Assembly (NCBI RefSeq): GCF_008040165.1
Contig: NZ_VRUR01000003.1
Coordinates: 1-64,000 of the forward strand
Source of the DNA: Flagellimonas hymeniacidonis
GTDB lineage: Bacteria > Bacteroidota > Bacteroidia > Flavobacteriales > Flavobacteriaceae
Direction of reading: 5' to 3'
Length of the DNA: 64,000 nucleotides
Every line of letters starts with the position of its first letter. Positions within the stretch are counted from its first letter, which is position 1. A model generated the notes under the pieces. It did not search any database and was not told the DNA's origin. It saw only the letters and a program-made list of their open reading frames with translations. The position numbers were made by a program, and so were the translations under genes. This document shows, piece after piece, positions 1 to 64,000 of the stretch.

Positions 1-1
1 G

Positions 2-718
2 AACGAGATACAGGACCTGGAGGATGTAATTGGTCAGGACGCGAGCGCGGGCAACAATGCGATCACGAATTTGGCAGATCCAACCAATGCACAGGACGCG
101 GCGACGAAGGCCTATGTGGATGCTACCGCTGACGACGACATCACGGGAGTGAGCTTTGACGGCACGAGCGTGACGGTAGCGGAAGGGGCGACGAGTTTTT
201 CAGCGGACATTTCTGCTTTAGACGATTCAGCTGGTGTAGCAGCTAATGCAGCAGCAATAGCGGCTCATAATACGGCAGATGGTGATTTAAGCGATACGAA
301 CGAGATACAAGATTTAGAAGATGTAATTGGTCAGGACGCGAGCGCGGGCAACAATGCGATCACGGACCTTGCTGACCCTACCAATGCACAGGACGCGGCG
401 ACGAAGGCCTATGTGGATGCAACTGCTGATGATGATATCACGGGAGTGAGCTTTGACGGCACGAGCGTGACGGTGGCGGAAGGGGCTACGAGCTTCTCGG
501 CGAACCTCTCATCTTTGGAGGAATCGGCGGACATCACTGCGAACACGACCCTTATCAACAACCACATCGCGGCGGACGGTGACCTTAGCGATACGAACGA
601 GATACAGGACCTGGAGGATGTGATCGGAGAGGACGCGAGCGCGGGCAACAATGCGATCACGAATTTGGCAGATCCAACCAATGCACAGGACGCGGCGACG
701 AAGGCATATGTTGACAGT
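2..718 (+). repeat. 297-bp tandem coding repeats
   Basis: Two complete units and part of a third repeat with an exact 297-bp period (starts at 2, 299, 596) and stay in frame. Blocks of near identity, such as the DASAGNNAIT and TKAYVD segments, alternate with blocks that encode similar protein in AT-rich codons (about 204-325 and 421-440). The array continues past the left edge. Confidence 0.9.
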
Positions 719-1252
719 CAAATCACAGCTTCTAGTCAAACAATCGTCAGTGTAGATGCAGGCAATGAGATTACTGCAGGTGCTGATGGTGGAGCTTATT
801 ATAATCTATCGGATATAGATGTTGATGGTGATTTAGGTGTAGATCCTGATGGTCCAGGACCAGAAGTGGCAGGAATAAATGAAACAACAATTGAAGGAGC
901 GATTCAAGCAATAGCTCCTATTACTTCAAAAGCTGCGAGAATATTTTACCCACCATCAATTGCTGTAGATGCTTCAACAATAGGTGTTGGGACACCTGTA
1001 GATTTGTATCAAGAATATTTAGATCAGTTTGGAACGCCTGCTGTTGCCAGTGCAAATGCACCAGCATCTATACCGACATATGGCAGAACGGAATTATATT
1101 ATTATGTGACCTATGCAGATCCAGATGTTTTTGGGAATGGTACTGCAGTACAAAATATGTCAATAGACGCAAATGGAAATTTATCATTTGAAGTTTTTAA
1201 TCTGCCAGCAGATTACAATTCATTGATTAATGTAGTATTCGTAGTAAAATAA
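2..1252 (+). CDS. Repeat-built surface/fibre-like protein, 5' end missing
   Basis: The frame is open to the left edge, so the N-terminus lies outside the window. What remains is the end of a tandem array with a 99-residue (297-bp) period: the NEIQDLEDVIG segment starts at bases 2, 299 and 596. Each unit carries DPTNAQDAATKAYVD, a motif resembling those of phage tail-fibre and other fibrous trimeric proteins. A non-repetitive C-terminal domain of about 175 residues follows. No T9SS C-terminal sorting signal is obvious. It is followed by a T9SS type B cargo and a PorP/SprF protein, which suggests a cell-surface role. Repeat DNA is much richer in G+C than the C-terminal domain. Function is inferred only; the array could be far longer upstream. 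Confidence 0.8.
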   Translation, partial: NEIQDLEDVIGQDASAGNNAITNLADPTNAQDAATKAYVDATADDDITGVSFDGTSVTVAEGATSFSADISALDDSAGVAANAAAIAAHNTADGDLSDTNEIQDLEDVIGQDASAGNNAITDLADPTNAQDAATKAYVDATADDDITGVSFDGTSVTVAEGATSFSANLSSLEESADITANTTLINNHIAADGDLSDTNEIQDLEDVIGEDASAGNNAITNLADPTNAQDAATKAYVDSQITASSQTIVSVDAGNEITAGADGGAYYNLSDIDVDGDLGVDPDGPGPEVAGINETTIEGAIQAIAPITSKAARIFYPPSIAVDASTIGVGTPVDLYQEYLDQFGTPAVASANAPASIPTYGRTELYYYVTYADPDVFGNGTAVQNMSIDANGNLSFEVFNLPADYNSLINVVFVVK

Positions 1253-1270
1253 TAAAGACTAAGACAGATT

Positions 1271-3292
1271 TTGATATCATTTAACCTATATAAGTCTTTA
1301 TCCTTAGGAATATTTTTCCTGATTTTTGGGATGTATTCCTCGAATGCCCAGTTTTTACTTCGAGCTCCTTCGAGTGGTGGAGAGAACAACTATCAATGGT
1401 TCGAGGCTTCCGATACAGCTACTGTGTTAAGTACCGTTTCTTTTTACGAAGCAACGCAGCCAGGAGTATATTTTGCAACCTATGATGGTACACTGTGTGG
1501 GTCTAATGCCACAGGGTATTTCATTTTAACAGATTGCACAGCTCCAAATAATCAAGTTACCTTGGATATTACAGCAAGTATTCCTTCAGGAGCCACGGTA
1601 AGTTGGAGCCCCATATTAGGAGGAGACCAAACACGCCCCACAGTAACGAGTACTTTAAGTGTGGAGAGATATACAGCTACGATATCCAAGGCAGGAAATA
1701 CAAGTGAACTTCCTCGTTTTACAGTGGTATGTATGAGTCAAGCGGGAACTTTGGTTGATGATCTGGTAACTGTAAATGAAGATGATTCTGTTGTTGTTCC
1801 AGTATTTGCCAATGATACCGATGTAACTACAACAGGAAACCTTACCACTACAAATCCAGCTAATGGTACTGTTGGCATCAATGGCAATGGAACACCAAAC
1901 GACCCAACTGATGATATTGTAACCTATACACCTGACCCCAATTTCAATGGTACAGATACATTTGACTATACGGTATGTAATACATCTGGAGCTTGTAGTA
2001 CAGCAACTGTAACGGTTGATGTGCTTCCTATTGTAGATGCTTTTGACGATTCGGTGACAACGGAACAAGATATTTCAGTAGATATTGATGTTTTGGCAAA
2101 TGACAATGACTTGCCTGTTTCTGGTACTTTAACTACTACTACGCCTACTAATGGGACCATTATAATTAATGAAAATGCTACGTTGGGTAATCCATCAGAT
2201 GATTTTATAACCTATACGCCAAATCCAGGTTACTTAGGACCCGATGCTTTTGATTATACTATTTGTGATGGATCTGGGAATTGTAGTACAGCCACGGTTA
2301 CCATATTGGTGAATCCTCCTGGAATTAATTTAGATAGTGATAATGACGGTATTGTTGATAGTTTTGAAGACTTAAATTCCGATGGAGATAATGACCCATC
2401 AACAAACCCAACAGATACAGATGGTGATACCATTCCTGATTACCTTGATATTGACAGCGATGATGATGGAATCCCCGATAATATTGAAGCACAGACAACA
2501 ATAGGATATATAGCTCCTAGTTTAGTGGATGCCGATGATAATGGTTTGGACGATGCTTATGAAAATGGAGGTAATGTTGGATTGATTCCTGTTGATTCGG
2601 ATGTGGATGGGATTCCTGATTATGTAGATGATGACAGTGATAATGACAATGTACCCGACAGCATAGAGGGACATGATCAAGACCAGGATGGAATTGCTGA
2701 TGTAACATTCATTGGTTCAGATAAGGACAATGACGGTCTTGATGATGGTTTTGAGGGCGGTATAGCAATTGACATAGATGTAAATGATGAAATAAACGAC
2801 CCAACTACTGATTTAATTGATACCGATTTTGATGGTGTTCCAGATTATAGGGATGCGGATGATGATGATGATGGTATTGAAACTATAGATGAAGATTTGG
2901 ATCTGGATGGAAACTATGCCAATGATGACTCAGATGCAGATGGCATACCAAATTACCTTGATTCAGACCTAGATCAAAGCCAAGTAGACGATATTGATGT
3001 TATAAATGTAATAACTCCTAATGGAGATGGAATACACGATGTATTAACTATAAACAATTTAGAAAACTATCCAAACAACACAGTAAAAATTTATAACAGA
3101 TGGGGTGTGCTGGTATACGTGACCAAAGCATACAACACAATTGGAAATGTCTTTGACGGGACTTCCGAAGGAAGGGTAACAGTTGATCAGGACAACAAGC
3201 TCCCTGTAGGTACATATTTCTATATTATAGATTATGAAGACCTTAATGGGAATATGAGACAACTCTCAGGTTACCTATACATTAATAGATAA
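1271..3292 (+). CDS. T9SS type B cargo with cadherin-like and Ca-binding repeats
   Basis: 673 residues. An N-terminal signal peptide ends near SSNAQ (residue 27). An Ig-like stretch follows, then two tandem cadherin-like/Big_9-type domains (about 160-345, each with VNEDDS- or TEQDIS-type starts and TYTP.P...G.D.F.Y). Aspartate-rich thrombospondin type 3-like calcium-binding repeats (about 352-573, many DSDNDGI and DGIPD motifs) come next. The last ~95 residues match the gliding-motility-associated C-terminal domain (CHU_C/TIGR04131: TPNGDG, YNRWG, PVGTYFY), the signal for T9SS type B export. The start is a TTG; no ATG lies before the signal peptide. The gene sits 18 bp after the fibre-like gene and 13 bp before PorP/SprF. 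Ligand unknown. Confidence 0.9.
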
Positions 3293-3305
3293 AGTAAAGA
3301 TTACT

Positions 3306-4253
3306 GTGGATAAGAATACGATAAAGAAAAAAACACTCTTACACGTTTTTATGGTGCTATTGTGCTTTATAGGAGTTGTTCATGCCCAACAAGATGCACA
3401 ATACACGCAGTACATGTATAACACAGTTAGTGTTAACCCGGCATATGCTGGTTCCAGGGGACATTTAAGTATTGCAGCCCTTTATCGAAATCAATGGTTA
3501 GGGTTGGATGGCGCTCCAGAAACACAAACCCTTAATCTTCATACCCCAATGGGTTATAGAGGAGTAGGTTTGGGAATATCGATTGTCAATGATAAAATAG
3601 GACCTACCTCTGAAACCTATTTTGATGTTGATTTTTCATATACCATTCAAACATCATTCGATGCTAAATTGAGTTTTGGATTAAAGGCCAGTGCTCATAT
3701 GTTGGATATTAGGTATTCAGAATTGGATGAATTTGAAATTGACCCTCAATTGCAATCACAGCAGGATATTCAAAATAAATTTTCTCCTAATATTGGCGCC
3801 GGAATTTATTATCATACTGAACGTTTTTATACCGGACTTTCAGTACCAAGGTTGTTAGAAACAACTCATTTTGACGAGTCTTCAATTTCTACGGCCACAG
3901 AACAAATTAATTTGTATTTCATTACCGGTTATGTGTGGGACTTAAACCCTTTTCTCAAATTTAAACCAACCCTTCTAACTAAGGCGGTACAAGGAGCACC
4001 GATCCAGGTAGACCTTTCTGCCAATTTTATGTTTAATGAAAAATTTATTGGAGGCATAGCCTATCGTTGGGATGCGGCTTTTAGTGGACTTTTCGGTTTT
4101 AGGGTTTCGGACGAAATGTTTATTGGGCTTGCTTACGATCGTGAAACCACGGATTTAGGTGCTGCTACTTTTAATGATGGATCCTTTGAGGTTATTTTAA
4201 GATACGATTTTATAAAGAACATCGGTAATCTTAAATCTCCACGCTTCTTTTAA
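3306..4253 (+). CDS. PorP/SprF family type IX secretion outer-membrane protein
   Basis: 315 residues with a signal peptide ending at VVHAQQ, then the family hallmark QYTQYMYNTVSVNPAYAGSRG and a beta-strand-rich remainder ending in a typical YDFIKN segment. PorP/SprF proteins are outer-membrane beta-barrels that work with the T9SS and anchor or help secrete a particular large surface protein; many genomes carry one copy beside each CHU_C cargo, as here. The GTG start at 3306 gives a positively charged n-region (DKNTIKKK); ATG 3351 is possible but would shorten it. Probably co-transcribed with the two genes upstream. Confidence 0.92.
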   Translation: MDKNTIKKKTLLHVFMVLLCFIGVVHAQQDAQYTQYMYNTVSVNPAYAGSRGHLSIAALYRNQWLGLDGAPETQTLNLHTPMGYRGVGLGISIVNDKIGPTSETYFDVDFSYTIQTSFDAKLSFGLKASAHMLDIRYSELDEFEIDPQLQSQQDIQNKFSPNIGAGIYYHTERFYTGLSVPRLLETTHFDESSISTATEQINLYFITGYVWDLNPFLKFKPTLLTKAVQGAPIQVDLSANFMFNEKFIGGIAYRWDAAFSGLFGFRVSDEMFIGLAYDRETTDLGAATFNDGSFEVILRYDFIKNIGNLKSPRFF

Positions 4254-4325
4254 TTTTCCACAACTTTAGGAACATTTTAGACCAACGGTTTCTATATTTC
4301 ATGACAAACGTCATATTTTTACCCT

Positions 4326-4859
4326 ATGAAAGAGGAAAATGTGATATTGGTTAATGAGGCCGACGAGCCTATTGGACTAATGCCTAAAATGGAAGCCCAC
4401 GAGAAAGCAGTTCTTCATAGGGCTTTTTCAGTTTTTATTCTAAATGATAAAGGAGAGGCCATGCTACAACAGCGCGCCAAAGACAAATATCATTCTCCCT
4501 TACTTTGGACGAATACCTGCTGCAGTCATCAAAGAGATGGGGAAAGCAATATTGAGGCAGGAAAACGGAGACTCATGGAAGAAATGGGTTTCATTACAGA
4601 ACTTAATGAGTTGTTTTCATTTATTTATAAGGCCACTTTTGACAATGGACTAACAGAACATGAACTAGACCATGTTATGATTGGAACATTTAATGAAGCC
4701 CCAACCATAAATCCAGAAGAAGTTGAAGACTGGAAATGGATGCATCCTTCAGACATAAAAACTGATATTGCTAACAATCCAGATGAGTATACTGCGTGGT
4801 TCAAAATTATTTTTGAGCGATTTTATGATCACATTTCTGACAATAGCAATAAATCATGA
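4326..4859 (+). CDS. idi: Isopentenyl-diphosphate delta-isomerase, type I
   Basis: 177 residues, the usual length of bacterial type I Idi, a Nudix-fold enzyme. It interconverts IPP and DMAPP in isoprenoid synthesis. The catalytic cysteine motif TNTCCSH is at 62-68 (Cys66), the Nudix-like segment EAGKRRLMEEMG at 77-88, and the EHE metal/acid motif at 111-113. The product feeds carotenoids (crt genes at 51.8-54.5 kb), menaquinone and undecaprenyl lipids. The stop overlaps the next start by 4 bp (ATGA), indicating translational coupling with the PTPS-family gene. Confidence 0.95.
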   Translation: MKEENVILVNEADEPIGLMPKMEAHEKAVLHRAFSVFILNDKGEAMLQQRAKDKYHSPLLWTNTCCSHQRDGESNIEAGKRRLMEEMGFITELNELFSFIYKATFDNGLTEHELDHVMIGTFNEAPTINPEEVEDWKWMHPSDIKTDIANNPDEYTAWFKIIFERFYDHISDNSNKS

Positions 4860-5263
4860 TGGTAAAAGTTAGCAGAAAAGCCAATTTCAATGCAGCGCAT
4901 AGATTGTATCGACCCGATTGGAGCGATGAAAAAAATGATGCTGTTTTTGGTAAATGTAACAACCCAAACTACCATGGGCACAACTACGACCTAGTGGTAA
5001 GCGTGACTGGGGAGATTGATCAACAAACGGGCTTTGTAATGGACTTAAAAGTACTTAAAGGTCTTATAAAAGAACATGTTGAAGAAGCCTTAGATCATAA
5101 AAATCTTAATAAAGATGTTCCTGAATTTGAAGGTTTAAACCCTACTGCCGAAAACATTGCCGTAGTAATATGGAATAAGTTGAGACCACATATTGAAAAA
5201 ACAAAAACATTGGAGATAGTACTTTACGAAACACCTCGTAACTTTGTAACTTATTCTGGATAA
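4856..5263 (+). CDS. 6-pyruvoyl tetrahydropterin synthase/QueD family enzyme
   Basis: 135 residues. Zinc ligands are visible as His15 (FNAAHRL), His40 and His42 (YHGHNY), with the conserved cysteine Cys34 in GKCNNPNYHGH. The family acts on dihydroneopterin triphosphate, either as 6-carboxytetrahydropterin synthase for queuosine or as pyruvoyl-tetrahydropterin synthase. The Cys and the length fit both; no queC/queE neighbours are present to decide. The second codon is also ATG (4859), so the true start is one of two. It lies between idi and manA, in a likely operon. Confidence 0.9.
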   Translation: MMVKVSRKANFNAAHRLYRPDWSDEKNDAVFGKCNNPNYHGHNYDLVVSVTGEIDQQTGFVMDLKVLKGLIKEHVEEALDHKNLNKDVPEFEGLNPTAENIAVVIWNKLRPHIEKTKTLEIVLYETPRNFVTYSG

Positions 5264-5264
5264 A

Positions 5265-6233
5265 ATGGCTTTGTACCCACTAAAATTTAAACCAATCCTT
5301 AAAGAGCGTCTTTGGGGAGGAACAAAACTTAAAGACGTACTCGGAAAAGCCATTGATAGTGAAATCACAGGCGAGAGCTGGGAACTTTCAGGAGTAGAAG
5401 GAGCTATTTCTGAGGTTAGCAATGGTGCTTTACAAGGCACTTCGATTAACGATTTGATTCAGGAACAAGCAGTAACTTTGCTTGGAAAGAGTGTTGTGGA
5501 CAGATTTGGAAAAGATTTTCCTATCCTTATCAAATTCATTGATGCCAAACAAGACCTTTCTATACAATTGCACCCCAATGATGAATTGGCAAGAGAACGC
5601 CATAATTCCTTTGGAAAAACGGAAATGTGGTATGTTATGGATGCCGACCCGGGTGCTCAACTTATTGTAGGTTTCAATAAAGATGTTGAAAAAGCTGAGT
5701 ACGTTAAAAGTATTGAGACAGATACCCTTTTGGATTTAATGAACTATGAAGAAGTTACGGAAGGAGACACCTTTTTTATAAACACAGGGAAAATTCATGC
5801 TATTGGAGCTGGAGTGCTGTTGGCTGAGATTCAGCAAACATCAGATATCACCTATAGGGTTTTTGACTTTAATCGAAAAGACAAGAGCGGAAACCTAAGG
5901 GAATTGCATACCGAAATGGCTTTAGATGCTATAGATTATGCAAAAAAAGAGGATTTTAAAGTCAATTATTCAAAAGCTTCAGATTCGGTCAATACCATGG
6001 TAGATTGCCCATATTTTAAAACCAATTTCTTGGACTTGGCAAATGGGTTGAACCAAGATGTTTCTAGTAGGGATTCCTTCACTATTTATATGTGTGTGGG
6101 TGGTGAGGCTGAAATTGCAAATGATTGGGGAAGCACAAGAATAAAAAAAGGCGAAACTTTGTTGATAGCTGCTGAAAGTACATCAATCAGCATTACGACA
6201 AATGGAGCTAAACTTTTAGAAGTTACCATTTAA
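5265..6233 (+). CDS. manA: Mannose-6-phosphate isomerase, class I
   Basis: 322 residues, a short bacterial type I phosphomannose isomerase (cupin fold). It interconverts mannose-6-phosphate and fructose-6-phosphate for GDP-sugar and glycan synthesis. Zinc ligands of the family are visible: Gln101 and His103 in IQLHPND, Glu120 in KTEMWYV and His178 in GKIHAIGAG. ATG lies 1 bp after the preceding stop, so it is in the same operon as idi and the PTPS-family gene. No oddity seen. Confidence 0.93.
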   Translation: MALYPLKFKPILKERLWGGTKLKDVLGKAIDSEITGESWELSGVEGAISEVSNGALQGTSINDLIQEQAVTLLGKSVVDRFGKDFPILIKFIDAKQDLSIQLHPNDELARERHNSFGKTEMWYVMDADPGAQLIVGFNKDVEKAEYVKSIETDTLLDLMNYEEVTEGDTFFINTGKIHAIGAGVLLAEIQQTSDITYRVFDFNRKDKSGNLRELHTEMALDAIDYAKKEDFKVNYSKASDSVNTMVDCPYFKTNFLDLANGLNQDVSSRDSFTIYMCVGGEAEIANDWGSTRIKKGETLLIAAESTSISITTNGAKLLEVTI

Positions 6234-6236
6234 TAG

Positions 6237-6244
6237 TACATTTG
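6237..6244 (+). promoter_or_regulatory. -7 promoter box TACATTTG
   Basis: Exact match to the Bacteroidota -7 consensus TAnnTTTG, 13 bp before the ATG at 6258 and just after the manA stop. No clear -33 TTG at the expected distance. Confidence 0.5.
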
Positions 6245-6257
6245 AAAAAATAGCAAC

Positions 6258-6530
6258 ATGGCAAATATTCGTGATTTAAAGAAAGATGTCAATTTTGTTT
6301 TAGGAGACATCATAGAGGCGGTTTACATATGGGAAGCTGGTTCCAATAACAAAGATTCAGAAGAGGGTTCGGTAATCATTGACAAGGCCATTGCTGTTTT
6401 TGATGAACTTATGAGCAAGATTCATTCAAAGAATGTGGATAATGCTAAGGCCCATTTTAAAACCATCCGCGTTCAACTTGAAGAAAAAGCGACCGAATTG
6501 GTTGAAGAGCTGAATAAATTGGGGAGCTAG
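6258..6530 (+). CDS. Small conserved-looking helical protein, unknown function
   Basis: 90 residues, acidic and lysine-rich, predicted mostly alpha-helical (two long amphipathic helices, 1-50 and 55-90), without signal peptide or membrane segment, hence cytoplasmic. No domain is recognised with certainty. It begins MANIRDLKKDVNFVLGD and has its own -7 box at 6237, so it can be transcribed apart from manA. Its end is 3 bp from the end of a converging lipoprotein gene. Functional assignment is not possible from the sequence. Confidence 0.75.
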   Translation: MANIRDLKKDVNFVLGDIIEAVYIWEAGSNNKDSEEGSVIIDKAIAVFDELMSKIHSKNVDNAKAHFKTIRVQLEEKATELVEELNKLGS

Positions 6531-6533
6531 TTT

Positions 6534-7232
6534 TTATTTCTCTAAAAATGCTTTAAAGGCTTCACCATATTTGGAAGAAGCAACTTCTGGAGACAATGCT
6601 TTATAAACAGAATCCAAATATTTAGGATTTGCTTCTTTTGCTTCGGTAATCATCAAATACGGAGTAGCATAAGAATCCCCATTGTTGAGGCCAAAATTGA
6701 GTGCATAACGATACCTGTTCAACAGGTTATGGTTAATCAATTTTTGAATGGAATCTATGACCAAAGAATCTTGTTGAACTTCTGATGATATAACATGATT
6801 TAAGAGCTCAAGTTCCCTAATATTGAAATTGGACATCATGGATTTGAATTCTTCCAACTTTTCTTGACTTTTTGAGCCACTTATTTCTGGACTCATATCA
6901 AAGGTATTCCATGCGGTATTAATGGAAATAGTATCCCCAGGTTCTCCAAAAAAGGTAATACGATCGTTTACCTCGTTATTGTCTTTTTTGTCCAGATATA
7001 GATAAAAAACCTCTGGATCTTCTAGTTCATGGGTAAATTCAAAACTACCATCTCCTTCAATTTTCAAGGAATCCAAAACCACCAAAGAGGAGTCTTTAAA
7101 ATGCTGCAGGAACAGGCTTCCTTTTTTCAATCCCTTAATATTCCCCGAAACCGTCATCGTATTTTCAGTGTTGTCTACACATGAAAAAATGATCAATCCC
7201 AAAACCAATACAGATATTATCCTCTTCATCAT
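6534..7232 (-). CDS. DUF4369 lipoprotein
   Basis: 232 residues. The signal peptide ends in a lipobox with Cys18 (IIFSC), so it is an outer- or inner-membrane lipoprotein. After the Cys comes a DUF4369-type beta domain (VSGNIKGLKKGSLFLQ, then DSLKIEGDGSFEF and FFGEPGDTISI). In many Bacteroidota this domain precedes a thioredoxin/TlpA domain; here the C-terminal ~110 residues are helical and lack any CxxC, so it is a version without the redox domain. Role unknown, perhaps envelope stress or disulphide-related by family association only. It follows the DUF819 gene on the same strand. Confidence 0.8.
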   Translation of the reverse strand: MMKRIISVLVLGLIIFSCVDNTENTMTVSGNIKGLKKGSLFLQHFKDSSLVVLDSLKIEGDGSFEFTHELEDPEVFYLYLDKKDNNEVNDRITFFGEPGDTISINTAWNTFDMSPEISGSKSQEKLEEFKSMMSNFNIRELELLNHVISSEVQQDSLVIDSIQKLINHNLLNRYRYALNFGLNNGDSYATPYLMITEAKEANPKYLDSVYKALSPEVASSKYGEAFKAFLEK

Positions 7233-7273
7233 TAAAATTTAGCGTGGCAAATATCAATAAACTTCTGAAATAA

Positions 7274-8536
7274 TTAAACTTTAGAAGCCACTTCCATCAA
7301 TAAAGCACATAAATAAGCTCCAGCAGTGCCTACCACATAACCAAAAACGGCCAAAAGAATACCAACAGATGTTAATGATGGATGAAACTCTGCAGCGACA
7401 ACGGGAGCAGAAGCAGCACCACCAACATTGGCTTGACTACCCACGGCCAAGAAAAAGTAAGGTGCTTTAATTAGTTTAGCCACCAAAATCAAGAGGCCCG
7501 CATGTATGGAAATCCAAACCAAGCCGATTACAATTAATCCCGGATTCTCCAGTGCTCTGCTCAAATCCATTTTCATACCGATTGTGGCTACTAAGATATA
7601 GATGAAAATGCTCCCAATCTTACTGGCGCCCGCCCCTTCATAATTTTTGGCTTTGGTAAAGGAAAGCCCTATGCCAATTGCTGTGGCAAAAACTACCATC
7701 CAAAGGAATTTTGAGCTTAATGAAGAAAGTATTTTTTCTTTATTTCGGATAACCTCAAAATTGTTCTCTAGTAGTTCGGCAAAATGGTGCCCCAGAAAAT
7801 GAGCAATTCCAACTCCGGCAAATGCATATAAAAGCATCATCATAAAATCATGCAAACTGGTTACCCGGGCAATTTTTGCTGTATGGGTAGATACTTTTTC
7901 TTTTAATTTTTCAATAGAAGAGGAATCTGCTTTTAGCCATTTGTCAATTTTTTTTGTTTTACCAACACCCAATAAAAGTATGGCCATCCATAAATTTGCA
8001 ATTACAATGTCAACAATGACCATTTTGGTATATCCTTTTGGATTATATTGAAATACCTCAAGCATTGCCGCTTGATTGGCACTGCCACCAATCCAACTTC
8101 CCGCAATGGTAGCCAGACCTCTCCAGACAGCATCAAAATCATTGCCGCCAACCGTTTCCGGCGAAAAGATGGAAACAATTAAAATAGCCAAGGGCCCGCC
8201 TATTATTATTCCTGCACTACCAGTTAAAAACATGATCAATGCTTTGGAACCCAAATTCATGATTGCCTTTAAATCTATGCTCAACGTCATTAAAATAAGT
8301 GCAGCGGGTAATAAATACCTGCTTGCTACATAATATGTCTGAGATTGTTCTTCACTTACAATTCCCGTGCTAGCCAGAATTCCGGGCAGCAAATAGCACA
8401 TGAGGACCGTTGGGACAATACCGTAGAATTTTTTCCAAAATCCAGTTTTAATGGATGAAGTATAAAAAACAAAACCTAAACAAAGACAGAGAAGACCAAA
8501 GATTACGGTATCTTCAGTAATGGGTAGTTGGTTCAT
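7274..8536 (-). CDS. DUF819 family integral membrane protein
   Basis: 420 residues with about 10-12 hydrophobic segments and glycine-rich motifs (GGSANQAA near 170; SQANVGGAASAPVVAAEF near 380) that characterise the DUF819/YjcL family, predicted inner-membrane transporters of unknown substrate. A less hydrophobic loop at about 205-230 is rich in lysine and serine. It lies 36 bp after the HAD gene on the same strand and has its own -7 box (8559-8566). Transport function is a family-level inference. Confidence 0.85.
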   Translation of the reverse strand: MNQLPITEDTVIFGLLCLCLGFVFYTSSIKTGFWKKFYGIVPTVLMCYLLPGILASTGIVSEEQSQTYYVASRYLLPAALILMTLSIDLKAIMNLGSKALIMFLTGSAGIIIGGPLAILIVSIFSPETVGGNDFDAVWRGLATIAGSWIGGSANQAAMLEVFQYNPKGYTKMVIVDIVIANLWMAILLLGVGKTKKIDKWLKADSSSIEKLKEKVSTHTAKIARVTSLHDFMMMLLYAFAGVGIAHFLGHHFAELLENNFEVIRNKEKILSSLSSKFLWMVVFATAIGIGLSFTKAKNYEGAGASKIGSIFIYILVATIGMKMDLSRALENPGLIVIGLVWISIHAGLLILVAKLIKAPYFFLAVGSQANVGGAASAPVVAAEFHPSLTSVGILLAVFGYVVGTAGAYLCALLMEVASKV

Positions 8537-8558
8537 AAAGTTTAATTCGCAGTGTTTT

Positions 8559-8566
8559 CAAATATA
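8559..8566 (-). promoter_or_regulatory. -7 promoter box TATATTTG
   Basis: Exact TAnnTTTG on the minus strand in the 36-bp gap before the DUF819 gene; allows transcription independent of the HAD gene. No -33 element was seen. Confidence 0.45.
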
Positions 8567-8572
8567 GGAAAA

Positions 8573-9370
8573 TCAAAGATGGTCTTTGATAAATTGAGCT
8601 ACACCATGTTCCTTGTTGCTCAATGTTACCTTGTTGGCAACGCTTTTAACCTCATCCCTAGCATTTGCTACGGCTATTCCCACCCCCACATTTTGAAGCA
8701 TTTCAATATCATTGTAATTATCACCAAAAGCGATAACATCATTTAAGGATTCGTTGGGCTGTAGAAGTGCTTTTATTGCCTTTAATTTTGAAACGGATTT
8801 GGGTGCTACCTCAATCAAAGTATCATTGGAGCGGTAAAAACTCATTATTGAAGAAAAATCTTTTTGTAGTTCTGGGCTAATGGCATCTATGGTTGTTTTA
8901 GTGCCCATCAACATTACTTTATGTGGGCCTATTTTTGTTTTGCCCCATCGCTCCAAAGTTATGCTGGTAGGCTCCAAAATTGGATTTGCCTTTGTGTTGA
9001 ATACTTCTTTTTCCACGCGTTCTGATGATTGGCCAACACACCATTCATCTTTATGGTAAAGTCCAAGTTTGATATCGTAAGATTCAGCAAGGGTATTTAA
9101 TGCTTTTGTTTGCTCAGCAGAAATAATGGTAGAGCTTAATTCTTTATTTTTTTCCATGATTAAAGCTCCATTGTAACAGATAATGGGGTTTTCTTCAATC
9201 CCCATTCTCTTTTGTAGGTAGGTCATGGATTTTGGCATTCTTGCTGACACCAAAATAATTTTAAGCCGTTCTTTTATTCGATGTACTTCAGATATAGTAA
9301 AATCAGATACATTATTTTTTGTGGATAATAATGTGCCATCCAAATCGGAACAGAGTATTTTGAAATTCAT
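8573..9370 (-). CDS. Cof-type HAD hydrolase
   Basis: 265 residues, the normal size for HAD subfamily IIB (Cof). Motif I is CSDLDGTLLS with nucleophile Asp9 and acid Asp11; motif II is around LVSARMP; the C-terminal motif IV is IAFGDNYNDIEML. A C2B-type cap lies between. These enzymes dephosphorylate sugar phosphates, PLP, FMN-type or similar small molecules; the substrate cannot be told. The start is 1 bp after the stop of the DUF5916 gene, indicating an operon with it. Confidence 0.92.
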   Translation of the reverse strand: MNFKILCSDLDGTLLSTKNNVSDFTISEVHRIKERLKIILVSARMPKSMTYLQKRMGIEENPIICYNGALIMEKNKELSSTIISAEQTKALNTLAESYDIKLGLYHKDEWCVGQSSERVEKEVFNTKANPILEPTSITLERWGKTKIGPHKVMLMGTKTTIDAISPELQKDFSSIMSFYRSNDTLIEVAPKSVSKLKAIKALLQPNESLNDVIAFGDNYNDIEMLQNVGVGIAVANARDEVKSVANKVTLSNKEHGVAQFIKDHL

Positions 9371-9371
9371 C

Positions 9372-11570
9372 CTAAATATTAAGCCAATAGGTAAGCTTTA
9401 AATTTATAGATCTATTTCGTGGCATAAAACTATTTACAAAATAATTATCATTATATACAATGAATAAATCTGAGAGCGGGGCAAATCGCCACTGTAAACG
9501 TGAATTGAAACCTAAATTGTCTCGCTGGTTGCTATATTGAACCAAGGTTGACCAGAATACAGATTTATTGAAAGTAATGTTTACTCTGGGACTCACCAAC
9601 CATAGGTCAGCACTCGGAAAAGGATCTGGGAGGTTGATGCTATCATAATTCAATTCCATGGAAAGAGATACTTTCGGTTGAAGTCGTAGACTTATATCCC
9701 CTTCAAAAGAAAACCGGTTGCCATTGAAGAAATCTCCGTACCCTGGTTCCAAAGAATAAGAAAACACTTTTCGTCTATCACTTTGAAATTCAACTTCATA
9801 ACTAGTATAATAGTATCCTTGGTCAGCGGGAAGTTCAAGTGCGCCATCTGTATCTGTAGGATCAAAAGATTCGGTCAAGAAAGTGAATCTATTGAACATT
9901 CTGGCTGATATTTCTTCTTGGGTTTTAAATTGAGCTTGCCAGCTCGTAAAAATGGTATAATCAGTATTTTGATAGTCCAGAGTTGGTCTCCATATAGCGT
10001 TTGGACTAAAACGGAAGCCATGAGAATTGATTTTGCCCTTCTTTGGCCAAAAATTAAATTCAATAAAAGGTCTTGCTGCAATAATATCTTGTCTTCTTAC
10101 AAAGCCTAAATCTGATCTAAAATCATTACCAACATAGTTACCGCGCAAGCCAAAATTAATAGTTCTTGAGTTATATTGAAGGTCAACTCCTCCAGAGCTG
10201 TCATCATCACCAATGTCATGTGCAAAAGATTTATGAAAGAAAAATTTACCCACCCAGGTGTTATCCGCCGATGCTAGATTATAATCTAATCCAACTACGC
10301 GGTTGTACCTTTCGGTTTCCTCTAAAAAATCATAATCCTTGAAAGTTTCACGGTTTACAAAAATGAAACTGAGGTTAGATCGAGAGAACAACTTTTTTTG
10401 AAGTGCAAAAACAGTGTTGTTGTTACTAGGGATTTCATTTTCAGTATCTTCTTCAGTTTGAATGTTCAATAGACCTAAACGCCAATCTTCATTAAGTTTT
10501 CCGCTGAGACGGACTCCTCCAATAATACCATTTTCAATGGTTTCTCCATCCAAATCTTCAGCAATTCCTATTCTTCTTGAAAAAAATGGGTTGGAGTCGC
10601 GTGAATTACCAAACGCTCCAAAAAGATCACTATTGTCAATAAAAAACTGCCTTCTTTCTGGGAGCGATATCTCGAACCTAGTAAGGTTGGTGAAAACATT
10701 GTCTACCTCCACATTGGAAAAATCAGGATTTACGGTAATATCCAAATTCATTCCGTTACCGATGGACACTTTGGCATCTCCACCAAAATTTAAATCGTTA
10801 TTGGTGTCGTTGGTTTCAAAGTCTTTTGAAGAAATTCCATTGACATATGGAATAATCGCTAATGGGGTTCTTGACTTTCCCAAAGGTTTTTCAAAAACCA
10901 TATCGCCCATAAATGCTAAACTAAAAATAAACTGATTCTGAGGAATCTCTATCCATGTGCTGGTCTCATTGGTCTGCATATCAAAACGATAGCTGTTAAA
11001 TCGCCATTTAGTCTCACCCTGTTTAAATTTGAAAGAGGTTAGGGGAATAGCCATTTCGCAGATATAATAGCCATCATACATTTTGGATTCTCCTCGCCAT
11101 TTTACATCCCAGGAGGTGGTAAATCCCCTCAGGTCGGTACCTCCATTGGAAATTAGAGCTTCTCTTCGCACTCCGTAGGGATTCATGCCAAATAGAAAAG
11201 CGTTTGTACCATCATTAAAAGTGTCAAACAGCAGACTAATATTATCATTCCCTCCAGCTCTATAATCTCTTTGTAAGGAGGGAATGACATAGTCATCACC
11301 TTCAGTATTTACTTTTATGCCAATGTACAATGTGGTTTCACTGTAGAGCATTTTTATGTCTGATTGTTGAACTGCCAAAATAGAATCCGAAGGAAAATAC
11401 TGTTGAAAATCATGAGCGCTCTCAGCAGTTTGCCAAATAGACTCATCCAATATCCCATCTATTTTAATGGGTTCGGAAATATACTTTACGGTAAATTGTT
11501 TGGAATTGATTTGAGCGAAAAATACAATAGGGAAGAGCGTTGCAGCTAGTACAAAACGGAATTTCAACAT
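9372..11570 (-). CDS. DUF5916 outer-membrane protein with CBM9-like domain
   Basis: 732 residues. A signal peptide (ends FFAQ, about 20) is followed by a carbohydrate-binding family 9-like beta domain (about 25-215: IKIDGILDESIWQTAE, TLYIGIKV, GYYICEMAIPL). A DUF5916 region rich in alternating beta strands ends in an aromatic-terminated strand (LKLTYWLNI), consistent with an outer-membrane barrel. The family is common in Flavobacteriia, and its function is undescribed. Glycan binding is possible from the N-terminal fold but not shown. First gene of a minus-strand run with the HAD and DUF819 genes. Confidence 0.88.
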   Translation of the reverse strand: MLKFRFVLAATLFPIVFFAQINSKQFTVKYISEPIKIDGILDESIWQTAESAHDFQQYFPSDSILAVQQSDIKMLYSETTLYIGIKVNTEGDDYVIPSLQRDYRAGGNDNISLLFDTFNDGTNAFLFGMNPYGVRREALISNGGTDLRGFTTSWDVKWRGESKMYDGYYICEMAIPLTSFKFKQGETKWRFNSYRFDMQTNETSTWIEIPQNQFIFSLAFMGDMVFEKPLGKSRTPLAIIPYVNGISSKDFETNDTNNDLNFGGDAKVSIGNGMNLDITVNPDFSNVEVDNVFTNLTRFEISLPERRQFFIDNSDLFGAFGNSRDSNPFFSRRIGIAEDLDGETIENGIIGGVRLSGKLNEDWRLGLLNIQTEEDTENEIPSNNNTVFALQKKLFSRSNLSFIFVNRETFKDYDFLEETERYNRVVGLDYNLASADNTWVGKFFFHKSFAHDIGDDDSSGGVDLQYNSRTINFGLRGNYVGNDFRSDLGFVRRQDIIAARPFIEFNFWPKKGKINSHGFRFSPNAIWRPTLDYQNTDYTIFTSWQAQFKTQEEISARMFNRFTFLTESFDPTDTDGALELPADQGYYYTSYEVEFQSDRRKVFSYSLEPGYGDFFNGNRFSFEGDISLRLQPKVSLSMELNYDSINLPDPFPSADLWLVSPRVNITFNKSVFWSTLVQYSNQRDNLGFNSRLQWRFAPLSDLFIVYNDNYFVNSFMPRNRSINLKLTYWLNI

Positions 11571-11592
11571 TGGATAATTTAAGTTAGTCCGT

Positions 11593-11600
11593 CAAATTTA
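11593..11600 (-). promoter_or_regulatory. -7 promoter box TAAATTTG
   Basis: Exact TAnnTTTG, 22 bp before the DUF5916 start. A TTG-like -33 candidate lies 25 bp further upstream, longer than the usual ~20-bp spacing. Confidence 0.5.
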
Positions 11601-11631
11601 CGGTTAAGCTTCGTTAAAAAAATCCCAAAAA

Positions 11632-11805
11632 TTAATTATCGTCTTGACTCTTTTTCTTAGGCTCCCTTTTGACTTCTTTAAGACTTTTCATTAACATCCA
11701 TTCTATCTGCCCATTAGTACTGCGAAATTCATCGGCAGCCCATTTTTCAATTGCTTTGAGCATATCTTCGTTGAGTCTTAGGGCAAATGCCTTTTTTTTA
11801 CTCAT
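11632..11805 (-). CDS. Arc-type ribbon-helix-helix protein, 57 residues
   Basis: A small gene read directly from the sequence: ATG at 11805, stop TAA at 11632. It begins MSKKKAFALRLNEDMLKAIEKWA and continues with DEFRSTNGQIEWMLMKSLKE, the beta-strand plus two-helix pattern of Arc/MetJ DNA-binding proteins; the tail is lysine-rich. Such proteins act as dimeric repressors. It follows the SPFH gene by 63 bp on the same strand, an arrangement common in bacteria. It may regulate its own operon through the palindrome at 12743-12763 (inference). Confidence 0.85.
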   Translation of the reverse strand: MSKKKAFALRLNEDMLKAIEKWAADEFRSTNGQIEWMLMKSLKEVKREPKKKSQDDN

Positions 11806-11868
11806 TTATTCTAGTAATACCTAAATTATCTTTTGATGTACTCATATTCTCTTAAATATGAGTAAGTA

Positions 11869-12729
11869 TCAATGGTTAAGAGTCCCCGTATTTACTATTG
11901 GCGAGGCATCTTTATCTGAGCACAGCACAACCATCAAATTACTTACCATGGCCGCTTTTCGCTCTTCGTCCAAATCTACTATTTGTTTTTCATTTAATTC
12001 TTCTAGAGCCATTTCTACCATACTTACCGCACCCTCAACAATTTTATGCCTAGCTGCAACAATTGCTGTAGCTTGTTGACGCTTTAGCATGGCATTAGCA
12101 ATTTCTTGGGCATAGGCTAAATAGCCTATCCTGGCTTCTAATACTTCAATTCCGGCCATTCCAAGTCTTTCCTGTACCTCTTTTTCAAGGGCTTCACTTA
12201 CTTCGTTTAAACTGGAACGTAAGGTGATGTCTTCTTCAATGCCTTCATCTGCAAAATTATCATATGGATACATACTTGCTAACTTTCGTACTGCAGCATC
12301 AGTTTGAACGCGAACAAAATTTTTATAATCATCAACATCAAAAGCTGCCTTGTAAGTATCGGTAACTCTCCAAACCAAAATGGTACTTATCATTACCGGA
12401 TTCCCCAGTTTATCATTTACTTTAAGTCGTTCACTATCAAAATTACTGGCACGTAAAGAGATTTTCCGTTTGGAATATAAAGGGTTTACCCAGTAAAGAC
12501 CATTCTTCTTTATGGTTCCTTTATATTTTCCAAATAGCACTAAAACCCGTGAATTATTCGGATTTACCAAAACCAACCCAAAAGCCATTACCAGCCCAAT
12601 AAAAATACAAATGCCGAACCATCCGGATTTGATAGAAATAATAGCGGCGATTCCTCCAAAAAAAAGAACTAAGGAAACGAATAACATTAGGTATCCGTTT
12701 AATGGGGAGATTACTTTCTCATCTGTCAT
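11869..12729 (-). CDS. SPFH/Band 7 domain membrane protein
   Basis: 286 residues. Two hydrophobic segments (about 11-32 and 34-55) anchor the protein. The Band 7 domain then runs from NNSRVLVLFGKYKGTIKKNGLYWVNP to about residue 240, including STILVWRVTDTYKAAFDVDDY and a long helix around AQEIANAMLKRQQA. SPFH proteins form oligomeric membrane microdomain scaffolds or regulate proteases; no protease gene is adjacent, so partner and role are unknown. It is paired with the 57-residue ribbon-helix-helix gene. The promoter region carries a near-consensus box and a palindrome. Confidence 0.9.
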   Translation of the reverse strand: MTDEKVISPLNGYLMLFVSLVLFFGGIAAIISIKSGWFGICIFIGLVMAFGLVLVNPNNSRVLVLFGKYKGTIKKNGLYWVNPLYSKRKISLRASNFDSERLKVNDKLGNPVMISTILVWRVTDTYKAAFDVDDYKNFVRVQTDAAVRKLASMYPYDNFADEGIEEDITLRSSLNEVSEALEKEVQERLGMAGIEVLEARIGYLAYAQEIANAMLKRQQATAIVAARHKIVEGAVSMVEMALEELNEKQIVDLDEERKAAMVSNLMVVLCSDKDASPIVNTGTLNH

Positions 12730-12742
12730 AATTATTGATTTA

Positions 12743-12763
12743 ATGATATTAAATTGATATCAT
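12743..12763. promoter_or_regulatory. Palindrome in SPFH-RHH operon leader
   Basis: Arms ATGATAT (12743-12749) and ATATCAT (12757-12763) are perfect inverted repeats around a 7-bp centre, between the -7 box and the SPFH start. It is a plausible operator for the ribbon-helix-helix protein encoded by the same operon; binding is not shown. Confidence 0.4.
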
Positions 12764-12794
12764 AAATATATTATATTAAATTCATTTTTACAAA
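12763..12794 (-). promoter_or_regulatory. Promoter of SPFH operon
   Basis: On the minus strand TTTG (12794-12791) is separated by exactly 20 bp from TATATTTA (12770-12763), one mismatch from TAnnTTTG. Spacing fits the Bacteroidota -33/-7 promoter. Confidence 0.5.
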
Positions 12795-12855
12795 TGACGT
12801 CAACAATCTAATGAAAATGATTCCCTCAAAAACATTCTAATTAATCACAGTTTTT

Positions 12856-12863
12856 TACATTTG
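12856..12863 (+). promoter_or_regulatory. -7 promoter box TACATTTG
   Basis: Exact TAnnTTTG, 15 bp before ATG 12879. It covers the in-frame TTG at 12861, which therefore cannot be the start codon of the nuclease. Confidence 0.55.
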
Positions 12864-12878
12864 AAAAAATCATCAATC

Positions 12879-13646
12879 ATGAGAAAAACCTTATTCCTCT
12901 TTTTATTAATACCCATGCTTGGATTTACAAATTATTGGGGAAAAACTGGACATAGAGTTACCGGGCATATAGCCGAGAATCACCTAACAGGAAAAGCAAA
13001 ACGCGCATTAAAGGACCTTTTAGATGGGCACAGCTTGGCCTTTGTATCCACATTTGCAGATGAAATAAAAGCAGATCGGACATATTCTAAGTTTTCTGCT
13101 TGGCATTATGTTAATTATCCTTTGAACATGCGCTATGAAGATTCGGTCAAGAGCAAGTTTGGAGATTTGATCACTGCTATTGAGGAATGTTCCAGCATTG
13201 TGAAAGACAAGAATAGCTTAAGGGAGGACAGGGTTTTCTATCTTAAAATGCTAATTCATTTGATTGGAGATTTGCATCAACCTATGCATGCTAGCAGGGC
13301 AGAGGACAAGGGTGGCAATGATATACAATTACAATGGTTTGGAGAAGGAACAAATTTGCATAGGGTTTGGGACAAAAACCTTATTGTTTCTTACGGCATG
13401 ACGTATACAGAGCTGGCCAATGAATTGAATCAAGTTTCTCGAAAAGAACGAAAAAAAATACAGGAAGGGACCATTTATGATTGGGTTGATGAATCCCATA
13501 CATTGTGCGGAGAATTATATGAATCTGTAAAAGTAGGAGAGAAGCTGGGCTACCAATATGGCTACAAATACAATGATGTGTTGTTTAAACAGCTGCAAAG
13601 GGGAGGCCTAAGACTTGCCAAAGTATTGAACGATTTGTTCAAATAA
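12879..13646 (+). CDS. S1/P1 family nuclease, secreted
   Basis: 255 residues from ATG 12879; an in-frame TTG at 12861 lies inside the -7 box and is rejected. A signal peptide (MRKTLFLFLLIPMLGFTN) is followed by the mature start YWGKTGHRV; in P1 nuclease the N-terminal Trp and first His bind the trinuclear zinc site. Further zinc-ligand motifs are FADE, WHYVNYP, HLIGDLHQPMH and GGNDIQLQWFG...NLHRVWD. The family cleaves single-stranded DNA and RNA in periplasm or medium, probably for phosphate or nucleotide scavenging. Its stop abuts the end of the converging alkB-like gene. Confidence 0.93.
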   Translation: MRKTLFLFLLIPMLGFTNYWGKTGHRVTGHIAENHLTGKAKRALKDLLDGHSLAFVSTFADEIKADRTYSKFSAWHYVNYPLNMRYEDSVKSKFGDLITAIEECSSIVKDKNSLREDRVFYLKMLIHLIGDLHQPMHASRAEDKGGNDIQLQWFGEGTNLHRVWDKNLIVSYGMTYTELANELNQVSRKERKKIQEGTIYDWVDESHTLCGELYESVKVGEKLGYQYGYKYNDVLFKQLQRGGLRLAKVLNDLFK

Positions 13647-14243
13647 TTATTTAATTACCCTAAAGGTGAGGTTTATCCGCTCTCCAATTTTTTTGGAGGT
13701 TTTTGCAATTTGATGCTGCCAATGGTGTTGTGTTACTCCCTGCATTAATAACAAACTTCCATGTTCCAGTAGCATCTTATGTTTAACGGTTTTATCCTTT
13801 TTATATCTTAAATGAAAAAATCGCTCAGCTCCCAATGATATTGAAGCTATTATCGGGTTTTTTCCAAGCTCTTTTTCATCGTCGGAATGCCAACCATTGC
13901 TATCTTTTCCATCCCGATAGCAATTTAGCAAACAGGTCGAAAATGCTACTCCTACTTCTTTTTCAATTGTGGTTTTTATTTGGAGCAGTTCTGAGGTAAA
14001 GCCAAAAGGTTTCATGGTAATATTGGAGTACGAATAGGCCTTTCCATTATTTCCATATAAGGCGGTTAACCTTGGCTGGGGATATGTTTTTCCAAAAACG
14101 GTAATATCATCTTGTTGCCATGGAGTTTCATCCCGTAATGCTCTAAAATAAGCATTGGCATCTTCTTCTTTCAGAAAATTTGGATAGTAGCTAATATCAC
14201 TATCCGGTAATCCCAAAACGATTTTTTCTGCAAATAGCCCCAT
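13647..14243 (-). CDS. AlkB-family 2-oxoglutarate/Fe(II) dioxygenase
   Basis: 198 residues. Iron ligands are His119 and Asp121 (WHSDDE) and His177 (WQHQI); 2-oxoglutarate-binding arginines lie in RINLTFR (189, 195). The motif PQPRLTALYG fits the bacterial ALKBH2/3-like group. The family removes alkyl groups from 1-methyladenine and 3-methylcytosine in DNA or RNA. It follows the AraC-type gene by 1 bp, so the two are surely co-transcribed, recalling the E. coli ada-alkB order although this regulator lacks Ada's methyl-acceptor domain. Confidence 0.92.
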   Translation of the reverse strand: MGLFAEKIVLGLPDSDISYYPNFLKEEDANAYFRALRDETPWQQDDITVFGKTYPQPRLTALYGNNGKAYSYSNITMKPFGFTSELLQIKTTIEKEVGVAFSTCLLNCYRDGKDSNGWHSDDEKELGKNPIIASISLGAERFFHLRYKKDKTVKHKMLLEHGSLLLMQGVTQHHWQHQIAKTSKKIGERINLTFRVIK

Positions 14244-14244
14244 A

Positions 14245-15117
14245 CTATTTGAGAACTGTCTTCAGCTGGTTTCTATATTCTGAAGGGTTTTGACCTGTGA
14301 ATGCTTTAAAAGACTTGTTGAAGTGGGAAAAATTATTAAATCCACAATCGTAGCAGACCTGCGTGATACTAATGGGTTGTTCGGCCAATAGCTTAGAGGC
14401 ATGTACCAACCTATATTCATTTACAAACTGTGTAAAAGTCTTGTTAGTGATTTTTTTAAAGTATCTACAGAATGAAGGAACCGTCATGCTAACAATATTG
14501 GCAATCTCATCTAGACTTATGTCTTCTTTAAAATTGGCTTTAACATGGTTAAAGACAATATTGATTCTGTCGTTGTCCTTCACTTCAGTTTCCATAGAAA
14601 AACCTTCACCATTCAATACCTTTATTTCGTCTGATGTAGCAAGTTGGTTTAAGATGTTGAGTATGGAAAGCAGTCGTTGAAAATCTGTTTGATATTCCAA
14701 TATTTCCATTTTTTCACCAACCTTGTTTTTGGTTTTACCCGAAAATGCTATTCCACCTTTTGCAACTTCAAACAGTTTTTGAATATTCTTCATTTCTGGG
14801 ATATTAAAAAAGTCGCTCCCCAAAAAGTCAGCTTTCATATGCACTAAAGTCTCGCTTTTATTGCCTGTAAGTTTATCCGTAAAACCACAATGTGGTAAGT
14901 TGGAACCTATTAAAATAAGGTCTCCATTTCTAAAATAGGAAACGTGACTGCCAATTTGCCTCTTTCCCGAACCTCCTTTTATGTATACCAACTCCAACTC
15001 TGGGTGATAATGCCAACCATTGTTCTTATTTTCCTTGCTTTCATGAAACTTTTGGTACGTAAAAGAGTGACCAAAACTTGGCGCAATTGCTTCAAAAGCT
15101 GGTTTTTGATTTATCAT
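14245..15117 (-). CDS. AraC-family regulator with cupin sensor domain
   Basis: 290 residues. The N-terminal cupin-like domain (about 15-130) carries WHYHPELELVYIKGG and LILIGSNLPH. The C-terminal AraC double helix-turn-helix (about 190-285) has ISLDEIANIVSMTVPSFCRYF and the signature QVCYDCGFNNFSHFNKSFKAFTG. Cupin-type AraC proteins usually sense small molecules such as sugars. It is the first gene of an operon with alkB. A paralogue with the same WHYHPELELVYIK motif begins at 63771. Confidence 0.92.
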   Translation of the reverse strand: MINQKPAFEAIAPSFGHSFTYQKFHESKENKNNGWHYHPELELVYIKGGSGKRQIGSHVSYFRNGDLILIGSNLPHCGFTDKLTGNKSETLVHMKADFLGSDFFNIPEMKNIQKLFEVAKGGIAFSGKTKNKVGEKMEILEYQTDFQRLLSILNILNQLATSDEIKVLNGEGFSMETEVKDNDRINIVFNHVKANFKEDISLDEIANIVSMTVPSFCRYFKKITNKTFTQFVNEYRLVHASKLLAEQPISITQVCYDCGFNNFSHFNKSFKAFTGQNPSEYRNQLKTVLK

Positions 15118-15172
15118 AGTTATTCCTAATTCCTTATGTAAAGGTATTGCTGGTTTCCATTTACTTTCTATG

Positions 15173-15180
15173 CAAAATTA
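15173..15180 (-). promoter_or_regulatory. -7 promoter box TAATTTTG
   Basis: Exact TAnnTTTG on the minus strand, 55 bp before the AraC start; the likely promoter of the AraC-alkB operon. The 206-bp gap to the next gene also holds arms TTCCA and TGGAA around 15239-15255, a possible operator. Confidence 0.45.
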
Positions 15181-15288
15181 CCAATAATATATTCTATTTT
15201 ACCCTTAATACTAATTTAACATACTATGTATGGTAATATTCCATATAAATTGGAAAAAATGCTAGTGTTTTAAGGCAATATCCCATAG

Positions 15289-15296
15289 TACTTTTG
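15289..15296 (+). promoter_or_regulatory. -7 promoter box TACTTTTG
   Basis: Exact TAnnTTTG, 27 bp before ATG 15324. It overlaps the in-frame TTG at 15294, which argues for the ATG start. Confidence 0.55.
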
Positions 15297-15323
15297 TCTT
15301 GTAATCTTAAAAAACGAAACGTT

Positions 15324-15704
15324 ATGAAATCAGTTTTAAATTATGTTACAGTAGCAGCATTCCTTTTAGTATCATCATTAGGGTTTGCAAATGGACCAGA
15401 AAACACTTTTGGTAAAAAAGGAATGGCTAAAAGTGAAGTAGAAAAGAAATTAATCAAAATTGAATTAGATCCTGTTTTTGTAAAAAAAGGAGAAAAATTA
15501 TTATTGAACCTACTAAACCTTACACAAGGTACGGTTCTTCTTAAAGTATATGACAGCCAAGGTAGACTTGTATACAACGAATCTATTGATGGTAAAATGG
15601 TTATTGAAAAGGCTTTTAATTTTGAAAAAGCTTTTGAAGATGAATATACTGTAGTAGTGGTTGATAGGTTGGGTACCTACACAGAAACTATTGCGGTAAA
15701 ATAA
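15324..15704 (+). CDS. Small secreted protein, DUF3244-like beta fold
   Basis: 126 residues from ATG 15324. A signal peptide ends at LGFANG. The mature part has a lysine-rich linker and a C-terminal beta domain with TVLLKVYDSQGRLVYNE and DEYTVVVVDRLGTYTETIAVK. This resembles DUF3244 and the Ig-like fold of T9SS type A sorting domains, but the ~100-residue mature length and lack of cargo suggest a free-standing periplasmic or exported protein. The gene has its own promoter and a strong terminator, so it is monocistronic. Function unknown. Confidence 0.8.
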   Translation: MKSVLNYVTVAAFLLVSSLGFANGPENTFGKKGMAKSEVEKKLIKIELDPVFVKKGEKLLLNLLNLTQGTVLLKVYDSQGRLVYNESIDGKMVIEKAFNFEKAFEDEYTVVVVDRLGTYTETIAVK

Positions 15705-15731
15705 GTTTGTTTAGTTAATTTCAGTGCAAGG

Positions 15732-15757
15732 AGGCCCATTTATGGGCCTTTTTTTAT
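15732..15757 (+). terminator. Rho-independent terminator
   Basis: Arms AGGCCCAT (15732-15739) and ATGGGCCT (15742-15749) followed by a T-run, 27 bp after the small secreted-protein gene. The T-run overlaps the end of the converging MOSC gene. Confidence 0.8.
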
Positions 15758-16386
15758 ACATACCTTTTTAGTCGTTCTCTTTTATAAAGTGGCAAGGCCT
15801 CATTGGCAATGGCCAATTTTACAAGGTCAATGTCTTTGGTTCTGGAAAACAATAATTTATAAAACTGTTGAACTGTCAAGGCGTTTTCAGATTCTTCTAC
15901 CAGTTCTAGCGTATCTCCAGTATTGACTTCTCCCACCTCTAAAATTCTAACATAGGTACCTGGAAAACTGTGGTCAATAAATTCTCTTAAGATTTCCTGA
16001 GTGCCAAATTTTATGCCCAATTTAAAACAGGGTTCTCTGGGTTGCGTAACCTGAACCAATGCACTTCCAACTTTGTAAATATTACCTATGCGTATTTTAG
16101 CTTCATCAAGACCTTCAACAGTCAGATTTTCACCAAACATTCCCCAATTCCATTCTAGAGCTGGATATCTTTCTTTCCAATAGGGGTAGTGGTCTGCCGA
16201 AAATAGGTAACAAGCTTTAAAAACACCTCCGTGTACCTTTCTATCGCTAACAGTATCTTTTGCAACAGCTTCTTCTTCAAGAAGGAGAGGTTCATTTACT
16301 GGAAATTTAAAAATCCCCGTAGTGGTTTGCTGGCCATTCCATTGTATTGGAGTTGGGTTGCCTATGTTGGTTGAAATAATTTGCAT
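15754..16386 (-). CDS. MOSC domain protein, YiiM-like
   Basis: 210 residues. The MOSC domain (about 20-160) holds DTVSDRKVHGGVFKACYLF, WNWGMFGENLTVEGL and the conserved cysteine segment TQPREPCFKLG. The C-terminal ~45 residues match the three-helix domain of YiiM-type proteins (LTVQQFYKLLFSR, KLAIANEALP). YiiM-type proteins use molybdenum cofactor to reduce N-hydroxylated bases, giving resistance to 6-hydroxylaminopurine. Cytoplasmic; no signal peptide. Single gene. Confidence 0.88.
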   Translation of the reverse strand: MQIISTNIGNPTPIQWNGQQTTTGIFKFPVNEPLLLEEEAVAKDTVSDRKVHGGVFKACYLFSADHYPYWKERYPALEWNWGMFGENLTVEGLDEAKIRIGNIYKVGSALVQVTQPREPCFKLGIKFGTQEILREFIDHSFPGTYVRILEVGEVNTGDTLELVEESENALTVQQFYKLLFSRTKDIDLVKLAIANEALPLYKRERLKRYV

Positions 16387-16397
16387 AGGGTTAAGAT

Positions 16398-16426
16398 AAA
16401 AAAACCACCATAAAAAATGGTGGTTT
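16398..16426 (-). terminator. Rho-independent terminator
   Basis: Arms AAACCACCAT (16402-16411) and ATGGTGGTTT (16417-16426). Read on the minus strand the hairpin is followed by a T-run and lies 24 bp after the DUF6249 gene. Confidence 0.8.
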
Positions 16427-16449
16427 AAGCAAAATGATTTTGTTTGGAT

Positions 16450-16803
16450 TCACTCTTCTTTCTCCAAACGCTTTGTCATACTAAAGCCAACCAAAAGACC
16501 TACTCCCGCCATAGTGAAGATTGTTCCGGGATAGGCAACATCAACATGCACGCCAAAACTGTATACTAAGATAGAGGCCAGAAAAATTGCAGTTCCAATA
16601 CCTATTAAAAGAAGGGAGATGTTTAGGATAATGATTTTCCAAAAAGGGGCAGCGCCGGCTCTCCTTCCTTTAACAAAGATTGAAGCGTCCGCCCCTTTTT
16701 CAATTAATGCCAGACGTTCTTTATTTCTGGTTGAAAAATAGAGGTATGCTATTCCAAAGACAACCCCAAATAGTATTGGTATAATGATTAATTCAGATCC
16801 CAT
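16450..16803 (-). CDS. DUF6249 small membrane protein
   Basis: 117 residues. An N-terminal transmembrane helix (4-23) is followed by a short basic cytoplasmic stretch (TRNKERLALIEKGADASIF) and two more helices (about 55-80 and 90-110). This matches DUF6249, a flavobacterial family often found beside an ECF sigma factor and its membrane partner, as here, where it is divergent from them. A role in the sigma-factor response is an inference from gene neighbourhood. It is followed by a terminator. Confidence 0.8.
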   Translation of the reverse strand: MGSELIIIPILFGVVFGIAYLYFSTRNKERLALIEKGADASIFVKGRRAGAAPFWKIIILNISLLLIGIGTAIFLASILVYSFGVHVDVAYPGTIFTMAGVGLLVGFSMTKRLEKEE

Positions 16804-16868
16804 GACTGTTCGTTTTAAATGATGATTATTTTATTAGTTCATTGTATATGACGACGGTTTTTTGGTTG

Positions 16869-16909
16869 AGGTTACATTTTTATGATAAAAAAAGAAAATT
16901 ATGTAACCT
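16869..16909. promoter_or_regulatory. 9-bp inverted repeat in sigma-factor leader
   Basis: AGGTTACAT (16869-16877) and ATGTAACCT (16901-16909) are perfect inverted repeats 23 bp apart, upstream of ATG 16938. The left arm overlaps TACATTTT (16873-16880), one mismatch from the -7 consensus. It may be an operator or an mRNA hairpin. Confidence 0.5.
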
Positions 16910-16937
16910 AGGAGTATGTTTTGGCGTCCAATGTGCA

Positions 16938-17516
16938 ATGACAACCAATAAAGAAACTAACCTGATCCAGAAAATACGGGATGGTAATACCCATGCTTTT
17001 TCGGAGTTGGTTGATGCATATAAGAATTTGGTGTATACTTTAACGTATAGAATGCTGGGAAGCAGAGAAGAGGCTGAAGAAGTATCCCAAGATACTTTTA
17101 TCAAGATTTTTAAATCACTGCCACATTTTAAAGGGGATTCTAAGCTTTCCACTTGGATTTATAAGGTTGCATACAATACTTGTTTAGATAGAATCAAACA
17201 AAATAAAAGGAATAAAACATTTGTAGATATAGACCATGTTAAAGATGTTGCATTTGTAAGCATGAACAATGCATTGGATAAAATGTTACAAGAGGAAAGA
17301 AAAGAGTTGATTAAAAGATGTTTGAATTTATTACCTAGCAATGATGTTGGGCTTCTTACACTTTTTTATTTTGAAGAACAAAATCTAGCAGAAATGGAAA
17401 AGACTTTAGATATTCCTGTTAGCACTATAAAAGTGCAACTCTTTAGGGCAAGAAAAAAGTTTGCCAAAGTGTTGGAGGAGAATTTAGAAAAAGAAATATT
17501 TCAGAACTATGGATAA
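16938..17516 (+). CDS. ECF sigma factor
   Basis: 192 residues from ATG 16938 (MTTNKETNLIQKIRDGN). An in-frame ATG at 16842 would add 32 residues that do not look like the family and would include the inverted repeat, so it is rejected. Region 2 is about 20-90 (AFSELVDAYKNLVYTLTYRML, EEVSQDTFIKIFKSLPHFKG, STWIYKVAYNTCLD); region 4 is about 125-180 (LLTLFYFEEQNLAEMEKTL, STIKVQLFRARKKF). It directs RNA polymerase to a stress or envelope regulon. The downstream membrane gene overlaps its end by 8 bp, as for an anti-sigma pair. Confidence 0.92.
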   Translation: MTTNKETNLIQKIRDGNTHAFSELVDAYKNLVYTLTYRMLGSREEAEEVSQDTFIKIFKSLPHFKGDSKLSTWIYKVAYNTCLDRIKQNKRNKTFVDIDHVKDVAFVSMNNALDKMLQEERKELIKRCLNLLPSNDVGLLTLFYFEEQNLAEMEKTLDIPVSTIKVQLFRARKKFAKVLEENLEKEIFQNYG

Positions 17517-17922
17517 GACTGACGAAAGGGAATTAGAGGATTTTGTGGACAAAATTATGGATGAAACGATCTTGGAATCTCCTTCATCCAATTTCACGGA
17601 TACCATAATGTCTCAAATCGTTGAAACAGAAATGAAAGCTTCCATAGAATATAAACCTTTGATGCCTAAGAGTGTTTTGGTTTTCTTGTGTATTGTATTG
17701 GTTGGGCTAACTGGATATTTGGCTTCAGACTATAGCTTAGATAATGAGACATGGTTTGGAAACGGGCAGGTTGATTTATTTTTTGAAAGAATTTTAGCTT
17801 GGCCTCAAATACTGTCATCTTCAAAAATAACCATGTATGCAGTACTATTTTTCGGGCTGTTGTTTTTGATTCAAATTCCTTGGTTAAAAAGATACTTTGA
17901 CAATAGTTGGATGTTAAGATGA
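17509..17922 (+). CDS. Putative anti-sigma membrane partner
   Basis: 137 residues. The acidic cytoplasmic N-terminus (about 1-52; begins MDKTDERELEDFVDKIMDE) is followed by a transmembrane helix (about 54-70), a ~30-residue outer loop and a second helix (about 103-120) with a short basic tail. The 8-bp overlap with the ECF sigma gene and this topology suggest that the N-terminus holds the sigma factor at the membrane. No zinc-binding HxxxCxxC motif of ZAS anti-sigma factors is present. The 3' end overlaps the converging DoxX-like gene by 9 bp. Confidence 0.75.
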   Translation: MDKTDERELEDFVDKIMDETILESPSSNFTDTIMSQIVETEMKASIEYKPLMPKSVLVFLCIVLVGLTGYLASDYSLDNETWFGNGQVDLFFERILAWPQILSSSKITMYAVLFFGLLFLIQIPWLKRYFDNSWMLR

Positions 17923-18273
17923 CAAGTAGAAGTATGCCCAATACATTAAGCCAAATTGTAATGGTATTCTAAGTAAGAGTATCCATTTTGGTATTCCTGC
18001 ACCTTCTTTTTCACCAGATAGCATATAAAAGTGAACCAGTAAGAAAACAAGAAGCATTGCTATAATTGCATAGATGCTAAGGTTCCTAGTTTGCTCAAAG
18101 CAAAGTGCAATACCCAAAACAATCTCTACAAGGCCGCTTAGCAGAACCAATAGCTTATGATTTGGGAGATATCTGGGCATTATGCGCAGATAGGCCTTTG
18201 GATAACCAAAATGGGCAACACCCGCAATCATATACATGCCAGCCATTACATAAAGATGCCAAGGGTTTTCCAT
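17914..18273 (-). CDS. DoxX-like small membrane protein
   Basis: 119 residues with four hydrophobic helices, beginning WHLYVMAGMYMIAGVAHFGYP. The pattern and the segment LVLLSGLVEIVLGIAL fit the DoxX/MauE-like membrane family, whose members are linked to redox processes but whose activity is usually unknown. It overlaps the end of the anti-sigma-like gene by 9 bp tail-to-tail. It lies upstream, on the minus strand, of nothing clearly related, so context gives no function. Confidence 0.8.
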   Translation of the reverse strand: MENPWHLYVMAGMYMIAGVAHFGYPKAYLRIMPRYLPNHKLLVLLSGLVEIVLGIALCFEQTRNLSIYAIIAMLLVFLLVHFYMLSGEKEGAGIPKWILLLRIPLQFGLMYWAYFYLSS

Positions 18274-18284
18274 TGAGATAAAAA

Positions 18285-18312
18285 TAAGAAAGGCAGGTGA
18301 TACTACCTGCCC
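18285..18312 (-). terminator. Rho-independent terminator of htpG
   Basis: Arms GGCAGGT (18292-18298) and ACCTGCC (18305-18311). On the minus strand a T-rich run follows. It lies 26 bp after the htpG stop. Confidence 0.7.
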
Positions 18313-18337
18313 TTATCTAAGATTTATGAAATAGAGA

Positions 18338-20227
18338 TTACTTTATCATCTCGTAACTCCGCGAAATAAAATTGGTAAGCTCTTCTCCTTTTAATAGTCC
18401 TTTGGACAAGCGTGCCAAATCTAGCGATTGATTGATCAATCGTTCACGTTTTTTGGCCGTTTTGGTATTCAAAATTTCGCCTACCAATTCATGATTGGTG
18501 TTTACGATAAGGTTGTACATTTCTGGCATATTGCCCATGCCAAACATTCCTCCACCGCCACCGGTTTGCTGCATCTCCTTCATCCTACGCATAAATTCTG
18601 GCTCTGTAATAATAAATGGCGAAGCAGCACTGTCCATAGCTTCCAGTTGGATAGTGTACCCTTTATCTGTTGTGACCTTTTCCAACTCAGCCTTTAGGCT
18701 GTCCTTTTCTTCATCAGAAAGCTTAGAAATGGCTGAATCCTCTTTTTTAATAAGGTTGTCCAAATGATCAGCATCTACTCTTGCAAAGGACAAATTCTCT
18801 TTAGAGGTCTCCAATTTTTGCATCAAGTGCGATATGATTGGTGAATCCATCAATAGTACCTCAAATCCTTTTGCTTTTGCAGCTTCAATATAGCTGTGTT
18901 GCGCTTCTTTGTCTGATGCGTATAATACAACCAACTTATCATCCTTATCCGTCTGGTTGTCCTTTATGTTGTTCTGTAGTTCCTCAAAAGTGAAGAATTT
19001 GCCATCCACCGTTGGGTACAATGCAAATTTGTCCGCTTTTTCAAAGAATTTATCTTCGGAAAGCATCCCGTATTCAATAACCACTTTAATATCGTTCCAC
19101 TTTTGTTCAAAATCTTCACGATTGTTTTTGAAGAGCGAACTCAATTTATCAGCAACTTTTTTTGTGATGTAAGAAGAAATCTTTTTAACTGCACCATCTG
19201 CTTGTAAATAAGACCTTGAAACGTTCAATGGGATGTCTGGAGAATCTATAACACCGCGTAACATGGTTAAAAATTCGGGAACAATACCTTCCACATTGTC
19301 CGTTACAAAAACCTGGTTTTGATACAGTTGAATCCTATCCTTTTGGATATTCAAGTCATTAGTCAACTTTGGGAAATAAAGGATACCTGTTAAGTTGAAA
19401 GGATAATCCACATTTAAATGAATGTTGAACAAAGGCTCTTCAAATTGCATTGGGTACAATTCTCTATAGAAACTCTTGTAATCCTCATCCTTTAAATCAG
19501 CAGGCTTCTTTGTCCATGCCGGGTTAGGATTGTTGATGATATCGTCTACCTCTTGCGTAGGTGCTGGATCTTCTTCTTTTGCACCTTCTGGTTTTGGAAG
19601 TGTCTCCGTTTTCATTCCAAACTTAATTGGAATGGGCATAAACTTGTTGTATTTGGTCAACAGTTCACGAATCTTGGAATCTTCTAAAAACTCTGTTGAA
19701 TCCTCCGCTATGTGAAGAATAATATCTGTTCCTCTGTCTTCTTTCTTGGCTTTTTTCAGTGTGAATTCCGGAGAACCGTCACAAGTCCAATATACCGCTG
19801 GCTCGTCCTTAAAACTTTTGGAAATAATCTCCACTTTGTCCGCTACCATAAAAGCGGAATAGAATCCTAGACCAAAATGACCAATAATGCCTGCATCTTT
19901 TCCGGCATCTTTGTATTTGTCCAAAAATTCCTCAGCACCTGAAAAAGCTACTTCGTTAATGTATTTTTTTACTTCATCTTCAGTCATCCCGATACCTTGA
20001 TCGGTAATCTTAATCTGTTTTTTGTCCTTATCAATGCTAACTTCTATTCTAGGAGATCCGTACTCAACCTTAGCCTCACCAATAGAAGTAAGATGTTTAA
20101 GTTTTAGGGTTGCATCCGTAGCATTAGAAATAAGCTCTCGCAAAAAGATTTCGTGATCGCTGTAGAGAAATTTTTTAATTAGGGGAAATATGTTTTCTAC
20201 TGAAACATTGATTTTACCTGTAGCCAT
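18338..20227 (-). CDS. htpG: Molecular chaperone HtpG (Hsp90)
   Basis: 629 residues, the full length for bacterial Hsp90. The N-terminal ATPase domain has IFLRELISNATDA (catalytic Glu and Asn), ITDQGIGMT and GHFGLGFYSAFMV. The middle domain has PLNVSRSYLQ with the ATP-contacting Arg. The C-terminal dimerisation domain ends KLEELTNFISRSYEMIK-like. A GGGGGMFGMGNMPEM stretch near 560 is a glycine/methionine-rich client-binding segment seen in Bacteroidota. It refolds cytoplasmic clients with DnaK. Single gene with its own terminator; no -7 box with an exact match was found upstream. Confidence 0.97.
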   Translation of the reverse strand: MATGKINVSVENIFPLIKKFLYSDHEIFLRELISNATDATLKLKHLTSIGEAKVEYGSPRIEVSIDKDKKQIKITDQGIGMTEDEVKKYINEVAFSGAEEFLDKYKDAGKDAGIIGHFGLGFYSAFMVADKVEIISKSFKDEPAVYWTCDGSPEFTLKKAKKEDRGTDIILHIAEDSTEFLEDSKIRELLTKYNKFMPIPIKFGMKTETLPKPEGAKEEDPAPTQEVDDIINNPNPAWTKKPADLKDEDYKSFYRELYPMQFEEPLFNIHLNVDYPFNLTGILYFPKLTNDLNIQKDRIQLYQNQVFVTDNVEGIVPEFLTMLRGVIDSPDIPLNVSRSYLQADGAVKKISSYITKKVADKLSSLFKNNREDFEQKWNDIKVVIEYGMLSEDKFFEKADKFALYPTVDGKFFTFEELQNNIKDNQTDKDDKLVVLYASDKEAQHSYIEAAKAKGFEVLLMDSPIISHLMQKLETSKENLSFARVDADHLDNLIKKEDSAISKLSDEEKDSLKAELEKVTTDKGYTIQLEAMDSAASPFIITEPEFMRRMKEMQQTGGGGGMFGMGNMPEMYNLIVNTNHELVGEILNTKTAKKRERLINQSLDLARLSKGLLKGEELTNFISRSYEMIK

Positions 20228-20383
20228 TGTTTAATAGTTTTCTTTAATTCTTTATGGGATGTCAAAAAAAGTACCAGAGTGGTATATATGACAAACTGAC
20301 ACGGAAATGCGCTTTTAACAAGAATCAGTCAATTTTTAACATAGTTTGTTTATCTTTTAACCAAAAAGAATAAACAAAATGAT

Positions 20384-20391
20384 TATATTTG
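20384..20391 (+). promoter_or_regulatory. -7 promoter box TATATTTG
   Basis: Exact TAnnTTTG with no protein gene in the following 150 bp; it sits directly before the two hairpins of the small-RNA candidate. Confidence 0.5.
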
Positions 20392-20394
20392 TAG

Positions 20395-20500
20395 TGTTAT
20401 AGAAAAATTGCTATGAAATAGTATCATGCTATAACAAGTTTGTTTATTTATTGGTTAGGTTGTTGAAAACGCACTTTCGCCCGAAAGTGCGTTTTCCTTT
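20395..20500 (+). ncRNA. Candidate structured small RNA, ~105 nt
   Basis: Immediately after a -7 box comes an 8-bp stem TGTTATAG (20395-20402)/CTATAACA (20429-20436) enclosing a small inner hairpin CTAT-gaa-ATAG. An AU/GU-rich single-stranded stretch follows, then a perfect 15-bp stem (20465-20479/20482-20496) followed by a T-rich tract. Promoter, 5' stem, linker and terminator are the layout of an independent small RNA. No family is recognised with certainty. It could instead be only a terminator of an unseen transcript. Confidence 0.5.
20465..20500 (+). terminator. 15-bp terminator hairpin
   Basis: Arms of 15 bp, GAAAACGCACTTTCG (20465-20479) and its exact complement (20482-20496), with a 2-bp loop, then CCTTTTG. 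There is no upstream plus-strand protein gene, so it probably ends the small-RNA candidate. Confidence 0.7.
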
Positions 20501-20544
20501 TGATTTCTTAAGAAATCTTAACTTAATTTCTGTTGCATAAATCG

Positions 20545-20552
20545 TATTTTTG
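20545..20552 (+). promoter_or_regulatory. -7 promoter box TATTTTTG
   Basis: Exact TAnnTTTG, 17 bp before ATG 20570 of the TetR-like gene. Confidence 0.55.
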
Positions 20553-20569
20553 ATTAAACATAAAATGCT

Positions 20570-21226
20570 ATGGCAAATACTTCAAATTCAAAAATTACAG
20601 AGGAAAAAATTATAAGTTGGTTCATGGATACTGTCTTGGAACATGAAGTGATACCAAAATCCATTTACAAGTTCTGCAAGGAGAATAAAATAAGAGAAGA
20701 AGAATTCTACAAGTACTTTGGTTCTTTTGATGGTTTACAACATGCTATTTGGCAAAAGTTCTTTCAGAATACAATATCCGTTATGCAAAAGAATAAAGGA
20801 TATGCCGCAATGACCAATGAAGATAAGATGCTTACCTTTTTCTTTACCCTCTTTGAATCATTGACGTTGAATAGGAGCTATGTACTTTTTGTTTTGAAGG
20901 AACATAGGAACACCATGGAGAAATTAGGTCAACTAAAAGGCCTTAGAAACCATATCAAAGATTTTGCTTCTGAACTTATTGAGGAACGTAATAGCGAAAA
21001 GAATTTAAAAATTCTTAAGCATAGTCCGCAATTATTTTCAGAGGGGGCATGGCTGCAATTCTTGTTCCTCCTAAAATTTTGGATGGATGATAATTCCCCG
21101 GATTTTGAAAAGACAGACATTGCCATAGAAAAATCGGTCACCACAATTTTTCAAGTTTTTGAAAGTGCACCATTGGAGAAAATCATCGATTTTGGAAAAT
21201 TCCTTTATAAAGAAAATTTTGCTTAG
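20570..21226 (+). CDS. TetR-like regulator
   Basis: 218 residues. The N-terminal ~60 residues form a TetR-type helix-turn-helix (KITEEKIISWFMDTVL, SIYKFCKENKIREEEFYKYFGSFDGLQHAIW), in which the recognition helix EEEFYKYFGS replaces the usual xxLYxHF. The rest is an all-helical ligand/dimer domain. The AarF kinase gene begins 6 bp after its stop, and this pair occurs together in flavobacteria, so the regulator probably acts with or on the kinase. It may not bind DNA in the canonical way given the diverged motif. Confidence 0.8.
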   Translation: MANTSNSKITEEKIISWFMDTVLEHEVIPKSIYKFCKENKIREEEFYKYFGSFDGLQHAIWQKFFQNTISVMQKNKGYAAMTNEDKMLTFFFTLFESLTLNRSYVLFVLKEHRNTMEKLGQLKGLRNHIKDFASELIEERNSEKNLKILKHSPQLFSEGAWLQFLFLLKFWMDDNSPDFEKTDIAIEKSVTTIFQVFESAPLEKIIDFGKFLYKENFA

Positions 21227-21232
21227 TTGCCT

Positions 21233-22543
21233 ATGAAGACATTGGATAGTATTCCCACGGGAAAGATTGAAAGAGCAGGAAAACTTGTTAAAACAGGTGT
21301 AAAGATTGGAGGGAACTACGTAAAGTATTATGGCAAAAAATTAGTCAATTCAGAGACTGCAAAAGAAGAACTTGATCAAGATAATGCAGAAGATATTTAT
21401 GACGGCTTAAAGAGCCTTAAGGGGAGTGCCCTTAAGGTGGCCCAAATGCTTAGTATGGAGAAAAATCTCTTGCCAAGTGCCTATGTAGAGAAATTTTCTC
21501 TTTCCCAATTTTCTGTGCCACCATTGTCAGCCCCCTTGGTCAGAAAAACATTTAAAAAGTATCTCAATAAATATCCTGAGGATATTTTTGACACCTTCGA
21601 AAAAGATTCTATTAATGCCGCCAGTATTGGTCAAGTGCATAAGGCAAGAAAGGATGGGAAGGAATTGGCAGTTAAAATTCAGTATCCCGGAGTTGCTGAA
21701 AGTATAAGTAGCGATTTGGCTATTGTAAAACCTATAGCGATTAGAATGTTCAACCTAAAAGGTAAAGATTCTGAGAAATATTTTAAAGAGGTTGAAAACA
21801 AGCTTGTAGAAGAAACCAACTACATTTTAGAGCTCAAGCAGAGCGAAGAAATTACCCAAGCATGTGCCAATATTCCAAACATGGAGTTTCCCAATTATTA
21901 CCAAGGTTTATCCAGTGAACGTATCCTTACGATGGATTGGATGAAGGGAAAACACCTTAGCGAGTTTACCAATACCGATTTTGACCAAAACCTGGGCGAT
22001 AAACTGGGGCAGGCCTTATGGAATTTTTATATGTTTCAAATCCATAGTTTACGAAAAGTACATGCAGACCCGCACCCAGGAAATTTTTTGGTCAGTGCCA
22101 ATGAAACCCTTATCGCCATAGATTTTGGTTGTATAAAGGAGATTCCAGATGAGTTTTATGTACCCTATTTTGAATTGGCCAAGGAAGACAACATTAACAA
22201 TGATGAGGTCTTTATGGAAAAACTGTACGAACTTGAAATTTTAACCTCCACTGATTCAGAAAAGGAGCTAGAATTTTTCAAGGCACTGTTTAAAGAAATG
22301 CTTACGCTTTTCACCTCCCCATTTCATCAAGAAGATTTCGATTTTGGCGCAGACACGTTTTGGAACAAAATTGCAGATTTAAGTGAACGTTATTCCAAAG
22401 ATGAACACATTAGAAAAATGAATGGCAACAGAGGGTCTAAACATTTTTTATATATGAACCGAACTTTTTTCGGACTTTACAATTTACTTCACGACCTAAA
22501 GGCCAAAGTAAAAGTGAACGACTTTAAAAAGTACATGGACTAA
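21233..22543 (+). CDS. AarF/ABC1/UbiB family atypical kinase
   Basis: 436 residues from ATG 21233 (an in-frame TTG at 21227 adds only two residues). Family motifs are KLVNSETAKEELDQDNAEDIYDGL-type region, LKGSALKVAQMLSM (the KxGQ-like nucleotide-selectivity motif), INAASIGQVHKARKDGKELAVKIQYPG, HADPHPGNFLV (catalytic loop) and AIDFGCIKEIP (metal-binding DFG). UbiB/ABC1 proteins support quinone synthesis and lipid homeostasis. No transmembrane segment is evident at the C-terminus. It is co-transcribed with the TetR-like gene. Confidence 0.92.
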   Translation: MKTLDSIPTGKIERAGKLVKTGVKIGGNYVKYYGKKLVNSETAKEELDQDNAEDIYDGLKSLKGSALKVAQMLSMEKNLLPSAYVEKFSLSQFSVPPLSAPLVRKTFKKYLNKYPEDIFDTFEKDSINAASIGQVHKARKDGKELAVKIQYPGVAESISSDLAIVKPIAIRMFNLKGKDSEKYFKEVENKLVEETNYILELKQSEEITQACANIPNMEFPNYYQGLSSERILTMDWMKGKHLSEFTNTDFDQNLGDKLGQALWNFYMFQIHSLRKVHADPHPGNFLVSANETLIAIDFGCIKEIPDEFYVPYFELAKEDNINNDEVFMEKLYELEILTSTDSEKELEFFKALFKEMLTLFTSPFHQEDFDFGADTFWNKIADLSERYSKDEHIRKMNGNRGSKHFLYMNRTFFGLYNLLHDLKAKVKVNDFKKYMD

Positions 22544-22639
22544 TTTTTCTAATATATTCCCACTTCTTTGAATATATTTTTTACTTTTCCGTGAAATAGC
22601 CTCAGGATTTTTCAATAATTTTTATCTAAGCATAGTAGT

Positions 22640-23647
22640 ATGTACAATTCAAAAATATCTGGACTCGGGTTTTATGTGCCGGAAAATGTAGTGACCAATG
22701 ATGACCTGTCCAAACTAATGGATACCAATGATGAATGGATACAGGAGAGAACTGGAATAAAAGAGAGAAGACATGTTGTGAAGGGTACAGATACCACCAC
22801 CTCAATGGGGGTGAAAGCAGCCAAAATTGCCATTGATCGAGCTGGTATTGATAAAGATGAAATAGACTTCATTGTTTTTGCCACGCTTAGCCCAGATTAT
22901 TATTTCCCTGGACCTGGAGTATTGGTGCAGCGCGATTTGGGCATTAAAACAGTGGGCGCATTAGATGTAAGAAATCAATGTTCTGGATTTGTCTATGGGG
23001 TTTCAGTGGCAGACCAATACATTAAAAGCGGGATGTACAAAAATGTACTGGTAATTGGTTCTGAATTACATTCCCATGGTTTGGATATGACTACAAGAGG
23101 TAGGGGAGTATCCGTAATTTTTGGAGATGGTGCTGGTGCTGCTGTTTTGACTAGGGAAGAAGATATTTCAAAAGGAATTCTTTCTTCACACTTACATTCA
23201 GAAGGGCAGCATGCTGAAGAATTATCATTGATTGCTCCTGGAATGGGTAAAAGATGGGTCACCGATATTATTGAAGATGAAGATCCAGAGGATACGTCGT
23301 ATTTCCCATATATGAATGGACAATTTGTGTTTAAGAATGCAGTAGTTCGTTTTAGTGAAGTGATTATGGAGGGCTTACAGACCAATAATTTGACCCCACA
23401 GGATATCGATATGCTTATCCCACATCAAGCCAATCTGCGCATCGCACAGTTTATTCAAAAGAAGTTTGGTTTATCTAATGATCAGGTGTTTAACAACATC
23501 ATGAAATACGGTAATACCACTGCAGCCTCCATCCCAATTGCTTTGACTGAAGCATGGGAAGCAGGTAAGGTAAAATCTGGAGATTTGGTGGTTTTAGCTG
23601 CTTTCGGAAGTGGATTTACATGGGGCAGTGTCATTATGAAATGGTAA
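22640..23647 (+). CDS. 3-oxoacyl-ACP synthase III family protein
   Basis: 335 residues, FabH-like thiolase fold. The catalytic triad is visible: Cys114 (RNQCSGF), His262 (PHQANLR) and Asn292 (YGNTTAASIP). The insert DPEDTSYFPYMNG near 215-227 and loose similarity to the canonical acetyl-CoA-primed FabH suggest an auxiliary KAS III with another acyl substrate, perhaps branched or secondary-metabolite chains. The start ATG has no overlap with its neighbours; the next gene begins 6 bp later, so the two form an operon. Confidence 0.9.
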   Translation: MYNSKISGLGFYVPENVVTNDDLSKLMDTNDEWIQERTGIKERRHVVKGTDTTTSMGVKAAKIAIDRAGIDKDEIDFIVFATLSPDYYFPGPGVLVQRDLGIKTVGALDVRNQCSGFVYGVSVADQYIKSGMYKNVLVIGSELHSHGLDMTTRGRGVSVIFGDGAGAAVLTREEDISKGILSSHLHSEGQHAEELSLIAPGMGKRWVTDIIEDEDPEDTSYFPYMNGQFVFKNAVVRFSEVIMEGLQTNNLTPQDIDMLIPHQANLRIAQFIQKKFGLSNDQVFNNIMKYGNTTAASIPIALTEAWEAGKVKSGDLVVLAAFGSGFTWGSVIMKW

Positions 23648-23653
23648 TTAGGT

Positions 23654-24196
23654 ATGGGCAGAAAGCTGGATAAATTAACCCCCGCCCTGATTGATTTTAT
23701 TAAAAATCAAAAACTATTTTTCGTTGCTACGGCTATGGATGAAGGTTTTATAAACCTTTCTCCAAAAGGATTGGATTCATTTCGGATTGTGAATGAAAAT
23801 AACGTAATCTGGTTAAACCTGACGGGTAGTGGTAATGAAACAGCTGCTCATCTAAAAAATAATAGCCGAATAACCCTAATGTTTTGTGCTTTTGATGGTG
23901 ATCCAATCATTTTAAGACTCTATGGAAATGCAGAGGTCTACCATAGAAATTCTCAATTTTGGAAAGAACACATAACATTATTCCCAAAATTGGCAGGGAG
24001 TAGGCAATTAGTCGATGTAAAGATTGATATGGTACAGATTTCCTGTGGTATGGGAGTTCCCATAATGGAATATAAGAATCAACGGCAAGCCTTGGTGGAT
24101 TGGGCAGAAAACCAAGGAGAGGAAGGTTTAAAAAAGTATTGGGAAAAGAAAAATACTGTTAGTTTGGATGGGTTCGACACCCATATTTTGGATTAA
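23654..24196 (+). CDS. Pyridoxamine 5'-phosphate oxidase-like flavoprotein
   Basis: 180 residues. It has a split-barrel fold typical of FMN-binding PNPOx-like proteins (FFVATAMDEGFINLSPKG, NVIWLNLTGSGNETAAHLKNN, RITLMFCAFDGDPIILRLYGNAEVY), with a C-terminal KYWEKKNTVSLDG segment. True PdxH residues for PLP release are not evident, so it is a family member of unknown substrate. It follows the FabH-like gene by 6 bp and is closed by the hairpin at 24202. Confidence 0.88.
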   Translation: MGRKLDKLTPALIDFIKNQKLFFVATAMDEGFINLSPKGLDSFRIVNENNVIWLNLTGSGNETAAHLKNNSRITLMFCAFDGDPIILRLYGNAEVYHRNSQFWKEHITLFPKLAGSRQLVDVKIDMVQISCGMGVPIMEYKNQRQALVDWAENQGEEGLKKYWEKKNTVSLDGFDTHILD

Positions 24197-24201
24197 AAAG
24201 C

Positions 24202-24238
24202 AAAACCCTGGTTTCATCCAATGGAAACCAGGGTTTTT
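24202..24238. terminator. Bidirectional terminator
   Basis: 14-bp arms at 24202-24215 and 24224-24237 (core ACCCTGG/CCAGGGT) with T-runs on both strands. It serves the PNPOx-like gene on the plus strand and the receptor gene on the minus strand. Confidence 0.85.
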
Positions 24239-24296
24239 ATTGATAGCCCTTGAAAGATTAACCAACCAACACTCTTACAAGGAAAATCAAATACTG

Positions 24297-26750
24297 TTAT
24301 AATATTCCCCCACTGGATTGTTTGGTATTACTATCTCTTCTTTTTCGTTGCTTGGCTCTGTTTTTACCACTACCGAAGCGATAAGATAAGCCAGCATATA
24401 CGTTGTTGCTCTCCCAGTTAAATCCTCCAACCTGATCATATGGGCGATCTCCGTCAAAGCCAAATCGCATCGTGTTGAACATGTCGTTATAGTTTAGGCT
24501 AATGGTTCCTTTGCCCTGGGCGAAACTATAGCGCGCTCCCAGATTTACAAAGTACATTGGTTCAGCAGTAAATTGTATGGTTCTATTTTGACCTCTGTAA
24601 AACCCAAATAGTTGTAATGTCAATTCCTTGTTTACTTTAAAACTATTGTTCATTCGCAGGTTCCAAGCTGTGTTGTCTACCTCCACCCGTTCCACTATAA
24701 TATCATTTTCTGTTGGGTTTGGACTATCCCCACTCAAACTTTCAGTAATACCTCTTTGGGTTTGAGAGTAAAAGTCGAAACTGCCATTAATGCTCCACCA
24801 TTGTGCTACTTTATAATTGGTCGAAAGCTCAAAACCATAGGCCGAGGTGTTATCGAAATTGTCGAAAGTCAATATCAACTTATTGAAATCCAATCGGTCT
24901 ACATAAACCGCTCTATTTATTTCATCAGAAATTGATCTGTAAAACACACCTCCGGTTACACTACCATTTTTAATGCGCTTGGTATAATTAGCCTCGTAGG
25001 AATTGGTGAATTGTGGCACAAGACTTGGGTTTCCAAAGGAAGAAATCAATGGGGTGGCCCATTCTCTAATTGGATTTACTTGTTGCAAGCCAGGCCTATC
25101 CACACGTCTGCTATAACTTATTTGCAATTGATCTTTATCGTTAGGGCTATAGGTTACAAATGCTGAAGGATATACCTGCGTATATTTATCGGTAAACGAC
25201 CTAACTCTATTGGTATCGGCCTTAACCTCGACATCCTCTACACGAATTCCCGCCTGATAAGAGAATTTTCCTCTGGTCTGGCTAAAGGTTGCATAAGCAG
25301 AGTATATATCCATGTCATACGTAAAAGCTGTACTTGGGGTAGGGATAAGGTCTCCATTGGAATTAAATGATAATCCTGTTGACGAATAATCTACATCTGT
25401 ACCAAAAATTCTGGATTCAAGACCAACTTCTAATTTAGAAATGCTGTCCAATGGGTTAACATAATCTAAATTGGCAATAGTCTGCGTACGTTCCGTGTCT
25501 ACAAAATCCATATAGTCTGGAAACAGGGTTGCACCAGTTGAATCAAAATTGGCATCTTGGTTACTATCAAACCTATTGTAGTCCACTTCTAATTCTATAT
25601 TATGGCCTTCCTTTTTAAAATCCAGCTTGTAATCGAAATTGTACTGTTCACTTTGGTTTTCACTATCATCCCTGAAAAACTGCGTTACGTTTCTCGAGAG
25701 ATCATTGTTATAAGTAACTCGCGTTGTACCCAATCCATCTCCATCAAAAATGTTTTGATTAGTAAAAACTGAAATAGTGTTTTTATCGTTTAGGTAAAAA
25801 TCTACGCCAACTTTATAGAGATGGGATTTGTTATTATTAAAGAAATCAAATGCTTGTAACGAATTTTCATCTATCCTTAAAATAGTCCCATCGTTTACGT
25901 ATTTCCCTATATTATTGCCATAATTACCGTAAAAGTTAAATTTTCCCTGTCTGTAATTAAGGTCTATGGAGCTGTTGAACTTAGCCTCGATTCCTTTGGT
26001 TAAACCAGTTGTGATGTTACCGTTGAATCCTATATTGGCATTTTTGTGCAGCACAATATTAATGATACCGCTCATACCTTCGGGGTTGTATTTTGCCGAA
26101 GGATTGGTAATCAATTCAATGGATTTTATTGATGTTGATGGTATCTGACGCAACAATTGTGCAACAGGTACATTGGATAGTTTACCGTCAACCATCACTC
26201 GAACATTGGAGTTTCCACGCATGGTAATGTCACCAGTTTGAGAGTCTACATTTACAGAAGGAATATTATTCATGATGTCGGATGCCGTTGCGCCCGCCGT
26301 GGTAAGATCTTTACCAACATTTATAACTTTTCGATCTACACGTTGTTCAATTGTTGTGCGTTCCGCAACCACTTCCACTTCAGATAATTCTTCAGTCTCC
26401 TCCATTAACGTAATGGTTCCGACATCCACTTTTCTATTTTTCTTGGTGATAACCAATTTTTGGGAATGCGTCTTATATCCTATAAACTGAACCTCTAAGA
26501 TAAAAGAACCTTCAGGTAATTTTTTTATTTCAAAAGTTCCATTTTCTGTGGTAATACCACCGGTGATGGTCTTACTGCCATCTTCAGATTTAATAACAAT
26601 GGCCGCATAGGCTACGGGTTGATTTAACGCATTATCAATAATAGTACCCGATATGGAGCCTATTGGTGGTTCTGTATTGTTGTTTGCAAAAAGATTTGAA
26701 GCAAAAACACTGCACAAGAACAGTGTGAAAAGTAAAAGTACTCTTTTCAT
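24297..26750 (-). CDS. TonB-type outer-membrane beta-barrel receptor
   Basis: 817 residues. A signal peptide (ends ASNLFANN) precedes a carboxypeptidase-regulatory-like beta domain (about 30-115: GSISGTIIDNALNQPVAYA, LPEGSFILEVQFIGYK), a plug domain (about 125-225: NIPSVNVDSQTGDITMRGNSNVRVMVDGK) and an outer-membrane barrel of the OMP_b-brl_3 type (to 800). A basic C-terminal tail rich in R/K/S follows the last strand, unusual for a barrel end. It probably imports or senses an unknown substrate; no SusD partner is adjacent, so it is not a typical glycan-utilisation pair. Confidence 0.9.
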   Translation of the reverse strand: MKRVLLLFTLFLCSVFASNLFANNNTEPPIGSISGTIIDNALNQPVAYAAIVIKSEDGSKTITGGITTENGTFEIKKLPEGSFILEVQFIGYKTHSQKLVITKKNRKVDVGTITLMEETEELSEVEVVAERTTIEQRVDRKVINVGKDLTTAGATASDIMNNIPSVNVDSQTGDITMRGNSNVRVMVDGKLSNVPVAQLLRQIPSTSIKSIELITNPSAKYNPEGMSGIINIVLHKNANIGFNGNITTGLTKGIEAKFNSSIDLNYRQGKFNFYGNYGNNIGKYVNDGTILRIDENSLQAFDFFNNNKSHLYKVGVDFYLNDKNTISVFTNQNIFDGDGLGTTRVTYNNDLSRNVTQFFRDDSENQSEQYNFDYKLDFKKEGHNIELEVDYNRFDSNQDANFDSTGATLFPDYMDFVDTERTQTIANLDYVNPLDSISKLEVGLESRIFGTDVDYSSTGLSFNSNGDLIPTPSTAFTYDMDIYSAYATFSQTRGKFSYQAGIRVEDVEVKADTNRVRSFTDKYTQVYPSAFVTYSPNDKDQLQISYSRRVDRPGLQQVNPIREWATPLISSFGNPSLVPQFTNSYEANYTKRIKNGSVTGGVFYRSISDEINRAVYVDRLDFNKLILTFDNFDNTSAYGFELSTNYKVAQWWSINGSFDFYSQTQRGITESLSGDSPNPTENDIIVERVEVDNTAWNLRMNNSFKVNKELTLQLFGFYRGQNRTIQFTAEPMYFVNLGARYSFAQGKGTISLNYNDMFNTMRFGFDGDRPYDQVGGFNWESNNVYAGLSYRFGSGKNRAKQRKRRDSNTKQSSGGIL

Positions 26751-27099
26751 GAGTTTGTTCGTTTTTTGATTAGATTGATGTTGTCTACAAGACGACGTTA
26801 AATTAAAGATGTTACAGATGGAAGAGAGTTTAACATTTTTTTATAAAATAGATGATCCAAAGAAACTGCAAGGCAGCACAATTTTGGTGGACAAAATCAC
26901 CTGGGAGAAGAAAAAATAAACCCTGACTCTCGATAGTAACCGAAACGCCAGGGCTTTTACATTGATAAGCTATACTAAACACTAACCATTAACTATAAAA
27001 AAATACAGTCTTACCAATGATTATTTTTCTATGTACAATAGACGAGTTTTTTTTTGATTAGTTACAATCTTTGATTTAGTTTAACATATAAATTAACAA
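26751..27099. other. 349-bp gap with an orphan hairpin
   Basis: No protein gene is supported. A broken hairpin with arms CCCTG (26921-26925) and CAGGG (26949-26953), plus inner TCG/CGA, is flanked by T-rich DNA on both strands and belongs to no annotated transcript. The rest should hold the divergent promoters of the receptor and the CoA-binding protein; no exact -7 box was found. Confidence 0.5.
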
Positions 27100-27459
27100 A
27101 TGAATAAAACTCTTGTTTTTGGAGCATCCTTAAATCCAAGCAGATATAGTAATCTGGCAATTCATCGTTTGGTTGACAATAAAATTGAAACAGTGGCATT
27201 TGGGATGAGGGAAGGGACTGTTTCTGGAGTACAAATTAAGAACAAGCTGGGTGATTTTCAAAATATTGATACTATAACCTTATACATGAACCCTTCCAGA
27301 CAAAAGCAGTATTACGAGGATATCCTGTATTTACGGCCTCGGAGAGTTATTTTTAACCCAGGTACAGAAAACCCAGAATTTTACCAAATATTAAAAGAGA
27401 ATGATATTATGGTAGAAGTGGCCTGCTCCTTGGTGCTACTAGCTACTGGTCAATATTAG
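27100..27459 (+). CDS. CoA-binding domain protein (YccU-like)
   Basis: 119 residues, a compact Rossmann domain beginning [22 protein letters not shown], with VYMNP-like [12 protein letters not shown] and [13 protein letters not shown] and a C-terminal cysteine in [15 protein letters not shown]. This matches small CoA-binding/YccU proteins, cytosolic and of unknown role. The 3' end overlaps the end of the converging symporter gene by 17 bp. Confidence 0.88.
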
Positions 27460-28927
27460 GAGTTACAACACCTTTTTTCCTTATGAGCCAAAGTCCAAAG
27501 AAGGTCAATAATCCATTTAAGGGAAGCAACTCATACCCCACAACATATCCGCCTAGGTAGGCTGAAGGAATATTGGCTACTAGCGCAATAATAACTACAG
27601 AGAGTACTGCAACAATCCAAACGTAACTGTCCTTTATTTTGTGTTTGGTGAAAATGCCAAATGCAAAAAGACCCAATAATGGTCCATACGTATAGCCAGC
27701 TACAATAAGAAGGCTATCGATAACATTTCTGTTTAATATGTATTTAAAGGAAATAATTACGATGATCAGCATTACGCTCATAGCAATATGAGTTCGCTTA
27801 CGAATCTTCTTTTGATTTGCCTCTTCTTGTTTTTCCACGTTTAAAAAATCAACACAAAAAGATGTGGTCAAAGAGGTTAAAGCACTATCGGCACTGCTAT
27901 AAGCAGCAGCAATGAGTCCTAACATAAAGGTTATGGCCAATGTTTTGCCTAAACCACTATTCAATGCTATTTCTGGAAACAACAAGTCCGTTTTGGGTTG
28001 TCCATCCATTAACGGAACCGCAATACCATTTTTATTTGCATAAATAAATAACAATGCACCTAAAAGCATGAATAAAAAGGTAACAGCAACCAAGACTATA
28101 CTGAAAGAAACCATATTTTTTTGAGCATCCTTTAATGACTTACAGGTAAGGTTCTTTTGCATCATATCCTGATCTAATCCCGTCATGCAAATGGTAACGA
28201 ACATTCCTCCCACAAAAGACTTTATAAAATGGTTTCTATCTAGAAAACTATCCGTAAAAAGAAATTTGCTATATGGTTCGAGTTCTGCGGAACTTAGGAA
28301 TTCACCAAATGTCCAGTTTAGCTCATCAAGGATGAAGAGTACAGAAAGTACTACGGCCAGAATCATAAAAAGTGTTTGTAAAGTATCCGTCCAGACAATC
28401 GTTTTTATACCACCTCTATTGGTATAAATCCATATCAATAAAATGGAGATAATTACCGTGAACTCAAATCGAATTCCTAAATCATCAAACACAAATTGCT
28501 GCAGGACGATGGCTACCAGATATAATCTGAACGCAGCGCCTAATACCCTTGAGACAAAAAAGAAAAAAGCACCCGTCTTATGACTTATAGTGCCAAACCT
28601 ATCCAATAAATACTCGTAAATGGATGTGAGATTGAGCTTATAATACAACGGAAGCAAAACAAAAGCAACAACAAAATATCCGAACAGATAACCTAGCACC
28701 ACCTGCATATAACCAAATTGCGAAGCCTCAATCCACCCGGGAACAGAGATAAAGGTAACCCCAGAGAGTGAGGCACCCACCATTCCAAACGCCACCAAAT
28801 ACCAAGGTGATTGCTTGCCTGCCTTAAAAAAATCTGAATTTGAATCGTTTTTTCCCGTGAAATAAGAGATAATCATCAGAACTAAAAAATAAGCACCAAT
28901 GAGCAAAAGAATTTGTGTTGCGGACAT
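27443..28927 (-). CDS. Sodium:solute symporter (SSS family)
   Basis: 494 residues from ATG 28927 ([14 protein letters not shown]); an in-frame TTG at 28954 lies in the -7 box and is rejected. About 13 transmembrane helices. Family motifs include [15 protein letters not shown] near 50-65, [15 protein letters not shown] near 240-255 and [17 protein letters not shown] near 340-355. It moves a small solute with Na+ across the inner membrane; the solute (sugar, amino acid, sialate or other) is not evident. It is divergent from recR. Confidence 0.93.
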
Positions 28928-28951
28928 AAAAGGAATTTGATTTGCAAAGTA

Positions 28952-28959
28952 CAAAAGTA
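28952..28959 (-). promoter_or_regulatory. -7 promoter box TACTTTTG
   Basis: Exact TAnnTTTG on the minus strand, 24 bp before ATG 28927 of the symporter gene; it fixes the start codon choice. Confidence 0.55.
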
Positions 28960-28979
28960 AATTGGTAATGGTAAAATCG

Positions 28980-28987
28980 TAATTTTG
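28980..28987 (+). promoter_or_regulatory. -7 promoter box TAATTTTG
   Basis: Exact TAnnTTTG, 16 bp before recR. A TTG at 28962-28964 gives a 15-bp spacer, a little short for a -33 box. Divergent to the symporter promoter 20 bp away. Confidence 0.55.
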
Positions 28988-29003
28988 CCAGATAATTGAA
29001 AAT

Positions 29004-29624
29004 ATGGAGTTTTCATCAAAACTTTTAGAGAACGCAGTATATGAAATGTCTCAATTGCCCGGCATTGGCAAGCGAACGGCCCTAAGATTGGTTTTGCATC
29101 TGCTGAAACAGCCAGAAGAGCGTACCAATATGCTGTCTGATGCTCTAATGAGCTTAAGAAGCAACATAAATTTTTGTGCTACCTGTCATAACATATCAGA
29201 TACGATCCTTTGTGAGATTTGCAGCAATACCAAAAGGGACGAGTCTTTGGTTTGTGTTGTAGAAGACATTAGAGATGTAATGGCAATCGAAAATACGTCC
29301 CAATATAATGGACTGTACCATGTTTTAGGTGGAAAAATATCACCTATGGAAGGTGTAGGGCCACAGGATTTGAATATTAACTCACTAATAAGACGAGTAA
29401 AAGAAGGTCAGGTGAGCGAGCTGATTTTTGCTTTAAGTTCCACCATGGAAGGAGATACCACAAATTTTTATATCTACAAGCAGTTGGAAGGTTTGGACGT
29501 AACCACTTCTACCATTGCCAGAGGAATATCTGTTGGGGATGAATTGGAATATGCAGATGAGGTAACTTTAGGAAGGAGTATTCTTAACCGAGTTCCCTTT
29601 GAAAGTTCTATTAAGGCAAATTAA
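29004..29624 (+). CDS. recR: Recombination mediator protein RecR
   Basis: 206 residues, normal length. An N-terminal helix-hairpin-helix ([17 protein letters not shown]) is followed by a C4 zinc finger with Cys58, Cys61, Cys70 and Cys73 (CATC...CEIC) and a Toprim domain ([16 protein letters not shown]), then a C-terminal Walker-like segment. RecR works with RecO and RecF to load RecA at gaps. Single gene with its own -7 box; no dnaX or nucleoid-protein neighbour as in other phyla. Confidence 0.97.
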
Positions 29625-29673
29625 TAGATGGTTAAATAATGCACATAAATTAAGAATAAGGAGATTTCTTTAT

Positions 29674-29681
29674 TATTTTTG
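29674..29681 (+). promoter_or_regulatory. -7 promoter box TATTTTTG
   Basis: Exact TAnnTTTG, 37 bp before the start of the E2 acyltransferase gene. Confidence 0.5.
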
Positions 29682-29718
29682 CAAAATATAAGTCGATATT
29701 ACTCCGTTAAATAAGAAT

Positions 29719-31080
29719 ATGTCAAAGTTTGAATTGAAATTACCGCAGATGGGAGAGAGTGTTGCCGAAGCAACATTAACTACATGGTTAAAGGACGTTG
29801 GAGATACCATTGAGTTGGATGAGGCAATTTTTGAAATTGCTACTGACAAGGTTGACTCTGAAGTTCCTAGTGAAGTGGAAGGTGTGCTGCTGGAAAAACG
29901 ATTTGAAGTAGATGACATCATCAAAGTAGGTGAAGTTGTAGCGGTTATTCAAACGGATGGAGCTGTAGATGTATCTTCCAATGGAACGGACACTGTAGAT
30001 GAAGCTGAAGATGTTGTAGAAGTGCCAGTTGCAGTAATTGAAAATCAAATGGCTGAGGTAAAAGAAACCATTTCCATACCCGCGCAGGATTTTTCAAGTT
30101 CAGAACGGTTTTATTCTCCATTGGTCAAAAATATTGCCAAGGAAGAAGGAATTTCCATGGATGAATTGGAAGCCATTATTGGAACAGGAAAAGAAGGAAG
30201 AGTGACCAAGAATGATATTAAAGCATTTTTGGATAATCGCTCTTCAAATGGGACTAAATCACCGGTGCCAGTTGCAAAGACTGAACAAGTAGTGACTTCT
30301 GCTCCTTCCGCGGAAATTAAAAAAGAAGCACGTCATGAAAAACCAAAAACTGCTCCAGTACCTGTGGCGGATGGTGATGAAATAATTCCACTCACGCGTA
30401 TGGGTAAATTAATTGCGCATCATATGGTGGATAGTATTGCCACTTCTGCCCATGTACAAAGTTTTGTAGAGGTTGATGTGACCAATGTGGTTAACTGGAG
30501 AAATAACAATAAAAAAGCTTTTGAGGCACGCGAAGGTGAAAAATTGACCTTCACTCCAATTTTTATGGAAGCCGTGGCGATGGCTTTAAAAAAATATCCA
30601 ATGATTAATATTTCCTTGGATGGAGATAAGGTTATTAAAAAGAAAAACATCAACTTGGGAATGGCTGCCGCATTGCCTGATGGTAATCTAATAGTTCCTG
30701 TTATTAAAAATGCAGACCAACTTAATTTGGTTGGTATGGCAAAAACAGTGAACGATCTTGCCAGTAGAGCAAGAAACAATCAGTTAAAACCAGATGAGGT
30801 AAAAGATGGTACTTATACGGTGACCAATGTGGGCTCTTTCGGAAGCATATTTGGAACGCCTATTATTAATCAGCCTCAAGTGGGAATCTTGGCTCTAGGT
30901 GCAATTAGAAAAATGCCTTCCGTTATCGAGACCGATCAAGGGGAGTACATAGGCATTAGAAGCAAAATGTTCCTTTCCCATAGCTATGACCATAGGGTTG
31001 TAAATGGCGCTCTTGGTGGAATGTTTGTTAAAACAGTAGCCGATTATCTCGAAGCTTGGGATATAAATAGAGAAATCTAG
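29719..31080 (+). CDS. 2-oxoacid dehydrogenase E2 (dihydrolipoyl acyltransferase)
   Basis: 453 residues. One lipoyl domain (1-78, lipoylated Lys44 in ATDKVDS), a linker, a peripheral subunit-binding domain (about 111-150: SPLVKNIAKEEGISMDELEAI, GKEGRVTKNDIKAFL), a Pro/Ala-rich linker and the catalytic domain (220-453) with active-site His425 in SYDHRVVNGALGG. A single lipoyl domain fits branched-chain or 2-oxoglutarate-type E2 more than pyruvate E2. The usual DHRxxDG motif has Asn in place of Asp. No E1 or E3 gene is adjacent, so it functions with subunits encoded elsewhere. Confidence 0.92.
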   Translation: MSKFELKLPQMGESVAEATLTTWLKDVGDTIELDEAIFEIATDKVDSEVPSEVEGVLLEKRFEVDDIIKVGEVVAVIQTDGAVDVSSNGTDTVDEAEDVVEVPVAVIENQMAEVKETISIPAQDFSSSERFYSPLVKNIAKEEGISMDELEAIIGTGKEGRVTKNDIKAFLDNRSSNGTKSPVPVAKTEQVVTSAPSAEIKKEARHEKPKTAPVPVADGDEIIPLTRMGKLIAHHMVDSIATSAHVQSFVEVDVTNVVNWRNNNKKAFEAREGEKLTFTPIFMEAVAMALKKYPMINISLDGDKVIKKKNINLGMAAALPDGNLIVPVIKNADQLNLVGMAKTVNDLASRARNNQLKPDEVKDGTYTVTNVGSFGSIFGTPIINQPQVGILALGAIRKMPSVIETDQGEYIGIRSKMFLSHSYDHRVVNGALGGMFVKTVADYLEAWDINREI

Positions 31081-31145
31081 CCCTAAAAACATAGCTATTC
31101 CTTTCACTATTGTTAATTTAGAGGATTAATCAAATTCATTGATCA

Positions 31146-31928
31146 ATGAGATTATTAATCACTTTAAATTTGGCCCTATTTTTACTATGTTCCACAAATA
31201 TGGCCTCACAAGACCTTTCAGCTTATCAGAAAAAAGTTTATGAAAAGAAAGGCGATAGTCTTCCCTACCGACTGTTATTGCCAAAGAATTACGATGCGAC
31301 CAAAAAGTATCCATTGGTGTTGTTTTTACATGGTTCGGGAGAACGTGGTAATAATAATGAAGCACAACTGGTGCATGGTTCGGGTTTGTTTTTGGGCGAA
31401 ACCGTAATGGAAAAATACCCTTCCATTGTAGTTTTCCCTCAATGTGCTACTAATAGCTCTTGGGCGAAGATTGATGTAAAGGGAAATATCCCCAATAGAG
31501 AGTTCATCTATTATGAAGATGCGGAACCTACCAAAGACATGTTACTGCTAGAAGGACTTTTAAAAGAGCTAAAAAAGACCTACAAACTTGATAAATCCAA
31601 AATCTACGTTGGCGGGCTTTCAATGGGTGGAATGGGCACCTTTGAATTGGTTCGAAGAAACCCTAAAATGTTTGCGGCGGCCTTTCCTATCTGCAGTGGT
31701 GCAAATCCAAAAATAGCGAGCAAGCTTAAGCGTCTGGATTGGTGGGTGTTTCATGGTGAAGCGGATACCGTGGTTCCTGAAAAGTATTCGGCAGTGATGG
31801 TACAGGCCATGAAAAGTTTAGAAATCGATGTAAAATATTCGGTATACCCTGGTGTTGGTCACAATAGCTGGGATAATGCCTTTGCAGAGCCAGAATTGCT
31901 ATCATGGCTATTTTCCAAATCAAAATAA
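31146..31928 (+). CDS. Secreted alpha/beta-hydrolase (esterase/PHB-depolymerase-like)
   Basis: 260 residues with a signal peptide (to about residue 21, NMASQ). The oxyanion region is VLFLHGSGERGNNNEAQL; the nucleophile is Ser159 in GGLSMGGMGT; the acid is Asp207 in HGEADTVVP; the base is His239 in GVGHNSWDNAF. This is the layout of periplasmic esterases in the prolyl-oligopeptidase/dienelactone-hydrolase group. Substrate unknown, perhaps acyl groups on glycans. It precedes the exonuclease gene by 9 bp, so they may be co-transcribed. Confidence 0.9.
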   Translation: MRLLITLNLALFLLCSTNMASQDLSAYQKKVYEKKGDSLPYRLLLPKNYDATKKYPLVLFLHGSGERGNNNEAQLVHGSGLFLGETVMEKYPSIVVFPQCATNSSWAKIDVKGNIPNREFIYYEDAEPTKDMLLLEGLLKELKKTYKLDKSKIYVGGLSMGGMGTFELVRRNPKMFAAAFPICSGANPKIASKLKRLDWWVFHGEADTVVPEKYSAVMVQAMKSLEIDVKYSVYPGVGHNSWDNAFAEPELLSWLFSKSK

Positions 31929-31937
31929 TATCAACCT

Positions 31938-32714
31938 ATGCAACTACAGCTTACCAAACCTATTTGTTTTTTCGATTTAGAAACAACCGGTACCAATGTG
32001 GCCAAAGACAGAATTGTGGAGATTTCTATTCTCAAAATCCTTCCAAATGGAAATAAAGAGAGTAAAACCTGGCTTGTAAACCCAGAAATGCCCATTCCGC
32101 CAGAAGTGGTTGCTGTGCATGGCATTACCAATGAAAAAGTGGCCAATGAGCCTACGTTTAAACAACTATCCAAAGAAATTTATAAGATGATCAAGGATAG
32201 TGATCTTGGTGGTTTTAACTCAGATCGTTTTGATATTCCGCTCCTTGCCGAGGAAATGCTCCGGGCAGATGTGGATTTTGACATGAAGAATATGGTTTCG
32301 GTAGATGTACAGACCATTTTTCATAAAATGGAAAAAAGAACGTTAGGGGCTGCCTATAAGTTCTATTGTGATAAAAATTTAGATGATGCCCATAGTGCTG
32401 AAGCGGATACGTTAGCTACATATGAAGTCTTATTGTCACAATTGGACAGATATCCCGAATTGGAGAACGACGTAAAGAAGTTATCAGAATTCACCACAAG
32501 AAAACAATCCTTGGACTTTGCAGGATTTATTGGTGTTAATAAAGAAGAACAACCCATTTTTGCTTTCGGAAAGCACAAAGGTAAAACCGTAGATGAGGTT
32601 ATGGAAACCGAACCAGGTTATTTCGGATGGATTTTGAATGCCGATTTTCCGTTGTATACTAAAAAGGTACTTACCCAAATTAAACTTAGCAAGCTGAACA
32701 ATAAGCTGTCTTAA
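31938..32714 (+). CDS. DEDD 3'-5' exonuclease with C-terminal DUF3820-like domain
   Basis: 258 residues. Exo I is FFDLETTGT (Asp13, Glu15), Exo II is around GGFNSDRFDIPLL and Exo III is DDAHSAEADTLATYEVL, giving a DnaQ-type exonuclease of the DEDDh class (His in HSAEAD). The C-terminal ~60 residues (FAFGKHKGKTVDEVMETEPGYFGWIL) match a DUF3820-like accessory segment. It probably acts in repair or RNA turnover; it is too short and lacks partners to be the polymerase III epsilon subunit itself. ATG start; next gene 24 bp on. Confidence 0.9.
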   Translation: MQLQLTKPICFFDLETTGTNVAKDRIVEISILKILPNGNKESKTWLVNPEMPIPPEVVAVHGITNEKVANEPTFKQLSKEIYKMIKDSDLGGFNSDRFDIPLLAEEMLRADVDFDMKNMVSVDVQTIFHKMEKRTLGAAYKFYCDKNLDDAHSAEADTLATYEVLLSQLDRYPELENDVKKLSEFTTRKQSLDFAGFIGVNKEEQPIFAFGKHKGKTVDEVMETEPGYFGWILNADFPLYTKKVLTQIKLSKLNNKLS

Positions 32715-32738
32715 AAAATAAATTCAAATATTAGGAAT

Positions 32739-33350
32739 ATGAAACTGATATGCATCGGCAGAAACTATGCTGCCCATATTGAAGAATTGCAAAATGAAAG
32801 ACCGGAGGAGCCAGTAGTTTTTATAAAACCAGATTCTTCCATTTTACCAAAAGAACAGGATTTTTATATTCCCGAATTTTCCAATGATATTCATTATGAG
32901 GTAGAGGTATTGGTAAAAATAAAAAAAGTTGGAAAACACATTTCAAAAGAGTTTGCACATAAGTATTATGATGAAGTTGGTTTAGGGATAGATTTCACCG
33001 CAAGAGACCTCCAGGCTAAACTTAAAGGCAAAGGTTTGCCATGGGAAAAAGCTAAAGGATTTGATGGCTCAGCTGTGGTGGGTAAGTGGATACCAAAAAG
33101 TATGTACGAAAACCTTGATAAACTGGGTTTTTCCTTGTTAAAAAATGGGGAAAATGTGCAAAATGGCAATACCTCCCTGATGCTGTGGAAGATAGACGAG
33201 TTAATAGCCCATGTATCCACCTATTTTACGCTTAAAAAGGGCGATATTCTGTTCACAGGTACCCCAGCGGGGGTTGGTAAAGTAAGCCCAAATGATTACC
33301 TTTCAGGTAGTCTCGAAGGAGAGAAGATGTTTGAAATTAATGTGAGATAA
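32739..33350 (+). CDS. Fumarylacetoacetate hydrolase family protein
   Basis: 203 residues, the short FAH fold seen in acylpyruvases. Family segments are IGRNYAAHIEELQNERP, PVVFIKPDSSIL, IHYEVEVLVKI (metal-binding Glu pair), GLGIDFTARDLQ, WEKAKGFDGSAVVG and GDILFTGTPAGVG. It cleaves or decarboxylates 2-oxo acids such as acylpyruvates or oxaloacetate with a divalent metal. The stop and the Hpt gene start overlap by 1 bp (TAATG), meaning translational coupling. Confidence 0.92.
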   Translation: MKLICIGRNYAAHIEELQNERPEEPVVFIKPDSSILPKEQDFYIPEFSNDIHYEVEVLVKIKKVGKHISKEFAHKYYDEVGLGIDFTARDLQAKLKGKGLPWEKAKGFDGSAVVGKWIPKSMYENLDKLGFSLLKNGENVQNGNTSLMLWKIDELIAHVSTYFTLKKGDILFTGTPAGVGKVSPNDYLSGSLEGEKMFEINVR

Positions 33351-33688
33351 TGATTTACAGCCTCGATAAGATTAATGAAATGGCAGAAGGAGATCAAGAT
33401 TTTGTTACTTCTGTAGTTTCGGTGTTTTTAGAAGAAGTTCCTATTGATATGGAAGACTTGGAAAAAGCCATTGCCCAAAGGGACTATGAAAATGTATATA
33501 AACTGGCCCACAAAATAAAACCCAATGTGGATTTATTGGGAATGGAGCAAACAAGGGCCACGGCACTTGAAATTGAAACTTTGGGAAAGACTACCACCAA
33601 TATCGATGAAATTGAGACAAAGTTTCCGCTCCTAAAAAAGGATGTGCTTCAGGTAATAGGGGAACTTAAAAAAGACTTCAATCTGTAA
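33350..33688 (+). CDS. Hpt phosphotransfer domain protein
   Basis: 112 residues, one four-helix HPt domain. The phosphoacceptor is His54 in YKLAHKIKPNVDLLG. Such proteins relay phosphate between response-regulator receivers. No histidine kinase is adjacent; the kinase/regulator pair at 58.6-60.9 kb is far away. The gene overlaps the FAH-family gene by 1 bp and ends directly before cinA, so it is part of a four-gene run. Confidence 0.88.
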   Translation: MIYSLDKINEMAEGDQDFVTSVVSVFLEEVPIDMEDLEKAIAQRDYENVYKLAHKIKPNVDLLGMEQTRATALEIETLGKTTTNIDEIETKFPLLKKDVLQVIGELKKDFNL

Positions 33689-34936
33689 ATGCAAGCTGAA
33701 ATCATAACCATTGGGGATGAGATTCTCATTGGGCAGATTATAGATTCCAATTCTGCATTTATTTCCAAAGAACTAAATAAGATTGGTGTTTCGGTATATC
33801 AGATTACTTCGGTACAAGATGATCGTGACCATATTTTGGAAGCTTTAAAAGTTGCTGAGGATAGATCATCGGTAGTTATTATAACCGGAGGTTTGGGCCC
33901 TACCAAAGACGATATCACCAAACACACCCTATGTCATTTTTTTAACGATGATCTCATTCAAGATGATGGCGTTTTGGAATATATTGAAGAATTGTTCAAA
34001 AAATATATTTCCACTCCAATATCAGATTTAAATAGGAAACAGGCGTTGGTGCCTTCAAAAGCTACAGTGCTACACAATGCACACGGTACAGCTCCAGGAC
34101 TTTGGATGAAAAAAGGGGATACTGCATTTATTTCCCTACCCGGAGTGCCTTTTGAGATGAAAAACTTGATGAAGAATGAGGTGCTTCCCAAAATTATAAA
34201 AGAATACAAACGCCCTCACATTTTTCACAAAACCATAATGACCTATGGTTTGGGTGAAAGTGCCATTGCCAATAAAATTGAGGAGTGGGAAAATAGCCTA
34301 CCCCCATTTATAAAACTTGCATACTTGCCTAATCTGGGAAGGGTTCGCCTTCGTCTTAGCGCAAAGGGAAATAACAATGGAGAGATAATTGCAGCGATTG
34401 AAGCGGAAGTGAAAAAATTATATCCATTGATCGGCGATATCATCTATGGAGAGGAAGAAGAAGAGTCCATCGAATATCAAATTGCAAAGCTGCTTACAGA
34501 AAAAAAAATGACTTTGGCAACAGCTGAAAGTTTTACAGGAGGCAAAATTGCACAACAAATAACCACTATCCCTGGCGCATCATCCTATTTCAAGGGTAGT
34601 GTAGTGAGCTATGCCACCGAGGCGAAAATTAAAGTGTTGAGTGTCCCTGAAGACTTGGTAAAAAAACATTCCGTGGTGAGCGAAGAAGTAGCGATAGCCA
34701 TGGCTAAAAATGTAAAAAAGATGCTGGGCACGGACTTCTCAATAGCTACAACAGGTAATGCGGGCCCCACAAAAGGGGATTCAGATGCTGAGGTGGGAAC
34801 GACCTACATTGCGGTTAGCACTCCAGAACATACTTTTGCGCAGAAATTCACTATGGGGAATCATAGAGAACGCATTGTTCAGAAGTCTGTAAACAAGGCA
34901 TTTGAATTATTACTAAAAGAAATTCTAAAATTCTAA
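33689..34936 (+). CDS. cinA: CinA family protein (competence/damage-inducible)
   Basis: 415 residues, full length. The N-terminal molybdopterin-binding-like (COG1058) domain has [18 protein letters not shown] and [16 protein letters not shown]. The C-terminal CinA deamidase domain (about 260-410) has [18 protein letters not shown] and [22 protein letters not shown]. The family acts as ADP-ribose pyrophosphatase and NMN amidohydrolase in NAD recycling. The ATG directly follows the Hpt stop, so both genes are in one operon. Confidence 0.93.
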
Positions 34937-34945
34937 AAAAGAATT

Positions 34946-34976
34946 TTGTGCGTCCCATTAAAATGCTATAAATTTG
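34946..34976 (+). promoter_or_regulatory. Complete -33/-7 promoter of the rpmB operon
   Basis: TTG (34946-34948), 20-bp spacer, TAAATTTG (34969-34976): an exact Bacteroidota vegetative promoter, 33 bp before the L28 start. Confidence 0.75.
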
Positions 34977-35009
34977 CAGCCTCAATAAAATCACTCAAAA
35001 GTTAGGGAG

Positions 35010-35237
35010 ATGTCTAAGATTTGTGAAGTTACAGGAAAAAAGGTGATGTTTGGAAACAACGTTTCCTTTTCTATCAATAAAACCAAAAGGAGATTCGATG
35101 TAAATATTTCTAAAAAGAGATTTTACATTCCAGAAGAAGACCGTTGGGTAACCCTAAACGTTTCGTCTAGAGGTGTAAAGATTATCAATAAAAGAGGAAT
35201 CTCTGCTGTTTTAAAGGAAATCAATTCCAAAAAATAG
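35010..35237 (+). CDS. rpmB: Ribosomal protein L28 (bL28)
   Basis: 75 residues, beginning MSKICEVTGKKVMFGNNVSFSINKTKRR, with RFYIPEEDRWVTLNVSSRGVKIINKRGI, a Bacteroidota-type bL28. Part of the 50S subunit. First gene of rpmB-rpmG-DUF4295, with a consensus promoter upstream and a strong terminator downstream. Confidence 0.96.
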   Translation: MSKICEVTGKKVMFGNNVSFSINKTKRRFDVNISKKRFYIPEEDRWVTLNVSSRGVKIINKRGISAVLKEINSKK

Positions 35238-35264
35238 GTAGCATAAGATTTTAAGTACGATACA

Positions 35265-35447
35265 ATGGCAAAGAAAGGAAATAGAATTCAGGTTATTTTA
35301 GAATGTACAGAGCACAAAGAATCTGGTATGCCAGGTACTTCTAGGTACATTACTACTAAAAATAAAAAGAACACGCCAGACAGAATGGAGATTAAAAAAT
35401 TCAATCCTATTCTTAAGCGTATGACTGTTCATAAAGAAATTAAATAA
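35265..35447 (+). CDS. rpmG: Ribosomal protein L33 (bL33)
   Basis: 60 residues, begins [18 protein letters not shown] and ends [10 protein letters not shown]. Only one Cys is present, so it is the zinc-free (C-) form of bL33. It lies 27 bp after rpmB and 8 bp before the DUF4295 gene in the same operon. Confidence 0.96.
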
Positions 35448-35455
35448 GTTAGGTC

Positions 35456-35608
35456 ATGGCAAAGAAGACAGTAGCAACACTACAGGGTAGTTCAAAAAGA
35501 TTGACAAAGGCCATCAAAATGGTAAAGTCTCCAAAAACTGGGGCTTATACATTTGTTGAGTCAGTTATGTCTCCAGAATTGGTAAATGATTGGTTAAACA
35601 AGAAGTAA
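35456..35608 (+). CDS. DUF4295 protein, ribosome-linked, 50 residues
   Basis: A small gene read directly: ATG 35456, TAA 35606-35608. It begins MAKKTVATLQGSSKRLTKAI and ends VNDWLNKK. It is the DUF4295 family, restricted to Bacteroidota and regularly found after rpmG. Strong basicity and constant position in a ribosomal-protein operon suggest a small ribosome-associated protein; this is inference. The operon ends in the hairpin at 35631. Confidence 0.9.
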   Translation: MAKKTVATLQGSSKRLTKAIKMVKSPKTGAYTFVESVMSPELVNDWLNKK

Positions 35609-35630
35609 CCCAAATCATAGCACAAAATTT

Positions 35631-35656
35631 AAAGCCGCTTTATAGCGGCTTTTTTA
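35631..35656 (+). terminator. Rho-independent terminator
   Basis: Arms AAAGCCGCT (35631-35639) and AGCGGCTTT (35644-35652) with a 4-bp loop, then a T-run; closes rpmB-rpmG-DUF4295. Confidence 0.88.
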
Positions 35657-35723
35657 TTTTATAAAATCTTTACGCTAAAAGGGGAAACCCAAAATGGATT
35701 TAACAAAACTCCTCTTACTTTCC

Positions 35724-35731
35724 TATCTTTG
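35724..35731 (+). promoter_or_regulatory. -7 promoter box TATCTTTG
   Basis: Exact TAnnTTTG, 20 bp before ATG 35752 of ftsY and after the ribosomal operon terminator, so ftsY has its own promoter. Confidence 0.5.
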
Positions 35732-35751
35732 AAGATTGATGACGAACGCAC

Positions 35752-36708
35752 ATGAGCCTATTTAAAAAAATATTTTCTTCGGACAAAAAAGAGACGCTGG
35801 ATAAAGGTCTCGAAAAGTCAAAAAGCAGTTTTTTTGGTAAGTTGAGCAAAGCCGTGGCCGGTAAATCTAAAGTGGATGATGAGGTCTTGGATAACCTTGA
35901 AGAGGTTTTGGTCTCTTCAGATGTTGGGGTTGATACCACCTTGAAGATTATTGACCGTATAGAAGAAAGGGTTTCTCGAGACAAATATATGGGTGCTGAT
36001 GAACTCAATACCATTCTTCGTGAGGAAATTGCAGGACTCCTTTCAGAAACCCATGTAGGAGAAGATACCGAGTTTGTAATTCCTTCAGATAAAAAACCTT
36101 ATGTCATTATGGTGGTTGGGGTAAATGGGGTAGGAAAGACGACTACAATCGGGAAACTGGCCTATCAATTTAAAAAACAAGGATTGAAAGTGGTTTTGGG
36201 AGCAGGTGATACCTTTAGGGCTGCTGCTATAGACCAATTGGAAGTTTGGGCAAAACGAGTAGATGTTCCCATCATAAAACAAAAAATGGGTAGTGATCCT
36301 GCATCAGTGGCTTTTGACACCCTAAATTCGGCGGTAGCAGACAATGCTGATGTGGTTTTAATTGATACAGCGGGTAGATTGCACAATAAGGTCAACCTTA
36401 TGAATGAACTCTCCAAAGTGAAAAGAGTGATGCAAAAAGTAGTGTCAGATGCTCCCCATGAGGTGCTATTGGTATTGGATGGTTCTACCGGACAAAATGC
36501 TTTTGAACAAGCAAAGCAATTTACAAAAGCGACAGAGGTAAGCAGTTTAGCCGTGACCAAATTGGATGGAACTGCAAAAGGGGGAGTCGTGATTGGTATC
36601 TCTGACCAATTTCAAATACCAGTAAAATATATTGGCGTAGGGGAAGGAATCGAAGACCTTCAGGTCTTTAATAAGTATGAGTTTGTCGATTCGTTTTTTA
36701 AGGTCTAA
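35752..36708 (+). CDS. ftsY: Signal recognition particle receptor FtsY
   Basis: 318 residues, lacking the long acidic A domain of E. coli FtsY. The N domain (about 20-100) is followed by the GTPase G domain: GVNGVGKTTT (G1, about 123-132), DTFRAAAIDQLE, LIDTAGR (G3) and TKLDGTAKGG (G4). It docks ribosome-SRP complexes at the inner membrane. ATG start supported by a -7 box 20 bp upstream. Confidence 0.96.
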   Translation: MSLFKKIFSSDKKETLDKGLEKSKSSFFGKLSKAVAGKSKVDDEVLDNLEEVLVSSDVGVDTTLKIIDRIEERVSRDKYMGADELNTILREEIAGLLSETHVGEDTEFVIPSDKKPYVIMVVGVNGVGKTTTIGKLAYQFKKQGLKVVLGAGDTFRAAAIDQLEVWAKRVDVPIIKQKMGSDPASVAFDTLNSAVADNADVVLIDTAGRLHNKVNLMNELSKVKRVMQKVVSDAPHEVLLVLDGSTGQNAFEQAKQFTKATEVSSLAVTKLDGTAKGGVVIGISDQFQIPVKYIGVGEGIEDLQVFNKYEFVDSFFKV

Positions 36709-36768
36709 TACCCAGATTTTGATTACATTACATAATGTTCCCTTAAATTTATATTATGAATATATAGT

Positions 36769-37542
36769 ATGGGAAGAATACACTTATTTGAATTCGAAGA
36801 TCAAAAATGGTTTCCTAAGTTTCTAAGGGATTATGGCACTGATTTTTTACAATTTCTTTCCAACAAGACCAAACTCTATAAGCCAGTCATTTCAATTCTT
36901 GAAAAAGGCTTAATAGCGGAAGGGTCCAATACGATTATAGACTTAGGTTCTGGCGGTGGCGGTGGTTTACTGTGGTTAAATTCCGAATTGCTAAAAACTC
37001 ATCCAGACCTAAAAATAGTGTTAACGGATTATTACCCAAACCTTAGTGCTTTTGAATATACTAAAAAACAAGCGGATAATTTTGAATTCATTACCGCATC
37101 CATTGATGCCAGAAAAGTACCGGAAAGTTTAAAAGGATTGCGAACGCAGTTTTTATCTCTGCATCATTTTAAGCCCAATGATGCACGGCAGATTCTACAA
37201 AATGCCGTGGATTCCAATAGCGCAATAGGCATTTTTGAAGCTCAAGAGCGAAGTATTCCCAGTATTTTGGCCATGCTTTTCTCTCCCATAAGTGTTTTGT
37301 TCACCGCACCATTTATAAGGCCTTTTAAATTTGGGCGACTCATTTTCACGTATTTAATTCCAATAGTGCCGCTGTTTGTGCTCTGGGATGGAGTTGTATC
37401 CTCCTTGCGGACCTATTCTGTAGAAGAAATGAGAGGTTTGGTAAATAGTTTGGAAAACGGTGAGACATACAATTGGGAAATTGACAAGGTAAAATCAGGT
37501 CCAGGAGTTATTTTATACCTTTTGGGAATAAAAAAGAATTGA
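36769..37542 (+). CDS. SAM-dependent methyltransferase-like protein
   Basis: 257 residues. Motif I is IIDLGSGGGGGLLWL (about 56-70), with KIVLTDYYP as the acidic motif II and FEFITASIDARKVP after it, a class I fold. The segment 165-215 is unusually hydrophobic (SILAMLFSPISVLFTAPFI, LIFTYLIPIVPLFVLW) and could be membrane-associated. Substrate unknown. The next gene begins 1 bp after its stop. Confidence 0.8.
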   Translation: MGRIHLFEFEDQKWFPKFLRDYGTDFLQFLSNKTKLYKPVISILEKGLIAEGSNTIIDLGSGGGGGLLWLNSELLKTHPDLKIVLTDYYPNLSAFEYTKKQADNFEFITASIDARKVPESLKGLRTQFLSLHHFKPNDARQILQNAVDSNSAIGIFEAQERSIPSILAMLFSPISVLFTAPFIRPFKFGRLIFTYLIPIVPLFVLWDGVVSSLRTYSVEEMRGLVNSLENGETYNWEIDKVKSGPGVILYLLGIKKN

Positions 37543-37543
37543 T

Positions 37544-38401
37544 ATGGCTTCACGAATTTTAATTGTTTTCCTTTTGGTTTTTGGTATTAATGGGTATGCA
37601 CAAATTAATCACCCAAAGGCAAGCCCATTAGCTATAGCAGAGCAAGAGGTAGGACTTTCTAAAATTTCAGTGAAGTATTCACGTCCAGCAACCAAAGGCA
37701 GAGAGATTTTTGGTGGATTAGTGCCTTACGGGCGTATATGGCGTGTGGGAGCTAACGAATCCACAAAAATTACGGTAGATACAGATATGACCGTAATGGG
37801 AAATACTTTGCCCAAGGGTACTTATGCCTTATACGCTTTTCCAGAAGCTTCAGCATGGCAGATTGTGTTTCATAAGAATATTTCACATTGGGGTGATGGA
37901 CGCAGAAATTATGACCCAAAAGAAGATTTGTTTCGTGTAAACGTCAAACCACAAAATGTTCATCATCATCAAGAAAACTTTTTAATTGCCTTTGATTCCA
38001 TTACCCATAACTCAACCAATATGAACTTGACTTGGGCAAAAACACAGGTCATCATTCCTTTTATTGTGGATACCCATGCCCAAATGGAGATTGAGATTGC
38101 AAAACAAATTACAGAAAATCCTAAGGCCCAAACGTATTATGAAGCTGCCCGCTATTTACAGGAACAAGAAAAGGATTATGAACGCTCGTTAGAGTACTTA
38201 AACAAAGCATTAGAATTGGGAGGGGATACCTATTACTTTCATCGCGTAAAATCCTTGGTAGAAGCAAAGCTTGGTGATTATAAATCTGCAATTGCATCAG
38301 CAGAAAAATCCTTGAAAATTGCTGATGAACTTGGAAAAGATGAGTTTGTTCGGATGAACCAGAAAAATATTTCGGCCTGGAAACAAGTGCTAAAAAAGTA
38401 G
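37544..38401 (+). CDS. DUF2911 protein with TPR tail
   Basis: 285 residues. A signal peptide ends at NGYAQ. The DUF2911 domain (about 25-170) includes VGLSKISVKYSRPATKGREIFG, YGRIWRVGANESTKI and LPKGTYALYAFP. The C-terminal ~90 residues form two to three tetratricopeptide-like repeats (ERSLEYLNKALELGG, KSAIASAEKSLKIADEL). Periplasmic; function unknown. Co-transcribed with the methyltransferase-like gene upstream and the amidase downstream (stop overlaps the next region). Confidence 0.88.
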   Translation: MASRILIVFLLVFGINGYAQINHPKASPLAIAEQEVGLSKISVKYSRPATKGREIFGGLVPYGRIWRVGANESTKITVDTDMTVMGNTLPKGTYALYAFPEASAWQIVFHKNISHWGDGRRNYDPKEDLFRVNVKPQNVHHHQENFLIAFDSITHNSTNMNLTWAKTQVIIPFIVDTHAQMEIEIAKQITENPKAQTYYEAARYLQEQEKDYERSLEYLNKALELGGDTYYFHRVKSLVEAKLGDYKSAIASAEKSLKIADELGKDEFVRMNQKNISAWKQVLKK

Positions 38402-38406
38402 TGATA

Positions 38407-40134
38407 ATGAGAAAAAACACCATCCGAGTTAGTTGGAGCCTATCCGTATTGTTCCTGATATTTCAATCTTGTCAATTTTTTAAAAAGGAAAATAAACAGG
38501 AGCAAATCCCTTCGGTAACTATTGAGGAAAAGAAGACTGAGAAAATAGGAAAGGAAGAATTACTTTGGACTCCATATAATGATGCCGCCGAAGTAACAGA
38601 GAATGTTGGACATGAAAACGAACGGATGCGTTACAAGTTCATTCAATCCAAAGTGTTGGATAAGAATGAAGTTTTTACACCATTATATACTAAGGTCGCC
38701 AAATTTCCAGAGGAAAAATACAATGAGATGCGATCATTGGTTTTGGAGCAGGATATCCCTACGCTTCAAAAGCATATTTCAAGGAAAAAGTTCAGTTATG
38801 TTGATTTAACATTGTTTTATCTACATCGCATTTATACATATGAGCTACCTAATGAAACAACATTAAACACAGTGTTGGCCTTGAATCCCAATGTTTTGGA
38901 AGAAGCTAGAAAGTTGGATGCTGATTCCGAAGGTCATCATCCTATTTATGGGATGCCGATATTGTTAAAGGACAACATTGGCATTCAAGGGATGAAAACA
39001 ACCGCTGGGGCAATAGCATTAATGGAAAACGAAACGGATGATGCTTACATTGTGGAGCGTCTAAAAGAAAAAGGAGTATTAATTTTAGGAAAAGTAAACT
39101 TGAGTGAGTGGGCCAATTTTATTTGTGAATGCCCCAATGGTCAAAGTGCCGTAGGAGGTCAGACCTTAAACCCATATGGTCGTCGTGTTTTTGATACCGG
39201 AGGCTCAAGTGCTGGCAGTGGCACCTCTGTAGCAGCAAATTATGCAGTGGCAGCGGTAGGTACAGAGACCTCTGGCTCCATTCTATCGCCATCTGGTCAA
39301 AATTCTGTTGTAGGGATGAAACCCACTATTGGGCTTTTGAGCCGAACTGGCATTGTTCCTATTTCAAGTACTTTGGATACTCCTGGTCCAATGACCAAAA
39401 ATGTAATTGATAATGGAATTTTATTGGATGCCATGCGTGGTTTTGACGACAATGACGAAAAATCTGTTCAAGCGGATTGGGAGGAAAGGTGGTATGCCAA
39501 AGAAGTAAGCCTTAAAGGCAAAAGATTTGGTGCGTTCAAAAATTACATCGAAAGTGATTCCATTTATCGGGCAACAATGGAAAAATTGAAAATTGCCGGA
39601 GCTACCATTATTGAATTCGAACCACCTGAGGTAAAATTTGATGGTTTTCTTTCAATTTTGAACATCGACATGAAAAATGATTTACCAGATTATATTGAAA
39701 CTCATGTAAAGGATAGCAATAGTGTCCTTGTGCACGATGTGAAAGATGTTGTAGCATTTAATCTGAAAGATAGCTTGGTCAGAATTCCGTACGGACAGGC
39801 TCGATTAGATGGTATTTTGGCAGATACCACATCAATTGAAGGACTTAAGGCTATCAAACAAAGGTTGAAAGCCAATGGGCGCACCTATTTTAACGTTCCC
39901 ATGAGTGAATATCGTTTAGATGCCGTGTTGTCCATCAATAATTATGATGCCGGCGTAGCTGCTGCCGCAGAATATCCGGCGCTGACAATACCTATGGGAT
40001 ATAAAAATTCTGGTGAACCTATCAATTTAACCTTCATTGCAAAACAATATCAGGAAGGGAAATTATATGCCTTGGGAGCCGCATTTGAATCTTTGACCAG
40101 AGCAAGGAAAATACCAGAAGCGTATATGGACTGA
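38407..40134 (+). CDS. Amidase-signature lipoprotein
   Basis: 575 residues from ATG 38407; a GTG at 38401 overlapping the previous stop is less likely. A signal peptide with lipobox (LIFQSC) gives an exported lipoprotein. The amidase signature domain shows the Ser-cisSer-Lys triad: catalytic Lys in LLKDNIG, GSSAGSGTSVAANY and AVGTETSGSILSP. The C-terminus ends in a typical amidase helix (TRARKIPEAYMD). It hydrolyses amide bonds of an unknown substrate, possibly peptides or acyl amides in the periplasm. Confidence 0.92.
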   Translation: MRKNTIRVSWSLSVLFLIFQSCQFFKKENKQEQIPSVTIEEKKTEKIGKEELLWTPYNDAAEVTENVGHENERMRYKFIQSKVLDKNEVFTPLYTKVAKFPEEKYNEMRSLVLEQDIPTLQKHISRKKFSYVDLTLFYLHRIYTYELPNETTLNTVLALNPNVLEEARKLDADSEGHHPIYGMPILLKDNIGIQGMKTTAGAIALMENETDDAYIVERLKEKGVLILGKVNLSEWANFICECPNGQSAVGGQTLNPYGRRVFDTGGSSAGSGTSVAANYAVAAVGTETSGSILSPSGQNSVVGMKPTIGLLSRTGIVPISSTLDTPGPMTKNVIDNGILLDAMRGFDDNDEKSVQADWEERWYAKEVSLKGKRFGAFKNYIESDSIYRATMEKLKIAGATIIEFEPPEVKFDGFLSILNIDMKNDLPDYIETHVKDSNSVLVHDVKDVVAFNLKDSLVRIPYGQARLDGILADTTSIEGLKAIKQRLKANGRTYFNVPMSEYRLDAVLSINNYDAGVAAAAEYPALTIPMGYKNSGEPINLTFIAKQYQEGKLYALGAAFESLTRARKIPEAYMD

Positions 40135-40163
40135 GCATATGATCCTAATGGTATTAACTTTTG

Positions 40164-40171
40164 TATTTTTG
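40164..40171 (+). promoter_or_regulatory. -7 promoter box TATTTTTG
   Basis: Exact TAnnTTTG, 19 bp before ATG 40191 of rimO. The in-frame TTG at 40161 overlaps it and is rejected as a start. Confidence 0.55.
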
Positions 40172-40190
40172 CACCCCATTTACAAAACAT

Positions 40191-41501
40191 ATGCGCACAA
40201 AATCGCTTAAAAAGAACAAAATCAATGTAGTTACCCTAGGTTGTAGCAAGAATGTCTACGATTCTGAGGTATTGATGGGTCAGCTGAGAGCCAATAACAA
40301 AGAAGTGGTTCATGAAGAAGAAGGCAACGTTGTTGTTATAAACACCTGCGGATTTATTGCCAATGCCAAAGAGGAAAGTGTAAATACCATTTTGGAATAC
40401 GTTCAAAAGAAAGAAGCAGGGGATGTAGATAAGGTTTTTGTGACAGGATGTTTAAGCGAGCGCTACAAACCCGATTTGGAAAAGGAAATTCCAAATGTGG
40501 ATGAATACTTTGGAACCAGTGATTTGCCCAATTTGTTGAAAGCTTTAGGGGCTGATTACAAGCATGAATTGATAGGGGAACGTTTGACCACAACTCCAAA
40601 AAATTATGCCTATTTAAAAATTGCCGAAGGTTGTGATAGACCATGTTCTTTTTGTGCTATTCCCATAATGCGGGGAAAACATAGGAGCAAACCTATTCAA
40701 GAATTGGTTTCAGAATCTGAGAAATTAGCAGCGAAAGGAGTCAAGGAACTTATTTTAATAGCCCAAGATTTAACGTATTATGGTCTTGATTTGTATAAAA
40801 AAAGAAATTTGGCCGAGTTGCTTCAAGCCTTGGTAAAGGTTGAAGGAATTGAATGGATTCGACTACACTACGCTTTTCCAACAGGATTTCCTATGGATGT
40901 ATTGGAAGTGATGAAGAAAGAGCCTAAAATCTGCAATTACATTGATATACCACTACAGCACATCGCAGACCCTATTTTAAAAAGTATGCGCCGAGGGACA
41001 ACTAAGGTGAAAACAACACAATTGCTTCAAGACTTTAGGGCAGCCGTTCCAGAAATGACCATAAGAACTACTTTGATTGTGGGGTACCCAGGGGAAACAG
41101 AGGAAGATTTTCAAACACTAAAAGACTGGGTGACAGAAATGCGTTTTGAGCGTTTGGGTTGTTTCACGTATAGCCATGAGGAAAATACCCATGCATACTC
41201 GCTAGAAGATGATGTCCCTGAGGAAGTAAAGCAACAGCGTGCCAATGAAATTATGGAGGTTCAATCACAAATCTCTTGGGAGTTGAATCAAGAAAGAATA
41301 GGGAAAACCTTTAAGTGTATCATTGACCGAAAAGAAGGAAACCATTTTGTTGGTCGCACAGAGTTCGATTCGCCAGATGTGGACAATGAAGTATTGATAG
41401 ACGCTACAAAACACTATGTAAAAGTCGGGGATTTTGCCTCTGTCGAAATTACCGAAGCTTCAGATTTTGATTTGTATGGTATTCCATCCCATAAGAAATA
41501 G
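40191..41501 (+). CDS. rimO: Ribosomal protein S12 methylthiotransferase RimO
   Basis: 436 residues from ATG 40191. The UPF0004 domain has Cys18, Cys53 and Cys87 (LGCSKN, NTCGF, TGCLSE) for the auxiliary cluster. The radical SAM motif is Cys148, Cys152 and Cys155 (CDRPCSFC). A C-terminal TRAM domain follows (FKCIIDRKEGNHFVGRTEFDSPDVD). It methylthiolates Asp of ribosomal protein S12. No frameshift or missing residue. Confidence 0.96.
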   Translation: MRTKSLKKNKINVVTLGCSKNVYDSEVLMGQLRANNKEVVHEEEGNVVVINTCGFIANAKEESVNTILEYVQKKEAGDVDKVFVTGCLSERYKPDLEKEIPNVDEYFGTSDLPNLLKALGADYKHELIGERLTTTPKNYAYLKIAEGCDRPCSFCAIPIMRGKHRSKPIQELVSESEKLAAKGVKELILIAQDLTYYGLDLYKKRNLAELLQALVKVEGIEWIRLHYAFPTGFPMDVLEVMKKEPKICNYIDIPLQHIADPILKSMRRGTTKVKTTQLLQDFRAAVPEMTIRTTLIVGYPGETEEDFQTLKDWVTEMRFERLGCFTYSHEENTHAYSLEDDVPEEVKQQRANEIMEVQSQISWELNQERIGKTFKCIIDRKEGNHFVGRTEFDSPDVDNEVLIDATKHYVKVGDFASVEITEASDFDLYGIPSHKK

Positions 41502-41507
41502 GCAAGT

Positions 41508-42395
41508 TTAATTGACTTCTGCAATAGGATGAACACCGAGGAAAAAGGAAGATTTATCTTGTTTTCCTTGAGCTATTACGATTTTATGATGTTCGGGAAT
41601 AAAATCCAAGTCCCCAAAATAGCTGTTATTCTCTGCTAATTTTTCAACTTGTAGATTTTTATTGATATGCCAAAGTGCACTGTTTTCTACTGTTGTAACA
41701 TAATATCCTCCTTCACCATCTAAGGCAATTCCATCGAAATCGGAAATATTTGGCTCTAAGTTGAGTTTTGTAATTTTTTTTGAATTGATATCAATGGACA
41801 CCAAATGTGTTCCACCAATAGTTAATGTTTCTCCCTTAATTGCAATTCCATTCGCCCATGTAAGTAGGTTATCATCTTTTAAAAAAGATTGCATTTCCGC
41901 ATTTTGTACTTTAAAAATGGTATGAATAAAAGAGGCAGTTACATAAATGAGTCCTTTTTTGCTTATAGCAACGTCATTGAGTCCCGATTTTTCTATTGGT
42001 TCAGTAATTCTTTGCAAGATTTCACCACTGGCTGTATTTATCACTACAAGGTTGTTAATGTCTGCGACATATAAATTGCCATCATGTATTGCCATTCCTG
42101 TAGGTCTATTGAGACCTGACACCCATTTTTGCTCTAGTAATTTGCCTTCTGCGGATATTTTTGCAATGAAACCTTGATTCCCAAGCTTGTAATCTTTTCC
42201 ACAAGAGGCATAAAAAACTTGATGCTCAGCATCAAAAATTACACTCTCCACATTTAGGAGTTCTTTTCCCAAAACCCATTTTAGTTGATGGGTAGTTGGT
42301 TCTCTTTCAGAATCTTGGTCGCCAACTTTTTTATGCGCCTTTTTGCACGCAAATATGGTCAGCGCTGCAAAAAGAAGTATGATTTTTAATTTCAT
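41508..42395 (-). CDS. Six-bladed beta-propeller (SMP-30-like) lipoprotein
   Basis: 295 residues from ATG 42395 (MKLKIILLFAALTIFAC); an in-frame GTG at 42428 would add 11 residues before an ordinary signal peptide and is less likely. The lipobox Cys is at 17. Blade-type repeats are seen in GLNRPTGMAIHDGNLYVADINN, GLNDVAISKKGLIYVTAS and ISDFDGIALDGEGGYYVTT. It resembles SMP-30/gluconolactonase-like or NHL-type sugar-lactonase folds; whether it has an active-site metal is unclear. Downstream of the SRPBCC gene. Confidence 0.82.
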   Translation of the reverse strand: MKLKIILLFAALTIFACKKAHKKVGDQDSEREPTTHQLKWVLGKELLNVESVIFDAEHQVFYASCGKDYKLGNQGFIAKISAEGKLLEQKWVSGLNRPTGMAIHDGNLYVADINNLVVINTASGEILQRITEPIEKSGLNDVAISKKGLIYVTASFIHTIFKVQNAEMQSFLKDDNLLTWANGIAIKGETLTIGGTHLVSIDINSKKITKLNLEPNISDFDGIALDGEGGYYVTTVENSALWHINKNLQVEKLAENNSYFGDLDFIPEHHKIVIAQGKQDKSSFFLGVHPIAEVN

Positions 42396-42438
42396 GTGTT
42401 TGAAGAAATGTATTGCCAAGGATTTCACACTCGCTAAA

Positions 42439-42951
42439 CTACATGTTTACAAACTCAAATCCAGATAGCGGAATGTTTCTTAAATCATGTTCGGTTTCAT
42501 TCAATAAAATTCCGTGCTCCAAATACGCTTTTAAATTTGCAAGCCAAAACGTCCAACCGTTACTGCACCCATGGTGAATGTTTAGTTTGCTTTCCTCATC
42601 AACGGGGATTTCATGCTGTTTTAGGATTACTAGAACTGCTTTTTCATGGTCTTCAAGGGTTACCGATACCTTGCTGTCTGCAAAAGAGACTTCCAAAAAA
42701 TCCTTTCCGTTAGCTTTAAGTACAGTTCCTTCCTCTTTTCCATCCCAGTTGTGCCACTTCCACAGGTACGAATCCCCAGCTTGAATGTTTTCATCCACTT
42801 TTCGTTCCTCTCCGGTTGCCGAAGTATATATAGCTGTACTTAGAAACCAAGATGTGATACCCTCTGAGGTTCCCCAACACCAATATAATTTTTCAATGGG
42901 GGCTTTTATGAAGATTTTTTTGGTAAAACAATCGAAAGTAAGTTTGTTCAT
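42439..42951 (-). CDS. SRPBCC/AHSA1-like START-domain protein
   Basis: 170 residues. The helix-grip fold begins KKIFIKAPIEKLYWCWGTSEGITSWFLSTA; the middle has SYLWKWHNWDGKEEGTVLKANG and the C-terminal helix contains GWTFWLANLKAYLEHG. These proteins bind hydrophobic ligands or act as chaperone cofactors; no catalytic role can be assigned. Its start overlaps the end of the serine-hydrolase gene upstream by 4 bp, so the two are coupled. Confidence 0.85.
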   Translation of the reverse strand: MNKLTFDCFTKKIFIKAPIEKLYWCWGTSEGITSWFLSTAIYTSATGEERKVDENIQAGDSYLWKWHNWDGKEEGTVLKANGKDFLEVSFADSKVSVTLEDHEKAVLVILKQHEIPVDEESKLNIHHGCSNGWTFWLANLKAYLEHGILLNETEHDLRNIPLSGFEFVNM

Positions 42952-44087
42952 CGCTTGCGTTTTAGTTCATACTGATATAGTTCTCTACCTAATTGTGCTA
43001 AAAACGGAATGCCGACTTCATCGTACTCGTAAACATTGTCGTTAAATACGCCATCCTTGTTTACCAATATTGTGGCCGTAACCATGAAGTCTATATTGTT
43101 TTTAACATCCTGAATATAAGCACAATCGGTTAAAGTTCCATAGGCATAGCCTACTTTGTTGTAAATCTTAATATGCTCAGGGATTGGGTCTGTTGAATCA
43201 CCGAACATTAAAAATTTCACGTAGCTATCATAATATTCCACTGGGTCGTATCCAAGAGATTTTGGAAGTGTATGCATTGCCTCTAACAAAAGCATACGCT
43301 GGTCTTCACTCAAATTAAATTGATTTTCTCTTGAAAAGGCTTTTGGAAAAATGATTCTTTTTAGCAGGCTATGCTGCGTCTCAATTGGGTAATAGTTTTT
43401 CAGCGAAAAATCGAAAGCACCCAAATGCAGAGAATCATCCTCATAGAACCCCGTTCCTTTCTCAATTTTTTGCACTTTCAATGGATTGGGAATTTTATTT
43501 ACGATTGAACTGCTGGTTGCTGTAGTGGAATCATTTAAGTAAATGACTAAAGGTTTGGTGGTTATTTCATCTGCGTTGGGTGTAGAAAGTCGATGTGAAA
43601 TTCGAATGGGTACAAGGCCATGCTGTTGCATTCTATTGTTTACACCATCCTGCCCCAAAAATTCAATTAATCTGTTATTAGCGGTATTATCAGATATGGC
43701 AAATATTTCAGAAACGGCTTTGGCAAAAGTGGTTTCTACGGTATCCCCCTCAATATAAAATCTGGTATTCACAGTTAGTGAATCCGTTTCATTGATTTTT
43801 TCAAGAGCAGTAACTACAGTGGGAAATTTAACTGTACTGGCAGGGTAGAAATAATTGTTTTTATCAACTTGAAAATCAAAATCGGTAAAAAATACAGCCT
43901 CACTTTTTCTATTTATTTGTGTATATCGTATTTGAACCTCATGCTGACTTAGGCTATCCATAACCCTTTTAATAAAGTGGTTTTCTGAGGAAAGTATGGT
44001 TTCCAATGGGTTTGCATCTACTCTTTTTGTGCAAGAGACGAGTGTTATGCTACCAATGAAAATTGAGATAAAAAGCTGTTTAAACAT
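42948..44087 (-). CDS. Serine beta-lactamase-like lipoprotein (class A fold)
   Basis: 379 residues. Lipobox SITLVSC at Cys19. The active-site motif SxxK is Ser84-Lys87 in PASTVKFP; SDN is 132-134 (ISDNTAN). The third motif is KVGYAYG instead of the usual KTG. The layout and length fit class A beta-lactamase-related serine hydrolases (PF13354), but the diverged third motif and no obvious Glu166 loop mean that drug hydrolysis cannot be assumed. It may act on peptidoglycan or another amide. Confidence 0.85.
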   Translation of the reverse strand: MFKQLFISIFIGSITLVSCTKRVDANPLETILSSENHFIKRVMDSLSQHEVQIRYTQINRKSEAVFFTDFDFQVDKNNYFYPASTVKFPTVVTALEKINETDSLTVNTRFYIEGDTVETTFAKAVSEIFAISDNTANNRLIEFLGQDGVNNRMQQHGLVPIRISHRLSTPNADEITTKPLVIYLNDSTTATSSSIVNKIPNPLKVQKIEKGTGFYEDDSLHLGAFDFSLKNYYPIETQHSLLKRIIFPKAFSRENQFNLSEDQRMLLLEAMHTLPKSLGYDPVEYYDSYVKFLMFGDSTDPIPEHIKIYNKVGYAYGTLTDCAYIQDVKNNIDFMVTATILVNKDGVFNDNVYEYDEVGIPFLAQLGRELYQYELKRKR

Positions 44088-44118
44088 TAACCGAGTTTAG
44101 AGTTTTTATAGAGCGAGA

Positions 44119-44376
44119 TTAATAACCCTCCAAATAAACCTCACCCCTTTGTGGTTTTAAAATTTCGCGAACTTCTTCCATTTCAAATTCTGCTACAACC
44201 AAATATGCAATACTATGGGTGTCACTAAAATGTTCAAAGCCGGTAATGTCAAATTTTAGCTCTTCAATTATTACAAATTCCGCCAAATGTTTTTGATAAT
44301 GTTCCGCGGTATTGGCAGCTCTCGGGCCGCGAAAATCCCAAATCATTTTTATTTTTCTGTCCAATGCTTTTTCCAT
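44119..44376 (-). CDS. Small protein of unknown function
   Basis: 85 residues, no signal peptide, mixed alpha/beta, with KIKMIWDFRGPRAANTAEHYQKHL near the start. No family is recognised with confidence. It lies 2 bp after the SRPBCC gene below and is read in the same direction, so it is likely translated with it. Confidence 0.7.
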   Translation of the reverse strand: MEKALDRKIKMIWDFRGPRAANTAEHYQKHLAEFVIIEELKFDITGFEHFSDTHSIAYLVVAEFEMEEVREILKPQRGEVYLEGY

Positions 44377-44378
44377 AA

Positions 44379-44834
44379 TTACTGAGGGTTTAATACAGAG
44401 GTGCCATTTTCGGCAAATGCCTTAAAGTCTTTCAAATATTTCATAGATTGTTTTTTAAAAGCTCCCGGCATTAAAAAACCAATCAACTTCATACCTAAAC
44501 CGGAGAATTGAAACTCACTTTCAGAAATCCAAAGGGTCTTGCCCTCTACGTCCTTAAAATAGTTTTTCTGAATATTGTGAATTCCTTTGGTGTCATAAGT
44601 AGTATGCAATTCATGCGGCAGATTACTCTTAATGATGGTTTCCACCATTTCAAACTCGCGTTTCCCCATTTTATATTTTAAGCTCATTTGTGCTCCCTCC
44701 GCGTTTGGTCTATCAGAAAGGAGTTGGTACTCTTGAAGTCCTTCTTGCCAATGCTTCATATGCTCTGGATTGTCCAGTTTTTTTATGAATTCGTCAAGAG
44801 GTAAATTAACGGTTATTTCTGTGGTATACTTCAT
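44379..44834 (-). CDS. SRPBCC family protein
   Basis: 151 residues with the polyketide-cyclase/START-like pattern: TTEITVNLPLDEFIKKLDNPEHMKHWQEGLQ at the start, a central beta region with KYKMGKREFEMVETI and a C-terminal helix (PGAFKKQSMKYLKDFKAFAENG). Cytoplasmic. Probably binds a hydrophobic ligand; role unknown. First gene of a two-gene unit with the 85-residue protein. Confidence 0.85.
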   Translation of the reverse strand: MKYTTEITVNLPLDEFIKKLDNPEHMKHWQEGLQEYQLLSDRPNAEGAQMSLKYKMGKREFEMVETIIKSNLPHELHTTYDTKGIHNIQKNYFKDVEGKTLWISESEFQFSGLGMKLIGFLMPGAFKKQSMKYLKDFKAFAENGTSVLNPQ

Positions 44835-44915
44835 TTTGGCAGGTTTTGTACTAATGTAATAAATTATCTGATTTCAATAACCTACTAAAAATCTGTTAAT
44901 GAGTGCGAAACCTAC

Positions 44916-44945
44916 TTGCGAGGCTTTAAGTAATTGTTATTTTTG
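44916..44945 (+). promoter_or_regulatory. -33/-7 promoter
   Basis: TTG (44916-44918), 19-bp spacer, TATTTTTG (44938-44945). The ATG at 44950 is only 4 bp downstream, so the transcript would be nearly leaderless. Confidence 0.55.
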
Positions 44946-44949
44946 CGAG

Positions 44950-45831
44950 ATGCTTTCTCTTCAAAAAAATAAAGTCTTTCTCTTTGTATCCATAGGATTT
45001 TTGGTTTTGTCCTCTTGCGATTCCCTTTTTAAAGAGAAGGTTGAAAAGGAACCTTTGGCCAGAGTTGGGGATTCTTTTTTATACAAAGAGGATATAGCTT
45101 CTTTTATTAGAGATGATATGTCTGCCCAAGATAGCGCCCTGTTTGTGACCAATTATATTAATAATTGGGCGTCGAAACAGTTGTTGTTATCTAAGTCTCG
45201 GATTAATCTACCAGAAGAAAAACTTAATGAATTTGACCGTTTGGTCGCTGATTATCGTGCAGATTTGTATACTAGAGCCTACATAGAAGCTTTGGTGCTT
45301 CAGGCGCAAGATACCGCGGTAACCCGTTCACAACTTAGACAATACTACGAGAAAGAAAAAGAGAACTTTAAACTAAACGAAAAACTGGTCCAACTTAGAT
45401 TTGTAGGATTGCCAGTGCAGTTTTTGGATAAGGATGAAGTGAGCAGAAAAATGAACAACTGGGAAACTACGGATAAGGATTATCTGGATTCCATAGCTGT
45501 TCAGTTTAAAAAAATACATTTTAATGATTCTATTTGGGTTGGAGTTTCTCGGGTTATTGAAGTAATACCACCGCTCACTTCGCTAAATGAAGAGAAGTAC
45601 TTAAAAAAATCACAATTTTTTGAATTGCAGGATTCCTTAGGGGTATATTTGGGAAAAGTGACCGATGTATTGGAAATCAACGATACCGCCCCTTTTGACT
45701 ACATAGCTCCAGATATTAGGCAGCTGATTTTAAATAGAAGACGGCTTAATTACGTAAGAAAACTGGAGACCGAGATTATTGATGAAGCTATAAAGAAGAA
45801 CGAATTTGAGGTTTATGAAAACAATGAATAA
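44950..45831 (+). CDS. SurA-N-like envelope chaperone lipoprotein
   Basis: 293 residues from ATG 44950; an in-frame ATG at 44899 would lie upstream of the -7 box and is rejected. A signal peptide with lipobox (LVLSSC) is followed by KEPLARVGDSFLYKEDI, the beta-helix start typical of SurA/PpiC-type chaperones, and then a helical core. No recognisable parvulin catalytic domain remains, so it is probably a chaperone rather than an isomerase. Its 3' end overlaps the next PpiC-type gene, a sign of an outer-membrane protein folding operon. Confidence 0.8.
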   Translation: MLSLQKNKVFLFVSIGFLVLSSCDSLFKEKVEKEPLARVGDSFLYKEDIASFIRDDMSAQDSALFVTNYINNWASKQLLLSKSRINLPEEKLNEFDRLVADYRADLYTRAYIEALVLQAQDTAVTRSQLRQYYEKEKENFKLNEKLVQLRFVGLPVQFLDKDEVSRKMNNWETTDKDYLDSIAVQFKKIHFNDSIWVGVSRVIEVIPPLTSLNEEKYLKKSQFFELQDSLGVYLGKVTDVLEINDTAPFDYIAPDIRQLILNRRRLNYVRKLETEIIDEAIKKNEFEVYENNE

Positions 45832-47221
45832 AGGAATATTTGCAATACTATTTTTTGTTGCAGCTGGGCTGATACAAGCCCAGGATACGGATGAAGCCAT
45901 AATGGTAAAAAAAGACACCACCAGTGCTTCTAAAAAAGTAAAGTTGGACGGTATTGCCGCTGTAATTGGTGATTATGTTATTTTGGATTCTGACATAGAG
46001 AAGACCTTAATAGATTTAAAAAGTCAAGGAGCATCAACGCAAGATATTACCAGGTGCAGTCTTTTGGGCAAATTGATGGAAGACAGATTATATGCCCATC
46101 AAGCAGTTCAAGATAGTTTGCTGGTATCAGATGATCAGGTGAACGCGCAAAGTGATAGACAAATTCAACAATTAGTTTCCCAAGTAGGATCTATGGAAAA
46201 AGTGTTGAAATTCTACAAAAAAACAGATATAGAAAGCTTTAGGACTGAACTTTTTGAGATTAACAAGCTTCGTATGCTTTCAGAAAAAATGCAAGGAAGC
46301 ATTGTGGAAGAAATAGAAGTGACTCCGGAAGAAGTACGTCAGTTTTTCAATAAAATCCCAGAAGATGAAAGACCAGTTTTTGGTGCTGAACTAGAGATAG
46401 CCCAAATTGTAAAACAACCAACCGCACCTGAGGAGGAAAAACAAAAGGTTATTGATAGGTTAAACCAAATAAGACAGGATGTCGAAGATAATGACGCCAG
46501 TTTTAATGTTAAAGCAATTTTGTATTCACAAGATCCAGGCTCAAAATCTAAGGGAGGATTTTATAGCATGACTAGGGAAACACCTTTTGTGAAGGAATTT
46601 AAAGATGTTGCTTTTAGCTTGCAAGAAGGAGAAATTTCTGAACCCTTTGAAACAGATTTTGGGTATCACATCATTTATATTGAAAAAATTAGAGGACAGG
46701 AATTAGATCTACGACATATTCTGTTGATTCCCGAAATACCACAAAGTACTTTGGACAAGGCGGTAAAAGAGTTGGATAGCATCCGTCAGCAAATTTTGGA
46801 TGGAAAATACACCTTTGCAGATGCTGCATTGAATTTTTCAGATGAAAAAGAAACCAAGTTTGATGGTGGACTTTTAAGAAACCCCATAAATTTTGATTCC
46901 CGTTTTGAATTGACCAAAATGGATCCTGCGCTATACAATCAAGTGCGTAACTTAAAAGATGAGGAAATTTCTGGTCCTTTAAGAGAGGACGATCAAAGAG
47001 GTGGGGCTCCCAAATTTAAAATCATGAAAATTTCCAACCGCTATGACGAGCATAAAGCGGATTTTGCCAAAGACTACCTAAAAATTCAAGAGTTGGCACT
47101 CAGAGAAAAACAGTTTAATGCCATCAAAGATTGGATGGATGAGCACATAGATGATACATACATCCACGTAAACACAGATAATAGGGGCTGCGATTTTGCA
47201 AACAAATGGGTAAAGGAATAA
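45815..47221 (+). CDS. SurA-like peptidyl-prolyl isomerase
   Basis: 468 residues from ATG 45815 (ATG 45824 is an equally good alternative). A signal peptide ends at GLIQAQD. The SurA-type N domain (KLDGIAAVIGDYVILDSDIEKTL) is followed by two PpiC/parvulin domains: about 180-275 (AELEIAQIVKQ, SKGGFYSMTRE, GEISEPFETDFGYHIIYIEK) and about 285-385 (LRHILLIPEIP, KFDGGLLRNP). Periplasmic folding factor for outer-membrane proteins. It overlaps the preceding lipoprotein gene. Confidence 0.9.
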   Translation: MKTMNKGIFAILFFVAAGLIQAQDTDEAIMVKKDTTSASKKVKLDGIAAVIGDYVILDSDIEKTLIDLKSQGASTQDITRCSLLGKLMEDRLYAHQAVQDSLLVSDDQVNAQSDRQIQQLVSQVGSMEKVLKFYKKTDIESFRTELFEINKLRMLSEKMQGSIVEEIEVTPEEVRQFFNKIPEDERPVFGAELEIAQIVKQPTAPEEEKQKVIDRLNQIRQDVEDNDASFNVKAILYSQDPGSKSKGGFYSMTRETPFVKEFKDVAFSLQEGEISEPFETDFGYHIIYIEKIRGQELDLRHILLIPEIPQSTLDKAVKELDSIRQQILDGKYTFADAALNFSDEKETKFDGGLLRNPINFDSRFELTKMDPALYNQVRNLKDEEISGPLREDDQRGGAPKFKIMKISNRYDEHKADFAKDYLKIQELALREKQFNAIKDWMDEHIDDTYIHVNTDNRGCDFANKWVKE

Positions 47222-47225
47222 ATAC

Positions 47226-48179
47226 ATGTCAGACGTTGTCGCGGTAGAAAACCTTGTCAAAAAACATCAAGACTTAAAAAATGAGATTGCCAAAATTATT
47301 GTTGGTCAAGAAAAGGTAATTGAGCAGATACTACTATCTATCTATACTGGAGGACACTCTCTTTTAATAGGAGTTCCTGGTTTGGCAAAAACATTGATGG
47401 TAAATACCATTGCCCAAACCTTGGGTCTGGACTTTAAGCGGATTCAGTTTACCCCAGATTTAATGCCAAGTGATATTTTAGGAAGTGAAGTATTAGATCA
47501 AAACAGGAATTTCAAATTTATAAAGGGTCCTGTATTTGGCAATATCATTTTGGCTGATGAAATTAATAGAACTCCCCCAAAGACTCAGGCAGCATTATTG
47601 GAAGCCATGCAAGAAAGGGCGGTAACTATTGCAGGTGTACAGCATAAGTTGGACATGCCATACTTTGTGCTTGCCACCCAAAACCCTATCGAACAAGAAG
47701 GAACATACCCGTTACCAGAGGCACAGTTGGACCGGTTTATGTTTGCCATTGAGTTAAAGTATCCCTCCATAGCTGAAGAAGTACAAGTGGTGAAATCGAC
47801 CACTACGGATGAGGTAGCCCAAATAAATACCCTCTTCAATGCAGAGGAAATTATTGCCGTACAGCATTTAATTCGTAGAATTCCGGTTCCAGACAATGTC
47901 GTTGATTATGCTGTTAGGCTGGTTAATAAGACACGACCTGGTCTAGAAAATACTTCAGATTTTGTCAATAATTATGTGGATTGGGGAGCTGGACCAAGAG
48001 CTTCTCAAAACTTGGTGCTAGGCGCAAAGGCCCACGCCGCTGTCCATGGGAAGTTCTCTCCCGACATAGAAGATGTAAAAGCTGTTTCCATGGGAATTCT
48101 AAGACACAGGATTCTAAAAAACTACAAAGCGGAAGCGGAGAACATCAATGAAGAAAATATTATTTCAGAATTGTTATAA
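47226..48179 (+). CDS. MoxR-family AAA ATPase
   Basis: 317 residues. Walker A is LIGVPGLAKTLMVNT, Walker B is IILADEINRTPPKTQAALLEAMQE, sensor-type FVLATQNPIEQEGTYPLPEAQLDRFMF follows, and the C-terminal lid domain begins about 220. MoxR proteins act as chaperones that assemble or activate partner complexes, often with VWA-domain proteins; none is adjacent here. It begins 4 bp after the SurA-like gene and so is in the same operon. Confidence 0.94.
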   Translation: MSDVVAVENLVKKHQDLKNEIAKIIVGQEKVIEQILLSIYTGGHSLLIGVPGLAKTLMVNTIAQTLGLDFKRIQFTPDLMPSDILGSEVLDQNRNFKFIKGPVFGNIILADEINRTPPKTQAALLEAMQERAVTIAGVQHKLDMPYFVLATQNPIEQEGTYPLPEAQLDRFMFAIELKYPSIAEEVQVVKSTTTDEVAQINTLFNAEEIIAVQHLIRRIPVPDNVVDYAVRLVNKTRPGLENTSDFVNNYVDWGAGPRASQNLVLGAKAHAAVHGKFSPDIEDVKAVSMGILRHRILKNYKAEAENINEENIISELL

Positions 48180-48280
48180 AAAGGACATCTTCACGACTTA
48201 TTTAGGGTAATTCTAATTTCTAAATCGTACACATTTTAGTAAATTTACCGAATTACAAAAATCTTAAATCCAATTGTAGA

Positions 48281-50551
48281 ATGGCATTTGACATTGACAT
48301 GATAAAAGGGGTTTACGCCTCAATGGGAGAGCGAATAGAAAAAGCTCGTGAATTAGTAGGAAGACCTTTAACCCTTTCAGAGAAAATATTATACTCACAT
48401 TTATGGGAAGGAACGCCTTCCAAACAATTTTCAAGAGGTAAGGATTATGTTGATTTCGCCCCTGATAGAGTCGCTTGTCAAGATGCTACCGCGCAAATGG
48501 CCTTGCTACAGTTTATGCATGCGGGAAAGCCAAAAGTGGCAGTCCCCACCACTGTACATTGTGATCACTTGATACAAGCTAAGGTCGATGCAAAAACAGA
48601 TTTAAAACGTGCAAACGAAACAAGCAATGAGGTTTTTGATTTTCTAGAGTCAGTTTCGAATAAATATGGTATTGGTTTTTGGAAACCAGGTGCAGGAATT
48701 ATTCACCAAGTGGTCCTTGAAAACTATGCATTCCCTGGTGGAATGATGATCGGTACCGATTCCCATACTGTAAATGCTGGTGGTTTAGGAATGGTCGCCA
48801 TTGGAGTTGGTGGAGCAGATGCTGTTGATGTTATGGCCGGAATGGCTTGGGAATTAAAATTCCCCAAATTAATAGGCGTGAAGTTAACTGGAAAACTTTC
48901 TGGTTGGACTGCACCCAAGGATGTAATCTTAAAAGTGGCGGATATTCTCACAGCTAAAGGGGGGACTGGCGCTATTATTGAATATTTTGGAGAGGGAGCA
49001 ATATCAATGTCCTGTACTGGAAAAGGTACAATATGTAATATGGGTGCTGAGGTAGGAGCTACCACATCTACATTTGGATATGACGAGTCTATGGACCGTT
49101 ATTTGCGCGCTACAGATAGAGTAGATGTTGCTGATGCAGCCTTAGAGGTTAAAGAACACCTTACCGCTGATGAGGAAGTGTATGCAAACCCGGAAGAATA
49201 TTTTGATCAGTTGATAGAGATTAATCTAGATACCTTGGAGCCCCATTTGAATGGACCTTTTACACCAGATTTATCTACCCCTATTTCTAAAATGAGCGAG
49301 GTGGCTAAAAAGAACGATTGGCCTTTGAATGTTGAAGTTGGTTTAATAGGATCTTGCACCAATTCTTCTTATGAAGATATCTCAAGAGCGGCTTCTTTGG
49401 CTAAGCAAGTTTCAGATAAAAACTTAAAAACAAAATCAAAATTCACGATAACTCCAGGTTCGGAGCAAGTGCGCTATACCATAGATAGAGATGGTTTTAT
49501 TGACACTTTTAATTCCATTGGAGCTACGGTTTTTGCCAATGCATGTGGACCATGTATCGGAATGTGGGATCGTTATGGAGATAAAGCGGCAAATGGCCCA
49601 AGAAATACTATTGTTCATTCGTTTAATAGAAATTTTGCCAAACGTGCGGATGGAAACCCAAATACCCTGGCATTTGTAGGTTCCCCAGAGTTGGTAACAG
49701 CAATTGCTATTGCGGGTAGATTGGATTTTAATCCAGTTACAGATAAGTTAATTAATGAAGATGGTGAAGAAGTAATGCTGGATGAACCAAGAGGATATGA
49801 ATTGCCACCTGAGGGATTTGCAGTGGAAGACGCTGGTTTTATCGCCCCTTCAGAAGATGGTAGTGGAGTACAAGTAGCGGTTTCTCCTACATCTGAACGG
49901 CTACAGCTTTTAGAGCCTTTTGTACCGATCACTACAGAAAGCCTTCAAGGCGTAAAATTATTGATTAAGGCATTTGGAAAATGTACCACAGATCATATTT
50001 CTATGGCTGGACCTTGGTTACGCTACAGAGGACATTTGGATAATATTGCCAACAATACCTTAATAGGAGCTGTAAATGCATTTAATAAGCAGACAAACTT
50101 TGTTAAAAATCAATTGACAGGGGAATACGGAGCCGTTCCAGATGCACAGCGTGCCTATAAAAAAGAAGGGATTAAGACCATTGTAATAGGCGATCATAAT
50201 TATGGAGAAGGTTCTTCAAGAGAACATGCCGCAATGCAACCTAGACATTTGGGTGTTGCTGCTGTATTGGTGAAATCTTTTGCAAGAATTCATGAAACCA
50301 ATTTAAAAAAGCAAGGAATGCTTGGTTTGACCTTTGCCAATGAAAATGATTATGACTTGATTCAGGAGGACGACACCTTCAATTTTATTGATATCGCTGA
50401 CTTTGCCCCAGGGAAACAGTTGACTTTGGAAATTGTACATGCAGATGGCAGCACAGATACGATTATGGCGAACCATACCTATAATCAGTCGCAAATAGAT
50501 TGGTTTAATGAAGGTTCTGCTTTAAACGTAATTAAGAAAGAGAATGCTTAA
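48281..50551 (+). CDS. Aconitate hydratase, mitochondrial type
   Basis: 756 residues, typical of the mitochondrial-type aconitase family in Bacteroidota. Fe-S ligands are visible in [13 protein letters not shown] (about 350) and [12 protein letters not shown] (about 423-434). Catalytic segments include [19 protein letters not shown] and, in the C-terminal swivel domain, [17 protein letters not shown]. It isomerises citrate to isocitrate in the TCA cycle. Single gene with its own terminator. Confidence 0.96.
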
Positions 50552-50570
50552 CTAAGTTCCTAAAGAATTA

Positions 50571-50601
50571 AAAAACTCCTGATATTGCATCAGGAGTTTT
50601 T
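50571..50601 (+). terminator. Rho-independent terminator
   Basis: 13-bp arms AAAAACTCCTGAT (50571-50583) and ATCAGGAGTTTTT (50589-50601); ends the aconitase transcript and precedes the TlpA pair. Confidence 0.88.
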
Positions 50602-50623
50602 AGTTTAAACAAAATCAAAAGAA

Positions 50624-51184
50624 ATGAAAGTGAATAAAAAGACCATTTTAAACATTGCGGTGATGCTTTTTATCCTTTCATTCTTTGTGACCCCAATGGG
50701 ACATTATGGTAAAATTCTCTTGAATAAATTGTTTTCATTTTCACCACCAGTGATTGAGGAAGCAAATAGAGAAAAAATTACCGACTACGATTGGAAGCTA
50801 AAAGATGCCGAGTGGAACTTTTTCAATTTTGAAAAGTCTAAAGGAAAGGTGGTTTTTATCAATCTTTGGGCGTCTTGGAGATTGCCTTGCGAAGCAGAGC
50901 TAGCTAGCGTTCAAAAAATGTATGACAAGTACCAAGGGAAAATGGATTTCTATATCATTACCAATGAAAATAGACCGCCTGTAGAAGCATTTATGAAAAA
51001 ACATGGGTTTACTTTTCCTGTAACGTATTTGATTATTGGCGAAAAAACACCGATTAATCCAGATGAAGTTCCGTCATCATATCTCATAGATAAATCTGGA
51101 AACATTGTGATTTACAAGCAAAAAATTGCTGATTGGGCTACGTCAAAGGTATATAATCTTCTTGATACACTAATTGTGGAGTAA
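50624..51184 (+). CDS. TlpA-like thioredoxin-fold protein lacking first active-site Cys
   Basis: 186 residues. An N-terminal membrane anchor (about 8-25) is followed by a TlpA thioredoxin fold with WASWRLPCEAEL: the expected CxxC has Arg86 in place of the first Cys, with Cys89 kept. The cis-Pro region VPSSYLIDKSGNIV is intact. The lost nucleophile should abolish dithiol oxidoreductase activity; it might act as a thiol-holding or scaffold protein, or be decaying. The intact reading frame and adjacent functional copy suggest retained use. Next gene begins 6 bp on. Confidence 0.88.
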   Translation: MKVNKKTILNIAVMLFILSFFVTPMGHYGKILLNKLFSFSPPVIEEANREKITDYDWKLKDAEWNFFNFEKSKGKVVFINLWASWRLPCEAELASVQKMYDKYQGKMDFYIITNENRPPVEAFMKKHGFTFPVTYLIIGEKTPINPDEVPSSYLIDKSGNIVIYKQKIADWATSKVYNLLDTLIVE

Positions 51185-51190
51185 TACCAT

Positions 51191-51751
51191 ATGAAACTTT
51201 CCAAAGATCAAATCAACAGTGCCATTTGGATACTGGTCATTCTAATTATCTTGTTCACTCCAATTGGTTTTCACCTTAAAGTGTTTGTGGGAAAGCTGTT
51301 CGCAGGTAATGCTGATGTTGTGGAGTTAAGTGAACAAAAAACACTTAAGAATTACAATTGGAATCTCGTTGATTTGAAAGGAAACGAACTGAATTTTGAA
51401 TCGCAAAAAGATAAAGTAGTATTTGTGAACTTTTGGGCTACTTGGTGCCCACCATGTATTGCAGAACTTCCAAGTTTAGTAAAATTACATAATGATTATG
51501 GCGATAAAGTGGCATTTTACTTTGTAGCGAATGATGAAAAGACCAAGGTGACTACATTGCTTGAGAAAAAGAACTATCAATTACCAGTTTATTTTGAAAT
51601 TTCTGAGACTCCGACACAGTTACAATCTAAAAGTATCCCTGCTACTTATATCATAAATAAATCTGGTAACATTGTAGTTGCGGAAAAGGGAGCAGCCAAC
51701 TGGAACTCAGAAAGTACCAGAAACTTATTGGATAAACTTCTGTTGGAATAA
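51191..51751 (+). CDS. TlpA family membrane-anchored thiol-disulphide reductase
   Basis: 186 residues, same length and layout as the upstream copy. An N-terminal anchor (about 10-26) is followed by the thioredoxin fold with WATWCPPCIAELP (Cys86, Cys89) and cis-Pro IPATYIINKSGNIV. It reduces periplasmic disulphides, for instance in cytochrome c maturation or redox-dependent folding. Tandem duplicate, 6 bp apart, in the same operon. Confidence 0.93.
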   Translation: MKLSKDQINSAIWILVILIILFTPIGFHLKVFVGKLFAGNADVVELSEQKTLKNYNWNLVDLKGNELNFESQKDKVVFVNFWATWCPPCIAELPSLVKLHNDYGDKVAFYFVANDEKTKVTTLLEKKNYQLPVYFEISETPTQLQSKSIPATYIINKSGNIVVAEKGAANWNSESTRNLLDKLLLE

Positions 51752-51764
51752 GAGCTGTACCGGT

Positions 51765-52214
51765 TTATTTTTTAAAATATTTGAACGGAACAAAAAGCAT
51801 CCCAAAACATTCTCCATCCGCTTTTCCTAAATGTTTATGATGAATCTTGTGCGCACGTCGTACACCTCTTGCATACCAATTGTTGGCATTTCTAAATAGT
51901 TTAAAACGCTGGTGGATAAAAATATCATGAACAAAAAAATAGGCTATACCATAAGCTAAAATACCAAAGCCAAGAGGCCATCCGTACCAAAATTCTGTTT
52001 CGGCACCTAGATAAAAGCAGACCATACTAACAATAGCGTAGAAAATAAAAAAGGCATCGTTTCTTTCAAACCAAGATTCATGGTCTTTTTTATGATGGTC
52101 TTTATGCAGACTCCATAAAAACCCATGCATCACGTATTTATGCGTAAACCAGGCCATAAATTCCATTATGGAAAATGTTGCTAAAAAAATAAGAATCCAA
52201 AGGGCAATTTTCAT
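51765..52214 (-). CDS. crtZ: Beta-carotene hydroxylase, sterol-desaturase family
   Basis: 149 residues, four membrane segments. The di-iron histidine motifs of CrtZ are present: HKYVMH (HX4H, 25-30), HKDHH (HX2HH, 37-41), HDIFIH (HX4H) and HKIHH (HX2HH). It hydroxylates beta-carotene at C3 and C3', giving zeaxanthin. Its start shares 1 bp with the crtB stop on the minus strand. No lycopene cyclase gene is in the window, so that step is encoded elsewhere. Confidence 0.92.
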   Translation of the reverse strand: MKIALWILIFLATFSIMEFMAWFTHKYVMHGFLWSLHKDHHKKDHESWFERNDAFFIFYAIVSMVCFYLGAETEFWYGWPLGFGILAYGIAYFFVHDIFIHQRFKLFRNANNWYARGVRRAHKIHHKHLGKADGECFGMLFVPFKYFKK

Positions 52215-53053
52215 TAGACCAACTGTAATTTATAGTTAAAATAGGATTGGGCCAAAAGTCCGAATTTTTGATAATTCGGTACTCGAATTCGAGAATTTTT
52301 TATTTCCAATGGTGGTGTGCTCTGCAATTTCTGAAGTAACTTATTATAATATTTATAAGCCGTGTAGACTCCAAACTTGGCTTGGTCGGGTAATTTCACT
52401 ATTCCAGAATATCCCTTTGCAAAATCAGCTTTAATTTCATCCACAATTCTTTTCTTGGAGACTTCATCAAGTTCCATTAAGTTGGTATTGGGAAAATAGG
52501 TACGTTCCAGTACTTCGTAATCTGCCTTTAAGTCCCTAAGAAAATTTACCTTTTGGAAAGCTGATCCTAAAGCCATTGCCGATTCTTTCAAATCTTCATA
52601 TTTCTCCTTGTCCCCATTTACGAATACACACAGACACATTAAGCCAACAACATCAGCTGAGCCGTAAATATATTCTTGGTATTCCTCATAGGTGTTGTAC
52701 TTTTTCTTGGATAGATCCATTCGCATACTTTTCATAAACGATTCCACTAAATGATGTGGAATATCGTATTTATGATAGGTATATTGAAAAGAGTTCAAAA
52801 TTGGGTTAAGACTTATTTTATTGGCGATTGCATCTTCCATAGCCTTTTCAAAATTTTCAAAAAGCTCCTTTTTATTATAATCGTGAAAAGTATCCACGAT
52901 TTCATCTGCAAACCGGACAAATCCATAAATATTATAAATATCCGCTCTTATGGAAGTGGCCAACATTTTTGTTGCCAACGAGAAAGAAGTACTGTAGGTT
53001 TCAGTAACAATTTTGCTACAGTTGTAGGATACGCTGTCAAAAATAGTTTTCAT
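52214..53053 (-). CDS. crtB: Phytoene synthase
   Basis: 279 residues. The squalene/phytoene synthase motifs are VRFADEIVDTFHD (first DxxxD) and VNFLRDLKADY (second). It condenses two GGPP molecules into phytoene in the cytoplasmic membrane. It sits between crtI (4 bp upstream on the minus strand) and crtZ, with near-contiguous spacing, so the three are one operon. Confidence 0.95.
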   Translation of the reverse strand: MKTIFDSVSYNCSKIVTETYSTSFSLATKMLATSIRADIYNIYGFVRFADEIVDTFHDYNKKELFENFEKAMEDAIANKISLNPILNSFQYTYHKYDIPHHLVESFMKSMRMDLSKKKYNTYEEYQEYIYGSADVVGLMCLCVFVNGDKEKYEDLKESAMALGSAFQKVNFLRDLKADYEVLERTYFPNTNLMELDEVSKKRIVDEIKADFAKGYSGIVKLPDQAKFGVYTAYKYYNKLLQKLQSTPPLEIKNSRIRVPNYQKFGLLAQSYFNYKLQLV

Positions 53054-53057
53054 GGTT

Positions 53058-54512
53058 TTAAATTTTTTGAATTATCAAATCAGAAACCAATTTTCCAGAA
53101 ATTAAAGATGGAGGAACACCTGGGCCTGGAACGGTTAGCTGACCGGTAAAAAACAAATTTTTTACTTTGCTACTCTTGAGGTTGGGTCGTAAAAAGGCAG
53201 TTTGCCTAAGCGTATTTGCCATACCATACGCATTGCCTTTGTATGAATTGTATTGTTCTATAAAGTCATTTACACAAAAGCTCTCTTTAAAGATAATAGA
53301 ATTTTTGACATCTTGTTTAGTGCGTTTTACGAATCGGTCAATGACAATATCAAAATATTGGTCTCTTAATTCTGGGGTATCTTCAAGCCCAGGAGCTATA
53401 GGAACGAGAAAAAAACCTGTTTCAGCACCTTCTGGAGCCATTGAAGCATCTGTTACGGACGGAAAATTAGCATAAAACAATGGATTGCTTGGCCATTTTG
53501 GAGTGTCGTATATCTCCTGAGCGTGTTTTTCAAAATCGGTATCAAAAAAGAGATTGTGATGTTCTATGTTTTGCAGTTTCTTATTAAAGCCTACATAGAA
53601 GAGTAGAGAAGAAGGAGCGTATGTTTTCTTGCTCCAATAATTTTCTGAATATTGTCTGTTCTCGCTATCCAATAATGTTTCGGAGTGGTGATAGTCTGCA
53701 CCACTGACCACAATATCCGCGAGATGAGTTTTTGAGTTACTGTTAATTCCAGCTACTTTTCCGTTCTGCACTAAAATCTTGTTTACCGGGCTGTCTGTAT
53801 GGATTTTGACGTTTAGCTCTTCTGCTAACCCACGCATGGCCTTTATGATTTCATACATGCCTCCTTTTGGATGCCATGTCCCCAATCCAAAATCAGCAAA
53901 GTTCATAAAGCTGTAAAAAGATGGGGTTTTGCTAGGTTTGGCTCCCAAGAACAAGACAGGAAACTCTAGGGTTGATATTAATTTTGGGTTTTTGAATCGC
54001 TTTCGAACCTCATGACTTATGGTCTTAAAAAATTGATCTACTCTAAGAATGGTTTCTTTGGTGACCAATTCCATAGGAGACAGACCAGGACGTAATACCA
54101 CTTTATTTATGGCAATATCATAGTTTTCCTGTGCTTTGTGTATAAAACTCTTTAGATGTGCAGCACTACCAGATTCAATTCGTTCAAATTCTTCACATAT
54201 TTTTTCCATACAATCCCCAATGGTAATAATATCATCATCAAAAAAGATTTGATATGCGGGATTAAGCTTATCTAGTTGGTAGTAATCAGAGGTCTTTTTT
54301 CCAAAATCGGCAAAGAATTTATCAAAAATGTCGGGCATCCAGTACCAACTGGGCCCAATATCAAAGGTGAAACCATCTTTTATGAATTGTCTAGCTCTAC
54401 CACCGACGGTATCATTTTTTTCAAAAATTTCTACATCAAAACCAGCTTTGGCCAAATAGCAAGAAGCAGATAGAGAGGAAAAACCTGAACCTATAATTAT
54501 AATTTTTTTCAT
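53058..54512 (-). CDS. crtI: Phytoene desaturase (lycopene-forming)
   Basis: 484 residues, full length. The N-terminal dinucleotide-binding motif is IIGSGFSSLSASCYLAKAG, then FEKNDTVGGRARQF. The C-terminal signature is FFTGQLTVPGPGVPPSLISGK. CrtI introduces four double bases' worth of unsaturation, converting phytoene to lycopene with FAD. It starts 20 bp after the stop of the MerR regulator, so the regulator is the first gene of the operon. Confidence 0.95.
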   Translation of the reverse strand: MKKIIIIGSGFSSLSASCYLAKAGFDVEIFEKNDTVGGRARQFIKDGFTFDIGPSWYWMPDIFDKFFADFGKKTSDYYQLDKLNPAYQIFFDDDIITIGDCMEKICEEFERIESGSAAHLKSFIHKAQENYDIAINKVVLRPGLSPMELVTKETILRVDQFFKTISHEVRKRFKNPKLISTLEFPVLFLGAKPSKTPSFYSFMNFADFGLGTWHPKGGMYEIIKAMRGLAEELNVKIHTDSPVNKILVQNGKVAGINSNSKTHLADIVVSGADYHHSETLLDSENRQYSENYWSKKTYAPSSLLFYVGFNKKLQNIEHHNLFFDTDFEKHAQEIYDTPKWPSNPLFYANFPSVTDASMAPEGAETGFFLVPIAPGLEDTPELRDQYFDIVIDRFVKRTKQDVKNSIIFKESFCVNDFIEQYNSYKGNAYGMANTLRQTAFLRPNLKSSKVKNLFFTGQLTVPGPGVPPSLISGKLVSDLIIQKI

Positions 54513-54532
54513 TTCGGTAAGTTGGGAGGGGA

Positions 54533-55432
54533 TTAAAGTACTTCGATCAGTTGTTCAATAGAATTAAAGGTTTTTATGGTGTTGGGAAGTTCGTTTTCAG
54601 AAATATACTGTATTTGATGCCCCAAAACAAAAAGCTTTGATTCACCAGAAGTGTTCAAGGTTTTGGAGAATTTATTGAAATACGTGGTCAATTCATCCTT
54701 TGTGGGTGAAACCGTAAAGTAAGAGATGAAATGCACATTGCTATAATATTTGAGCAAATCCGCTAGACTTTCAATGGGCATTGTCTGACCAAGGTAAATG
54801 GATTTGTATCCTCTGAGGGTAATTTCATAGTTTAGATATAAGAGTCCTAATTCATGGATTTCATTTTCAGGAAGAAAAAGCGCAAAGACCTTGTCCTTTT
54901 GTGTAGGCTCCCTCATTTGCAATTTCTCCGTATTAATGTAAATTTTTTGCTTGATTAAGTGTGTGATAAAATGTTCATGTGCAGGACTAATGGTATCTGT
55001 TTGCCATAACAAACCCAGCTCATTCAGCAAAGGAATAAACACTTCGTTGAAAATATCCCTAAACGATCTTTCCGATAATAAACTGCTGTAAGTATTTAGG
55101 AATAGGGTCTGATCAAAATTGATCATGGCAAGTTTAAACGCGTTTATAGCGTGATTTTTTTCACTATTGTTGGATACAATTTCCCTAACCATAACCGGTA
55201 TTAAGGATTCTTCCAGTTTGGCAATTTTGGAAATTTTGTAACCGTTGTTGTAGAGTAAGGTAATGTTAAGAAGCTTTTGTAGGCTTACCAAACTATAAGT
55301 CCTAATGTTGGTGCTGGTTCTTTCCGGTGTGAACAGGTTATATCTTTTTTCCCATATCCGTATGGTATGCGCCTTAATCCCGGAGAGGTTTTCCATATCC
55401 CGAATGCTGAAGGACTTCTTTACATTGTTCAT
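54533..55432 (-). CDS. CarH-like MerR-family B12-binding regulator
   Basis: 299 residues from ATG 55432 (MNNVKKSFSIRD); an in-frame TTG at 55456 lies in the -7 box. The N-terminal MerR helix-turn-helix (about 8-75) has SGIKAHTIRIWEKRYNLFTPER. A helical domain (about 95-170) carries Trp143...Glu153-His154, with the same spacing as the W131/E141/H142 set that contacts the AdoCbl ligand in Thermus CarH. The B12 domain (about 182-299) has ExHxxG (Glu191, His193, Gly196), the lower axial ligand motif. First gene of the crtI-crtB-crtZ operon: a likely light- and B12-dependent repressor of carotenoid synthesis. Confidence 0.85.
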   Translation of the reverse strand: MNNVKKSFSIRDMENLSGIKAHTIRIWEKRYNLFTPERTSTNIRTYSLVSLQKLLNITLLYNNGYKISKIAKLEESLIPVMVREIVSNNSEKNHAINAFKLAMINFDQTLFLNTYSSLLSERSFRDIFNEVFIPLLNELGLLWQTDTISPAHEHFITHLIKQKIYINTEKLQMREPTQKDKVFALFLPENEIHELGLLYLNYEITLRGYKSIYLGQTMPIESLADLLKYYSNVHFISYFTVSPTKDELTTYFNKFSKTLNTSGESKLFVLGHQIQYISENELPNTIKTFNSIEQLIEVL

Positions 55433-55453
55433 CTTTTGTCTATAAACGTTAAA

Positions 55454-55461
55454 CAAATTTA
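55454..55461 (-). promoter_or_regulatory. -7 promoter box of the carotenoid operon
   Basis: TAAATTTG on the minus strand, an exact match, 21 bp before ATG 55432. It likely drives the regulator-crtI-crtB-crtZ operon, so operators for autoregulation would be near it. No -33 TTG at standard spacing. Confidence 0.55.
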
Positions 55462-55580
55462 CAATTTAAATCATGCCAGCCTAATATATGAACACAAAAT
55501 TTGCTAAGGTTTTAAGGAAATGAATGAGTTTTTGAGGAAATTCAAGATAGTTTTTAACACTATCAATGAGGCACTGAATA

Positions 55581-55606
55581 GAAAAACCGCAAGTTAATGC
55601 GGTTTT
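55581..55606 (-). terminator. Terminator of tRNA-Leu transcript
   Basis: Arms AAAACCGCA (55583-55591) and TGCGGTTTT (55598-55606). On the minus strand it follows the tRNA by 1 bp and is succeeded by Ts. Confidence 0.8.
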
Positions 55607-55607
55607 G

Positions 55608-55691
55608 TGCCCACGAGAAGATTCGAACTTCCACGGGATTGCTCCCACTACCCCCTCAAGGTAGCGTGTCTACCAATTCCACCACGTGGGC
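55608..55691 (-). tRNA. tRNA-Leu (anticodon GAG)
   Basis: 84 nt on the minus strand. The acceptor stem pairs GCCCACG (5') with CGTGGGC (3'), with discriminator A at 55608. The anticodon loop TTGAGGG lies between CTACC and GGTAG, giving GAG, read for CUU/CUC leucine codons. A long variable arm (GGGAGCAATCCCG) is the class II mark of leucine tRNA, and the T loop is GTTCGAATC. No CCA is encoded. Confidence 0.95.
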
Positions 55692-55709
55692 ATTTTTGGA
55701 ATGTGCGGG

Positions 55710-55737
55710 CAAATATCGGTAAAAATTATATTGCAAA
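55710..55737 (-). promoter_or_regulatory. Possible promoter of tRNA-Leu
   Basis: On the minus strand TTTG (55737-55734), a 16-bp spacer and GATATTTG (55717-55710), one mismatch from TAnnTTTG, lie 18 bp before the tRNA. Confidence 0.4.
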
Positions 55738-55761
55738 CCAAGCAACTTTTGCAATGTATGA

Positions 55762-56478
55762 TCAGGTCAACAAATTACCAGCATCGTCCCATTCGGCAAC
55801 AGTTCCTCTTGTGCTTTGATCTACACATTTGGCCAACCATTCCTTATCATAAGAAACACCATGTTGCGCTAACACATCATCAGGAACACCGTTCCAAACA
55901 TTAGGCATATTGCCTTTATACCCCAGTTCTTCAATACCTATTTTGGTAGTGTAGAATCCTGTTAGGGTAAGATTTCGCATCAAGGAAAAAAACTGGACTT
56001 CCAATGGTCTCTCTTCTTCAGGAACAGAGGTATCTGGATATGCAATGGTGTCCAGAATTGATTTTTGCTGCTCTTCAGTAGCAGATTTGAAAGCACTATT
56101 GAAATCCGTATTGCATTTATGATCGAGCCACATTAAACCCCCACGCAAAGGGACTTGTAGTTCGGGAATATCTTTTGACATAAATTCGATAAAATCTGGA
56201 ACATTAGCATCTGTGGCAGCATTTAAGCCATCACCCGGGGGTAGGATTAAATCGCAGAGAACTGCTATGGTATCCATTTCATGCTCATTAAAAAATGTCT
56301 GGCTTAGTAATTCTTGATCTAATTTTTTCTCTTTTGGTGTTCTCCCGTAGGCATGTGCTTTTTCCTCAATAAGCGAAGTATCAGCTACTTCTGTTGGCTT
56401 TGGATTACATCCATGAACTGCCAATCCACTGGCTACACCACCAAGTAAAATTGATTTTAAACTTTTTCTTCTGTCCAT
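55762..56478 (-). CDS. Gluconate 2-dehydrogenase subunit 3-like protein
   Basis: 238 residues. The N-terminus MDRRKSLKSILLGGVASGLAVHGC has a twin-arginine motif (RRKSLK) and ends in a Cys that could be lipidated, so it is Tat-exported and possibly a lipoprotein. The body matches the gluconate-dehydrogenase subunit 3 family (ICDLILPPGDGLNAATDANVP-like segment; RNLTLTGFYTTKIGIEELGYKG). It is the small partner of the GMC oxidoreductase encoded 3 bp upstream on the same strand. Confidence 0.88.
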   Translation of the reverse strand: MDRRKSLKSILLGGVASGLAVHGCNPKPTEVADTSLIEEKAHAYGRTPKEKKLDQELLSQTFFNEHEMDTIAVLCDLILPPGDGLNAATDANVPDFIEFMSKDIPELQVPLRGGLMWLDHKCNTDFNSAFKSATEEQQKSILDTIAYPDTSVPEEERPLEVQFFSLMRNLTLTGFYTTKIGIEELGYKGNMPNVWNGVPDDVLAQHGVSYDKEWLAKCVDQSTRGTVAEWDDAGNLLT

Positions 56479-56481
56479 GTT

Positions 56482-58200
56482 CTAGATGTTTTGTTGTTTT
56501 AATTGTTCTACGATATAATCAGAAGTTCGCCATGAAAGTGCTAAAATGGTCCATGTCGGGTTTTTGTCAGCTTGAGAAACAAAAGGTCCTGCGTCAACAA
56601 TAAAAACGTTTTTGGTGTCATGTAGTTGTTGGTATTTATTGACAACAGATGTTTTCTTGTTATCCCCCATTCTCGTAGTTCCCACTTCGTGAATGATTTT
56701 TCCAGGAGCCAGAATGCCATAATCCACCTCTTTTCCGGGTTTATCACCAAGGGGTTCGGCACCAATATTATGCAGTATTTCCTCAAAGGTATCATGCATA
56801 TGTTTTACCTGTTTTACCTCATGATCCGTCCATTGGTAGTTGAATTTTAACACTGGTATTCCAAATTCGTCAACCTTGGTATTGTCAATTTCACAATAAT
56901 TGCTCTTCTGTGGAATGGACTCTCCTCTGCCAGAAAAACCAAGAACGGAGCCATAGTATTTCTTAACATCTTCTCGTAGCGTATTTCCATAGCCTCCAAC
57001 TTTTACCCCAAAGAATTTATTAAACTCGTTGGCATTAAAACCAAATCCATAACCTGGCATTCCCATTCCACCCCAGATTTCAATATGATAGCCTCTTGGA
57101 AAATCAAGCTTTTTATTATCCAACCACCAAGGGGTATATATGTGCATACCACCAACGCCATCTTCATTATATGTTTTTCTGTTCATAAGATCTGGAACGA
57201 AACCTGCTCTGCCTGTTCCAGTGGAGTCGTGGAGGTATTTCCCTACAATATCACTACTATTGCCTAATCCGTTGGGATGTTGTTTACTCTTTGAGTTTAG
57301 CAAAATTCTTGCTGAACTACAGGCTGAGGCTGCCAAAACAACCACCTTGCCTTTAAGTTTGTATTCCTTTCTGTCATCTTTGTTTATATATGAAACGCCT
57401 GTTGCTTTGCCCTCCTCATCTGTGGTTACTTCCCTAACCATAGAATTGACAAAAAGGTCTATTTGACCTCCATTCTTTTGAGCCGGGAAGATTAAACAGG
57501 TTCCTGCCGAAAAGTCTGCATATACCTGGCAAGCTCTTGAACATTGTCCGCAATAAAAACATACCCCTCTATCTGTATTAATTTTTTTAGTGAGCATAGA
57601 CATTCTTGAAGGGTAGACAGGAATGTTGGATTTTCTAGCACCTTTAATGTAGAAAAGCTCATGTAATCTTGGTTTAGGCGGGGGAAGAAAAAATCCATCA
57701 GGGTCATTTGGTAGCCCCTCATTGGTTCCAAAAACTCCAATTAATTTATCTACTTTGTCATAATAAGGTTTAACATCATCATAACCAATGGGCCAATTAT
57801 CTCCCAGGCCATCTTGATCTTTTCTCTTAAAGTCTTTTGGTCCAAACCGAAGTGAAATTCTCCCCCAGTGGTTGGTTCTGCCCCCTAGCATTCTTGAACG
57901 AAACCAGCTAAATTCACTTCCTTTTTCATTGGTGTAGGGTTCACCTTCAATATCCCAACCTCCATATGCCGAATCAAAATCACCAAAAGGTCTTGTGGTG
58001 TTTGCCCCTCTTCTTGGTGACTCATAGGGCCATTTCATTTGTGTCATTTGTTCTGGATCGGCAGGATCAAAAAATGGGCCTGCTTCAACAACGGCAACCT
58101 TTAAACCTGCTTCTGAGAGAATTTTGGTAGCCATACCGCCACCGGCACCTGAACCAACAATAATTACATCGTAAACTTGGGAAGATTCAATTATTTGCAT
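56482..58200 (-). CDS. GMC-family FAD oxidoreductase
   Basis: 572 residues. FAD-binding GSGAGGGMATKILSEAG near the N-terminus (VIIVGSGAGGG), GGRTNHWGRIS near 110, and the catalytic C-terminal segment (GTTRMGDNKKTSVVNKYQQ, VFIVDAGPFVSQADKNPTWTILALS). It resembles large subunits of bacterial sugar-alcohol/gluconate dehydrogenases. Two CxxC-like pairs (FYCGQCSRACQVY) near 220 are typical. It has no signal peptide; export would depend on its Tat-signal partner (the next gene). No cytochrome c subunit is nearby. Confidence 0.92.
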   Translation of the reverse strand: MQIIESSQVYDVIIVGSGAGGGMATKILSEAGLKVAVVEAGPFFDPADPEQMTQMKWPYESPRRGANTTRPFGDFDSAYGGWDIEGEPYTNEKGSEFSWFRSRMLGGRTNHWGRISLRFGPKDFKRKDQDGLGDNWPIGYDDVKPYYDKVDKLIGVFGTNEGLPNDPDGFFLPPPKPRLHELFYIKGARKSNIPVYPSRMSMLTKKINTDRGVCFYCGQCSRACQVYADFSAGTCLIFPAQKNGGQIDLFVNSMVREVTTDEEGKATGVSYINKDDRKEYKLKGKVVVLAASACSSARILLNSKSKQHPNGLGNSSDIVGKYLHDSTGTGRAGFVPDLMNRKTYNEDGVGGMHIYTPWWLDNKKLDFPRGYHIEIWGGMGMPGYGFGFNANEFNKFFGVKVGGYGNTLREDVKKYYGSVLGFSGRGESIPQKSNYCEIDNTKVDEFGIPVLKFNYQWTDHEVKQVKHMHDTFEEILHNIGAEPLGDKPGKEVDYGILAPGKIIHEVGTTRMGDNKKTSVVNKYQQLHDTKNVFIVDAGPFVSQADKNPTWTILALSWRTSDYIVEQLKQQNI

Positions 58201-58315
58201 CTAATAGAAATTATAGCAGCAAATTATAAAATATTGTAAGAGTTGTAACTGTTTTTTAGCTTTTTAGCAGCAAAACACGTCTGAACAACAAAAAAAGGGA
58301 AAGTTGATAAAATAA

Positions 58316-58350
58316 AAAAAGTCCGAATATCATCGATTTTTCGGACTTTA
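58316..58350 (-). terminator. Orphan terminator-like hairpin
   Basis: 10-bp arms (58318-58327, 58340-58349) with a 12-bp loop and a T-run in minus-strand sense; owner transcript unknown. Confidence 0.5.
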
Positions 58351-58544
58351 TCATAGTAATATTTGTTATTGGGTACATGTGGTTCAGGCTTAAAGCCACT
58401 TCGCTTTATTGGACCAATTAAAATTGAATTTAGCAAGTGGGAATTATTCTAATAAAATTGCCCGTTCTAGAAAAAGAGGAAAACTACTCTTCAAATGCAT
58501 TAATTTTCCATAAAGGGGTAATTCATATATAAATAAAATATTTA

Positions 58545-58552
58545 TACTTTTG
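58545..58552 (+). promoter_or_regulatory. -7 promoter box TACTTTTG
   Basis: Exact TAnnTTTG, 53 bp before the TTG start of the histidine kinase. Confidence 0.5.
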
Positions 58553-58605
58553 AAGTAAATTCCTACGTTATGATTGGAGTATATGTTTTGACTAAATAAG
58601 AGCTT

Positions 58606-60444
58606 TTGACTACAATTAACAATTCTGCACACTTTCTTATTAAAGATAATCCTGCACCATTGGCGATATTGGATACAGAACTTAAACTCCTTAATCACTC
58701 GGATGAGTGGCTGAACGAGCACCATGCATCCACCGACTTGATTGATGGTCAATCATTTTTTGATGTTTTCCCAGAATTTCCAAAGGAATTGATTACAGTT
58801 GTTGAAAATTGTTTAAAAGGGAAATCCGATAATAATTCTGGCCGTAAATTCATTCTTCCGCAAGGTAAAATCTGCTGGTATCGCTGGAAAATCAATCCTT
58901 GGTACGACGATTATGGCAATGTACAGGGATTAATAGTGTTACTTGAAAATGTCACCGAGGAAAAAATAGAAGAGGAGTTGCTTCTCAAGGCAAAAAAAGT
59001 TGCAAGAATTGGGGGTTGGGAAGTCGATCTTATATCTAGCAAGGTTTATTGGACGGCCATAACCAGGGAAATCCATGAGGTTGATTCAGATTATATTCCA
59101 AATTTAGAAGAAGGGATAAGTTTCTATAAAGAGGGAGAAGATAGGGATAAAATAACTTTTTTGGTCAATGAGGCAATGCGTAATGGTAAATCCTGGGATA
59201 CGGAATTACGTATAATAACAGATAAAGGCAATGAGGTTTGGGTAAGGGCCAAAGGTGAAGCCGAAATCATAAATGGGAAGTGTGTCCGTCTTTTTGGAAC
59301 CTTCCAAGATATAGATAACACAAAGAAAACAGATTTAAAGTATCGAGAGGTATCACAAAGGTTGGCTATTGCAACCTCTGCGGCAGGTGTTGGCATTTGG
59401 GAGTATAACATTCCCGAAAATTCACTTATATGGGATGAAAACATGTACCTGCTGTATGGAATCAAAAAGAAAGATTTCAAGGGGGTTTACGAAGCCTGGG
59501 AAAAAGCTGTACACCCTGATGATAAGAGCCGTTGCCAAAAAGAAATAGAAATGGCAATAAGTGGGGAAAAGGAATTTGATACGGAGTTTAGGGTGGTATG
59601 GCCCAATCAAGATATCCACTTCATAAAAGCAAAATCCATTGTCCTAAGAGATTCGAAGGAGAACCCACTAAAAATGATTGGAATAAACTGGGACATTACT
59701 TCAATTAGGGAGGCCGAAGAAAAGCTTAAACGGCTTTTAAAGACCACAACGGACCAAAATGAGGGACTCTCCAATTTCGCCCATATTGTTTCCCATAATT
59801 TGAGGTCCCATTCCGCAAATCTATCCATGCTATCAGGGTACTTGTTAAAGTCCGAAGAAAGCGATGATTTTGCAGGATCAAATGAAGAAAAACGAGATGT
59901 AACCCGTATGCTGGGAGAAGCTTCTGAAAGTCTTAATGAAACAATCTTGCATCTGAACGAAGTGGTACAAATTCGGTCCGATATCAGTGAAAAGATTAAA
60001 TTGGTCTCTTTGTCAGATGCTATTGACAGAGTGCTTAAGAACATAGGCAAACTATTAAAAGAAAATAACGCCAATTGCCAAATTAAGGTAAACAAAAAGC
60101 ATATGGTGCTGGCGGTTCCAGCTTATTTGGACAGTATTTTATTAAACCTTTTTACCAACAGCTTAAAGTATTCACACCCTGATCGCAATCCGGAGATTAG
60201 TATTTCCGCCTCGAAAAGAAAAAACCTCATTATTGTAAAGTTTCGGGATAATGGTTTGGGTATTGATCTATCGAGATATGGCAAAAAATTGTTCGGAATG
60301 TATAAGACATTCCACAGACATAAAGATGCCAAGGGAATTGGGCTATTTATCACAAAAAATCAAATAGATGCCATGGGCGGAAGAATTGGGGTGGAAAGCA
60401 TTGTAGGTGAAGGAACAGAGTTTTTGCTGTATTTTAAAACTTAA
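58606..60444 (+). CDS. PAS-domain sensor histidine kinase, cytoplasmic
   Basis: 612 residues from TTG 58606; no ATG lies near, so the TTG is accepted. Three PAS-type domains are seen: about 12-118, 132-238 and 255-365, each ending in a PAC-like segment (VTEEK, FQDIDNTKKT, WDITSIREAEEK). The phosphoacceptor is His397 in FAHIVSHNLRSH. The ATPase domain has LNLFTNSLKYSHP (N box), DNGLGIDL and KGIGLFITKNQIDAMGG. No transmembrane helix. It pairs with the response regulator 9 bp downstream. Signal unknown. Confidence 0.92.
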   Translation: MTTINNSAHFLIKDNPAPLAILDTELKLLNHSDEWLNEHHASTDLIDGQSFFDVFPEFPKELITVVENCLKGKSDNNSGRKFILPQGKICWYRWKINPWYDDYGNVQGLIVLLENVTEEKIEEELLLKAKKVARIGGWEVDLISSKVYWTAITREIHEVDSDYIPNLEEGISFYKEGEDRDKITFLVNEAMRNGKSWDTELRIITDKGNEVWVRAKGEAEIINGKCVRLFGTFQDIDNTKKTDLKYREVSQRLAIATSAAGVGIWEYNIPENSLIWDENMYLLYGIKKKDFKGVYEAWEKAVHPDDKSRCQKEIEMAISGEKEFDTEFRVVWPNQDIHFIKAKSIVLRDSKENPLKMIGINWDITSIREAEEKLKRLLKTTTDQNEGLSNFAHIVSHNLRSHSANLSMLSGYLLKSEESDDFAGSNEEKRDVTRMLGEASESLNETILHLNEVVQIRSDISEKIKLVSLSDAIDRVLKNIGKLLKENNANCQIKVNKKHMVLAVPAYLDSILLNLFTNSLKYSHPDRNPEISISASKRKNLIIVKFRDNGLGIDLSRYGKKLFGMYKTFHRHKDAKGIGLFITKNQIDAMGGRIGVESIVGEGTEFLLYFKT

Positions 60445-60453
60445 GAATAATAG

Positions 60454-60855
60454 ATGAAAGCCCTAAAGAATACTTGTATTATTGATGATGATCCCCTTTT
60501 TGTTTTTGGAATGAAAATTCTAATTAAACAATTGGGAAACTTTGGTGATCTTATGATTTGTGAAAACGGGGAGGAAGCTATTGAGTGTTTGTCAGAACTT
60601 ATCGATACAAAAAAAGACCTGCCCAATGTAATATTTTTGGATATTAATATGCCTATTATGGATGGATGGGAGTTTCTTGAAGGTTTTCAAAAAATCCCGT
60701 TTGAAGCCAGAAAAAATGTGGCCATTTATATTGTTAGCTCTTCAATTGACTCCCGTGACCTGGAAAGAACGAAAAAGATTGATTTGGTAAATGGCTATAT
60801 ATTAAAGCCAATAACACCGGAAGATCTTAGCTCTGTTTTAGAAGAAGTTGCTTAG
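60454..60855 (+). CDS. Single-domain response regulator
   Basis: 133 residues, receiver only. The acidic pocket is in CIIDDDPLF (Asp11-13), the phosphoacceptor is Asp63 in FLDINMPIMDGWEFL, and Lys118 is in GYILKPI. There is no output domain, so it acts as a phosphate relay or by protein contact. It is encoded 9 bp after the PAS kinase, its probable phosphodonor. Confidence 0.92.
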   Translation: MKALKNTCIIDDDPLFVFGMKILIKQLGNFGDLMICENGEEAIECLSELIDTKKDLPNVIFLDINMPIMDGWEFLEGFQKIPFEARKNVAIYIVSSSIDSRDLERTKKIDLVNGYILKPITPEDLSSVLEEVA

Positions 60856-61410
60856 TTCACAAAGAAGTTTCTTTTTAATAGTTGATAATAAATTGTTGAG
60901 TTATAAAAAACACTGTTTCCATATTTTTCTAAACTACCACAATCACTTATCGGTTTCTTTATTGTTGACTTGATTCTATGGCCTCGTATTTTTGTAGAAT
61001 TTGAATATGATCGGAAATGTTGGACATTGCACCATTAAAATTGATTGCTATTGCACAGATATTCAGTTTGTGAAACCAGTAAAAACAATATTTTTGGACT
61101 AGAAGGCCAACAATAGCTTGAAGAACACCTCTCTTAAGTTTTCCTTATAATAAGGTCAATTGACCAAGCAATTTTATATAGTAGTATCTGTTCCTTAAAA
61201 CAAACGTTTTAAGGAACTTTTCCATTATTAAGATGTAGAATGCATGAAATGTAAGACCCCTATAAAATGATGACTCCAGTTGATTCTTGAAATTATTTTA
61301 TACCTATAATGCTTTCTGATCTGACAAATACTGGCCAAAGGATATTCGTACTGAATATTTAAAAAGAATAGATTTCATTACAATGCGCCATAATATAATT
61401 CTTTCTCAAC
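60856..61410. other. 555-bp gap with palindrome and hairpin
   Basis: No gene is visible on either strand. It holds a 12-bp palindrome GGTCAATTGACC (61154-61165) and a terminator-like hairpin at 61190-61222. Confidence 0.6.
61190..61222 (+). terminator. Terminator-like hairpin
   Basis: Arms GTTCCTTAAAAC (61190-61201) and GTTTTAAGGAAC (61206-61217), loop of 4, followed by TTTT. It is 335 bp after the response regulator gene, so it ends either a long 3' UTR or an unseen small transcript. Confidence 0.6.
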
Positions 61411-61944
61411 TTATTTTTCTATTTTACTCACAAAATCAAGCACAAAAGCTTTAACAGCATTCCAATCCGTATATTCATGGTCTTGAGAAGTGTCGGTATT
61501 TCCGCCTTGTTTTTTAGCAATCATTCTCATGATTAGTCGTTTAAAATAATCATATTGTGTATACTTTAATGCTCCTGCAATATGATTGATTTCTCTTGCT
61601 TCCCATCCGGTTTGCTTTAAGAATTTTTCAGCTATGGTATTAGCCTCCTCATGCTCCTCATCAATATTGGATGCAACTGCCATAGAAACCGAAAAAAAAG
61701 CAGATGGCTTTTTATTAAGCTCATCTATACTTTCCAGAACATAATTATAGATAGAACTTTGATATTTATGCATATGTATCGAACTTCCAATTAAAGTGAC
61801 ATCAAAATCATCTGGTTTAAGAGGTTCTTCTGTAGCATCAGCAATAACTACTTTATGGTTTTCATCTTGAAGGATGTCTTCCATGAATCGAGCAATTTTA
61901 CGAGTTTGCCCTTCACTTGTACCGTAAATAATAAGTATTTTCAT
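61411..61944 (-). CDS. Flavodoxin-like protein, HemG-type
   Basis: 177 residues. FMN phosphate-binding loop IYGTSEGQTRKIA at the start, IGSSIHMHKY in the middle, and a C-terminal region (AGALKYTQYDYFKRLIMRMIAKKQGGNTDTS, YTDWNAVKAFV) closely like E. coli HemG, the menaquinone-linked protoporphyrinogen oxidase. The HemG-specific extra loop segment is present. It probably oxidises protoporphyrinogen IX or acts as a related flavodoxin. No heme gene is adjacent. Confidence 0.85.
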   Translation of the reverse strand: MKILIIYGTSEGQTRKIARFMEDILQDENHKVVIADATEEPLKPDDFDVTLIGSSIHMHKYQSSIYNYVLESIDELNKKPSAFFSVSMAVASNIDEEHEEANTIAEKFLKQTGWEAREINHIAGALKYTQYDYFKRLIMRMIAKKQGGNTDTSQDHEYTDWNAVKAFVLDFVSKIEK

Positions 61945-62047
61945 TTTATAATCTTATTTAGTTTTAATAGTGAATTGTTCTTGATAAAAGCTACAAACAT
62001 CCAAAATCCAATAGCAAGGAGGACATAATAAATAAAAAGATAGACAC

Positions 62048-62791
62048 CTACCTGGGAAATATTGAAGAGGAAAGTGTGAATGCTGTAAGCGTTGCATGTA
62101 GAATTATGGGTGGAATTAAACTGAGTGACCTATCATAAAGCCAAACTATAAGTATCCGTACGGGTATTAAACCTGCGTAGTGAAAAAATAAACCAGGTAA
62201 AAAGGTTGATAAAACTAAGTTGCCCGAACTATCGCCAGACCCGCTAAAAATGGGAAGGAAATGCCATGCCCCCCAGAATATCCCAATAATTAAACCAGTC
62301 TTTAATACGCTATATTTTTCTCTTAGTTTAGGAATTGCATATCCTGACCATCCCAATTCCTCTAAAAGACCACCAACTATTATTCCATAAATCAGTCCAC
62401 TTAGAATTAGGGTTGTTTTATCATCTTTTGTAACAATGTCTGGAATATATACTTCTGAAAATTGATATAGAATTAAAAGAGAAATAATTGAAAAGGTTGG
62501 TATGATAAATAAAGCTATTAGATAGATTGAGCTTCCTAAACACCACTTCAAAAGCTTTTTAAATAACTCGCTGACCCCCTTTTTGCCTTTAGTTAGACCA
62601 ATCATAATAAAGCCAGCAATACTAGGCCCTAGTAAAAATGGAATCATTGAAATAGGAAGTAATTTATCAAATTGCCTTGCTGTTGCAGGTATTCCTGTTT
62701 GGTACGGCACAATCAAAATTCCACCCCATGAAATTATAAATGTTAGAAGGAAGAAGAGTGTAACAGGGCTATTTTTTATGTATTCTCTCAT
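62048..62791 (-). CDS. CPBP-family intramembrane protease-like protein
   Basis: 247 residues with about 7-8 membrane helices. The CPBP/Abi motif is EELGWSGYAIPKL with Glu144-Glu145; the usual EExxxR arginine is Ser149 here. The second motif is GIFWGAWHF (His177) and the third is ILHATLT. The family cleaves substrates in the membrane, as Rce1 does. The missing arginine may reduce activity. Function unknown. Confidence 0.85.
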   Translation of the reverse strand: MREYIKNSPVTLFFLLTFIISWGGILIVPYQTGIPATARQFDKLLPISMIPFLLGPSIAGFIMIGLTKGKKGVSELFKKLLKWCLGSSIYLIALFIIPTFSIISLLILYQFSEVYIPDIVTKDDKTTLILSGLIYGIIVGGLLEELGWSGYAIPKLREKYSVLKTGLIIGIFWGAWHFLPIFSGSGDSSGNLVLSTFLPGLFFHYAGLIPVRILIVWLYDRSLSLIPPIILHATLTAFTLSSSIFPR

Positions 62792-63770
62792 AAATTATTA
62801 CCAGCATAGGAATACGATTAATGACCAATATATCCTTATATGAACAATACCGATTTAACATGTTTTGCATAATTATTGATCTACCGGTATTTGTTAAAAG
62901 ATACCTTTAGTCTTTTTGCAATGTAGGATTGGTGGTACTAATTACCTATGACATTAATCAGTATTATGAAAAGACGGATTAGAAGAACGAAGTGGAGAAG
63001 AATACTGGTGTCCTGAAAAATGTTCGTATTATGGCACTATTGAATCTGTTGAATAATATTATTTACTTAAGGAGAGCATTTCAAACCCAATAGTTAAAGC
63101 ATAGTAAGTTGCAATTCCTATAAATCTTAAAATATACTGCGATTAGCAAGCCATCCGTGAACCTGTCCAAGAAGTTCCTGTTTAAACACCTATAGTGCAC
63201 CAGTAAACCGAAATGGCAAACACAAGTTCATCATAGTTATCAAGTATTTAATGAATGCTTCCTTTAGAATCATCCAATTGTTTTTTAAACTTATAGCCAC
63301 CCCAATTTTGTCTTTTTAGGCTGTTTTACTATTTTATTGGTATTGTCCTTTAAATTTGAGCTACCTTATATGACAATGGTCATCATGTTGTTGTTTTTTG
63401 AGATTCTATTTTGTGTTCCCATCTCCACAGACCATTTGCTCCCTGCCCACCTTTATTCCCGAATCAATTGATGAAAAAACCCATATTCCAAATGATAGAA
63501 GGAGGCCCATAACATTACAATTCCCAATATGAAAGTATTAATATATGAAAAATACCTACCCATAAAAGAGGGGATTCCAAAAACTCAATGATAATTGCCA
63601 AAAAGGCAATTATCTAAGGTAAGCCCTAATGGGATTGCAAAATGCCTATTACGTTGCCAAAATCGACTATCTTCAAGCACCCAATTGAAAAGGACGGATA
63701 TATTCCAAGGCCAACCTTATCACCATGGAAGCACCGTTATTGGAGGCGCTGTAGAATAGAAAATTATAGT
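62792..63770. other. ~980-bp region without an intact gene
   Basis: Both strands are broken by frequent stops. Short coding-like traces exist: about 62975-63057 (frame containing EEYWCPEKCSYYGTIE) and about 63640-63760 (NAYYVAKIDYLQA, then after a stop IYSKANLITMEAPLLEAL). They may be the decayed remains of genes, but no family is proven. No RNA gene or IS end was seen. Confidence 0.5.
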
Positions 63771-64000
63771 ATGAAGCTACATTTCTTGGATAGAACCATT
63801 ATTGAAAATAATTCATTTGCAATAAAAGAAAACAGCTATCCCTATTTTTTGAGAATATGGCATTATCATCCTGAATTGGAACTTGTTTATATTAAAAAAA
63901 GTACGGGAACAAGGTTTATAGGCGACAGTATTGAGCGATTCTCCGAAGGTGAGGTTATTCTAATTGGCCCAAATCTGCCACATATGTGGTTAAATGATAA
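63771..64000 (+). CDS. AraC-type regulator, N-terminal part (cut by window edge)
   Basis: 76 codons visible, open at the right edge. It begins MKLHFLDRTIIENNSF and shares WHYHPELELVYIKKSTGT and VILIGPNLPHMW with the cupin domain of the AraC regulator at 14245-15117, so it is a paralogue. The frame is also open back to an ATG at 63642, but the family alignment favours 63771. The DNA-binding half lies outside the window. Confidence 0.75.
   Translation, partial: MKLHFLDRTIIENNSFAIKENSYPYFLRIWHYHPELELVYIKKSTGTRFIGDSIERFSEGEVILIGPNLPHMWLND

Follow-up and report, generated by a model that had tools for sequence, protein, structure and literature searches.

CarH has been described in a handful of model bacteria and serves as a green-light tool. 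Thermus thermophilus CarH/LitR (TtCarH; structures 5c8d, 5c8e and 3whp) shares with the regulator described here its domain order, fold and link to carotenoid genes, and the motifs W-x9-EH, E-x-H-x-x-G and G-x-x-x-P are common to both, although the structure-aligned identity is only about 14-20%. Myxococcus xanthus CarA is also a MerR repressor of a crt promoter with a B12 domain, and it keeps the EH and the lower-ligand motif; according to the available part of PMC9304148, CarA is without the Trp and keeps the B12-binding motif, whereas our protein keeps the Trp and is without the GG. The photocobilin SasPcob and CtMerR carry an AdoCbl domain of the same fold, but SasPcob has a biliverdin-binding region in place of the domain order found here, and the accessible text of PMC11796333 describes neither of them as heading a crt operon.

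In flavobacteria, a MerR gene is listed with crt genes in the accessible parts of PMC4732338, PMC11855829 and PMC5887021. Moreover, zeaxanthin genes downstream of a MerR protein with a B12-binding domain were reported in 2020 for strain GF1 (L026 here), and the authors inferred a photooxidative response (PMC6974559, in its accessible sections). GF1 peg.3275 is the same gene in the same operon, with a regulator 79% identical to ours, but those sections contain neither a ligand analysis nor any experiment on how the operon responds to light or B12. This paper anticipates the outline of the proposal, and the statement that such control is little described in flavobacteria is half true, as the link between MerR protein and operon was already published for GF1. 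Our search, outside of which preprints and most subscription papers fell, found no published work on Bacteroidota in which this regulator was tested with light or B12, as far as the sources could be consulted.

We analysed a window of 64,000 nucleotides from Flagellimonas hymeniacidonis (contig NZ_VRUR01000003.1). Considering that the observed gene order, conserved ligand residues, predicted fold, promoter element and genes for B12 uptake and for making and using AdoCbl agree, the best-supported reading, to which we give a probability of about 0.65, is that the regulator would bind AdoCbl, oligomerise and act as a CarH-like, autoregulated repressor relieved by light. Light-induced, AdoCbl-dependent control had been predicted by the sequence-only reading; ligands, fold, operon, element and AdoCbl genes fit that prediction, while the GG, His132, a PF02310 match and the 11-bp operator spacing are missing.

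The merR-crtI-crtB-crtZ operon

The regulator gene heads four genes on the minus strand, all with ATG as start codon:

54533-55432, minus strand: carH-like merR, 299 aa (domain models, predicted structure, homologues)
53058-54512, minus strand: crtI, phytoene desaturase (NCBIfam NF058655 'CrtID', 725.8 bits for a cut-off of 640; also TIGR02734, 397.4 bits)
52214-53053, minus strand: crtB, phytoene synthase (Pfam SQS_PSY, 1.1e-44)
51765-52214, minus strand: crtZ, probable beta-carotene hydroxylase (about 40% identity to a sterol-desaturase-family protein of Pantoea plasmids)

The order and the spacing are as the sequence-only reading had claimed, with 20 bp between the end of merR (54533) and the start of crtI (54512), 4 bp between crtI and crtB and a one-base overlap of crtB and crtZ. 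No Pfam or NCBIfam model above cut-off names the crtZ product; its homologue in GF1 (84%) is the third gene after merR, and a hydroxylase is named in that cluster by its authors (section 7 of PMC6974559, among the parts available). The label of zeaxanthin operon is incomplete: crtI, crtB and crtZ are present and the lycopene cyclase gene lies elsewhere in the same genome, at G000:C1:861644.

As 77/80 fetched relatives begin with MN at the position of ATG 55432, and as the alternative mechanical start, TTG 55456, falls within the conserved promoter element described below, the 299-aa start is the better one. The linkage to carotenoid synthesis is widely kept, crtI standing directly 3' of the merR homologue in 78 of the 80 fetched relatives and in 67 of 70 same-family survey sequences, a count that takes in the window's own.

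Ligand residues and predicted fold of the regulator

The merR product consists of a MerR DNA-binding domain (residues 8-75; PF13411, 1.4e-12), a four-helix bundle (about 92-172) and a Rossmann domain (about 178-299). Its recognition helix reads RIWEKRY in 41/41 aligned rows, corresponding to the RxWERRY of CarH with K in place of R, as in the Comamonas comparator. Residues expected around AdoCbl are encoded as follows, with counts referring to the window protein plus 80 fetched relatives and ranks to conservation over 204 columns in a set of 186 survey sequences from Bacteroidota (median pairwise identity 30% in the domain):

55004-55006, minus strand: codon of Trp143 (TtCarH W131, at the adenosyl group); W in 81/81, rank 4
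54971-54976, minus strand: codons of Glu153-His154 (TtCarH E141-H142); 81/81, ranks 1 and 12
54854-54862, minus strand: codons of Glu191-Ile192-His193 (E-x-H); E191 and H193 in 81/81, ranks 10 and 8

His193 corresponds to TtCarH H177, the lower axial cobalt ligand. Together with Gly196, these residues stand at the positions where Trp-x9-Glu-His and ExHxxG sets had been proposed, and all six are identical in the 81 proteins, with relatives reaching down to 59% identity. Absence of His193, Trp143 or Glu153 from close relatives had been named beforehand as evidence that would tell against the proposal; each is identical in 80/80. Both Wx9EH and D/E-x-H-x2-G/P, by which the available part of PMC9304148 describes CarH, occur in 81/81, and since Trp143 is present the CarA pattern of an EH without the Trp of Wx9EH is not found here. 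The GxxW, EH and GxxxP of the light-responsive cobalamin signature in PMC11796333 (as given in its accessible text) also occur in 81/81; its GxxH does not, the window protein and 77/80 relatives reading NxxH, with G in 2/80.

The AlphaFold model (pLDDT 88.9) has the predicted fold of an AdoCbl-bound CarH domain. The first 12 matches listed by Foldseek against solved structures were all TtCarH, and VIA-align of the model with 5c8e_H gave Z 17.5 and an rmsd of 2.6 over 197 residues, compared with Z 16.0 for a photocobilin and 15.1 for methionine synthase. Of the solved structures, AdoCbl-bound Thermus CarH is the closest to the model. The class II LitR architecture, a four-helix bundle with no Rossmann domain, does not apply, as a Rossmann domain is modelled at 178-299 with block pLDDT of 83-95. 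MliR was rejected as the same regulator, being a different MerR protein without effector domain in the accessible description of PMC9478572.

Departures from the Thermus protein

TtCarH has His132, a GG and half-sites 11 bp apart; the window system has Gln, Leu-Gly and 8 bp. The site of the classic GG motif is:

54620-54625, minus strand: codons of Leu270-Gly271, the first Gly being replaced by Leu (hhalign and homologues)

The register was set by hhalign and by five survey homologues that retain GG, and which GG counts as the motif site was judged by eye. A MAFFT reading in which the second Gly is the one lost was rejected on the same two grounds, which place the loss at the first Gly, position 270; position 272 is irrelevant to the motif. 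At this site GG is kept in 0/80 relatives and in 5/162 ligand-complete survey sequences. Any GG in the stretch was found in 3/80 relatives, always in the loop preceding the strand, and in 8/162 survey sequences, five at the strand end and three before the strand. The S-x-T/V part of the B12 motif is also absent, since the window protein reads SYF; S237 is present in 78/80 relatives, with F, M, L or W at position 239. The Pfam B12-binding model PF02310 was not reported for the window protein at a limit of E 10, at which HMMER filters remove most matches above 0.1, and was reported for 4/41 aligned members. NCBIfam NF052513 'repressor CarH', an equivalog model, is still the best family listed but scores 64.4 bits against a cut-off of 400. 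The missing GG, the missing light-state His132 and the unreported PF02310 had been overlooked by the sequence-only reading. The regulator is not a strict CarH, and we regard it as a CarH variant belonging to Bacteroidota.

These losses tell against the CarH-like reading and bear on whether the B12 domain is a structural relic, with the protein repressing independently of B12 like Myxococcus CarA and being relieved by a partner protein or another signal. CarA functions without B12 although it keeps the B12-binding motif (PMC9304148, available part), and here the GG is broken and PF02310 unrecognised. Moreover, a ligand residue has been replaced in six survey homologues within crt operons (H154 in four, by Q or R, and H193 in two, by N), so the operon can persist under a regulator that is perhaps blind. 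Against this, the Trp that CarA is without (same part of PMC9304148) is present in 81/81, and all five ligands fall in the top 12 of 204 columns, hardly expected of a relic. We consider a CarA-like mode quite unlikely.

The light-state ligand of TtCarH, His132, is Gln in the window protein, as in SasPcob, and the position is Arg in CtMerR (PMC11796333, accessible text). The TtCarH H132A variant is reportedly mostly tetrameric in light, with an earlier opposite report cited alongside (PMC10442372, in the part available). With Gln at this position, the light state of our regulator is not expected to take the bis-His form seen in TtCarH and may resemble that of SasPcob or CtMerR.

Promoter element, probable AdoCbl supply and distribution

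The Bacteroidota -7 promoter box has the consensus TAnnTTTG. Upstream regions of the window gene and the 80 relatives were aligned, and three conserved features stand before merR:

55454-55461, minus strand: TAAATTTG, fits the -7 promoter box (fixed letters each in 77 to 81 of 81)
55447-55464, minus strand: TTGTAAATTTGTTTAACG, candidate operator, a conserved stretch that spans the -7 box
55493-55502, minus strand: AAATTTTGTG, often AAATTTTAACG among the relatives, a second and less strongly conserved block at columns -45 to -36

TAnnTTTG is followed by [CT]TTA in 71/81 regions and TTTGTTTAA is exact in 72/81. The candidate operator holds two TnnACA half-sites, on the opposite strand and 8 bp apart, a pair found in 49/81 regions for 0.3 expected. 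An operator search near 55432-55480 had been suggested, and it yielded this conserved candidate but not the CarH-type spacing: the 11-bp tandem repeats nnnnTnnACAn of CarH operators occur in 0/81 regions, whereas the Thermus brockianus upstream region does hold an 11-bp pair. A tandem-repeat search of the merR upstream region found none. Within the window, TTTGTTTAAC matches once for 0.56 expected, not rarer than chance, and support therefore comes only from its conserved position. TANNTTTGTTTAAC occurs twice in the genome, here and at C2:390606, and is rarer than its reversed control pattern (6), so no wider regulon is shown; the element is absent just before the start of the lycopene cyclase gene. 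In ten families counted outside survey families f1 and f6, only 8/51 loci have TTGTTTAA upstream.

The position of the element also bears on a conventional MerR activator whose binding turns the crt promoter on. Activators are the majority of MerR proteins (PMC9478572, accessible part), and the regulator heads its operon with a typical MerR domain; on the other side, the element covers the -7 box, where transcription would presumably be blocked by a protein on the DNA, and fold and ligands belong to a repressor family, making an activator highly improbable. As a CarH-like repressor, the regulator would in the dark bind AdoCbl with His193 below the cobalt and Trp143, Glu153 and His154 round the adenosyl group, assemble, occupy 55447-55464 and block the promoter. 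Light would break the Co-C bond and loosen the assembly, and merR-crtI-crtB-crtZ would then be transcribed, giving hydroxylated carotenoid for photoprotection.

In the genome, a cobalamin riboswitch lies between the gene of a TonB receptor and the divergent gene of a periplasmic binding protein; together with genes for a PduO-type adenosyltransferase and methylmalonyl-CoA mutase, it suggests that AdoCbl is available. Adenosyltransferase was rejected as a discriminator of regulator-using genomes, as it is present in 234/296 order genomes and 18 of the 20 listed genomes lacking it belong to f15 and are no larger than 0.6 Mb. A rhodopsin search gave no match, but its control likewise matched nowhere.

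With a riboswitch before the TonB-receptor gene, intracellular AdoCbl may vary, and the protein has retained the ligand set but not the light-state His132. Both points are in line with a regulator that binds AdoCbl and represses the operon but whose signal is not light but the supply of corrinoid or the redox state, with low AdoCbl or an altered upper ligand lifting repression. We hold this to be unlikely, because Trp143 and Glu153, adenosyl contacts in the CarH literature, are among the most conserved columns and the regulated pathway is photoprotective. Furthermore, AdoCbl is to our knowledge light-sensitive wherever bound, so some light response would be expected.

Homologues of the regulator occur in 142/296 order genomes and 71/296 phylum genomes. 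By raw counts, the ligand set is complete in 141/148 sequences with crt in the locus and 22/38 without (Fisher p 4e-8). On a FastTree tree, in which several long branches were flagged, the typical outcome for 14 independent pairs was 2 in the same direction, 0 in the opposite one and 12 showing no difference (median p 0.5), and we dropped the association of ligand set and crt linkage despite the raw value.

A wider reading, rather improbable and offered tentatively, is that Bacteroidota may have their own CarH-type branch, guarding the adenosyl/cobalt face more strictly than nearly any other part, dropping the GG of the nucleotide-tail site and the bis-His light state and accepting differently tailed adenosyl-cobamides. 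Such a branch could use pseudocobalamin from cyanobacteria and sense light via any corrinoid that a marine B12 scavenger takes up. If the Bacteroidota form of CarH works, light would commonly control carotenoids through AdoCbl in yellow and orange Bacteroidota, which would link their pigment and photoprotection to the supply of the vitamin, and light sensing would be shown to do without the bis-His state and without the GG tail site; the homologues, including those with a single ligand lost, would form a natural series showing which features matter. Screens based on PF02310, given its report in so few members, would miss most such regulators. Several families other than that of the window have a gene for an ECF-type sigma factor between repressor and crtI, which would, if the wider reading is true, make the repressor part of a relay.

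The crt operon and its regulator

The sequence-only reading had described a CarH-like MerR protein that keeps both motif sets of these photoreceptors and precedes crtI-crtB-crtZ, and coordinates and residues confirmed this observation. The features are the following:

merR, 55432-54533, minus strand, MerR_1 and B12-binding_2 domains
crtI, 54512-53058, minus strand, passing the NCBIfam CrtID cut-off (725.8 vs 640 bits)
crtB, 53053-52214, minus strand, squalene/phytoene synthase
crtZ, 52214-51765, minus strand, ~40% match to a sterol-desaturase-family protein on Pantoea plasmids
tRNA-Leu gene, 55691-55607, upstream of merR

Between merR and crtI lie 20 bp and between crtI and crtB 4 bp, while crtB overlaps crtZ by one base. 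A single copy of the regulator was detected in its own genome, and its closest relatives are titled Flagellimonas, Allomuricauda and Muricauda. The lycopene cyclase gene lies outside the operon (G000:C1:861644, in the window's own genome), as in strain GF1 (L026), where it is likewise separate from the crt cluster (PMC6974559, in excerpt) and where MerR is 79% identical to the window's. As the NCBIfam model that crtI exceeds is named "bifunctional phytoene desaturase/3,4-desaturase", zeaxanthin may not be the sole carotenoid product. Convergent with the operon are two neighbouring thioredoxin-like (AhpC-TSA/Redoxin) genes on the plus strand; judged by eye, the second (51191-51751) has WCPPC and the first (50624-51184) WRLPC, a CxxC without its first Cys.

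CarH-like control of the operon by B12 and light is the likeliest interpretation, although the protein is not a strict CarH, having lost the GG and the bis-His ligand. This interpretation is not new in outline: the authors of the GF1 paper already place its zeaxanthin genes behind a MerR protein that bears a B12-binding domain, and infer a response to photooxidation (PMC6974559). A merR gene alongside crt genes in flavobacteria is also in print (excerpts of PMC4732338, PMC11855829 and PMC5887021). Carotenoid is induced by light in Chryseobacterium lacus, where a hypothetical protein was suggested, speculatively, to be the regulator; no CarH homologue is named (PMC7064467, in excerpt). Our survey of Bacteroidota adds a constrained adenosyl and cobalt face alongside the two losses, and also a candidate operator element of different spacing and a probable sigma-factor cassette in other families.

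As to where AdoCbl may come from, a single cobalamin riboswitch (116.2 bits) was found upstream of a gene encoding a TonB-receptor plug domain, whose divergent neighbour encodes a periplasmic binding protein (Peripla_BP_2 family). A methylmalonyl-CoA mutase (765.5 bits) and a PduO-type adenosyltransferase (212.7 bits) are also encoded; the latter does not discriminate, because 234 of 296 order genomes have one.

The predicted B12-binding face

The AlphaFold model (41-row alignment) had a mean pLDDT of 88.9. Chains of Thermus thermophilus CarH (TtCarH) filled the first 12 rows when this model was compared with solved structures by Foldseek, and VIA-align placed it on 5c8e_H with Z 17.5 (rmsd 2.6, 197 residues), followed by CtMerR at 16.5, photocobilin at 16.0 and methionine synthase at 15.1. 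Since Z differences below 1 count as ties, the predicted fold says "B12-binding regulator or sensor", with CarH heading the ranking. A sequence search of solved structures also gave CarH/LitR as best (9e-11).

Conservation of His193, Trp143 and Glu153, on which the sequence-only reading depended, held in close relatives: W143, E153, H154, E191, H193 and G196 are invariant in the window protein and the 80 relatives fetched. The survey (186 sequences, the window's own counted, from all 146 order places and 40 of 53 further places) may share some species with these relatives; median pairwise identity of its B12 domain is 30%. Among 204 columns, E153 ranks 1st, W143 4th, H193 8th, E191 10th and H154 12th in conservation, and 163 of 186 sequences (162 without the window's row) retain all five ligands. 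Six of the 23 incomplete ones sit in crt operons, with H154 replaced by Q (L136, L138) or R (L143, L157), or H193 by N (L197, L203). Another six (L239, L244, L247, L250-L252), with at least one ligand lost and no crt genes in the fetched stretch, are possible B12-free paralogues. Four short MerR homologues of family f10 (L270-L273, open frames of 220-236 aa), with no Rossmann domain in the alignment, resemble class II LitR.

The classic B12 motif is D/ExHx2G/Px41SxT/Vx22-27GG (PMC9304148, in excerpt). Its first closing Gly is Leu270 here, and the relatives have L (77) or I (3); the 162 ligand-complete survey sequences most commonly have T (45 sequences), followed by L (31), S (19) and I (18), while 16 are unaligned there, and only five show GG at the expected place by eye (L166, L177, L204, L219, L228). 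Column 270 ranks 140th of 204 vs 15th for the conserved Gly271, which hhalign aligned to the second Gly of a CarH profile (four non-Bacteroidota members, GG in all). In a Pfam search at limit E 10, with filters that discard most matches above 0.1, PF02310 came up for 4 of the 41 aligned members; for the window protein it did not.

Unlike TtCarH, with His132 as light-state ligand, the window protein has Gln144, as do all 80 relatives, and no His occurs there among the 162 ligand-complete survey sequences. TtCarH H132A is reported as mostly still tetrameric in light, contrary to an earlier report (PMC10442372, in excerpt), but the adenosyl group is lost in light in SasPcob and CtMerR, which have Gln (as here) and Arg at this place (PMC11796333).

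A conserved element upstream of merR

In 81 upstream regions (window and 80 relatives), the letters of TAnnTTTG, the Bacteroidota -7 box, are conserved at a constant distance of ~29 bases from the ATG, upstream of it; every letter is kept in 77 to 81 regions. TTTGTTTAA continues from this box, with exact copies in 72 regions, and [CT]TTA follows the box in 71. Within 200 bp upstream, TTGTTTAA was found in 72/80 relatives vs 50/3652 background windows, in 43/70 same-family survey loci vs 85/1969, and in 19/53 loci of family f6 vs 101/1934; ten other families had it in only 8/51 loci. The pattern occurs twice in the window's own genome, though not directly in front of the gene for lycopene cyclase, and we therefore claim no regulon.

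In this conserved element two TnnACA half-sites lie 8 bp apart on the opposite strand in 49/81 regions, but none 11 bp apart, the spacing of the pair upstream in Thermus brockianus. As 0.3 such 8-bp pairs were expected (largest of 30 samples, 2), and part of the letters are the promoter's own and many of the 81 regions closely related, this count supports a candidate regulator site without proving it.

Operon order and a probable sigma-factor gene

crtI immediately follows merR in 78/80 relatives (75 by a cruder measure), and 74/80 have crtI, crtB and crtZ in succession after merR, all on one strand. Of the two relatives outside the 78, L081 has a contig that stops 22 bp downstream, and for L076 the 5 kb downstream gave no crt match. 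L076 and L077, which come from metagenome assemblies and bear the titles Rhizobium and Klebsiella, carry this gene of flavobacterial type at 61-62% identity and are probably mislabelled or mis-binned contigs.

In the survey, crtI adjoins merR in 67/70 sequences of the window's family (own included) vs 4/53 of f6. One homologous gene intervenes at 61 loci, spread over five other families (f6 44, f21 7, f17 6, f13 2, f22 2; L163, L171, L220 and L233 among them); the window has no such gene between merR and crtI. This gene looks like an ECF sigma factor, since the three scanned copies match sigma-70 regions 2 and 4 (Sigma70_r2, Sigma70_r4_2). Such content of a crt cluster is already in print, as the Echinicola cluster includes rpoE and merR (PMC8683446, in excerpt).
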